DNA of 44,865 nucleotides, taken from assembly GCA_016188355.1 (NCBI GenBank), contig JACPHY010000016.1, forward strand, positions 130,345 to 175,209, given 5' to 3'. Position 1 is the stretch's first letter. Every line of letters starts with the position of its first letter. Position numbers and translations under genes: made by a program. This stretch comes from Candidatus Uhrbacteria bacterium. Its GTDB lineage: Bacteria; Patescibacteriota; Patescibacteriia; JACPHY01. Positions 1 to 44,865 of the stretch are shown in pieces. The notes under the pieces are model-generated. The model was not told the DNA's origin. It saw nothing but the letters and a program-made list of their open reading frames with translations, and did no database searches.

Positions 1-264
1 CGATTTATTCCATTCCTTTCCTCCGTGAATCGTCTTGCGGGTGCACTGTTAGGATTGATTGAGGGAATCATCGTGCTCGGCGCGGGATTGTACCTGACCA
101 CGAAATATCCGATTAGTCCGGAATTCACCGCCGCAATCGCGCAGTCGCGGATCGCACCGCCGCTGATTTTTGCGGCGTACCTCATTGTGCCGCTCCTCCC
201 GGCGTTGGTTCGCGAACTTCGGAGCGTCCTGCCGAACGGCATACGGCCACAATGGTGGCCATAG
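1..264 (+). CDS. CvpA family membrane protein, C-terminal part (5' truncated by window edge)
   Basis: Frame open from base 1 (RFIPFLSSVNRLAGALLGLIEGIIVLG...); the NRLxGALLGLxxGxxxL pattern is typical of the CvpA family. Confidence 0.65.
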   Translation, partial: RFIPFLSSVNRLAGALLGLIEGIIVLGAGLYLTTKYPISPEFTAAIAQSRIAPPLIFAAYLIVPLLPALVRELRSVLPNGIRPQWWP

Positions 265-292
265 GCTCGTCTTGCATCTCTTCTCTTTTTTT

Positions 293-1987
293 ATGCATGC
301 AGAGCAATTCCACGGTACGGCGATTGAGGCAACTCCGGAATTGGGGCTTACGGAAAAATTGCGACGCTGTGTACAGCGGCACGTGGTCGATGTGCGGCCC
401 TCGTGGGAGGGGAGCGAGGCGGATCGTGGAGCGGTATCTGGCGCGCTTATTGGAGTAGTCGATGGGAGGGTGAGTCGCTGCGATCCGGCGTTGGATATCG
501 AACGCATCGCGATTGAGGGAGGGAAATGCTCCGTGCTGGTCGGTCCAAATGGTGCAGGGAAGAGCACGTTGTTTGACGCGTTCATGGAGCGGGATGGTGC
601 GGTATTCAGTGAGGGGTCGCACGGATTTTCGAAGGGTGTGCATGGAAAGGACACGCTCCGTATTGCTCGGCTCGATCAAGAAGAGCTGCTGAGCGACATC
701 CCCACACTCACTGCGCGCGAGGTGCTGGATCGAGTGACGGAGCACTACAAGGGCGAGTTCCCCGTCGATTGGGAAAACCCCGACGCGTTTGATCGGAACA
801 TGCGCAATCAGGAAACGCATCAGCGGATCGAGGAACTCGTGAGTAAATTCGGAAAACTATTCGAAATTGATCAGTTTCTCGATCGCGAGGTGCGAGAACT
901 TTCTGGCGGGGAGCGGACCAAGCTCTCCCTGCTCATGCTCCTCGGCAGTGAACCGGATGTGCTGCTCCTGGATGAGCCGACCAATCACCTCGACCTCGAG
1001 AGCATCGCGAAGCTCATCGGACTGTTCGATACGTACAAGCGCATCGGCGCGGGCGTCGTGTGTGTGAGCCATGTGGAGTGGTTCCTCGATATGGTCGGCC
1101 AGGATGGCACCATGGAGCTTCAGGTGAGCGACACCGCGCGGACGCTCATCCATTCGAATTCGCCGTACAAGAAATATAAGAAGCGCGAGCAGTCGCCCGC
1201 GGTGATTCGTGGGCGCATTGGGTGGAAGGCGGACTATGGATTCCCGCATCGTGGCTCCATGTTGTTCCAGCCCAAAGAGCGTGTGACGATTCCGGATTCA
1301 CCCATTCAGGAAACGGAGCCGCCATCCATCTCTGGAGGTGCGATCACCGTATTCTCGGGCAAGAACGGGACCGGGAAGTCGAAGATGATGGCGGAGATGG
1401 CGGATCGATCGAGCAAGATTTTTACCCGAGAGAAAGGCGTGCAGATTGCATTCCTGCCACAGCTCTGGCCGGAGCGGGTGGCGAGGGGAACGGTCGAGCA
1501 GTTCTTCCAATGGATCAAAGAACAGACGAATCCGCTGAGCGATGTTTCCGTGAGCCGCTTCATGAAAGAGGTGCGCGATCTCGGTTTCCGGAGTACCTCG
1601 AACGACATGCTTAAACGGAAGCTCGCCTCATTCAGTGGCGGCGAGCAGCGGTTGCTTTGGTTCGTGGCGGCGAGTATCTTCCAAGGAACGGACGCACTGT
1701 TCCTCGATGAGCCGACGAATCACATGGATCACCAGACCATGCTCGCGATCGTCCGCGCCATTCGTGATTTCCCGGGCGCGGTCGTCCTCTCGACGCATGA
1801 CCTCCGTCTCATGGAAGCGCTCGAGGAAGATACCGGCCCCTCCCGTTCCGGTGTCGGCACCACAAACATCGTCTTCACCCGCGACGGCGACCACGCCCAC
1901 ATCGCCCAAGTCGCCCAAAGCCCCGTCGCCTACGCGAAATCCACCATCACCCAATCGCGGAAATCCGGAGGCCGCATGCAGGTCTAG
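293..1987 (+). CDS. ABC-F type ATP-binding protein (two ABC domains)
   Basis: Two Walker A motifs (GPNGAGKST, SGKNGTGKS), two signatures (LSGGERTKLS, FSGGEQRLLW) and LLLDEPTNHLD / LFLDEPTNHMD; ATG at 293 in frame. Confidence 0.88.
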   Translation: MHAEQFHGTAIEATPELGLTEKLRRCVQRHVVDVRPSWEGSEADRGAVSGALIGVVDGRVSRCDPALDIERIAIEGGKCSVLVGPNGAGKSTLFDAFMERDGAVFSEGSHGFSKGVHGKDTLRIARLDQEELLSDIPTLTAREVLDRVTEHYKGEFPVDWENPDAFDRNMRNQETHQRIEELVSKFGKLFEIDQFLDREVRELSGGERTKLSLLMLLGSEPDVLLLDEPTNHLDLESIAKLIGLFDTYKRIGAGVVCVSHVEWFLDMVGQDGTMELQVSDTARTLIHSNSPYKKYKKREQSPAVIRGRIGWKADYGFPHRGSMLFQPKERVTIPDSPIQETEPPSISGGAITVFSGKNGTGKSKMMAEMADRSSKIFTREKGVQIAFLPQLWPERVARGTVEQFFQWIKEQTNPLSDVSVSRFMKEVRDLGFRSTSNDMLKRKLASFSGGEQRLLWFVAASIFQGTDALFLDEPTNHMDHQTMLAIVRAIRDFPGAVVLSTHDLRLMEALEEDTGPSRSGVGTTNIVFTRDGDHAHIAQVAQSPVAYAKSTITQSRKSGGRMQV

Positions 1988-1990
1988 CAT

Positions 1991-2599
1991 ATGGCACTCA
2001 AGGCCGTCATCTTCGACTTGAACGGCGTCTTCATCCAAAGCCCAAAATTGAGCGATCGATTCCGTGACGACTTCGGTGTCCCACCGGAGGAATTCCTCCC
2101 CGCACTCAAATCGGCGCTCACCCAAGCGCGCCTTCCGGGTGGCGTCGATGTCTACACCTCCATGCGTCCGCATCTCGAGCGATGGGGGATCACGCATACG
2201 AAAGAGGAGTTCTTTCATTACTGGTTTTCTGCCGAGCACGAAGTCCCCGAAATGGCCGACCTCGCCCACACGCTCCGCGCAAAAGGCATCCGCGTGCTCA
2301 TTCTCTCCAACAATTTCCCCGAGCGCTCCGCCTACTACGCCGACTTCCCCTTCGTCCGCGACGCCGTGGACACCGTCTACTACTCCTGGCAAATTGGCTA
2401 CCCCAAATCCGATCCCCGCGCCTACCAAGCGGTGCTCGACCGCGAAGGCCTGCGTCCCGACGAATGCGTCTTCTTCGACGACCAAGAAGAAAACGTCCGC
2501 ATCGCCCAATCCCTCGGCATCGCATCGCACGTATTCTCGGGAATCGACGGGGTACGCGAGGTGCTGGTCGGAGTGTTTCTGTCGTTTCGGACGAAGTGA
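1991..2599 (+). CDS. HAD-superfamily hydrolase
   Basis: FDLNGVF motif I, LILSNN motif II, ECVFFDDQEENVRIAQSLG motif III/IV. Confidence 0.85.
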   Translation: MALKAVIFDLNGVFIQSPKLSDRFRDDFGVPPEEFLPALKSALTQARLPGGVDVYTSMRPHLERWGITHTKEEFFHYWFSAEHEVPEMADLAHTLRAKGIRVLILSNNFPERSAYYADFPFVRDAVDTVYYSWQIGYPKSDPRAYQAVLDREGLRPDECVFFDDQEENVRIAQSLGIASHVFSGIDGVREVLVGVFLSFRTK

Positions 2600-2730
2600 G
2601 TCTGCTGTTTGTGTCGCTGCATGGGGAGCGCGGTCGTGCATTCGTACATGTGTTGAGCGTGGTGGAGACGAGCTGCTGGGGAGACAGGGGTATGTCCTCA
2701 GGTGAGTTTCCGGTTTTTGTAAGGTGATAG

Positions 2731-2762
2731 TCACGCCTTGTGGGCGTGGTTTCGTTTTCTTA
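2731..2762 (+). terminator. Rho-independent terminator
   Basis: CACGCC-ttgtg-GGCGTG stem followed by a T-rich tail gtttcgttttctta. Confidence 0.6.
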
Positions 2763-3031
2763 TTTTCCGGTGATGAGTTCGTTGATCGACTTGGTACGCT
2801 TCTTGCGTATACCCACTCACACTCTCCATGGGGACTATGGACAAAGACACCGCAGATTGCATCTCTGCGAACACATACGAAACGAAGGGACAGATGAACC
2901 TCTTGAGAAATGACCTTCGTGAATATCACAAAAGCGTCAGAGTGCTGCTGCTCATGATTTTTTTTTATCTCGTCGTCATTGGGATAAGATTGGGGTGATA
3001 TTGTCCACAGTTCCCACCTTGAGGGGGTTCA

Positions 3032-3703
3032 GTGCTTCGTATGCCTAATCAAACAATCTTCGAGAGACTGCGTGGCATCCAGATGCAGTTGAATGGGCTT
3101 CATGCTGGAGGGCTGAGCATGAGTTCAGCGGCAAAAGGTGCAGAGCGGGAGGATTTCATTAATAAATATTTGGCGGAGATGATGCCTCCGCCTTTCCGTT
3201 TCGGGAGCGGTGATGTCACCGATCAGCGTGGAGAAAAATCTGGGCAGATCGACATCGTGGTGGAATATCCATTTCTCCCGAGTCTTCCCATGGTTAGTGG
3301 CTCCAGCAGGCTTTACCTTGCAGAAGGAGTTGCTGCTGTTGTTGAGGTGAAGTCAAGTGTATTGGATCAATGGGAGCAGGTTAGAAGTATGGCTGCTGCA
3401 GTGAAAAAACTGGAGCGACATTTCGGTTCGACTCTTTCCATGGGGCAGCCGCAAGTCCGAATCCCTGTGTTTGTTGTTGGATATCAAGGCTGGAGGGATA
3501 TCGATACCATGAAATCCAAATTAGAGAACAAGGATGTCGACGGTATTCTGGTCATTGACCAAGGCCTCTTCGCTTCCAACGATGATTTTCAAGGAATCAC
3601 GGCATCAGGTCCCTGGGCATTATGGGGACTAATTCACTGCATCAATCTAGCGGCCAGCACTCTCAAATTAGCTTCGGCGAGCCTATTGGATTACGCGAAG
3701 TAG
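3032..3703 (+). CDS. DUF6602-like / PD-(D/E)xK nuclease-like protein
   Basis: GQIDIVVEYP...LAEGVAAVVEVKS resembles the D-(x)n-ExK core of restriction-endonuclease-like folds and DUF6602. Confidence 0.6.
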   Translation: MLRMPNQTIFERLRGIQMQLNGLHAGGLSMSSAAKGAEREDFINKYLAEMMPPPFRFGSGDVTDQRGEKSGQIDIVVEYPFLPSLPMVSGSSRLYLAEGVAAVVEVKSSVLDQWEQVRSMAAAVKKLERHFGSTLSMGQPQVRIPVFVVGYQGWRDIDTMKSKLENKDVDGILVIDQGLFASNDDFQGITASGPWALWGLIHCINLAASTLKLASASLLDYAK

Positions 3704-3757
3704 TTGGGTAGGTGAATTTAGTCAGAAGGAATGGGGTCAGGTCCAAGATGGGGGCAC

Positions 3758-4027
3758 TTATTGATTGATGATTGAACAATATTTGGATAGCAATACCATC
3801 ATGGGTGCGAAAAGCTGGAGCACGAAGCCAACGACGAGCAGTCCAACCCCCCATCGAAATCTCTCCTCAAAAATAATGCAGAGATTTCTTTCTCTGCCTT
3901 TCCTGTCTGATTCACTTGAATCGTTGTGCGAGCCCTCGACGGCAGATGCAGCAAGTATTGCGCCGACTATATCGAATGAAAGGCCAGCCGCCTGTGTTAT
4001 TACCGTCCACATAGTGTGAAAATACAA
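3758..4027 (-). CDS. Small membrane protein (hypothetical)
   Basis: 89-aa ORF with two hydrophobic segments (AGLSFDIVGAILAAS; RWGVGLLVVGFVLQLFAPMMVLL) and a charged loop. Confidence 0.5.
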   Translation of the reverse strand: MYFHTMWTVITQAAGLSFDIVGAILAASAVEGSHNDSSESDRKGRERNLCIIFEERFRWGVGLLVVGFVLQLFAPMMVLLSKYCSIINQ

Positions 4028-4207
4028 CTCCGCGTGGATTGGCCGCTAAGTATCACGAAACAGGGACCACGCGGAAGTGCATGTAATAGTTAAGATTGTT
4101 GGGATGAGCATCCCTCTCGGGATGATTGGTGTCAAGAGATTGACGGGCTTATACTCTACTCGATCACTCTGCGCCCGGTTGCGCAATGATTCTCCACCTT
4201 CTTTTCT

Positions 4208-4405
4208 ATGAAAATTCTGACCAAGGAGAACGTTGGGTTCGTTCTCATCGTTTTTTGGATTTTTGGTGTCATCGGTAATGGAGGCCTTGGGCTGCATGCT
4301 CCGACTTCAGCGGAGGCTATCGGGTTCGATTTTGGTACGCTTGCTCCTCCGGTAATTGGAGTTGTTCTCATTATCGCTGGGCGTAGGAAGAAAATGCTCC
4401 GGTAG
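4208..4405 (+). CDS. Small two-TM hypothetical protein
   Basis: 65-aa ORF with two hydrophobic segments and a basic C-terminus. Confidence 0.45.
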   Translation: MKILTKENVGFVLIVFWIFGVIGNGGLGLHAPTSAEAIGFDFGTLAPPVIGVVLIIAGRRKKMLR

Positions 4406-4524
4406 AGAAAGAGGCAGCCCTGGATAAGGCTGCGGAGATACTGTCTGGGAAATGAGTGGGCGATCCCCGCTGGATCGCTGAGTAAATTCGGCGCGGCGGT
4501 GAAAGGGTGCTATATTGGCAATCT

Positions 4525-4686
4525 ATGCAGGCCATACTCCATTTTTTCTCACATCTCGGCAATTGGAGGGTGGCGAAGTGGCATGAGCGGAAGCGTCTGG
4601 AGCGAAAGGTGACTGCGGGAACGAAGCGGGCGATCAAGGAGTATCGCGTCACGTTCGAACGACTCAAGGAGTTCGACAAGCAGTAG
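4525..4686 (+). CDS. 53-aa basic protein, candidate antitoxin/partner of the downstream Fic/Doc protein
   Basis: Short ORF MQAILHFFSHLGNWRVAKWHERKRLERKVTAGTKRAIKEYRVTFERLKEFDKQ ending 6 nt before the Fic ORF; below the ORF-track size cutoff. Confidence 0.5.
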   Translation: MQAILHFFSHLGNWRVAKWHERKRLERKVTAGTKRAIKEYRVTFERLKEFDKQ

Positions 4687-4692
4687 CGTGGT

Positions 4693-5112
4693 GTGCGGTA
4701 CCTTGACGTGGAGCTCATGGAGAAAATGTGTCACCGCCTTGCGGTGGACATTTTCGATACCGCGGAGGATCCCATTGCGCCGTTCCATGAGCGCACGCTT
4801 CCACTGCTCGATTCTGCGTTGCAGCTTCCGCGCGCCACATTCGACAGTCAGGAGCTCTATCCGACTTTGGATATCAAGGCCGCAGTTCTTTTTTATGCGC
4901 TTATTCGCAATCATGCATTTCCCAATGGGAATAAGCGCATCGCCGTCGCGGCGCTGCTCGTCTTTCTCTACATCAACGATCATTGGGTGCACGCAGATGC
5001 TCAGGAGTTGTATGAGCAGGCGATTGCGATTGCAGCGTCTGATCGTCAGCATCATGAAGAGGATCGTGCATGTTTCCGCTCGTGGCTCGCGCAGCATTTA
5101 GTGCACGCATGA
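4693..5112 (+). CDS. Fic/Doc family protein (Doc-type toxin-like)
   Basis: HAFPNGNKRIAVAALLVFL matches the Fic/Doc HxFx(D/N)xNKR core; Doc-size 139 aa; GTG start. Confidence 0.8.
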   Translation: MRYLDVELMEKMCHRLAVDIFDTAEDPIAPFHERTLPLLDSALQLPRATFDSQELYPTLDIKAAVLFYALIRNHAFPNGNKRIAVAALLVFLYINDHWVHADAQELYEQAIAIAASDRQHHEEDRACFRSWLAQHLVHA

Positions 5113-5144
5113 TTCGGTTTCGTGTTTCCGTTGGGCTTGCTAGT

Positions 5145-5170
5145 TCTAATATTCGTACGAACAAGCGAAT
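5145..5170 (+). repeat. Dispersed intergenic motif copy 1
   Basis: TCTaATATTCGTACGAAcAAGCGAAT. Confidence 0.75.
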
Positions 5171-5230
5171 GGATCGGCGCTCGATTGGTGGCGGTGGTTC
5201 GTGAATTTTTTCTCATCACATTTCGCATCC

Positions 5231-5458
5231 ATGCACGCCGCAACTCATGATCCGCTGCACGGGAAAACGCTTCAGGTGATTTTGGAATATCTGGTGGAGC
5301 ATTTGGGATGGGAGGAACTTGGTCGGTGCATTCCGATTCGGTGTTTTCTGCATGAGCCGAATATGAGGTCGAGTTTGGTGTTTTTGCGGAAAACGCCTTG
5401 GGCGCGAGCGAAGGTGGAGGGTCTCTACGTGCGTGTGAGTCGTCGTGCGAAGCAGTGA
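5231..5458 (+). CDS. VF530 family (DUF2132) DNA-binding protein
   Basis: HDPLHGKTLQVILEYLVEHLGWEELGRCIPIRCFLHEPNMRSSLVFLRKTPWARAKVEGLY is the family signature. Confidence 0.9.
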   Translation: MHAATHDPLHGKTLQVILEYLVEHLGWEELGRCIPIRCFLHEPNMRSSLVFLRKTPWARAKVEGLYVRVSRRAKQ

Positions 5459-5476
5459 TGAAATCGAAAGCCCTAT

Positions 5477-5953
5477 ATGCATCGCGAAAATGCTGCGAAA
5501 CTCACTATCGCTATCCTCGTTTCGGAGTTGGCGGGAATTATTGGGTCATTGTTCACCGGGCCTGCAATTCCGGGGTGGTATGCGGGGATCGTGAAGCCGG
5601 CCATCGCGCCGCCGAACTGGGTATTTGGTCCGGTGTGGGTCACACTCTTCGCGCTCATGGGTGTTGCGGCATTTCTGGTGTGGCAGCGGGGATGGGAACG
5701 TCGTCCGGTGCGGGTGGCGCTCGGCGTTTTCTTGGGGCAGCTTGTGCTCAATGCGCTTTGGTCGGTGCTCTTCTTTGGTCTGCGGAGTCCGGTCGCGGCA
5801 CTCGGGGAAATTGTGGTGTTGTGGGTCGCAATTCTTGCCACCATCATCGCGTTCGCGCGGATTTCCCGTCCGGCAGCGTATCTCCTCATCCCGTATATCG
5901 TATGGGTGTCGTTTGCGGGCGTCCTCAATTATCAGATTTGGCAATTGAATTGA
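5477..5953 (+). CDS. TspO/MBR family protein
   Basis: Five-TM protein with GPAIPGWYAGIVKPAIAPPNWVFGPVW, the TspO signature. Confidence 0.9.
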   Translation: MHRENAAKLTIAILVSELAGIIGSLFTGPAIPGWYAGIVKPAIAPPNWVFGPVWVTLFALMGVAAFLVWQRGWERRPVRVALGVFLGQLVLNALWSVLFFGLRSPVAALGEIVVLWVAILATIIAFARISRPAAYLLIPYIVWVSFAGVLNYQIWQLN

Positions 5954-6041
5954 ATGGTGTGGTGGGATGAAACGCGCGACGTATCGGATGCGTAGTGCTG
6001 TATATGCATGGCGTGCACCCCGAGCGCGTGCCCCACTCCAT

Positions 6042-6443
6042 ATGCCTATGAATCCCATCATCCATTTTGAAATGCCGGCGGAGGATCGAAAGCGCATGAG
6101 CGATTTTTACACGACGGTGTTCGGCTGGCGCATGAAGCAGTTGGGTCCGGAAATGGGGGACTATGTGCTCGTCACCACCACGGAGTCGGATGCGCAGGGA
6201 CGTCCACGGGAGCCGGGTGCAATTAATGGGGGATTTTATCAGAAAACGGATGATGCTCGTTTTCAGCATCCCTCGGTGGTGATTTCGGTTGAGGACATCA
6301 AGGGGCAGATGCAGCAGGTGAAAGCGGCGGGCGGTACGGTGCTGGGGGAAGTTATGGATATTCCGAATGTGGGACAGTACGTGTCGTTTCTCGATACCGA
6401 GGGGAACCGTGTGGGCATGCTCCAGCCGGCTCCGATGGCGTAG
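6042..6443 (+). CDS. VOC family (glyoxalase-like) protein
   Basis: HFEMPAEDRKRMSDFYTTVFGW...VGQYVSFLDTEGNRVGMLQP; start 6042 or 6048. Confidence 0.88.
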   Translation: MPMNPIIHFEMPAEDRKRMSDFYTTVFGWRMKQLGPEMGDYVLVTTTESDAQGRPREPGAINGGFYQKTDDARFQHPSVVISVEDIKGQMQQVKAAGGTVLGEVMDIPNVGQYVSFLDTEGNRVGMLQPAPMA

Positions 6444-6490
6444 TGCGGAGATTGGCACCGCACGGCGGGTGGCGAGTGCAAATTGAGCAG

Positions 6491-6520
6491 CACCCTCCGA
6501 ACCAGATGGTTCGGAGGGTG
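6491..6520. terminator. Strong hairpin between convergent genes
   Basis: CACCCTCCGAACC-agat-GGTTCGGAGGGTG perfect stem. Confidence 0.55.
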
Positions 6521-6529
6521 TGGTCGTGA

Positions 6530-7240
6530 TCACGATGCTTGCGGGGGCGCGGACACTTCGGGTGCGTGGCCGGAGGGAGAGGCCTTGGCGTGCGCGGCCC
6601 ATTCGCGAAGGTTGATGACCGTGGTGATGGTGCCGTGGGAGAAGTAGTGCACTTTTTGGTCCACGTCTCGGAGGATGGTGATGCGGAGGGTGATGTCCTG
6701 GACGACCCCGGTTACCTCGTTGATGCAGACGATGTCACCGACGCGATATTGGTCTTCGAACGTGATGCAGATGCCCGCAATGAGATCGCGCATGAAGTGC
6801 TGGCCACCAATGCCGAATGCGACCCCAATCGTACCCGCAGCGGTGACGATGGGCGTGGTGCTCACGCCGAGCTCGAGCAGGACGAAGAAGAGTGCGATGA
6901 ACCACGCAAAGAATCGAACGGTGCCGTCGAGGATGCGGATGAGCGTATCTTCTCGCCTCCGTTCCGCGTCTTGGGAACCAAACCGCTCCGACGTGATGGC
7001 GCGGCGCACCATGCGTTCGATCGTACGGTGTGCGAATCGTTGCGCGAGGAGGGCGGCGAGGATGATACCGGCGATGGTCGCCGCATGGCGCACCATCTCG
7101 TTTTCGGTGATTTGTTTGGCGAGCGCAATGATCTCTTGACCAATCGTCTGTACTTGCACGGGTGCGTGTCCTCCTGAAGGAAAAGAGCGAGCGCTAAGGC
7201 CGGACCCACGCAACGTACCCCAGTGGCGCGTGTGTGTCAA
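6530..7240 (-). CDS. Small-conductance mechanosensitive channel (MscS family)
   Basis: TAAGTIGVAFGIGGQHFMRDLIAGICITFEDQYRVGDIV..GVVQDITLRITILRDVDQKVHYFSHGTI is MscS-like. Exact start uncertain. Confidence 0.88.
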   Translation of the reverse strand: MTHTRHWGTLRGSGLSARSFPSGGHAPVQVQTIGQEIIALAKQITENEMVRHAATIAGIILAALLAQRFAHRTIERMVRRAITSERFGSQDAERRREDTLIRILDGTVRFFAWFIALFFVLLELGVSTTPIVTAAGTIGVAFGIGGQHFMRDLIAGICITFEDQYRVGDIVCINEVTGVVQDITLRITILRDVDQKVHYFSHGTITTVINLREWAAHAKASPSGHAPEVSAPPQAS

Positions 7241-7312
7241 GACCTTGTAACGTGGTGGGGGCAGACGGCGAACAGGCAGCTTGCTACACTGCGTTTACGT
7301 GCGAAATGTGCG

Positions 7313-7873
7313 ATGCGTTTTTTTATGACCCCTTCTTTGCCAGAGCAGGCGGAGCAGTTCATGCGGGACGCGTGGACCCGGGCGAATATGGTGGGGGAGA
7401 TTTCCCATCATCAACGTACCGCGCATTGGATCAAGACATTGCGGCCGGATGCGGGCGATGCGCTTCTCGTGGCGGGATTGCTTCACGATATTGAGCGCGC
7501 GTTTCACGGGGACTGGAAGGCGGGATCTTTGGATCCTGTGCAAATACAGAAACACCAACGACTCTGTGCGGATATGGCGGAGCGTTTCCTCCAGGGGGCA
7601 CATGCGGACGCTGCATTCACGGATGCAGTGAAGGATTTGATTTTGCATCACGAGACGGGTGGGACGGAAGATCAGAACCTATTATGCGATGCGGATTGTC
7701 TCGCGTACTTCGAAGAGAAGGCAGTGGATCGTGCACGGCGAGCGCAGCAGGAGGGCAGATCGGAGCAGTATCGGGAAAAATTGGACGGCGTCTACCGCCG
7801 GATGCATTCACCGCAGGCGAAAGCGATCGCGACGCCGTGGTATGAGGCGGCATTGCGGATAGTACGCTCATAG
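7313..7873 (+). CDS. HD-domain hydrolase family protein
   Basis: VAGLLHDIERAFHGD ... LILHHETGG.. DADCLAYFEE. Confidence 0.75.
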   Translation: MRFFMTPSLPEQAEQFMRDAWTRANMVGEISHHQRTAHWIKTLRPDAGDALLVAGLLHDIERAFHGDWKAGSLDPVQIQKHQRLCADMAERFLQGAHADAAFTDAVKDLILHHETGGTEDQNLLCDADCLAYFEEKAVDRARRAQQEGRSEQYREKLDGVYRRMHSPQAKAIATPWYEAALRIVRS

Positions 7874-7927
7874 TTTGAGCGTCTCCGCTCCCTTGACGCG
7901 TACGGACATTCCCTCTAGGGTGGTGGC

Positions 7928-9076
7928 ATGCACCTTTGCATAAAGCAGCGACGACCTTCTGTTCGGAATCGGTGCGGCATGGGAATGCTCTTCTGCATTG
8001 CGGCATCGAGCTGCGTGGGTGGTTCGTGTCGGTCGTGTGGGTTCGAGGGACCCCGGGTGGAACCCCTCGTGGCTCAGGGGGTCCCGGAGGAGCTTTCGGA
8101 GAATGACACCGCGCAGGTGGATGATTCCAATGTGATCAGCGGTGTGCATACGACGACGCAGGGCAAGTCCTTCGATGCGTTGGCGCAGCAGTTTCGTACC
8201 CGTGCTGCCGAATGGCGCGAGGGAATGGAAGCCTGTCGGGGGCGGGAGTACCTGCCGGATGGTGATCGCTGCGTGAGCGTCACGGCGATCGAGCTCTTCT
8301 GGGAGCATCAGCAGATCGTGGGAGGATTCCCGGATCGCGCATCCGAATTGGCGCCCGAGCGCGAGCGCATCATCCCGACGCTCGTCGCAGAAAAGGAGGA
8401 GATGTTCTCGGCGTTGCGGTTCGATCTCGCCACCGACTACGGAGCCGCGTGGTCGCGATATGCGCGCTGCGCGAATGTGACGGACGTGCATCACGAGTCC
8501 TCGTCGTCGGTCACGGCGAAATGCGGACCGGATCCGATAGAGCGATTCCGATGCAACCTCACGCTTCGGGATCTCGAGATCTACGTGGAGGAGCTCGCTA
8601 CATCCACGGCAACGCCGCCCACGAAATTGCGGACTGCTCGTCTCGCGTTTGCGCGCGCGGCGGAGCAGCCAGATCCGTACGCGTGCGAGGGTTCAAACGA
8701 GCCGGAGTACGAGCTTGCGTATCAAATGTATGCGGCGCTCCACCTCGAGGATGCGCGGCTACGGGTCGCAAAATTGCGCGCGCGACAGGTGCTCCGCTAT
8801 CTCTGCCCGCTCCTCATCGCGGAGATTGATTTCGATCGCGATCGTATTCGCGAAGCGAAAACGTGCCAACTGCATGAGCTTGCGCAGGCACGGCAATGGT
8901 TCGCAAGCGCGGGCGGCATCACGCCAGATGCTTGGCGCGCGGAACTTACCCCGGTGATCGATCGCGCGGAGCGACAGGAGCTCTTCTGTGACGCGATCGC
9001 GCTGGCGGCAGCGGCGGGAGACGAACCGCGTCGGACGGCGCTCATGCGCGACCACGGAAACGCTTGTCCGAAGTGA
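7928..9076 (+). CDS. Hypothetical secreted/lipoprotein-like protein
   Basis: 382-aa ORF, N-terminal hydrophobic segment with FCIAASSC lipobox-like sequence, followed by a terminator. Confidence 0.6.
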   Translation: MHLCIKQRRPSVRNRCGMGMLFCIAASSCVGGSCRSCGFEGPRVEPLVAQGVPEELSENDTAQVDDSNVISGVHTTTQGKSFDALAQQFRTRAAEWREGMEACRGREYLPDGDRCVSVTAIELFWEHQQIVGGFPDRASELAPERERIIPTLVAEKEEMFSALRFDLATDYGAAWSRYARCANVTDVHHESSSSVTAKCGPDPIERFRCNLTLRDLEIYVEELATSTATPPTKLRTARLAFARAAEQPDPYACEGSNEPEYELAYQMYAALHLEDARLRVAKLRARQVLRYLCPLLIAEIDFDRDRIREAKTCQLHELAQARQWFASAGGITPDAWRAELTPVIDRAERQELFCDAIALAAAAGDEPRRTALMRDHGNACPK

Positions 9077-9095
9077 GGACGATACGATAGTCCAC

Positions 9096-9129
9096 GGCCA
9101 CTCCTCTCATGGGAGTGGCCGTTCTTTTT
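9096..9129 (+). terminator. Rho-independent terminator
   Basis: GGCCACTCC-tctcat-GGGAGTGGCC then GTTCTTTTT. Confidence 0.85.
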
Positions 9130-10366
9130 AGGTGGCTGCTGCGGTCCCGGCCGCATGTCCTGTGGCCCAGGAGGCCTGGAGATTGAATCCGCCGGTGAAT
9201 CCATCAATGTTGAGGATTTCGCCCGCGAAGAAGAGGCCGGGGCAGGTGCGGGATTCCATGGTTTTCGGATCCACCTCGGCGGTATCGACGCCTCCTGCGG
9301 TCACGAACTCGTCGCCGGCACCACGTCCGATGACGTGGAATGGGATGGCGTGCATCCATTGTGCGCATGCGGCGATCGTTGCTTTGGTGGCATGTGCGGC
9401 GCGCAGGTCACCGTCCAGATGGGTTTCCGTGCAAAGGGTGCCCGCCAGTGCCTTCGGGAGAAAGAACCCCAGCACGGTGCGCATGCTCTTCCGGCCGTTC
9501 TCGTGACATCGGGTGGCGAGACGTTGTTCGAGTGCGGGAAGTGGCTCCTCGGGAAAACAATTCATGGTCATGCGGAGCGGATGGGTCGCGTCGATGGATG
9601 CAAAGGCCACGAGTCCAGAGAGTGCGAAGATCGCAGGACCGCTCACGCCGTGGTGTGTGAAGAGCACGGGTCCGTCGTACATGGCATCGGGATGTTCGGG
9701 TGCCGTGCATCGCACCCAGGGCAACGAACAGCCGGCGAGTTGTTTTGGCCATGGTTCCTGGGTGGTGAACGAGCTCAGGCTTGGTGCGAGCGGCGTCACC
9801 GTGTGTCCGAGTGATTCTGCGAATGCGTACCCATCACCCGTGGATCCGGTGTGGCGATACGCTTGACCGCCGGTCGTGAGGATCACGCGATCGGCAATGA
9901 TCACCCCTCCTTGCTTATCCGTGAGGAGGAACTCCGCAGCAGGTCGCGCGATGTGCACCACCGAGCACCCGAGCAGCACGCGGATGCGCGATTCGGGCGC
10001 ACGAAAGAGATGATCAAAGACCGCGACGACATCCTGTCCGTGATTGGATTGTGGGAACACGCGGCAATCTGCTTCCGTTTTGAGGGGCACGCCATGCGCC
10101 TCGAACCACATCATGACTGCCTCCGGGGGAAATCGATGCATTGCTGATACGAGAAATTTCCCACCGCGTGGATAGCGGGAGAGGACGAGGCGAAGGTCAT
10201 GGACGCCGGTCGTGACATTGCAGCGTCCGCCGCCCGAGATGGCTACCTTTTTCCCGAGGACGGTATTGCGCTCGATGAGGGTGACCTCGGCGGTGGGATT
10301 GGTTTCCTGGATGGCGGCGGCTGCCATGAGTCCTGCCGCGCCGCCGCCCACAATGGCGATATGCAT
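9128..10366 (-). CDS. BaiN/HI0933-like NAD(P)/FAD-dependent oxidoreductase
   Basis: MHIAIVGGGAAGLMAA...LGKKVAISGGGRCNVTT...FAGEILNIDGFTGGFNLQASWATG. Confidence 0.92.
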   Translation of the reverse strand: MHIAIVGGGAAGLMAAAAIQETNPTAEVTLIERNTVLGKKVAISGGGRCNVTTGVHDLRLVLSRYPRGGKFLVSAMHRFPPEAVMMWFEAHGVPLKTEADCRVFPQSNHGQDVVAVFDHLFRAPESRIRVLLGCSVVHIARPAAEFLLTDKQGGVIIADRVILTTGGQAYRHTGSTGDGYAFAESLGHTVTPLAPSLSSFTTQEPWPKQLAGCSLPWVRCTAPEHPDAMYDGPVLFTHHGVSGPAIFALSGLVAFASIDATHPLRMTMNCFPEEPLPALEQRLATRCHENGRKSMRTVLGFFLPKALAGTLCTETHLDGDLRAAHATKATIAACAQWMHAIPFHVIGRGAGDEFVTAGGVDTAEVDPKTMESRTCPGLFFAGEILNIDGFTGGFNLQASWATGHAAGTAAAT

Positions 10367-10629
10367 GTGGTGGTATGGAGAGACCCCCGCCCAAGAGTGG
10401 GGGGAGTCTCCGTGTCCGTGCCGCGAATGTACCACGTGTGGTGATTTTTTGGCAATGCTTCGCCGTGGGCGTACGGAAGGAATTCGACCGTCTCCTCGCA
10501 TACAACGCCGTGTTCGAAGTTTTTGACGGCGTATCGCTACTGTAGCGCCGCGAGGATCGCGGCATGGGAAATTGCGTGGAGATGCGTCATTATAGATTGT
10601 GGTACGCTGCTCCGCAGTATCTTGTTCCT

Positions 10630-11040
10630 ATGATCATCAATTACTGGGCAGTGCTCGTGTGCGCGGTGGTCGCCATGGTGGTGGGCGGTATTTGGTTCGG
10701 ACCGATCTTCGGAAAGAAGTGGATGGAAATTGTGGGCGTCAAACCGGAGGATCTCGAGAAGCGCAAGGAGATGCAGAAGAACGCAGGACCGTTGTACGCC
10801 ATTCAGTTTGCCTTGGTCCTGTTTCAGGCATACGTATTGGCGCACTACATTGTGGAATGGAAGGATGTATCCGGACTTGAGAATGCTATGTGGATTTGGG
10901 GCGCATTCGTGATGCCCACTGTTGCGGGAAGCGCCATGTGGAACAATGATTCGCGGAAAATTGCGTGGGCGCGATTCCTGATTCAGGCCGGGTATCAGTT
11001 GGTGCTCTTCATCATGTTCGGACTCATTTTGGGTGCGTGA
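10630..11040 (+). CDS. DUF1761 family membrane protein
   Basis: INYWAVLVCAVVAMVVGGIWFGPIFGKKW with four TM segments. Confidence 0.78.
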   Translation: MIINYWAVLVCAVVAMVVGGIWFGPIFGKKWMEIVGVKPEDLEKRKEMQKNAGPLYAIQFALVLFQAYVLAHYIVEWKDVSGLENAMWIWGAFVMPTVAGSAMWNNDSRKIAWARFLIQAGYQLVLFIMFGLILGA

Positions 11041-11061
11041 CGATAACGAGGAGACGGAAGA

Positions 11062-11100
11062 CCCCCCGAGGAGATCGTATCTCCTCGGGGGGGTTCGTTT
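11062..11100. terminator. Hairpin terminator between convergent genes
   Basis: CCCCCCGAGGAGAT-cgt-ATCTCCTCGGGGGG. Confidence 0.75.
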
Positions 11101-11677
11101 AGATGCCCGCAATCCACGCGGTTGCCTGCTGCATGGCTTCGCGACCGCGGGCGTCGCGTAGCACGTTCTGGTATTGATCTGCTTCCACCATCCTGACTCC
11201 GGTAATGGTGGGCCACCGCGGTGGCCTCCATCCTTCCGCGTGGCGCGCGAAGATGGTCGAGATGCTCTGCCTGGCGCAGACGGTGCTCAGGTTGCCGGCG
11301 AAGTCACCGCGGAGGGATGTGGCCAACCGTTCTCGCTCCTCCTGGTGCTCGGGAAGATTCGGTACACCGTAGAGCTCGAACTGACAGCAGAGACACACGA
11401 CGGCGAAGCGGCGGATGCGTTTCATCTCAGGGATGGCGAGTTCGAGTTGCCACCGCGTGGTGGTGTCGTGCTCTGCCCAGAGGAGGAATGCGCATTCCGG
11501 AATGGCTGGTGAACGCGCGAGCACGATGCGCTCGCCCGGCCTGGATACGGGGATGATCTCGGGCCGGTGCTCCGAAGGGAGGAGCTGGATCCACTCCTCG
11601 ATCGGCGCTGTTGCGAGTTGTTCGCGGAGCGCACGCAGTTCGGCGGTGAGCTCGAGATATCGTGTGGCGATGTCCAT
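11099..11677 (-). CDS. Hypothetical protein (192 aa)
   Basis: In-frame ATG at 11677 preceded by GAGGAGGG; the longer 400-aa ORF only runs antisense to dus. Confidence 0.6.
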   Translation of the reverse strand: MDIATRYLELTAELRALREQLATAPIEEWIQLLPSEHRPEIIPVSRPGERIVLARSPAIPECAFLLWAEHDTTTRWQLELAIPEMKRIRRFAVVCLCCQFELYGVPNLPEHQEERERLATSLRGDFAGNLSTVCARQSISTIFARHAEGWRPPRWPTITGVRMVEADQYQNVLRDARGREAMQQATAWIAGI

Positions 11678-11747
11678 CGCGCCCTCCTCTTTTTTCTGGG
11701 AGTAGGATTGCAACGAGCCGAAAAGAGAGTAGCATGAATTTGCCTCT

Positions 11748-12743
11748 ATGTCCAGGAGCTCCTCATTTTGGCAAAAGTTGCCACGCCCGATCCTCGCCCT
11801 CGCACCGATGGCCGATGTCACGGATGCGGCGTTTCGTCGCGTCATTGTGCGATATGGGAAGCCGGACGTGCTGTGGACGGAATTCTGTTCGGCGGATGGA
11901 CTCTGGCATACGCGCGAGCGGCAGCGATTACCGGATGTGGAGAATCCGCTCATGCAGGATCTCCAGTTCGATCCGAGCGAGCGGCCGATTGTTGCGCAGT
12001 TTTTTACGGCGGATCCGGAAAAAATGGAGTACGCGGCTGCGCTCGCGCGCGAGTTAGGATTTGATGGAGTGGACATCAATATGGGATGTCCGGATCGTTC
12101 TGTTGAGAAACAGGGAGCGGGTGCGGCGCTCATCCAGCAGCCGGCGCGCGCAGGGGAACTCATTCGTGCAGCAAAACGGGGAGCGGGGGATTTGCCGGTA
12201 TCAGTGAAGACGCGCATCGGATACCACGCAAACACGCTGGCCGATTGGTTGCCGGTGCTCCTCCGCGAGCATCCTGCGGCGGTGATTGTGCATGCGCGCA
12301 CGCGTCAGGAGATGTCATTGGTTCCGGCGCGTTGGGAGCATGTTGCGGAGGCGGTGCGATTGCGTGACGAGATTGCACCGGAAACGATCATTTTAGGAAA
12401 TGGCGACGCGCAAAATCTCGCGGATGCGCAGGTGCGGGTGGCTGCATCCGGAGCCGATGGCGCAATGCTCGGTCGTGCAATTTTTGGCAATCCCTGGTGT
12501 TTCCATCCGCAGGTGCGTATCGAGGAGGTGCCATTATCAGAACGGTTCCGAGTGATGCTCGAGCATGCGCGTCTGTTCGAACAGCTGCTCCCACGGAAGC
12601 GCTTTGCGATCATGAAGAAACATTTCAAGGCGTACGCCGCGAATTTTCACGGAGCAACGGAGTTGCGCGCAAAGCTCATGGAAACGCAATGTGCGGATGA
12701 GGTGGCGAACGTCCTTCGCGCCGCGGGATATCTGGCCTCATGA
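11748..12743 (+). CDS. dusB: tRNA-dihydrouridine synthase (DusB-like)
   Basis: LALAPMADVTDAAFR, VDINMGCPDRSVEKQGAGAAL, PVSVKTRIGY, VHARTR. Confidence 0.9.
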   Translation: MSRSSSFWQKLPRPILALAPMADVTDAAFRRVIVRYGKPDVLWTEFCSADGLWHTRERQRLPDVENPLMQDLQFDPSERPIVAQFFTADPEKMEYAAALARELGFDGVDINMGCPDRSVEKQGAGAALIQQPARAGELIRAAKRGAGDLPVSVKTRIGYHANTLADWLPVLLREHPAAVIVHARTRQEMSLVPARWEHVAEAVRLRDEIAPETIILGNGDAQNLADAQVRVAASGADGAMLGRAIFGNPWCFHPQVRIEEVPLSERFRVMLEHARLFEQLLPRKRFAIMKKHFKAYAANFHGATELRAKLMETQCADEVANVLRAAGYLAS

Positions 12744-12778
12744 ATTTGGTTGCACGACACGAACTGACCTGCGAATCT

Positions 12779-12820
12779 CGCTTGTCGCTTGTCGCTTGTC
12801 GCTTGTCGCTTGTCGCTTGT
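12779..12820 (+). repeat. 7-bp tandem repeat (CGCTTGT x6)
   Basis: Six uninterrupted CGCTTGT units. Confidence 0.95.
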
Positions 12821-12829
12821 TGCCCCCTG

Positions 12830-12854
12830 TCTCCTATTCGTACGAATAAGCGAT
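12830..12854 (+). repeat. Dispersed intergenic motif copy 2
   Basis: TCTCcTATTCGTACGAATAAGCGAT. Confidence 0.8.
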
Positions 12855-12909
12855 AGAAAAAGCACGTTTCTGATTTTGTGGATGTGCTTTCGGGGGCGGG
12901 GTGCGTGGC

Positions 12910-12947
12910 GCGGTAAGACGATGATTTGGCGGTAAGACGATGATTTG
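12910..12947 (+). repeat. 19-bp tandem duplication GCGGTAAGACGATGATTTG x2
   Basis: Two adjacent identical copies upstream of the M23 peptidase gene. Confidence 0.9.
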
Positions 12948-12977
12948 TTGGTAAGGAATTTTGAGTTCCTTCGTCTC

Positions 12978-14012
12978 ATGAGAAGATGGCGTGGTGCATC
13001 CTCTATGAGCAGGAAATTGTTTGTTGGACTACTGGCAGTACTTATGTGGATCGCTCCGCAGGCGCATGCCGCGGATGCTTTTCGTGTCATTCGTTTTCCG
13101 GTAGATGGCGTTGCGTCGTTTGTGGACTCCTTCAATGACGGCAGCGCTCCCGGTCGCGTGCATCACGGAATCGATATTATGGCGTCGAAGATGACGCCGG
13201 TGGTCGCGGCAGTCGATGGGCGTGTGCGCTGGTATACCGCTTCCGAGCAGTCGTATGGTTGGATGGTAGTGTTGGAGGATGATGCGGGGTACGCGTACCA
13301 TTACATCCATCTCAACAATGATACGCCGGGCACGGACGATGGCCGTGGAGGAAGACGTACGGCGATTGCACCGGAGATTCGGCCGGGAGCGTCGGTTACG
13401 CAAGGACAGGTGATCGGATGGGTGGGGGATTCGGGCAATGCGGAATCCACGCTCCCGCATTTGCACTTTGAGATACATGTACCGAGCGGTAGTGCGATGA
13501 ATCCGTATCGCAGCTTGCTCGCCGCGGAGCGTCAGGGACTCTTTCGGATCGCGGATGTCCAATCTGCGGTGACATCAATTGATGTGGACAAGCAACTCTC
13601 GTCGACATCGGGTGGAGCGGTGTTCTGTGTGGCGGGATCACTCATTCGTTCGACGACCAATGCGGCGATGTATTACTGCGGCGCCGACGGAAAACGATAC
13701 GTATTCCCGAATCAAAAGGTCTACGCATCGTGGTATACGAATTTTGCTGCGGTACAGAAAATGACGGATTTGGAAATGGCCATGATTCCCATGGGCGGGA
13801 ATGTGACCTATAAGCCCGGCATGCGACTCGTGAAGATCGCTACCGATCCTAAAGTCTACGCGGTAGATCGTGGGGGCACATTGCGGTGGGTCACGTCATC
13901 CGCGGTTGCCGCGAAACTCTACGGTGCGCAGTGGGCGAAGCGCGTCGAGGACATTCCGGACACTTTTTTCGTGAACTACCGAGTCGGAGAATCGGTCACC
14001 GCGGCGGGCTAG
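12978..14012 (+). CDS. Secreted M23 family metallopeptidase with C-terminal repeat domain
   Basis: Signal peptide; HHGIDIMASKMTPVVAAVDGRV ... LPHLHFEIH (M23 motifs); C-terminal KRYVFPNQKVYASWY..TYKPGMRLVKIATDPKVYAV. Confidence 0.88.
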   Translation: MRRWRGASSMSRKLFVGLLAVLMWIAPQAHAADAFRVIRFPVDGVASFVDSFNDGSAPGRVHHGIDIMASKMTPVVAAVDGRVRWYTASEQSYGWMVVLEDDAGYAYHYIHLNNDTPGTDDGRGGRRTAIAPEIRPGASVTQGQVIGWVGDSGNAESTLPHLHFEIHVPSGSAMNPYRSLLAAERQGLFRIADVQSAVTSIDVDKQLSSTSGGAVFCVAGSLIRSTTNAAMYYCGADGKRYVFPNQKVYASWYTNFAAVQKMTDLEMAMIPMGGNVTYKPGMRLVKIATDPKVYAVDRGGTLRWVTSSAVAAKLYGAQWAKRVEDIPDTFFVNYRVGESVTAAG

Positions 14013-14056
14013 GTGCGCTGTCGTGGCGATGGAGGACTGGTGGGCTTGATTTCTTC

Positions 14057-14097
14057 GACACATCCCGGTACGCTCAACAGCGTGTCCGGGATGTGTC
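14057..14097. terminator. Long hairpin downstream of the M23 gene
   Basis: GACACATCCCGG ... CCGGGATGTGTC stem. Confidence 0.5.
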
Positions 14098-14108
14098 TTG
14101 GCATTCCT

Positions 14109-15563
14109 ATGGAGCACGGCAACGTCATTCTTCGATTTCAGGAAGTATGTTTCGCGCACGATGATGACCACCCCATCCTGGATGAGGCGGATTTTTCCGT
14201 TCGCGAGAATGCGAAAATCACCCTCATGGGGCAGAACGGTGCGGGCAAGAGCACGATTTTCCAGCTACTGACGGGGGCGCTGCAGCCAAAGCGGGGGCAG
14301 ATACATATCCAGGCGGGGGCATCCATTGCACTGGGGCAGCAGGTCATGCCGCGAGAGCGCATGGGGGACACCGTGCGGGAATTTTTTGCACGCGTCTTCG
14401 GCGATGAGGTTCCGTATAATCTCGACAAGCGGATTGCGGACGTCCTCGCCACGGTGAATCTCGAGGCGCCACTCGAAAAGAAGATCGAAGAATTCTCCGG
14501 TGGTCAGCAGGCGCGCCTCCTCCTTGCGTACGCGCTCATCCAAAATCCGGATATTCTCCTGCTCGATGAGCCGACGAATAATTTGGATGCAGATGGCATT
14601 GCGCATCTCACGGCATTCCTCATCATGTATCCCAAAACCGCGCTCGTGATTTCGCACGATGCGGATTTTTTGAATTCGTTCACGGAGGGCGTGCTGCATC
14701 TCGATGTGTACACGCACAAGGTGGAGCAGTACGTGGGAAACTACTCCGATGTCGTCGAAGAGATCGCGGCGCGCGTGGAACGAGATCGTGCGAAGAATGC
14801 GCAGCTGCTCAAAGATATTCAGGACCGAAAAGACAAGATCAATTTTTTTGCGAACAAGGGCGGAAAGATGCGTAAGCTCGCGAGCAAGCTGCGAGATCAG
14901 GTTGAAGAAGCGGAGGAGGACATGGTGGACGTGCGGCGGGAGGATCGGACGATTCGGGATTTTGTGATTCCCGTACAGGAAGATACCAACGTCCTCGCAC
15001 GGATCACTGCGGTGCGCGTGATCGAGCACCATGCACCGCGCGCCGTTCCCGTAGATATCACCATTCGGAAGCGGACGCGGCTCCTCGTGACCGGTCCGAA
15101 TGGCATCGGGAAGAGCACGCTCCTCCGTACGCTCGCGGGCGGAAAGGACCCGGGCGTGGTGATCACGGAGGGAGTGCGTGTGGGATATTATCGACAAGAT
15201 TTTTCCGGACTGAATTTCGAGGAATCTGCGTATCAATCGCTCGCCTCCCTCATGCCGCGTTCCGATGATCAGGAATTACGGTCGACGGCTGCTGTGTTTC
15301 TCCTGAAATCGAACGTGCTCCAAAACCCCATCCACTCGCTCTCCGAGGGTCAGAAGGGACTGCTCTGTTTCGCGCGATTCGTGCTGCAGCGTCCTGGGCT
15401 CCTCATTCTGGATGAACCCACGAACCATATTAATTTCCGTCACCTCCCGGTGATCGCGCGAGCGCTCGAGCATTTCGCGGGCGGCATTATCATGGTGAGC
15501 CACGCTCCAGATTTCGTCCGGCAGATCACGTTCGAGCAGACGTTGGATCTCGGAAGATTGTGA
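14109..15563 (+). CDS. ABC-F type ATP-binding protein
   Basis: MGQNGAGKST, FSGGQQARLLLAYAL, LLLDEPTNNLD, TGPNGIGKSTLLR, LSEGQKGLLCFARF, LILDEPTNHINF. Confidence 0.92.
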   Translation: MEHGNVILRFQEVCFAHDDDHPILDEADFSVRENAKITLMGQNGAGKSTIFQLLTGALQPKRGQIHIQAGASIALGQQVMPRERMGDTVREFFARVFGDEVPYNLDKRIADVLATVNLEAPLEKKIEEFSGGQQARLLLAYALIQNPDILLLDEPTNNLDADGIAHLTAFLIMYPKTALVISHDADFLNSFTEGVLHLDVYTHKVEQYVGNYSDVVEEIAARVERDRAKNAQLLKDIQDRKDKINFFANKGGKMRKLASKLRDQVEEAEEDMVDVRREDRTIRDFVIPVQEDTNVLARITAVRVIEHHAPRAVPVDITIRKRTRLLVTGPNGIGKSTLLRTLAGGKDPGVVITEGVRVGYYRQDFSGLNFEESAYQSLASLMPRSDDQELRSTAAVFLLKSNVLQNPIHSLSEGQKGLLCFARFVLQRPGLLILDEPTNHINFRHLPVIARALEHFAGGIIMVSHAPDFVRQITFEQTLDLGRL

Positions 15564-15639
15564 CGGAGGCGCAGAGTCGATGTGGACACGACGTCCATGG
15601 TACTCTGGGGTAGTCTGATGTGGCCTCTTTTTTGTGCGT

Positions 15640-15879
15640 ATGGATAAAGCAACATTGATTGCGAACATGCGACGGGTGTTGGCGATGCCAGGCGTTTGCC
15701 CGCCGGCGCAGCAAGCGGAGGTGCTTGCACAGCTCGAAGCGATGACCGAGGAGCAGGTCGCGGGACTCATGGCAGCCGTCAAGAAGTTGTCTAAGTGGGA
15801 GCTCCTGAAGGCGATGCGTTCTGGAGATACCGCATCCATGCAGCAGTTGATTCAAAAGCAACTCGGCGATACGCCGTGA
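15640..15879 (+). CDS. Small hypothetical protein
   Basis: 79-aa [21 protein letters not shown]...; its stop overlaps the next start (TGATG). Confidence 0.6.
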
Positions 15880-16511
15880 TGATTCCTATGCGACATCCAT
15901 GGACTCGGTGGATCGTATGCATGAGTGCGGTTATGGTATTGGCGGGTGCGGGTTGTACGACCAATGCGCCCGATCGTGTCCCTGCTCCCAACCCAGTTTC
16001 TGCTCCTCCTATGTCCACCACATCGAATCCGAAGGTCACCATGACGACGAATCTCGGCGTGATCGAGCTCGAACTTTTTGCCGTGGATGCGCCGAAGACG
16101 GTGGAGAATTTTGTGACGCTCGCGCAGAAGGGATACTACAATGGCACGATGTTCCATCGCGTCATTCCGGATTTCATGATTCAGGGAGGGGACCCACTCA
16201 CGAAGGAACGTCCCAAGGATATTCGTGTGCATGGGACGGGTGGTCCTGGGTATACGTTCGCTGACGAGATCAACGCGCATCCGTTGGTTCGCGGGTCGCT
16301 TGCCATGGCGAATGCGGGTCCGAATACGAATGGGAGTCAGTTCTTCATCGTGACCGCCGAGTCCACGCCATGGCTCAATGGGAAACATACGAATTTCGGC
16401 AGAGTAATTTCCGGAATGGAGGTGGTGGATCGTATTGCGCAGATGAAGACCAATGCGGAGAACCATCCGCTGCAAGACGTCATCATTGAAACTCTTTCCG
16501 CTCCAGAATAG
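15879..16511 (+). CDS. Lipoprotein peptidyl-prolyl cis-trans isomerase (cyclophilin type)
   Basis: Lipobox [56 protein letters not shown]. Confidence 0.93.
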
Positions 16512-16518
16512 GTATTGG

Positions 16519-17499
16519 ATGTATATGTTGCGATTATCAGCATCGCGGGTCATTGGCGCACTCGTTCTGCTCATCGCGCTTTTGGGAGGAGGGGCATGGT
16601 GGTACATCCGTGGTCGCGTGTCGGAAGTTCCCCCGTCGTTGCCGCGGGTGACGAATTACGAGGAATGCGTGGCAGCAGGGTATCCGGTACTCGAATCGTA
16701 TCCGTTGCAATGTCGGACTCCAGATGGACGTACGTTCACGCAGAATATTGGAGATGCGACTGATCTCCGCGATCGGATTCAGGTGGATGTGCCACAGCCG
16801 AATGCAAGCGTGCAGAGTCCGCTCCGGGTGAGCGGCCGTGCGCGCGGACCGTGGTATTTTGAAGCGGATTTTCCGGTGCGTATCGAAGATCGTGCCGGTG
16901 CGGTGCTGGCGAGTGGTGCGGCGCAGGCACAAGGAGAATGGATGACGGAAGCATTTGTGCCATTCCAGGTCGCACTCACGTTTGTGGTGACGCAGTCGAC
17001 TCCCGCGGTGCTCGTCCTGGAGCGGAGCAATCCATCGGGATTGCCCGAGCATGCGGCGGCGCTGCGGATACCGATCACCCTGGAGCCGGGCACGGGAGCG
17101 AACCGTACGGTGCAGCTCTCCTTCTATCGTCCCAGTCAAGATCGCGATGCGCAGGGAAATCTTGCGTGCAGCCGTCAGGGGTTGTCTACGGTACAGCGGA
17201 CGATTCCGCGGACGATTACTCCGATTCAGGATGCGGTGCGATTGCTCCTGCGTGGGGAGCTCACCGCAGCGGAGCGCGCGCAGGGATTGACGACCGAGTT
17301 TCCCCTGCCTGGCGTAGCGCTGGAAGCGGCATCGCTGCGGGATGGCGTCCTCACCCTCACCTTCCGCGACCCCGAACGTCGAACGAGCGGCGGCTCGTGT
17401 CGAGCGGGAGTGCTGTGGTTTCAAATCGAGGCAACCGCAAAGCAATTCCCTGAGGTGCGTGAAGTGCGCTATCAGCCGGAGGATCTCTTCCAGCCGTGA
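16519..17499 (+). CDS. Gmad2/GerMN domain-containing membrane-anchored protein
   Basis: N-terminal TM; IQVDVPQPNASVQSPLRVSGRARGPWYFEADFPVRI (Gmad2-like); PIQDAVRLLLRGELTAAERAQGLTTEFP (GerMN-like). Confidence 0.78.
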   Translation: MYMLRLSASRVIGALVLLIALLGGGAWWYIRGRVSEVPPSLPRVTNYEECVAAGYPVLESYPLQCRTPDGRTFTQNIGDATDLRDRIQVDVPQPNASVQSPLRVSGRARGPWYFEADFPVRIEDRAGAVLASGAAQAQGEWMTEAFVPFQVALTFVVTQSTPAVLVLERSNPSGLPEHAAALRIPITLEPGTGANRTVQLSFYRPSQDRDAQGNLACSRQGLSTVQRTIPRTITPIQDAVRLLLRGELTAAERAQGLTTEFPLPGVALEAASLRDGVLTLTFRDPERRTSGGSCRAGVLWFQIEATAKQFPEVREVRYQPEDLFQP

Positions 17500-17573
17500 G
17501 TGATGCGTATTGGGAGAGAGGGACGCTCGGGGGAGTGCCGATGGCGCGTATTGGTGGTATCCTGTGCGCACCT

Positions 17574-19055
17574 ATGACACGTCGTACGATGACCATGATT
17601 GGTGGGGGGAGCGGGGTATTGCTCGTGTTGCTCGGCGGCGCGGCGTGGTGGGTGTTCCGTGGCGCGGCGCCCGCGTTTTTGCCGCCTCCCGCCAATATCG
17701 CGGCAATCATTCGTCGTACGCCGACGAATGCAACGGGCATGCCGCTCACGCTGCCGCCCGGATTTTCTATTGGCATTTTTGCATCGGAACTCGGCAAACC
17801 ACGGGTGCTGCATATGGGCCCTCGTGGGGAGCTGCTCGTGAGCGTGCCGGAGGATGGTCATGTGCTCGCCCTGCGCGATCGTGACGGGGACGGTGCTGCC
17901 GAGGAGCGTGCCGTGGTGGTCACGGGTCTACGAAAGCCGCACGGCATCGTGACGTGGGAGCAGGACGGTCGGTGGAAGCTCTTCGTGGCAGCAGAGGACC
18001 GCGTGCTTGCATTCGATTACGATCCAGATGCGCGACGCGCGGCCAATCCGACCACGCTCACGGAGCTTCCGGTGGGTGGTCAGCATGTGACCCGATCGTT
18101 ATCGCTGCAGTGGAACCCGCGCGTGGATACACCGCCGCGCCTCCTGGTGAGCGTGGGGTCTTCTTGTAATATCTGCCAGGAAACCGACGCACGGCGGGCG
18201 GCGATCCTCTCCATGAATCTCGACGGGAGCGATGTGCGACCGTTTGCGACGGGGTTGCGGAACAGCGTCTTCATGGCGCATGCTCCCTGGACGCGTGGTG
18301 GCCCGGTTTGGGCGACGGAGATGGGCCAAGATTTTTTGGGCGACGCTCTCCCACCGGATGAAATTAATCTCGTGGAAGAGGGCAGAGACTACGGTTGGCC
18401 CTATTGCTACGGGAAAAATGTTCGGAACGCCTTTGATGCACGCCGAAGTGTGGCGTGCGACACAAAGACCCCAAGCCACATCGACTTGCCCGCGCATGTG
18501 GCGCCGCTTGGCCTTGCGTTTATCCCGGAGATCGGATGGCCAAAGGGATGGGGGAATGATCTCCTGGTTGCGTACCACGGATCATGGAATCGGTCCTCGC
18601 CCACGGGGTACGAAATTGTGCGCGTGCGACTTGCGGAATACGGAGCGCGGGTCGTCGGCATTGAGGATTTCATTTCCGGGTGGCGTGTATCGGATCAGCG
18701 CGCACTCGGGCGACCAGTCGATCTCCTTGCGCAGCCGAACGGCACGCTGTACATCTCGGACGACCATGCGGGAGTGATCTATCGGGTGACGTATGATCCG
18801 AGCGTATGGGTGGATGATGGGCAGGAGGGGAAGCCGCCGGATCGCAGTGCTGGGGGATGCGTGATTACCGGGTGTAGTGGTCAGGTGTGTGCGGATCGTG
18901 AGGTGATGACGACCTGTGAATACCGTCCCGAATACGCATGCTATGCGAACGAGCGGTGCGAGCGACAGGAGAATGGCTCGTGTGGTTGGGTAGCGACCGA
19001 GGCGTTGCGCTCCTGCCTGGATCGGACGCGGCGTCCTTCCTTCCCGGGCACATGA
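17574..19055 (+). CDS. PQQ-dependent sugar dehydrogenase-like protein with C-terminal cysteine-cluster domain
   Basis: LPPGFSIGIFASELGKPRVLHMGPRGELLVSVPEDGHVLAL...; C-terminus GCVITGCSGQVCADREVMTTCEYRPEYACYANERCERQENGSCGW. Confidence 0.85.
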   Translation: MTRRTMTMIGGGSGVLLVLLGGAAWWVFRGAAPAFLPPPANIAAIIRRTPTNATGMPLTLPPGFSIGIFASELGKPRVLHMGPRGELLVSVPEDGHVLALRDRDGDGAAEERAVVVTGLRKPHGIVTWEQDGRWKLFVAAEDRVLAFDYDPDARRAANPTTLTELPVGGQHVTRSLSLQWNPRVDTPPRLLVSVGSSCNICQETDARRAAILSMNLDGSDVRPFATGLRNSVFMAHAPWTRGGPVWATEMGQDFLGDALPPDEINLVEEGRDYGWPYCYGKNVRNAFDARRSVACDTKTPSHIDLPAHVAPLGLAFIPEIGWPKGWGNDLLVAYHGSWNRSSPTGYEIVRVRLAEYGARVVGIEDFISGWRVSDQRALGRPVDLLAQPNGTLYISDDHAGVIYRVTYDPSVWVDDGQEGKPPDRSAGGCVITGCSGQVCADREVMTTCEYRPEYACYANERCERQENGSCGWVATEALRSCLDRTRRPSFPGT

Positions 19056-19176
19056 CCTCGGGAGGGGTCACCATGCAGAATCTCGTGGACGATCTGCGGT
19101 CACGCGGTGTCCTGCATTCCTCGCGGTGCATTGCAGCATTTCGTGCGATGGATCGTGCGGATTTTTTCCGGAGGAT
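19052..19176 (+). pseudogene. N-terminal remnant of protein-L-isoaspartate O-methyltransferase (pcm)
   Basis: MTSGGVTMQNLVDDLRSRGVLHSSRCIAAFRAMDRADFF resembles the PCMT N-terminus (LVDxLRxxGVLxxxRxIxAFRAVDRxDF); the rest of the gene is absent. Confidence 0.6.
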
Positions 19177-20121
19177 ATGTCCGATCGACCCTATCTGATT
19201 GATGCGCACGCGCACATCAATTTTCAAGCATACAAAGATGATGCACCAGAGGTGATTGCGCGGGCCGAATCCGAGCGGATTTGGATGATTGCGGTCGGAT
19301 CGCAGATCGATACCTCCCGACGCGCGATCGCGTATGCGGAGCGTTATCCCCATATTTGGGCTGCCGTTGGGCTACACCCGATTCATCTCGTCGATGCCTT
19401 GGTGGATGAGCAGGAGGTGGATACTGCTGAACATATTGCCCGGGGGGTTTCGGGGGTAGTCGCTCCAGGACCATCGCCCCGCATCCAATTTCGTACACGC
19501 CAGGAAATATTTGATGTGGACGTTTATCGTGAGCTTGCTGCGCACCCGAAGGTCGTGGCGATTGGGGAGTGCGGTCTCGATCGGTATCGCGTGCCGCTCG
19601 GTGAGGATCCGGATGAGGTGTTCCGGCGCCAGGAAGAGGTATTCCGTCAACAAATCGTGCTCGCGCAAGCAGTGGATCTTCCGCTGATTGTGCATGTTCG
19701 TGATGCGCACGAGGATACGATTCGAATCCTCGAAGCCACGCGTTCGGGATGGCATCGAGAGTCATCTTTTGGCCTTATTCATTGCTATACGGGGACTTGG
19801 GATCAGGCGCAGCGCTATCTCGCATTGGGGTTCAATATTTCTTTTACTGGCATCATTACGTTTCGACCCACACCAAAACAGATGGTCATTGCCGAGGAGT
19901 TGTGGCGGACGGTGCGTGGTGTTCCTCTTGATCGATTGCATGTAGAGACCGACTGCCCGTATCTCGCACCCGAGCCGCATCGTGGGGAGCGGAACGAACC
20001 AAGATATGTGCGTCATGTCGCCGAGCGCGTGGCGGCGCTTCGTGGAATCGCGCTGGAGCAAATAGCGATGGCATCGGTGGAGAATGCCCTCCGTCTTTTT
20101 CGAAAAATGGCGCACCCGTGA
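19177..20121 (+). CDS. TatD family hydrolase/DNase
   Basis: LIDAHAHINF, AAVGLHPIH, VAIGECGLDRY, LPLIVHVRDAHEDT, LHVETDCPYLAPEPHRGERNEP. Confidence 0.93.
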   Translation: MSDRPYLIDAHAHINFQAYKDDAPEVIARAESERIWMIAVGSQIDTSRRAIAYAERYPHIWAAVGLHPIHLVDALVDEQEVDTAEHIARGVSGVVAPGPSPRIQFRTRQEIFDVDVYRELAAHPKVVAIGECGLDRYRVPLGEDPDEVFRRQEEVFRQQIVLAQAVDLPLIVHVRDAHEDTIRILEATRSGWHRESSFGLIHCYTGTWDQAQRYLALGFNISFTGIITFRPTPKQMVIAEELWRTVRGVPLDRLHVETDCPYLAPEPHRGERNEPRYVRHVAERVAALRGIALEQIAMASVENALRLFRKMAHP

Positions 20122-20195
20122 ACCCTGTGGATCGTGTGTCCGTGTGTTGATGAGTGGGCATGATATACTGATCATGCCGGTTTTTTATTTTTGCT

Positions 20196-22421
20196 ATGAC
20201 GTCCACTCGGCGATTGGCGTGGTCGATGATGGGATTGGCGATGGCGCTGGTTCTCGTCTCGGTCATTCGCGCCCAGGATTGGGAGAGCGAGGTGCAGGCG
20301 GGTCGCGGGAAATTTCGGCGGATCGTATTTTTGGATGACACCACCGGGTTCATTGTCGGCGCCACGGCAGATGGCAAGAGCGGGGTGATTTTGAGGACCG
20401 TGGACGGTGGAGACTCCTGGGTGCCAGTGGACCTAAAACGCACGCGGCCCTTAACGGCAGCGGACTGCGCAAAGTCCGTTTGTGTGGCTGTGGGTGAGCA
20501 GGGCGCGGTACTCCGTTCGCGAGACAGTGTGCGTTCCTGGATGGCGCTCGATGGACCCACGCGCCGCTCCTTGCGTGGCATTGCGATGTTGGATGGGGAC
20601 GGCAAATCCATGGTTGCGGTGGGCGATGGGGGAACCGTGCTCCGTTCAACGGATGGAGGCGGGACATGGAAATCCGTGAAAAGTGGAACCAATAAACATC
20701 TGCGTTCCGTGGTGTTTGTGGATGCGTCCGTGGGGTGGGCAGTGGGTGATGCGGGGACGATCCTCCTCACCATCGATGGAGGGACAACATGGGACGTGCA
20801 GGATTCCGGAGTTTCCTATGGACTCGCGGATGTCTGGATGCGGGATCGATCGTGGGGATGGGCGGTGGGAGAGCGGGGCACGGTACTTTCGACGACGGAT
20901 GGCGGCGCAACATGGCAGAAGCAGAATTTTGGGGAGCGACGATTCTTGAGTGGCGTGACCTTCCTGGATGAGCGTCGCGGGTTCATTGTGGGGAGTTCGG
21001 GTGGCATCTGGGAGACCCGCGATGCGGGGGTAACCTGGACAGAAACCGAGTCAGATACCGAGATGACCATTCGCGACGTGGTGTGCAGTGAGTCGTATTT
21101 CTGTCACGCCGCAGGAGATGGGGGCACCACCCTTCTTTTCGTCGCGGGTGCACCGGGGGAGGATGTCACGCAGCGACAGGGGGAGCTCCCCATGAATGGT
21201 GGGGAAACTACAGAGGATGGCGCATCCAAACCGGAATCGGATACCGGAAGTGGTCCCGACCTTATTCCTGACGCGTTTCGGATTGATTCGGCTTCTGGAA
21301 TGGTCGAGGTAATCGTGAAAAATATTGGTAATCAGCCGACCGGGCCTGCGCCTTGGGCGGTGCGCATTGCATATCGTGACTCGAAGGGTGTGGTGCTGGG
21401 ATCCGAGGTACGTGTCCCGGTTGCGGATGCTGCCGTTTTGAAAAATGGCGACATACTCGCCATTTCCGTTCCGGGCACCGCGGATGCGGTTCCTGTGGGA
21501 GCGGTACAGGTAGTAGTCGCCATAGAGACGCAGGATGGCGTGTCGGAACTTGATGGGAAGAATAACGTCGGCGTATTTACGGTACCGGATATCCTACGTC
21601 CCGATTTTGTAGTTTCCGAGCTTACCTCGCCGAACGCGGATGGTCATCTCCGGGCAGCTATTCGGAATATCGGAACTCGAGCGTGGACCGGTGCGATTGG
21701 CATTTCGTTTACCCCCAAAGATGCGACCGGAGCCGCGGCATGGGGACCGATTACGACGCAGCTGCCTCAGTCCACGCAAATAGATGCGAATGGTGGGCTG
21801 GTGCATTTCGATCTCCCAACGTCGCTCGAGGCGGGTGTGGTAACGGTTGATGTGCGTATTGATACATCCCATGCGGCAGTGGAACTCAATGAGGAGAACG
21901 TATTCTCCTTCCCTGTTCCTGTTGCACCTCTCCCCGACTTCGTGGTGACCGGGCTGACGACGCAGCCAGAGAACGGACGTCTCCGTGCAACGATCCAGAA
22001 TAATGGATCGCGTGCATGGTCCGGTGCGTTGGGAATCGCCTTCACCCCAAAAAATGCCGCGGGACAGGCGCAGTGGGGTGGCATTGCCACGCAACTTCCT
22101 GCATCCACTCAGATTTCTGCCAATGGAGGTACTATTGCTTTTGATCTGAGCATCGCCGTCAACGCAGCAGCAAAGACCGTGGATGTGACCATCGACAACG
22201 GCAATGCAGCAGTGGAGCAGGACGAACGCAACACGTTCACCTTCCCGGTGCCAAAACCGGATTACGTGGTGGAGGGTGTAGCGGCGGATGTGGCGACGGG
22301 AGAGCTTCTCGTGACGTGCTCCGATATTGCTCCCAAGTGCGACCCAGGTGATTCGTATTCGCGCGGCCGATGCTCCGCCGCCTGGGGTTACTGTAGTGGT
22401 GCTCACGGTGGATCCGAGTAA
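20196..22421 (+). CDS. Ycf48/BNR-like beta-propeller protein with CARDB-like repeats (5' part of a frameshifted gene)
   Basis: Repeated GTVLRSTDGGGTWKSV / GTILLTIDGGTTWDVQ motifs, then PDFVVTxLT...NGRLRATIQNNGSRAWSGALGIxF repeats. Confidence 0.75.
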   Translation: MTSTRRLAWSMMGLAMALVLVSVIRAQDWESEVQAGRGKFRRIVFLDDTTGFIVGATADGKSGVILRTVDGGDSWVPVDLKRTRPLTAADCAKSVCVAVGEQGAVLRSRDSVRSWMALDGPTRRSLRGIAMLDGDGKSMVAVGDGGTVLRSTDGGGTWKSVKSGTNKHLRSVVFVDASVGWAVGDAGTILLTIDGGTTWDVQDSGVSYGLADVWMRDRSWGWAVGERGTVLSTTDGGATWQKQNFGERRFLSGVTFLDERRGFIVGSSGGIWETRDAGVTWTETESDTEMTIRDVVCSESYFCHAAGDGGTTLLFVAGAPGEDVTQRQGELPMNGGETTEDGASKPESDTGSGPDLIPDAFRIDSASGMVEVIVKNIGNQPTGPAPWAVRIAYRDSKGVVLGSEVRVPVADAAVLKNGDILAISVPGTADAVPVGAVQVVVAIETQDGVSELDGKNNVGVFTVPDILRPDFVVSELTSPNADGHLRAAIRNIGTRAWTGAIGISFTPKDATGAAAWGPITTQLPQSTQIDANGGLVHFDLPTSLEAGVVTVDVRIDTSHAAVELNEENVFSFPVPVAPLPDFVVTGLTTQPENGRLRATIQNNGSRAWSGALGIAFTPKNAAGQAQWGGIATQLPASTQISANGGTIAFDLSIAVNAAAKTVDVTIDNGNAAVEQDERNTFTFPVPKPDYVVEGVAADVATGELLVTCSDIAPKCDPGDSYSRGRCSAAWGYCSGAHGGSE
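22175..22316 (+). repeat. Approximately 140-bp near-identical repeat, copy 1
   Basis: gaccgtggatgtgaccatcgacaacggcaatgcagc...gggagagcttctcgtgacg, identical by eye to copy 2; ends exactly where the frame breaks. Confidence 0.85.
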
Positions 22422-23781
22422 TAGTATTCCGGAATTGGACGAGGCGCAGAACAGTGTCACGCTGCCCATTCCAGAGATGCCCCTCCCCGACTTCGTAGTC
22501 ACCGAACTCACGAAGCGTCCCGACAGCGGTCGTCTCCGTGCAACGATCCGCAACCGTGGATCACGTGCATGGTCTGGTGCTCTGGGCATTTCCTTTGCTC
22601 CGAAGAATGCCGCAGGACAGGCGCAGTGGGGTGCGACGGTGACCCAACTGCCCACATCCACGCAGCTGGCAGCAAACGATGGGATGGTCACCTTTGATCT
22701 TAATGTCGCCCTCGATGCATCTGCACGGACCGTGGATGTGACCATCGACAACGGCAATGCAGCAGTGGAGCAGGACGAACGCAACACGTTCACCTTCCCG
22801 GTGCCAAAACCGGATTACGTGGTGGAGGGTGTAGCGGCGGATGTGGCGACGGGAGAGCTTCTCGTGACGGGGACCGCGGCAGGGGAAGGATCGGTGGGAG
22901 TTCGGTTTACCTACACGGATGGTGCGCAGACGGTGGGTCGGAATGGCACTGCAACGCAGGCGGACGCCACCCAGCTTTTGCCTAATGCCACGCAGGTGGT
23001 ACGGATTGGCGTTGCGGATATTCCGCCCCCAGGAGCGGTCTCGACGACCATGACGGTCGATCCCAACAATGCCATTCCCGAACTCGATGAGCAGAATAAT
23101 GAGGCAAGCTTCCCACTCCCCTCGATGGTTTACCCGGACTTCGTGGTAACCGGACTGACGACGCAGCCCAGTAATGGTCGTCTCCGAGCCACCATCCAGA
23201 ATAATGGATCGCGTGCATGGTCCGGTGCGTTGGGAATCATCTTCACTCCCAAAAATGCTGCAGGACAGGCGCAGTGGGGTGGCATTGCCACGCAACTTCC
23301 TGCATCCACTCAGATCCCTGCTAATGGAGGTACCGCGACCTTTGATCTTAGTGTGGCCGTCAACGCAGCAACGAAGACCGTGGACGTGACCATCGACAAC
23401 GGCAATGTGGTGGTGGAGCAGGATGAGCGCAATACGTTTACCTTCCCGGTGCCGAAACCAGATTATGTGGTGGAGCAGGCAGTACGAGATCCAGCGACCG
23501 GTGATCTGCTGATTACTATCCGAAATGTGGGCACTGCAGCGGCGAGAGGGAGTATTGGGGTCCGATTCGGATATCAGCGGGGATCGCAGCGTGTCGGTCG
23601 GACGGGTACTGCGTCCCAATCCAATGCGCCGATATTGCTCCCGGATGCGACGCAGCTCATTCGTATTCATGGCACGAATGCGCCACCGCCCGAGGCGACG
23701 AGCGCGACGTTGTTTGTGGATCCCACGAATATCGTCGTGGAGCTAGATGAGCAGAATACGCGGCCATTCTCCATTCGCTAG
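22327..23781 (+). CDS. CARDB-like repeat protein (3' part of the same frameshifted gene)
   Basis: Continues the same repeat family in another frame; junction near 22316. Confidence 0.7.
   Translation: MLPSATQVIRIRAADAPPPGVTVVVLTVDPSNSIPELDEAQNSVTLPIPEMPLPDFVVTELTKRPDSGRLRATIRNRGSRAWSGALGISFAPKNAAGQAQWGATVTQLPTSTQLAANDGMVTFDLNVALDASARTVDVTIDNGNAAVEQDERNTFTFPVPKPDYVVEGVAADVATGELLVTGTAAGEGSVGVRFTYTDGAQTVGRNGTATQADATQLLPNATQVVRIGVADIPPPGAVSTTMTVDPNNAIPELDEQNNEASFPLPSMVYPDFVVTGLTTQPSNGRLRATIQNNGSRAWSGALGIIFTPKNAAGQAQWGGIATQLPASTQIPANGGTATFDLSVAVNAATKTVDVTIDNGNVVVEQDERNTFTFPVPKPDYVVEQAVRDPATGDLLITIRNVGTAAARGSIGVRFGYQRGSQRVGRTGTASQSNAPILLPDATQLIRIHGTNAPPPEATSATLFVDPTNIVVELDEQNTRPFSIR
22728..22869 (+). 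repeat. Approximately 140-bp near-identical repeat, copy 2
   Basis: Same sequence as 22175-22316 by eye. Confidence 0.85.
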
Positions 23782-23808
23782 CTACATGGTGGTGCGGAGC
23801 GGAGAAGG

Positions 23809-23841
23809 AAACCCGGCATCTCTTGGTGAGATGCCGGGTTT
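23809..23841. terminator. Bidirectional hairpin terminator
   Basis: AAACCCGGCATCTC-ttgg-(t)GAGATGCCGGGTTT between convergent genes. Confidence 0.8.
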
Positions 23842-23880
23842 CGTGTCACTTGCTTCCCTGGTGCAGATACCGACGCATGA

Positions 23881-25800
23881 TCAGGATTGGCCCGCGGGCA
23901 GTTCAATCACGTACGCGTCGCCGCGTCCGAGATCGTCACCAGATCCGCATCGATTGGTCCCGTTATCGGAGGCGAAAATGACGTACCGACCATCTCGGGA
24001 CATGCTTGCACGGGGCTGGACCCAGTACCCACATTCCGTGGAGCGGTGTTGTGCGAGCCGAAGGACGCGGCCGTCCGTGTACTGGAGCCAAATTTCTCCT
24101 TCGAAGGGCGTCCAGGAGGATCCGTCGCTCCCCGAGGTGATCACACAGACGCCGTTTGGTCCTTGGCAGGAGATGTGCGCCTGATTCCCCCAGTCCATCA
24201 GCTGGAGATAGCGTGCCGGGCTGCTGCCGGTTGCGGGGCCAGGAAGTGTATGGAGTCCTTGACCGGGCCGTCCCGTATCATCCGGATGGGCGAAGTCAAA
24301 CGTCATGAAGAATTCGGTTCCGTCGCGATCGACCCCGAGATCGCCGTGTTGGTGTCCGTCAGCGGCTCGGCCAATGAATCGACCGGTGCGGATGTCGAAT
24401 GTTTCGAGTCCACCGCAGCGTGCGCCGCCATCACGCTTCCACTGGACGACCAGGTATTTGCCGAGCGGGGAAACGCCGACCCAGTCGGGTTCGACGGCGC
24501 CGTATTGTGGGTCTGGCGCACAGGCGGTGCGGTAGAGTTCGCGGAGGTTGAGTTGGGCGCCGAGCGTATTATTGGCGAGATCGAGCGCAAAGATCACCTC
24601 GCCACTTGCGGTTGCGGCCATGCCGCCCATCCAACGGCCATCATGCGAGAGTTCGTCAAATGATTGATTCCCGCGGATGCGTTGGTAGGATGCAGGGAAG
24701 GTATAGTGCGTCGTTCGGGTACCGCGGTCCACATCGAAGTACTCCACACGCAATGCGGCGTCTTCATTGGAATCGTACGCGACGATGGTGTGGGCAAGAG
24801 CAGGTTGCCAGCGTGGGCTGTTGATGTTCCCGAGATCCACCGGTACGCGGGCGAGCGTATCCAAGCGTCGGACGACATATTCGCCGTCCTCATTGAGGAG
24901 GACGTATGCGTTGTCACGAGAGAATGCTTGCAGTTGTGAGTATATGTGCGTGCCGAATCCGCCGGCATTGGCGCGGTCCGTGATACGCCGAACGGTAGCT
25001 CCGTACGTGGCAACCGATGATCGGGCGTTGTAATTGTTGGGGAGCGTTCCTGTGCCGCGCGTAATGGTCCGATTTGCATCGGCAATGCCAACACCGGCGG
25101 GGAGCGGGGGTGGCGGAGTGGCGGGTGCTGGGATGGTGGGTGGGGGCGGGGCGGGTGGATTGGTGCCTCGGGCAATGCGAGCGGCGGAGATCATGGAGGC
25201 GAGCGCCGTTACCGATGGTACACGATTACGCTCTTCGCTTGCGCGAAATGCGGTCGCCGTCGTGATGGGTGCGCCGACCGAGTAGTTGGTGAAGAGCGAT
25301 TCCGGTAATGTGCGGAGCGGTCCCACGGGCGCCGATTTATTCCAATTGCTTCCATAGAGCGCTGCCGCGACCTGCTCGTTGACGATGTGTCGCAGCACGT
25401 TCGGCGCGGCAATGGCATAGACTTCTGGGCGGGTGGGCATTTTGACGATGATGCTCCCGGGTCGTGCGGTGACCACGCCCGTCATTGGCAATACGGCGCA
25501 TGCGGAATCGGAGAGGGTGAGGGTCAGGCGATTGCTCGGGTACCACGTGGCAAACGTCGGGAGATCGATGAAGGCCTGGCGCGTACCGGATGCAACGGCA
25601 TACAGCGTCGGTGAGGAGCCACACCGGAGAACGGTGTTATCGGGTGGGGGTGCTGCTGCGGCGATTGCAGGAAACCGGAAAAGCGCCGCGCAGGTAATGA
25701 CGATGAGGGTGATGCTGCTCGCAGCAACCGATATCGATCGTGGTGAGTGTTGCATAATAGAGATTCCGGAGCGGGAGTCCCGTGGTTCAGGCGTCGACAA
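23881..25800 (-). CDS. Secreted WD40-like beta-propeller protein with N-terminal repeat domain shared with the M23 protein
   Basis: Signal peptide, repeat domain VKMPTRPEVYAIAAPNVLRHIVNEQVAAALYGSNWNK, Pro-rich linker, propeller-like C-terminal half. Confidence 0.7.
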   Translation of the reverse strand: MSTPEPRDSRSGISIMQHSPRSISVAASSITLIVITCAALFRFPAIAAAAPPPDNTVLRCGSSPTLYAVASGTRQAFIDLPTFATWYPSNRLTLTLSDSACAVLPMTGVVTARPGSIIVKMPTRPEVYAIAAPNVLRHIVNEQVAAALYGSNWNKSAPVGPLRTLPESLFTNYSVGAPITTATAFRASEERNRVPSVTALASMISAARIARGTNPPAPPPPTIPAPATPPPPLPAGVGIADANRTITRGTGTLPNNYNARSSVATYGATVRRITDRANAGGFGTHIYSQLQAFSRDNAYVLLNEDGEYVVRRLDTLARVPVDLGNINSPRWQPALAHTIVAYDSNEDAALRVEYFDVDRGTRTTHYTFPASYQRIRGNQSFDELSHDGRWMGGMAATASGEVIFALDLANNTLGAQLNLRELYRTACAPDPQYGAVEPDWVGVSPLGKYLVVQWKRDGGARCGGLETFDIRTGRFIGRAADGHQHGDLGVDRDGTEFFMTFDFAHPDDTGRPGQGLHTLPGPATGSSPARYLQLMDWGNQAHISCQGPNGVCVITSGSDGSSWTPFEGEIWLQYTDGRVLRLAQHRSTECGYWVQPRASMSRDGRYVIFASDNGTNRCGSGDDLGRGDAYVIELPAGQS

Positions 25801-25987
25801 TATGGACTACCGGAAGTAAGAGGGGAACAAAGTATACCGATGATGCCGAAGCGCGACAACTATGGCTGAAATAAGCAGGCGTTTTTGATGCACATTGACG
25901 CAGCGGCGTTGGATTGGGACAATCAGTATTCCACATCGTCTGCATGTGGACATGCTGTTCACGTTCTCGGAGTTCGATGTCTTCGCT

Positions 25988-26269
25988 ATGTCGCGTCGGT
26001 CGGATCGCACCCCGGATATTTGGATGCTCCTTGGGTTCGCGGGGGAGTTGGGATACACGATTGCGGTACCGGTGGTGGTACTCGCATTGGTTGGTCGATT
26101 CCTGGATCGCTCCTGGGGGACTACGCCGTGGCTCCTGTTGACGGGCGTGGTGCTCGCGGTGGTGGTTTCCGCGATGGGAGTCACTCATAAAATTCGTACG
26201 ATGCTGACGCCCGATGTATCGGATCGTACGGATGCGGATACGACGACCAAGCCACCGAAATCCACATGA
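25988..26269 (+). CDS. AtpZ/AtpI-like membrane protein
   Basis: Two TM segments with GFAGELGYTIAVPVVVLALVGRFLDRSWGTTPWLLLTG; stop overlaps atpB start. Confidence 0.75.
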   Translation: MSRRSDRTPDIWMLLGFAGELGYTIAVPVVVLALVGRFLDRSWGTTPWLLLTGVVLAVVVSAMGVTHKIRTMLTPDVSDRTDADTTTKPPKST

Positions 26270-27006
26270 ACATTTCGCTTGCCGCGGAGCCGCTGCTGCA
26301 TGTGGGGACATTCCCCATAACGAACACCCTGATCATGGCGGTGGCAGTGGTATTTGTGTTGTGCGTCATTGCGGTCATCACCCGGCGGAAGCTGCAGTTG
26401 ATCCCTCGGGGGATCGGCAACGCGATTGAGGCGGTCATCGAGCAGATCCTCGACTTCATGGATTCGGTGACGCACGATCGGGCGCAGTCAGAGCGATTCC
26501 TGCCTGTGGTAGCCGCGATCTTTCTCTTCGTCATTGCATCGAATTGGATCGAGCTTGTTCCCGGACTCGGTACTGTGGGAATATATGAGATGCATGAAGG
26601 GAAGGAGATACTGATTCCGTTCATTCGGTCTGCCTCCGCAGACCTCAATGTCACCCTTGCGGTCGCGCTGTTTTCCGTGGTGGCTACTCAGGTCATGGGG
26701 ATGCGGGTACTGGGCGTTGGTCGGCACCTCGGAAAGTTTTTCAATTTTTCGAATCCGATATTGGGGTTTGTGGGAATTCTAGAGCTGGTATCGGAATTCG
26801 CGAAAGTCGTTTCCTTCTCGTTCCGACTCTTCGGCAATATTTTTGCGGGAGAAGTGCTGCTCCTCGTGGTGACGACTCTGGCGCCCTATGTGGTGCCGCT
26901 TCCATTTTTGTTTCTCGAGTTTTTTGTGGGATTCGTTCAGGCGCTCGTCTTCTCGATGCTTACTTTGGTGAATTTACAAATGACCACTCAACATACTGAA
27001 CACTAG
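26266..27006 (+). CDS. atpB: F-type ATP synthase subunit a
   Basis: NWIELVPGLG; SFSFRLFGNIFAGEVLL; FLFLEFFVGFVQALVFSMLTLVNL. Confidence 0.95.
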   Translation: MNISLAAEPLLHVGTFPITNTLIMAVAVVFVLCVIAVITRRKLQLIPRGIGNAIEAVIEQILDFMDSVTHDRAQSERFLPVVAAIFLFVIASNWIELVPGLGTVGIYEMHEGKEILIPFIRSASADLNVTLAVALFSVVATQVMGMRVLGVGRHLGKFFNFSNPILGFVGILELVSEFAKVVSFSFRLFGNIFAGEVLLLVVTTLAPYVVPLPFLFLEFFVGFVQALVFSMLTLVNLQMTTQHTEH

Positions 27007-27067
27007 GAAGGCGCGTACGAGGGAACGCCGCGTTCTCTCGTGGGTACCGCTCCTCGTTCCCAGCGAT

Positions 27068-27337
27068 ATGCCAACCGAAATGGCAAAGGAGGTTTCCGGC
27101 GGAGTGATGCAGAATCTTGATGCAGTCAAATCCATCGCGACCGCACTGACGATCACCATTGGCGCAGTTATGCCTGCATTCGCTATTGGGCGCATCGCGA
27201 GTCACGCGGTGGATTCCATCGGACGAAATCCAGAGGCAGCGCCCAAGATTCAGACGGCCATGATTCTCTCGGTCGCATTCACGGAGGCGATTGCAATTTA
27301 CGCGCTCGTGATCGCGCTCATCATTAAGTTCGTCTAA
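27068..27337 (+). CDS. atpE: F-type ATP synthase subunit c
   Basis: IGRNPEAAPKIQTAMILSVAFTEAIAIYALVIALII. Confidence 0.95.
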   Translation: MPTEMAKEVSGGVMQNLDAVKSIATALTITIGAVMPAFAIGRIASHAVDSIGRNPEAAPKIQTAMILSVAFTEAIAIYALVIALIIKFV

Positions 27338-27371
27338 CGGCCGTTCGCTCCTACTCATTGTCGCTTGCTTC

Positions 27372-27881
27372 ATGGACGAATTGCTCCACAAGCTGGGTAT
27401 TGATTGGCGATTGCTCATCGCGCAGCTCGTCAATTTCGTGGTGCTGTTTTTGGTGTTGCGGCGATTTCTCTATCGTCCCGTCCTGGAGATGCTTGCGCGG
27501 CGATCGCAGCATATTGCGGACGGGCTGCGTGATGCCACTGCTGCGTCCGATCGACTTGCGCAGGTAGAGCAGGAGCGCGGCGTCATTCTGCATCGCGCGG
27601 AGCTGGAGCGGCAGAGCATGCTTGAGCGCGCAGCGCAGGAAGCGGAGACCCTGCGTCGGGAGCGGGCCGTAGCTGCCGACGCAGAGGCGGAGGCGCGCAT
27701 TGCACGCGCAGAACGGGAGGCAGAGCGGGTGCGTGAGGAGATGCTAGCAGCAGTTCGCGCAGAGATCGGCGATCTCGTACTCGCGATTTCACGCAAGGCG
27801 ACTGCTGCGCATCTCACGAAGGCGCAGCATGAGCAGTTGATCCATGCTGCGATCGAAGAGCTGCGTGGCGCGAAGCTCTGA
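27372..27881 (+). CDS. atpF: F-type ATP synthase subunit b
   Basis: DWRLLIAQLVNFVVLFLVLRRFLYRPVLEMLARRSQHIADGL plus a long coiled coil. Confidence 0.92.
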   Translation: MDELLHKLGIDWRLLIAQLVNFVVLFLVLRRFLYRPVLEMLARRSQHIADGLRDATAASDRLAQVEQERGVILHRAELERQSMLERAAQEAETLRRERAVAADAEAEARIARAEREAERVREEMLAAVRAEIGDLVLAISRKATAAHLTKAQHEQLIHAAIEELRGAKL

Positions 27882-27896
27882 GGAGGTGCTGATTGT

Positions 27897-28433
27897 ATGC
27901 GGTATACCGCCACACAATATGCTACGGCACTCCGCGCGGTCGCGGCGGATCTCTCCACATTCCAGCAGCTGCTCGCCGATCTCCGCGCGGTGCATGAGCG
28001 CTGCGCAGGTGATCGCGCTGCGTGGTCGTTTTTCGTAGATCGCAATGCGGAGCCGACCGCGCAAGAACGGGTGCTCCGTACCGTATTTCAGGATTTTTTG
28101 AGTGATCGAACGTATCAGTTTTTGGTGCAGTTATTTCGTGATCACCAGTTTGCGCAACTGCCGCGCATTCTGACGATCGCGGAGCGCATGGAAGATGGGG
28201 AGACCGGGAGCGTCCGAGTGGAAGTCGTGAGTGCGGTGTCGATCCCCGAACCCACGCGCGCGACGCTCGATGCGCTGCTCATGGAGAAGTTGGGGCGCCG
28301 TCCGATCAGTGCGTACGCGGTGGACCCTGCCTGTATTGGCGGTCTCCGGGTGACCATCGATGCGACGCGCGCATGGGACGGAACCGTTGCGGGTAAACTC
28401 GAACAACTCCGTGTCCGATTGCGATCGATATGA
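27897..28433 (+). CDS. atpH: F-type ATP synthase subunit delta
   Basis: [11 protein letters not shown] ... [11 protein letters not shown] ... [29 protein letters not shown]. Confidence 0.9.
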
Positions 28434-29989
28434 AGAAGGATCATCACATCGTGGAAAAGCTCCGACAGCAGATCGAGCAGTACACCCCATCCGCAACGAC
28501 CGAAGCAATCGGTACGGTGCTGGATGTGGGTGATGGGATTGCGCGGGTGGGAGGTCTCCCGAAGGCCATGGCTGCAGAGATGCTGGAGATCGTCGCGCAT
28601 GGAGATGCCGCAGCGGATCCAGTGCGTGCGGTCGCGCTCAATTTGGATGAGGACATGATTGGGGTGGTGATTCTCGGCGATGCGTCCCGCGTGCATGTGG
28701 GTGATCGCGTGCGCGGTACGGGACACGTGCTCTCCGTTCCCGCAGGTCCGGCATTTGTGGGGCGCGTCGTTGATGCATTGGGGAACCCCTTGGATGGCGG
28801 TGGACCGATTGCCGCGGCTGCTTCGATGCCCATCGAGCGTGTCGCGCCGGGCGTGATCACGCGAGAAGCCGTGCGCCAGCCGGTGGAGACGGGAATTACC
28901 GCGATCGACGCGATGATCCCGATTGGTCGCGGCCAGCGTGAACTGATTATCGGCGACCGGCAGACGGGGAAGACTGCCATTGCGGTCGATGCAATCATCA
29001 ATCAGCAGGGGAAAGATCTGACGTGTGTGTACGTGGCGATTGGTCAGAAGGAGTCGAAGGTGGCAAAACTGGTGGCGAAACTTCGGGCATCCGGCGCCAT
29101 GGAACACACGATTGTGGTGCTCGCAGGCGCCTCGTCTCCTGCGGCATTGTGGTACCTGGCCCCGTTTGCGGGATGTGCGATGGGGGAGTGGTTCATGGGG
29201 CAGGGGAAGGACGTGCTCATTGTTTACGACGACCTCAGCAAACATGCGTGGGCGTACCGTCAAATTTCTTTACTGTTGAAGCGTCCCCCTGGCCGCGAGG
29301 CGTATCCCGGGGATATCTTCTATCTCCATTCTCGGCTGCTCGAGCGCGCCGCGAAATTGAATCAGGAGCATGGCGGGGGCTCCATCACCGCACTGCCGAT
29401 CATTGAGACGCAGGCCGGTGATGTATCGGCGTACATCCCGACGAACGTGATCTCAATTACCGATGGGCAAATCTACCTCGAGCCGGATCTTTTTTATAAG
29501 GGGGTTCGCCCGGCGGTGAACGTGGGGCTCTCCGTATCCCGCGTAGGTTCTGCGGCGCAGCGGAAGGCGATGAAGAAGGTGTCGGGCAAGCTGCGTCTCG
29601 AACTCGCGCAATTCCGTGAGCTCGAAGCATTTGCGCAATTTGCTTCGGAGCTCGACGAGAGTACGAGAAAGCAGATTGATCGTGGACGTCGGCTGGTCGA
29701 GATTCTGAAGCAGGGCCAGTACGAGCCGCGCGGATTCGTGGATCAAGTAGCGTTTGTGTTTGCGGGTACACAGGGATATCTGGATGCGGTTCCCGTGGAG
29801 CGTGTGGGTGCGTGGATGTCGTCCTTCCGCGACTTTCTGCGGGATGTGCACGGATCGGTAGCGCGCGGCATCATGGAGAGTGGTGAATTGACCCCGGAGT
29901 ACGATGGGGCGCTCCGAAAAGCAATAGAGGAATTCAATCGGAATTTCCTTTCCGTGCATCCTACGGAAGCGGCGGGCGAGCGTGCATGA
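28430..29989 (+). CDS. atpA: F-type ATP synthase subunit alpha
   Basis: [27 protein letters not shown]; conserved alpha-subunit sequence throughout. Confidence 0.97.
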
Positions 29990-30002
29990 TGGGTATTCTC
30001 GT

Positions 30003-32368
<2,366 letters not shown>

Positions 32369-32375
32369 AAGAAAA

Positions 32376-32403
32376 CAACCGCCCGGTGTATGCGGGGCGG
32401 TTG
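32376..32403. terminator. Hairpin terminator (T-run strongest on minus strand)
   Basis: CAACCGCCC-ggtgtatgcg-GGGCGGTTG flanked by aaaagaaaa on the left. Confidence 0.7.
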
Positions 32404-32680
32404 CGAGTGTTTCCTGTCGGGATTCCTTTGTGCATGCATGCCGCACGCATCCAGTGGCACGGAAGATTGCCCGACCGTAGCTGCGCGTTATGTCGCTCGC
32501 GTACGTGAGGTCGAGGCAGCGCGCCTCGCGTATGCGGAGGAGCACGATGCTCCCAATGGCGACCCCGGGGGAATCCCGGGAAGGTCACCATACGACGGGG
32601 TCATGAGAGGCAAAGAGCGAGATGCGGCGGGAGCGCGAGTTCCGTGTCTCGGCCAGCGACTGGCGCCCCGCACCGCTGAG
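32404..32680 (-). ncRNA. Candidate minus-strand non-coding transcript between atpD and atpC
   Basis: Minus strand carries an extended -10-like TGATATACT at about 32682-32690 and ends at the 32376-32403 terminator; no convincing ORF. Confidence 0.3.
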
Positions 32681-32873
32681 TATATCAAAATTTTTTCAAG
32701 AGACTCATGAGAGCAGGAGGGCCGAGGACCGGACTCTTTAGCCGACGATGCTCTCTTGAGTATTGCGCGCGCCAGAAATCCGTCCGATGCGCTCAACAAA
32801 AGCTACAATAGCACAAGGAAGTCGGGGCGTCAAGACCGACCACCTGAAATTCGTCATTTTTGTATCATTACAC

Positions 32874-33314
32874 ATGATCCAGCTTTCCATCATCACGCCA
32901 GAGCGGACCATTTTTGATGGCGCAGTTGATCAGGTGACCCTTCGGACGACCGAGGGGGAGATTACCGTACTCCCGCACCATCTCCCGCTCGTGAGCGTAC
33001 TCGCGCCAGGGGAGCTCAGATTGCGACATGCGGGCCAGGAGGTTCCCATGGTGATCGCTGGTGGGTTCGTTGAGGTCTTTTCGGGAAGCCGCGTCGCGAT
33101 TCTCGCCGACGATGCGCTGCGGGTGGAGGAAATTGATATCGCGGCGATTGAGGCTGCGCGCGAGCGCGCACGCGAAGCGCTACTCGGTGTCCGACATGCG
33201 GATGATGTTTCGTTTGCTGCTGCAGCGGCCGCGCTCGAAAAGGAATTGGCGCGTCTTCGTGTGGCGCGGAAATACCGCGGGAGTCGATTGATAACACCTC
33301 CGAGTCACGAATAA
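32874..33314 (+). CDS. atpC: F-type ATP synthase subunit epsilon (detached from atpD)
   Basis: IQLSIITPERTIFDGAVDQVTLRTTEGEITVLPHHLPLVSVLAPGELRL. Confidence 0.93.
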   Translation: MIQLSIITPERTIFDGAVDQVTLRTTEGEITVLPHHLPLVSVLAPGELRLRHAGQEVPMVIAGGFVEVFSGSRVAILADDALRVEEIDIAAIEAARERAREALLGVRHADDVSFAAAAAALEKELARLRVARKYRGSRLITPPSHE

Positions 33315-33318
33315 AAAA

Positions 33319-33353
33319 GACCCCTGCTGCCACCGGATTGGCGGACAGGGGTC
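33319..33353 (-). terminator. Terminator (minus strand T-run)
   Basis: GACCCCTG...CAGGGGTC with TTTTTTATT on the minus strand. Confidence 0.7.
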
Positions 33354-33354
33354 A

Positions 33355-33760
33355 TCATGGCGTACCTACTCCCGGAGTCTCGGGAGACTTTTTGCGTGGC
33401 GCCTTTTCGCTTCCGGAAGGCATCCCCGCAACGTCGGGCTACTAGACTCACCGCAGTCCGACGATTTTTGAGCAACCAGGCGACGCCGTCGCCCGATTGA
33501 TGCCGCCTCCGTCTACGAAATCGGAGAGCGACGCTGCGCAGGCATGGGAGGGGGCTCAGCCGGCCCCATGTGTGGAGTCCCGCCGAGCTGATCGGGGTTC
33601 GGCCTGCGATGGGAACCGTGAGGCATCCCGCGCACAGCACAGCGGAGGTGGAATGCGTACCAACCTTCAGGCGCTGTGCTGTGCGGGGATCGATCGCCGA
33701 GTGGGCCGGCGAGCGTACGTTTCTATTGCTGCCCACTCAGCGATCGAGATCGAGGCAATT
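33355..33760. ncRNA. Candidate structured non-coding RNA region
   Basis: No credible CDS; several stems including a 14-bp perfect inverted repeat CGCACAGCACAGCG / CGCTGTGCTGTGCG (about 33631-33686). Confidence 0.35.
33369..33394 (+). terminator. Terminator downstream of atpC
   Basis: CTCCCG-gagtct-CGGGAG ACTTTTT. Confidence 0.65.
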
Positions 33761-33934
33761 GGCAATTGGCGAGTCGTGGCAGTCGGTGCGAGAGCAGCGG
33801 CCACCCATCGACAAGCACCACACTACTCATCCTTTTGGTTCTTGTCTGATGATTGCGATTCTAATTTTAGCTTACTCAAGCCACCATTTCTTTGTTTGGA
33901 GAAGCATCTATCCAGATTCCTTTGGGTTCACTGA

Positions 33935-33962
33935 TCTCATATTCGTACGAATAAACGAATAA
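33935..33962 (+). repeat. Dispersed intergenic motif copy 3
   Basis: TCTCATATTCGTACGAATAAaCGAATAA. Confidence 0.85.
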
Positions 33963-34113
33963 TATTTTATCCACTGGCCGACAAAAATAAAAATCGGGCA
34001 GTTGGCCGAGCAGAGCAATGCATCGGCTGGGAAAAGCGGAAATTGTTAATATGGATTGACGATTCCGTTTCCGGATGTACGGTGGAAGTTGGTCGAGAGA
34101 AAGAGGGGACCAC

Positions 34114-35271
34114 ATGCAGCAGACGGATGCTCTTTTTTATTTTCGCGCTCGCGAGGGGAAGCTCACGCATCCGAGACCTGAGTTTCAGGATCGCGAGCAT
34201 CTCCCGACGATCATCCAGCAGATTCTCGCTATCAACGAGCGACAATCTCGGCTGTACATGGAGGCCAGACCGGAGCGACGCCAACATTGGTGCACGTATC
34301 CTACGGCGTTCGCCTGCATCAAGTGTATGGATGGGCGAGTGCATCTCCCATCCATAACGGGGCTGCCCATGGGACTCGTGAAACCGTTTCGGGCGATGGG
34401 GGGGCGATTCGAGGTTTGGTGGCCCGCATTCAGGAAACGAATGCACAATTGGGTTGCCACCGTTCAGAGGAAGTATCACCTTCCCCACATCCCGGATTGT
34501 CCGGTTTCCTGTGGGGTGCTGGTGACCTATCACTACAGCGCGAGCGACCCGGACGGGGCTCGTCATCTTGGTTGTCGGGGGTGGAGGTACGACACCGCCG
34601 CGGGGCGAGCGCACGCGGAGCGCTTGGCTCGCGACATCCATGACGCATTCATGGGGCAGGCGATTCCGTTCGTGGTGGGCGTGGAGACGGATTCCAGAAG
34701 TTTGATTTTCCACGGTACGGAAGGTGATGTTTCTGGTATGGATTGCGTAGGGAAGTCCGAGGAAGAGGTGCGATGGAATATTGTGCGCGCCTTTCCGGGG
34801 GTCGATACGCAGGTGGCGCATGATCTGGTTCCATTTCTCACGGGAAACGCGCGGCGAGTGGCCGATCAGCTCACGCGGCCACGGGAAACGGAAGCGCTGG
34901 GGCATCAGGAGCGCGTGATTGCTATTGGCCACGGGTTCGATTACTGGATCAGCGAGGAAAATCTCGCAGTCGTCGTGGATGACGCGGATCCCAATCTCGA
35001 CGCACCAATTGCGGCAGCTGCGGCAATCGTCGCCGAGAATGTGGCTGCGCGTCCGGTAACGGAAGAGACGCTCCTGCTGGCAAGCGTGCCGTATAGCGTG
35101 CCGGGAATCGAGTGGAATCTCTCCGTGATGAGCGCCCAGGGGCTCTGCCGATATGCCTTGGAGTATCTTCCAAAGGAATTCGTGCATGTGTTCAATGGGG
35201 GCCGACTGCGCGTGCTCATTGGCGTGACCAACGAGGAGACGAAACTCCTCGAGCCAATCGCGTATCGGTGA
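34114..35271 (+). CDS. Beta-carbonic-anhydrase-like protein (CsoSCA-like candidate)
   Basis: CMDGRVHLPSITGLPMGLVKPFRAMGG resembles the beta-CA C-x-D-x-R ... RNAGG region; a downstream HLGC gives the H-x2-C half of a Zn site. Confidence 0.6.
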   Translation: MQQTDALFYFRAREGKLTHPRPEFQDREHLPTIIQQILAINERQSRLYMEARPERRQHWCTYPTAFACIKCMDGRVHLPSITGLPMGLVKPFRAMGGRFEVWWPAFRKRMHNWVATVQRKYHLPHIPDCPVSCGVLVTYHYSASDPDGARHLGCRGWRYDTAAGRAHAERLARDIHDAFMGQAIPFVVGVETDSRSLIFHGTEGDVSGMDCVGKSEEEVRWNIVRAFPGVDTQVAHDLVPFLTGNARRVADQLTRPRETEALGHQERVIAIGHGFDYWISEENLAVVVDDADPNLDAPIAAAAAIVAENVAARPVTEETLLLASVPYSVPGIEWNLSVMSAQGLCRYALEYLPKEFVHVFNGGRLRVLIGVTNEETKLLEPIAYR

Positions 35272-35282
35272 GGACGCAGTAG

Positions 35283-35312
35283 ACCGGACCCCACATATGG
35301 GGTCCGGTTTCT
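35283..35312 (+). terminator. Rho-independent terminator
   Basis: ACCGGACCCCA-cata-TGGGGTCCGGT then TTCTTC. Confidence 0.85.
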
Positions 35313-35348
35313 TCAGACGAACGATGCCGCAGCAAAGGCTGTGGAAAC

Positions 35349-35966
35349 TTGATCCCAGACGATCCATCCGTTACGATTGCTTTCATTGGAGGTGTGTGGT
35401 TTATTGTTATGTATCTTCTGGACGTTTGGCGGCGGCTCCTTGGTGGTCCGCGCGTAACACGACCGAGGAGTGATTTTTTATTTTCCGATCAGCCGAAAGG
35501 GAAGGGAAACCACGAATACGATGCGGTGGGTCGTGAATTGCGCGCAACAATCCGAAGATTGTACGGCGGCAGGTCGCTCCGCATTCGTGCGGTCGATGGC
35601 GGATCGACGAATGCGGAGGAAATTGAACTCACGGCACTCGGGAATGCATACTACGATATCGAGCGCTTCGGTTTGGCTTTTGTGGCGTCGCCACGGCATG
35701 CGGACATGTTATTGGTTACCGGTCCGGTGACGCGAAATTTGGAACGGGCGGTGCGAACGACGTACGAAGCGGCTCCGCACCCCTGCATTGTGGTCGCAGT
35801 AGGTGATGGCGCGTGCACGGGCGGGATTTGGAAGGATTCGTACGCGGTGGTGGGTCCGGTCGATGCGGTCATTCCGGTGCACATTCGTATCCCGGGAGAC
35901 CCGCCTAACCCGACACAGATACTCCACGGGATTTTGCAGGCGATTCGGGGTGCGGCGAGTACATAA
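35349..35966 (+). CDS. Hydrogenase-4/complex-I small-subunit-like protein (HyfI/NuoB/EhrS-like) lacking FeS ligands
   Basis: ERFGLAFVASPRHADMLLVTGPVTRNLERAV matches the family; the four cluster cysteine positions read STNAEE, GDG and PGDPP. TTG start; N-terminal TM. Confidence 0.88.
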   Translation: MIPDDPSVTIAFIGGVWFIVMYLLDVWRRLLGGPRVTRPRSDFLFSDQPKGKGNHEYDAVGRELRATIRRLYGGRSLRIRAVDGGSTNAEEIELTALGNAYYDIERFGLAFVASPRHADMLLVTGPVTRNLERAVRTTYEAAPHPCIVVAVGDGACTGGIWKDSYAVVGPVDAVIPVHIRIPGDPPNPTQILHGILQAIRGAAST

Positions 35967-35969
35967 TGT

Positions 35970-37961
35970 ATGCAATGGTCATGGACGAGCATTGGCATTC
36001 TCGTGAGCATCGCGGGCACCTTGAGCGCAGCGTTGCTTGCATTGTGTGGACGCGGGTTGTGGACGCATCGCATGGTGCAGGTGGTACTCGCGATGAGTAC
36101 TGCAACGGGAGCAGTAGCGGGAGTCGTTTTTCTTTTTGGCAATCGAGTGCCCGTGCTCTTTGATGCGGTCGACGTGCTGTACGGCCTGCGATTAGTGCTG
36201 CATCCGCTTGCGGCGATTTTCTTCGTGATCGTGAATGGCATCGCATGCGCGGCGGCGCTCTACGCGATACCGTACGTCGCTGCGCACCAGCGCACGTACC
36301 ACGTGCCCATGGTGAATAGTGCGGTTGCGGTTTTCGTTTTTGGCATGCAGACCGTGCTCCTGGCGAGCAACGTGATCGGATTCATGTTCAGCTGGGAGCT
36401 CATGTCCATGGCGTCATTCTTTTTGGTCATGGCAGATCGCGACGAGGCGTCCGTGAAGGCGGCGATGCTCTACTTGGTCATGACGCACTTGGGTGCCGCC
36501 GCTATTCTCGCCGGATTTTCGGTGCTTGGGGGAGGAAATCCGTTGCTGGATTTTTCAGCACTCGCAACGTCGGCGCGGTCGCTGAGCAGTCCATATATCC
36601 TCCTGGCATTTGCCCTGTTCTTTTTTGGGTTTGGATCAAAAGCGGGCCTGGTGCCGCTCCATGTATGGCTTCCGGAAGCGCACCCACAAGCGCCGAGCCA
36701 TGTTTCTGCGCTCATGTCCGGGGTCATGCTGAAGATTGCGGTGTATGGATTCATTCTCACCGCCATGATGTTGCTTCCCGGGCTCCCTCCGGGGATTGGC
36801 ATGCTGGTTGCGGGAGTGGGTCTCGTTTCCGCGGTTGCTGGTTCGCTGGCGGCCGCTGCCAATCGAGATATCAAACAAACACTGGCATGGAGCTCCGTAG
36901 AGAATCTTGGGTTGATTTTTTGCATGCTGGGCGTTCATATGTTCGCCGCATCGCGCGGGATGCCGGAGCTTGCGGGAACGGCAGCAGCAGCAGCGCTGTT
37001 CCATTGTGTGGTGCATGCCATATTTAAGTCTGGTCTGTTTTTGACGGCCGGAGGCATTGTGCATGCGATGCACACGCGAAGTCTCGAGCGGATGGGGGGG
37101 CTAGCGGTCCGAATGCCGGTGCTCTCTGGGGCATTTTTGGTGCTTGCGTTGGGCGCGAGCGCACTCCCGCCGTTTGGCGCGTTTTTCGGTGAGTGGATGT
37201 TCCTCCGCGGACTGATCCATGCATTCGTGGGCGCGGATGCGGGAACAATGGCATTCCTCCTCGCAGTGTTCAGTGGGTTTGTATTCGCGAGTAGCATGGC
37301 CATCTTTGCCATGGTGAAGCTATTCGCGATCGCGTGCGTGGGGCAGCCGCGGAGTGCGGCGGCGGCACACGCACAAGAGCCTCCTCGCGGGCTCGTATAT
37401 CCGGTGCTCCTCCTCGCGGTAGGCATGATCATGAGTGGCGTCGCCGCGGCGACCATCCTTCGGGCGATCGGCATGGAGTATCTCGTGCGCACGGACCGTG
37501 TGTTCGCGCCCATAGTGGTTTCGGGAAGCGTGCTGCAGCCCGCTGGTCTTGCTGGCATGGTTATCCTTGCTCTAGTTCTTGCATTCTTGTTCCGGCGCCT
37601 GTGGACCGGGGATCCGCGGGAACGCACCTACCCTACCTGGGATTGCGGACAGCCGATCACCGCAGCGATGGAGTATACGGCAACGGCATTTTCTGCCCCG
37701 ATCCGCTTCTTCTTTCGTCCCATCCTGCAGAATCGAAAAATAGTGACCACCGCAGCGGTGGTGGCTACGAATGCATACGTGCGCTCGCATACCATGACGT
37801 TCGCATCCCGATCGCTTTGGATGGAGTACCTCCATCTCCCCATTGCGCGCCTCATTACCTGGAAATCGACACAGATCCGCAAACTGCAGAATGGGACCAT
37901 TCAGTTCTATCTCATTCTCATATTTCTCGCGCTGCTCGTAGCTCTGGTCATTGCCGTATGA
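35970..37961 (+). CDS. Hydrogenase-4 component B-like / NuoL-M-N antiporter family subunit
   Basis: FMFSWELMSMASFFLV; FGSKAGLVPLHVWLPEAHPQAPSHVSALMSGVMLK; FHCVVHAIFKSGLFLTAG. Confidence 0.92.
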   Translation: MQWSWTSIGILVSIAGTLSAALLALCGRGLWTHRMVQVVLAMSTATGAVAGVVFLFGNRVPVLFDAVDVLYGLRLVLHPLAAIFFVIVNGIACAAALYAIPYVAAHQRTYHVPMVNSAVAVFVFGMQTVLLASNVIGFMFSWELMSMASFFLVMADRDEASVKAAMLYLVMTHLGAAAILAGFSVLGGGNPLLDFSALATSARSLSSPYILLAFALFFFGFGSKAGLVPLHVWLPEAHPQAPSHVSALMSGVMLKIAVYGFILTAMMLLPGLPPGIGMLVAGVGLVSAVAGSLAAAANRDIKQTLAWSSVENLGLIFCMLGVHMFAASRGMPELAGTAAAAALFHCVVHAIFKSGLFLTAGGIVHAMHTRSLERMGGLAVRMPVLSGAFLVLALGASALPPFGAFFGEWMFLRGLIHAFVGADAGTMAFLLAVFSGFVFASSMAIFAMVKLFAIACVGQPRSAAAAHAQEPPRGLVYPVLLLAVGMIMSGVAAATILRAIGMEYLVRTDRVFAPIVVSGSVLQPAGLAGMVILALVLAFLFRRLWTGDPRERTYPTWDCGQPITAAMEYTATAFSAPIRFFFRPILQNRKIVTTAAVVATNAYVRSHTMTFASRSLWMEYLHLPIARLITWKSTQIRKLQNGTIQFYLILIFLALLVALVIAV

Positions 37962-38905
37962 GCTCTCTTCTCATCACGGTGTTGCAGTTCCTTTTGGTGC
38001 TTGGGTGCGCGCCGTTTGCGACAGGCATGGTGCGCTGGGTCAAGGCGCGGATGCAGGGGCGTGCCGGAGCGTCGCCATTGCTTCCGTATTACACGTTGGC
38101 GACGCTCTTTCGGAAAGAAATGGTGATTTCCCCCGTGACCTCTTGGGTATTCCGCGTTTCGCCGTTTGTGGTGCTCGCGACGGCACTGGTGGTATCGGCG
38201 GTGCTGCCGTTGCTCTCGGGAGGTGGCATGTTCGCGGGGAATGGAGACGATTTTCTCTTTTTTGCCGGCATATTGATGCTGGGGTCCGTATTTTTGGTGT
38301 TGGGTGGTCTGGATCCCGGCAGTGCATTTGGTGGCATGGGAGCGAGTCGTGAGATGACGATCGCCACATTAATTGAGCCTGCGGTGATGGTGACGCTGAC
38401 CGCGTTCGCCGCGGCGAGTGGAACGGGTAGCACCAGTGGCATGCTTGCGGCGGGGGGAGGATACCTGCTCGCACACCCAGCACTCCTGCTGAGTGTGCTC
38501 GCGTTTGTTTTTGTTCTACTCGCGGAGAATGCACGATATCCCGTGGATAATCCCGCAACCCATCTCGAGCTTACGATGGTCCATGAGGCGATGGTGTTAG
38601 AGTACTCTGGACCATATCTCGCCATGCTGGAGTTCGCGTCGAGTATTAAGTTGGCGGTCTTCGCAATATTCCTGGGGAATCTCCTCGTTCCGCAGACCCT
38701 GCTCCCGGTGGGCGGCGGTGCGGAGAGTTTGGTGGTTGCGGTGCTCGGCATGGCTGCGAAGTTGACGATCATGATGGTGTTATTGGCACTGCTCGAATCC
38801 ACGATTCCGAAGATGCGGTTCTACCGTATGCAAGAATACTCCGCAATGGCATTTGGGATCGCGCTTGCGGGATTAGTGCTGACCATTCTCCCGAATATTG
38901 TATGA
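37958..38905 (+). CDS. Hydrogenase-4 component C-like / NuoH-like subunit
   Basis: ARMQGRAGASPLLPYYTLATLFRKE; ENARYPVDNPATHLELTMVHEAMVLEYSG. Confidence 0.92.
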   Translation: MSSLLITVLQFLLVLGCAPFATGMVRWVKARMQGRAGASPLLPYYTLATLFRKEMVISPVTSWVFRVSPFVVLATALVVSAVLPLLSGGGMFAGNGDDFLFFAGILMLGSVFLVLGGLDPGSAFGGMGASREMTIATLIEPAVMVTLTAFAAASGTGSTSGMLAAGGGYLLAHPALLLSVLAFVFVLLAENARYPVDNPATHLELTMVHEAMVLEYSGPYLAMLEFASSIKLAVFAIFLGNLLVPQTLLPVGGGAESLVVAVLGMAAKLTIMMVLLALLESTIPKMRFYRMQEYSAMAFGIALAGLVLTILPNIV

Positions 38906-39552
38906 ATCTCCCGCTGGTCAATGCGGGAATTGCTGGAGTAGTCCTCATGACGTCCATGATGGCGGTGGCAACGTTTCGATTCCGGACGTTGGTGCGCTAT
39001 TTCGCGATTTCCTCCTTTCTGCTCGCGGTGCTGATTGCGGGTATTGGGTATGTTCATGCGAATGCACATCTCTACCCCATCGCGCTCGCGAATGTGTGCT
39101 TCAAGGTGATATTGATACCGCTCCTGCTCCTCCGCGCGGCGCGGGCATCGGGAGCGTCGGAGCGACTGCGGTCATATCTTCGGCCGGCATCAACGTACGC
39201 GGTGCTGCTCGGTATCCTGGTGTTCGTGTTCGTGGGGATTCGGCGATCGCCATTTTTTGGCCTGGTCGATCCGGGATACCTCCTGTACCTCGCGGTGAGT
39301 TTGGTGCTGATGGGATTCTTCATGATGATCGCACGCCGCGATGTGCTCTCGCAGATACTCGGATTCCTCATCATGGAAAATGGCATCGCGATGTTCTCCT
39401 ACGCAACCGTGAGTAGCCTCCCCATCCTCATTGAGCTTGGTATTTTCGTGACGGTGACCGTGGGCGCACTGCTCATGTCATTTTTGAGTAAGCACGTCCA
39501 GCAACTCTACGGCACCGAAGATACGGACATGCTCCGCGAACTCACGGATTAG
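38902..39552 (+). CDS. Hydrogenase-4 component E-like / NuoK-like subunit
   Basis: LGFLIMENGIAMFSYATVSSLPILIELGIFVTVTVGALLMSFL; overlaps the upstream stop. Confidence 0.88.
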   Translation: MNLPLVNAGIAGVVLMTSMMAVATFRFRTLVRYFAISSFLLAVLIAGIGYVHANAHLYPIALANVCFKVILIPLLLLRAARASGASERLRSYLRPASTYAVLLGILVFVFVGIRRSPFFGLVDPGYLLYLAVSLVLMGFFMMIARRDVLSQILGFLIMENGIAMFSYATVSSLPILIELGIFVTVTVGALLMSFLSKHVQQLYGTEDTDMLRELTD

Positions 39553-39555
39553 CGT

Positions 39556-41043
39556 ATGCACCCGTTCATCCTCTTCGTTCTCTTGCTCGGCACTGCGGCG
39601 ATCACGGCGCTGCCGCAGCTCTCCGATCGACTGCGGAATAGAATTTCCGGATTCGGCGGGCTTCTGGGTGCGGCGGCAGGTATCGCGGTGGCGCTTCCCG
39701 TGCTCTCGGGGTCCTCGGGATCGGTATGGGTAGATGAGTGGCTGCTCATGGATCGCGCGGCAGCCTTTCTCCTTGTTTTGGTCATGATTGTATATGCGGC
39801 GGCGACCGTCGCGAGCGGCGTGTACCTCCAACGGGAGCGGAGTTCCGGCGCAATTACGGAGCGACGAGCGCGGCTGTATTGTGTGCTCCTGCACGTATTT
39901 GTTGCAACCATGGTCGCCGCGGCCCTGGCGAATAATATTGTGGTGCTTTGGATTGCGCTCGAGGCAACGACCCTGAGTACCACGCTTCTAGTTGCATTTC
40001 GGCGAACTACCGGCTCCGTGGAGGCGGCGTGGAAGTACATCGTGCTCTGTTCGACGGGCATCACGCTCGGTTTACTGGGAGTGCTCATGATGAGCTACGC
40101 CGGTAAGTCTACGGGCGCGCTCGTGGGAGGCGATGCGTTTTTACTGCACGCGCTTCGGGAGCACGCCACCGGCCTTGCGCCCGCTGCGGTCCGTTGGGCG
40201 TTTGTCTTCCTTTTTGTGGGGATTGGGACAAAAGTAGGTCTTGCGCCCATGCACTCCTGGCTTCCGGATGCGCACAGCAAGACACCGTCGCCGATTTCCG
40301 CGTTGCTTTCCGGAGTACTCCTGAACGTGGCATTTCTCGTGCTCCTGCGATTTAAGGTGATTGCCGATCTCGCATTCGGCTCCGCGACATGGACGAATGG
40401 ATTTTTTCTTGGGTTCGGCATCCTGTCGATTGCCATTCCTGCGCTTACGTTGCTGACTCAGCGCAATTACAAGCGCATGTTAGGGTACTCCAGCATTGAG
40501 CACATGGGCATCCTTGCGTTTGCGGTTGGCCTCGGACCGTTTGGTATGATTCCCGCCGTTATGCACATGGCGGGACATGCGCTCGCAAAGCCACTCCTCT
40601 TCCTTGGAGCGGGGGAGTTCCTCCATCGTTGGCAGTCCACACTGATTTCTGATGTGCAGGGCACCATGGGACGCATGCCCCGCACGGCCGCGCTCTTTTT
40701 TGGTGGATTGCTTGCGTTGCTTGCGGTTCCGCCCTCCGCGCTCTTCGTGAGTGAATTCATGATCGTGGGGTATGGAATTACGCAGCATCCCGTGTGGACG
40801 GTGCTCGTGCTCGTGCTGCTCACTATTGCGTGCGTCGCTATGATGCGGATCGGGGTGGGGATGGTGTTCGGTAAGCCGCCGCAAGATGGAGATACAGAGG
40901 TGCAGTCGGAGCCATACCAGCGTATGCATGCGGTATTAGCGGTGCAGCTCATTGGTGTGGTGGCATTGGGATTGTGGTTCACGACATCATCGGGGTTCGC
41001 GTTTGCTGCATCGATTGCGAATGACCTCATCGCGCGCGTATGA
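39556..41043 (+). CDS. Hydrogenase-4 component F-like / NuoN-M antiporter family subunit
   Basis: LWIALEATTLSTTLLVAF; GIGTKVGLAPMHSWLPDAHSKTPSPISALLSGVLLN; GHALAKPLLFL. Confidence 0.92.
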   Translation: MHPFILFVLLLGTAAITALPQLSDRLRNRISGFGGLLGAAAGIAVALPVLSGSSGSVWVDEWLLMDRAAAFLLVLVMIVYAAATVASGVYLQRERSSGAITERRARLYCVLLHVFVATMVAAALANNIVVLWIALEATTLSTTLLVAFRRTTGSVEAAWKYIVLCSTGITLGLLGVLMMSYAGKSTGALVGGDAFLLHALREHATGLAPAAVRWAFVFLFVGIGTKVGLAPMHSWLPDAHSKTPSPISALLSGVLLNVAFLVLLRFKVIADLAFGSATWTNGFFLGFGILSIAIPALTLLTQRNYKRMLGYSSIEHMGILAFAVGLGPFGMIPAVMHMAGHALAKPLLFLGAGEFLHRWQSTLISDVQGTMGRMPRTAALFFGGLLALLAVPPSALFVSEFMIVGYGITQHPVWTVLVLVLLTIACVAMMRIGVGMVFGKPPQDGDTEVQSEPYQRMHAVLAVQLIGVVALGLWFTTSSGFAFAASIANDLIARV

Positions 41044-42599
41044 CGACCATGGATATCCTTCGACAGCTCGATGCGCAGGTATGTCCCACCATCGACGCGG
41101 GCATGGTGGTGACCGATGTGCCGCGAGAGGAATTTGCACGGATGGGTACGACACTGGTACAGGAGCACGGATTTCGTCTCATGACATTATTTGCGACGGA
41201 CGATCGAGTCGTGGCGCAGGGGTTCGGGTTACGGGCGGTTTTGGTCCACGATGCCACGCATGAGCAGGTGATGATTCGGACGTTGCTGCCGGAACAGGAT
41301 CCGCGATATCCTGCGCTCACGACAACGGTGATGGCGGCGCACTGGTATGAGCGCTACGCCATGGATATGTTTGGCATTGTAGCGGAGGGGCACCCAGATC
41401 CGCGGCGCCTGGTGCATCATGAGAATGTTCCTGAGGGAACGTGGCCACTCCGAAAGGATTTCGCCTGGAATACGAAAATGGCACACGACGATGTCCCGTA
41501 CCCCATGCATCATGTGGCGGGGGAGGGGATTTATGAAATTCCGGTGGGTCCCATCCACGCGGGTATCATTGAGCCGGGGCATTTTCGATTCAACGTGGCC
41601 GGGGAGCGCATTATCACTCTGGAGGGGAAGCTCTTTTTTGCGCACAAAGGCGTGGAGAAGCTCCTCGAAGGAAGAACACTGCTCGAGGCGCTTCCGTACG
41701 TCGAGCGCATCTCTGGTGATATGGCGGTGGCGCATGCGCTCGCGTTTTCTCAGGCAGCAGAGGCGATCGCGGGTGTTGCGGTTCCGCAGCGTGCGGCCTG
41801 GCTTCGCGCGTTGCTACTGGAGCTTGAACGTATGACCATGCACATCCATGACCTTGCGAATATCGGAGGCAATGGGACGGGGTACACGATGCTCGTGGCG
41901 CATGGATTTCGGATAAAGGAGCGGCTCATGCAATGTGCGGAGGCGGTGTTCGGGAATCGATTTTGGCGCGGGTATGTTGTTCCTGGTGGGGTTCGAGCGG
42001 ACTGCTCGGATACGACCATCCAGGAAATTGCGGCGATCGCTCGGGGGGCAGCGGAGGAGATGGGGGTGCTGGTGGGGACGGGGTTGCAATCCGACGCGTT
42101 CCGCGAGCGACTAGAGACGACGGGGGTGTTGCCGCGGGTTACTGCAATAGCATATGGTGCGGTCGGGGTGGGTGCTCGGGCGTCCGGGTTGGATATCGAT
42201 GCGCGGCGCGATCATTCGGATTCGGCGTATGCAATATTAACTCCAGCGATCGTTACGGAGACGGCTGGCGACGTGTATGCGCGTTTCATGGTGCGGGTTC
42301 GGGAGCTGGAAGTTGGCGCGGCATTGATCGCGCGCATTGCTCGGGAGATCCCCGATGGGGCGCACATGGTGCCGTGTGCGCCGGTGCACGGGTTTCATGT
42401 TGGCGTGGTGGAGTCGTGGCGCGGGGAGATTGCAACCGCGCTCATCATGCGAGACGGAAAGATTGAGCGGTGCTTCCCGCGCGACCCCTCTTTCTGTAAT
42501 TGGGCGTTATTTGGAGAGCTCGGACCTGGTAACATTGTCCCGGATTTCCCGCTGTGCAATAAGTCGTTGAATCTAAGTTACTCCGGAACGGATTTGTAA
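41040..42599 (+). CDS. Fused NuoCD/HyfG-like large subunit without [NiFe] cysteines (Ehr-like)
   Basis: PVGPIHAGIIEPGHFRFNVAGERIITLEGKLFFAHKGVEKL; ERISGDMAVAH replaces ERxCGxC; C-terminal DFPLCNKSLNLSYSGTDL. Confidence 0.9.
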   Translation: MTTMDILRQLDAQVCPTIDAGMVVTDVPREEFARMGTTLVQEHGFRLMTLFATDDRVVAQGFGLRAVLVHDATHEQVMIRTLLPEQDPRYPALTTTVMAAHWYERYAMDMFGIVAEGHPDPRRLVHHENVPEGTWPLRKDFAWNTKMAHDDVPYPMHHVAGEGIYEIPVGPIHAGIIEPGHFRFNVAGERIITLEGKLFFAHKGVEKLLEGRTLLEALPYVERISGDMAVAHALAFSQAAEAIAGVAVPQRAAWLRALLLELERMTMHIHDLANIGGNGTGYTMLVAHGFRIKERLMQCAEAVFGNRFWRGYVVPGGVRADCSDTTIQEIAAIARGAAEEMGVLVGTGLQSDAFRERLETTGVLPRVTAIAYGAVGVGARASGLDIDARRDHSDSAYAILTPAIVTETAGDVYARFMVRVRELEVGAALIARIAREIPDGAHMVPCAPVHGFHVGVVESWRGEIATALIMRDGKIERCFPRDPSFCNWALFGELGPGNIVPDFPLCNKSLNLSYSGTDL

Positions 42600-42614
42600 A
42601 GCGTTACGCGGTAC

Positions 42615-42653
42615 GGATAAAGCCACCCGAACGTCGTTCGGGTGGCTTTATCC
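42615..42653. terminator. Long hairpin after the Ehr-like operon (first of two)
   Basis: GGATAAAGCCACCCGAAC-gtc-GTTCGGGTGGCTTTATCC. Confidence 0.8.
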
Positions 42654-42687
42654 GCATCAGGTACGGTTGCCTGCCGTACCTGATGCG
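42653..42687. terminator. Second adjacent hairpin
   Basis: CGCATCAGGTACGG-ttgcctg-CCGTACCTGATGCG, 14-bp perfect stem. Confidence 0.5.
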
Positions 42688-42726
42688 GGGCGCCTCTTTC
42701 CTTGTTTTTGTTGGTGTGGGGATTAG

Positions 42727-42753
42727 TCTCATATTCGTACGAATAAGCGAATA
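42727..42753 (+). repeat. Dispersed intergenic motif copy 4
   Basis: TCTCATATTCGTACGAATAAGCGAATA. Confidence 0.85.
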
Positions 42754-42839
42754 AAAATACTAAAACGGGGAAACAACAGCGCCTTGTACGGGAGCAGCTG
42801 AGCACATATACTCAGTATCAAGTTGCTCGACGCTGAAAT

Positions 42840-43364
42840 TTGATGTGCGTCGGGTCGCGGTGCGGATGGTGCCCTATGTTTCTTGTGGTACATGCCCCGG
42901 TGGGCGCGCTCATGGGGATGTGGGTGGGGCAACCACTTGCGGCGTTTGCGCTCGGGGTTGCATCCCACGCTTTGCTGGATATTATTCCTCATGGGGATGA
43001 ACACCTTACGGATCATTTGCCCCCAGCAGCACGCGTGCGGCGGATTTTTTTGTACGGGAGCATCGACGCGGTGTGCATGGCTGTGGTCCTGGTTGCAGTC
43101 CTGGGGTCATGGGGGATGGATGTTCCAACGATCGGAATCCTGGCAGGAATTTCGGGAGGCGTATTACCGGATATTCTCCAGGGGGTGAGCGAGCTGTTTC
43201 CTGGGAATCGCGCGCTGCGTACGTACCAACGGGTGCACCATTTTTTTCATTGCGAAATTATTCGGTACGAATCCTCGTTTCTTGTGGGGATGGTGACGCA
43301 ATGCGCAATGCTTGCGGTGGCGCTGTGGGGGATCACGGCTTTCGGGGGTACGTATGCGTATTGA
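42840..43364 (+). CDS. Membrane protein, DUF457/YdjM-like metal-dependent hydrolase family candidate
   Basis: ASHALLDIIPHGDEH; GGVLPDILQG; VHHFFH. Exact start uncertain. Confidence 0.55.
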   Translation: MMCVGSRCGWCPMFLVVHAPVGALMGMWVGQPLAAFALGVASHALLDIIPHGDEHLTDHLPPAARVRRIFLYGSIDAVCMAVVLVAVLGSWGMDVPTIGILAGISGGVLPDILQGVSELFPGNRALRTYQRVHHFFHCEIIRYESSFLVGMVTQCAMLAVALWGITAFGGTYAY

Positions 43365-43584
43365 GGTAACCGTTCGGCCGAACGCGCGGGTGGCACGGGT
43401 GGTGTCCTGTGGAGATGGAGAGTATCGGGTAGATGTCGATGTGCCGGCGCTGCACGGTCGTGCAAATGAACGATTACTCGAGATTTTAGCGGAACACTTC
43501 CAGGTTCGTCGGTGGCAGATACAGATTTTGCGGGGAACCATGAGTCGAGAGAAGTTGATCGAGATTTCGCATATCGTCGTATGA
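43351..43584 (+). CDS. DUF167/YggU family protein
   Basis: VTVRPNARVARVV...YRVDVDVPALHGRANERLLEILAEHFQVRRWQIQILRGTMSREKLIEI. Confidence 0.85.
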   Translation, partial: RMRIEVTVRPNARVARVVSCGDGEYRVDVDVPALHGRANERLLEILAEHFQVRRWQIQILRGTMSREKLIEISHIVV

Positions 43585-44126
43585 CTGGAATACAATTTTT
43601 GAGACTCATGTTGCGTGACCCGCGGATCGGCGCGGTGACGCGCAGTTCTCCGTACGTGGTGGAGGAGGTTGCGCGGGCAGTTCCCGCGGGGACGCGGGTG
43701 CTGGTGGAGTACGGAGCAGGAGACGGGGTCGTGACGCAAGCGCTGCTCCAGCGGGTCGCCCCGGATGGCCAATGTGTTGCGGTCGAACAGAACGCGGCGT
43801 TCATTCCGCACCTTCGGGAAATCGGTGATCGACGCCTCTCCGTGATCGAGGGAAATGTGCTTGATGTTTCTCAGGATTTTTCGGCGCACCATATTTCCGC
43901 ACCGGATGTAGTGGTGTCCAATGTTCCCTGCACGCTGCTTCCTTTCGAGGATCGCGATCGCCTCGTGCGGCAAACCCACGCGGGGCTTCGCGTGGGGGGG
44001 CGGCTGGTCATGTACCAGTACTCCTTGCTCATGCGGCCGTTGCTTCGGAAGTACTTTTCAGAGGTAGAGATGCGGTTTGAGCCATGGAATTTTCCTCCCT
44101 ACTTTGTCATGATCGCTATCAAGTAG
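43581..44126 (+). CDS. SAM-dependent methyltransferase (rRNA adenine / phospholipid N-methyltransferase-like)
   Basis: VLVEYGAGDGVVTQALLQRV..CVAVEQNAAFIPHL; VVVSNVPCTLLPF. Confidence 0.8.
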   Translation: MTGIQFLRLMLRDPRIGAVTRSSPYVVEEVARAVPAGTRVLVEYGAGDGVVTQALLQRVAPDGQCVAVEQNAAFIPHLREIGDRRLSVIEGNVLDVSQDFSAHHISAPDVVVSNVPCTLLPFEDRDRLVRQTHAGLRVGGRLVMYQYSLLMRPLLRKYFSEVEMRFEPWNFPPYFVMIAIK

Positions 44127-44166
44127 ACAGAGCATTTTTTTTGTCTATATATAGAGGAAAATAAAG

Positions 44167-44202
44167 ATACATGTTGACATGATTCAACATGTATGGTATT
44201 GT
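44167..44202 (+). promoter_or_regulatory. Sigma70-type promoter overlapped by an inverted-repeat operator
   Basis: TTGACA (44174-44179), 17 nt, TATTGT (44197-44202); ATACATGTTGA-catgat-TCAACATGTAT (44167-44194). Confidence 0.65.
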
Positions 44203-44208
44203 TCTATT

Positions 44209-44675
44209 TGTCCACTGCTGGCGGCGCGACACGAGCTCCGCCCCTGGCACATGACAAGGTCTACGGACCTACAGCCCGCGCAACCGAAGGCACGACCAAG
44301 CCTGCGCGCGCGGCTTCCCCCGCCTTCCCCGGCCAAGATGGTGTCGGGCGCAACGTCGACAGGAGAGCAATGGCGAGGGTTCCCGACGGGTTCGCCACCC
44401 AGCAGGAGATGGTCGAAAGATCATCGAATGCCCAGGGACGCAGCATATCCCTCCCACCACCCACTGATGAACACCGGTGCCACACGGCCTTCCCAGCGAC
44501 AACGGGTATAGGCGCGCGCCGGAACCCCACGCGAGGCAACAGGAGCAAAAAGGTCTGGCCCGAGGGGTGACCTCCCCACGCGAAGTTCCCAGCAGGGAAC
44601 GGAACGTGCCAAGGCCCAGCAAGAGGACCGACTTTGACGCCGACCCCCCACTCGAACGGAGTGGGGGGTCTCAAT
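44209..44675 (+). ncRNA. Candidate long structured non-coding RNA of unknown class
   Basis: Promoter at 5' end, terminator at 44642-44675, no credible CDS; stems AGGTC-uacg-GACCT, GATGGTC-gaaa-GATCATC, GTTCCC-agca-GGGAAC, GGGG-tgacct-CCCC. Confidence 0.5.
44642..44675 (+). terminator. Rho-independent terminator
   Basis: GACCCCCCACTC-gaacg-GAGTGGGGGGTC then tcaattttgtt. Confidence 0.85.
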
Positions 44676-44865
44676 TTTGTTCATGACGCAACGGCGTGTC
44701 AGGATTTTGATGGAGCGGGTTTCGGAAGAACCGGATACCGGTCCGGATCGATAACCCGAGTGAAGCATGTTCGTCCCTTCGGATGCGACCACTGTTGGAA
44801 CGAAGGGTCTTCGAGCATGGGGCGAACCGGGTAGGGGGCGTCCGGTGACCCATATCCGGTTGCCT

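Follow-up and report, generated by a model that had tools for sequence, protein, structure and literature searches.

Members of the complex I superfamily that carry a full NuoB/NuoCD peripheral arm are regarded as redox machines. A locus in a Candidatus Uhrbacteria bacterium raises the question of what such an arm can do when the residues expected to hold its metals are missing. The window (the whole stretch of DNA analysed, 44,865 nucleotides; GenBank assembly GCA_016188355.1, contig JACPHY010000016.1, positions 130,345 to 175,209 of the forward strand) encodes on its + strand, in this order, a carbonic anhydrase (CA) homologue, a small subunit, HyfB, HyfC, HyfE, HyfF and, last, a large subunit whose gene shares 4 bases with the end of the HyfF gene.

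Results

The large subunit lacks both [NiFe]-binding motifs

41040..42599, + strand: large subunit, a NuoC-NuoD (HycE-like) fusion without [NiFe] ligands (519 aa ORF; Pfam and PDB alignments)
41703..41735, + strand: L1 site of the large subunit, ERISGDMAVAH, with Ser and Asp at the two Cys positions (CGIC in HycE)
42570..42596, + strand: L2 site and C-terminus of the large subunit, NLSYSGTDL, with Ser and Gly at the two Cys positions (against DPCYSCTD)

The first-pass annotation of this DNA had described the last gene of the operon as a fused NuoCD/HycE-type chain devoid of both CxxC motifs that bind [NiFe], and our analysis confirmed the two parts of this description. Pfam located Complex1_30kDa (residues 27-144, 3e-21) and Complex1_49kDa (residues 281-444, 1.5e-36) in one chain. 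The closest solved structure was formate hydrogenlyase subunit 5, HycE (7z0s_E, 2e-60), followed by Mbh alpha (6cfw_L, 3e-38), and alignment with both placed the sequences listed above at the L1 and L2 sites. None of the family homologues had a CxxC at either position, whereas the group 4 hydrogenases of the same phylum that served as controls (L155-L157) kept them. The residues found at the former metal site are themselves conserved, Asp227 in 38/39 relatives, Ser225 in 36/39, and Ser513 and Asp518 in all relatives with data.

The position of the family in the large-subunit tree agreed with its separation from active hydrogenases, since its 39 rows grouped together, apart from the hydrogenases, with support of 100/100. 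In a midpoint-rooted drawing, the Azambacteria sequence L032 fell outside the two main clades, with L154 as a weakly supported sister on a long branch. The absence of hyp maturation genes, which the annotation had proposed as a check, was borne out for HypD. HypD was detected neither in this genome (G000) nor in 24 of the 25 bearers of the complex tested; as G000 is 92.5% complete, one absence alone is no proof, but its recurrence in 24 genomes is. HypD occurs in a single bearer (G234, locus L073), which has a large-subunit gene broken by an internal stop. The large subunit ends exactly at the end point of a processed hydrogenase, the cleaved maturation extension being missing, and no full-length family member has residues beyond the L2 site, as against 32-35 further residues in L155 and L156.

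The small subunit has lost the ligands of its [4Fe-4S] cluster

35349..35966, + strand: small subunit, NuoB/HycG/MbhJ-like, all four [4Fe-4S] cysteines gone (alignment; the TTG start is uncertain)
35601..35621, + strand: former cluster ligands 1 and 2, GSTNAEE (GSCNGCD in MbhJ; MbhJ alignment)
35802..35825, + strand: former cluster ligand 3, GDGACTGG (MbhJ alignment)
35892..35906, + strand: former cluster ligand 4, PGDPP (PGCPP in the reference; MbhJ alignment)

Three features of the locus had been overlooked in the first-pass annotation: the loss of the small-subunit ligands, the CA homologue that precedes the small subunit and the ATP synthase operon upstream. The small subunit aligned well with MbhJ (6cfw_J, 3e-30), and at least three ligands of the proximal cluster were lost in 35 of the 36 small subunits compared; L155-L157, the positive controls, retained theirs. 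At the former cluster site, the replacement residues are conserved and in many cases acidic (T/D/S, E/C, G/D and D at the successive positions), E91 and D184 being among those kept. In Azambacteria L032, all four cluster ligands are present in the small subunit and the [NiFe] cysteines are absent from the large one, so that this homologue is a possible evolutionary intermediate. Such a combination would fit a loss in two steps, with the [NiFe] site disappearing before the cluster, the root and the placement of L154 uncertain.

No other Fe-S or flavin domain is encoded among the operon genes. Because the small-subunit cluster and the [NiFe] site are both lost and no other Fe-S or flavin protein belongs to the operon, the operon would, judging from its sequence, retain no redox cofactor. 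This bears on the identification of the complex as Ehr in the first-pass annotation: the missing [NiFe] motifs and the position outside the hydrogenases sustain the name, but in a functional sense it would mislead, since the small subunit is without its cluster and no other redox protein is encoded in the operon. One genome (G029, locus L022) carries, besides the redox-free complex, a complex-I-like gene cluster, the NuoB of which is of the cluster-binding kind.

The membrane arm keeps its channel residues

35970..37961, + strand: HyfB/NuoL-like antiporter subunit (channel residues E143, K224, K255 and E408)
37955..38905, + strand: HyfC/NuoH-like subunit with an intact acidic loop (profile matches, residue conservation)
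38902..39552, + strand: HyfE/NuoK-like subunit (profile matches)
39556..41043, + strand: HyfF/NuoM-N-like antiporter subunit (E136, K226 and E400)

Among homologues of HyfB, Glu143 and Lys224 were present in 36/36 sequences and Lys255 and Glu408 in 35/36. The corresponding counts in HyfF were 41/41 for Glu136 and 40/41 for Lys226, while the position equivalent to a NuoM Lys is Asn in most members. In HyfC, E191, R194, E205 and H210 were each found in 39/39 homologues. Pairwise dN/dS ranged from ∼0.04 to 0.15 across the subunits, with the small subunit mostly lowest and several dS values near saturation. Because the channel Glu and Lys residues hardly vary and dN/dS is this low, the sequences indicate that the complex is under strong purifying selection and is not decaying.

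A carbonic anhydrase homologue lies between the ATP synthase operon and the complex

25895..33314, + strand: F1Fo-ATPase operon, upstream of the complex (c subunit near 27070-27337)
34075..35271, + strand: CsoSCA-type beta-carbonic anhydrase homologue, with CMDGR (C84, D86, R88), H153 and C167 as Zn ligands and Asp-Arg dyad

Sequence scores of the 34075-35271 protein were weak (NCBIfam 4.5e-5, Pfam 1e-3, PDB 2fgy 1.5e-3), all of them under the curated or strict cut-offs, and the homologue of L034 matched Pfam CsoSCA_cat above the gathering score (6e-7). The L034 record is labelled Micavibrio and bears a CPR-type operon; it is probably mis-binned or transferred. C84, D86, R88, H153 and C167 were invariant in five homologues and correspond to the ligands and the dyad of CsoSCA. 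When the predicted model of the protein (pLDDT 71) was searched with Foldseek, the top matches were CsoSCA (3.5e-13, probability 1.0, TM 0.66). Taken together, these data are good evidence for a CsoSCA fold and its zinc site, enzymatic activity being a separate matter. PF10070 (DabA) did not match this protein; CsoSCA matched instead.

The CA gene starts 760 bases after atpC in the window and only a few bases after it in relatives such as L025. Given this difference in spacing, co-transcription of the atp genes with the CA gene is likely in relatives of the L025 type and only probable in the window. A scan for promoters and terminators performed no better than shuffles. By eye, no Na+-binding motif was seen in the ATPase c subunit. 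Elsewhere in the window (20196-23781), a repeat protein that looks CARDB-like by eye is divided between two ORFs that overlap and contain near-identical repeats, and an apparent frameshift or internal deletion near 22300 may be real or derived from the assembly.

Carbonic anhydrase genes recur beside the complex and beside the ATP synthase

CA-like genes of several kinds adjoin the complex in 18 of 37 operon loci, many of which are cut by contig ends. Fourteen of these calls were made with the caA or caB models and four (L018, L019, L032 and L151) by a motif alone, Cys-x-Asp / His-x-x-Cys. The caB, caC, caD and caE proteins gave no Pfam matches; only a fold comparison placed caB, with Foldseek matches to beta-CA at E 1.4e-3 and TM 0.34-0.46. 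The remaining 19/37 operons, mostly of the second clade, have no adjacent CA. Placement varies: the CA gene can precede the small subunit, follow the large one or be divergently oriented. It lies at the end of the complex away from atp in L017 and L018, and in L019, L032 and L034 the stretch read contains CA beside the complex and no ATP synthase genes. In three loci (L027 11643-12239, L028 11087-11737 and L035 11607-12251), a caB-like protein with zinc ligands apparently gone follows the large subunit, possibly as a catalytically dead partner.

In genomes that lack the complex, too, a CA gene can stand immediately after atpC (∼15 caA/caB cases and 6 Pro_CA_2 cases). The linkage may therefore be due in part to the ATP synthase locus, and a CA that belongs only to the complex is ruled out. 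Genomes with caA/caB numbered 15/27 among bearers and 62/354 among the others (p 2.5e-5) with the genomes that seeded the models included; without them the enrichment was weak (7/19, p 0.06). We therefore do not rely on the stronger value, nor on a binomial figure that shares its bias. All in all, a partnership between CA and complex is suggestive. The succession of atpC and a CA-like gene (CsoSCA-like, Pro_CA_2 or caB), often direct, was seen in Patescibacteria without the complex (L160, L161, L165-L168 and L078-L100), and the association of carbonic anhydrases with the ATP synthase across the phylum merits separate study.

The metabolic context gives carbon fixation little weight. RuBisCO and PEP carboxylase were each found in 0/19 bearers tested, and G000 lacks both of them as well as bicarbonate-type ATP-grasp enzymes, which leaves only a weak motive for a recruited system of DIC uptake. 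Because these enzymes are missing, the complex seems likelier to serve pmf or pH economy beside the ATP synthase than carbon supply.

Discussion

We tentatively favour, with a probability of about 0.4, a redox-free, proton-translocating descendant of Ehr that is possibly coupled to the neighbouring carbonic anhydrase in the fashion of DAB, in which a complex-I-like membrane subunit (DabB) is coupled to a beta-CA-like subunit (DabA; DAB2, PMC13144422). In this descendant of complexes of group 4 hydrogenase or Ehr type, conserved polar residues have taken the place of the ligands both at the [NiFe] site and at the [4Fe-4S] cluster of the small subunit. The membrane arm of HyfB, HyfC, HyfE and HyfF, with its channels kept, may move protons with no electron transfer, as its sequence suggests. 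By analogy, this movement could be coupled to the beta-carbonic anhydrase, either directly or through a shared local pool of CO2, HCO3- and H+, and the whole might be a functional counterpart of the DAB vectorial carbonic anhydrase, built on an entire scaffold of hydrogenase type. A bolder version, which we find rather doubtful, would have a vectorial carbonic anhydrase evolve independently for a third time, its recruited beta-CA coupling H+ flow through a complete hydrogenase-type complex free of electron transfer to CO2 hydration or bicarbonate dehydration, the type of CA having been swapped several times between lineages.

Nearly as likely as a CO2-linked role is that the complex works as a redox-free cation/proton antiporter or pmf valve, similar to Mrp, with the peripheral subunits as a structural lid on the NuoH-like subunit and the CA as a mere neighbour from the ATP synthase locus. 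Mrp-type modules operate without redox centres, and the intact membrane arm and the CA genes that follow atpC where the complex is missing are both in keeping with such a device, as is the membrane pyrophosphatase found in 16/19 bearers, this genome included, which implies that a second ion circuit exists. A mere lid, however, would need none of the conserved residues at the former metal sites, which are S, D, S and G for the large subunit and include E91 and D184 for the small one. The adjacency of CA and complex with no atp genes nearby in L019, L032 and L034 also argues against this alternative, as does the c-ring without a Na+ motif. The MrpA-G subunit set was not matched, the subunits matching Hyf B/C/E/F and HycE/HycG.

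It is unlikely that the complex remains an oxidoreductase of non-canonical chemistry, passing electrons from an unlinked partner to quinone or another acceptor as proposed for FDH-Ehr. Although a redox drive is assumed for Ehr complexes elsewhere (PMC6349859) and L032 keeps its cluster, the other small subunits generally lack the ligands, the operon has no gene for a ferredoxin-like protein or flavoprotein, COX1 is missing from this genome and was found in none of 19 bearers, and an electron relay through the protein is impossible with no centre within tunnelling distance. We consider it quite improbable that the former cluster site binds another, catalytic metal through Thr/Glu/Asp/Asp, because the replacement residues, conserved and often acidic as they are, differ between the two clades. 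A decaying, functionless hydrogenase remnant, to which the lost ligands and missing maturation genes might point, is scarcely credible and as a general account is ruled out by dN/dS near 0.1 and invariant channel residues in seven intact genes of conserved order, kept across many families of the phylum, even if the single member G234 does look broken.

The complex in these small CPR bacteria thus probably moves protons for a purpose other than electron transfer, perhaps one linked to CO2 and bicarbonate. If so, fermentative CPR bacteria would gain an unrecognised pmf device beside their ATP synthase. A strongly conserved, metal-free peripheral arm would test how proton channels are driven and what the arm does besides electron transport, and the cluster-keeping Azambacteria homologue offers an intermediate for tracing the change.

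Comparison with known systems

A monophyletic clade of CPR Ehr large subunits lacking the [NiFe] cysteines was reported by Jaffe et al. 2020 (PMC7304191). It comes from the same bacteria and has the same type of large subunit, and our complex very probably belongs to the same family; our own tree, which covers the sequences collected here, shows one clade of 39 rows. The loss of the [NiFe] cysteines has thus been known since 2020; what is new here is the loss of the small-subunit cluster and the redox-free operon. The text of PMC7304191 makes no mention of that cluster loss, of the ATP synthase neighbourhood or of carbonic anhydrases, and in literature of partial coverage (few subscription journals and preprints) we found no prior report of the cluster loss, nor of carbonic anhydrase genes adjoining the ATP synthase or Ehr genes of CPR bacteria.

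Ehr complexes, described as suspected oxidoreductases (PMC6349859), share with ours a group 4-like subunit set without [NiFe] ligands and the antiporter-like subunits; the remainder of their redox chain, that is, the small-subunit cluster and an operon-encoded partner for electron input, is missing here. Formate hydrogenlyase/Hyf (7z0s) and Mbh (6cfw) are alike in the sequence and architecture of the HyfB, C, E, F, HycE and HycG set, but the present complex lacks their [NiFe] site, small-subunit [4Fe-4S] cluster, HycB/HycF-like Fe-S subunits and maturation extension. With the carboxysome shell carbonic anhydrase CsoSCA, the 34075-35271 protein has in common the fold, the Zn ligands, the Asp-Arg dyad and residues of the C-terminal pseudo-domain; the N-terminal domain of CsoSCA is unmatched and there is no carboxysome context here.

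The cyanobacterial NDH-1MS with CupA/CupB is a precedent for a link between CO2 hydration and an entire scaffold of complex-I type, differing in that it is driven by ferredoxin oxidation and has kept its Fe-S clusters. In DAB, as here, a beta-CA-like soluble protein is encoded beside complex-I-like proton subunits, with no redox centres in its description (PMC13144422). DAB combines one membrane subunit with a PF10070 DabA, whereas the locus described here combines a six-subunit hydrogenase-type complex with a CsoSCA-type or other beta-CA-like protein.
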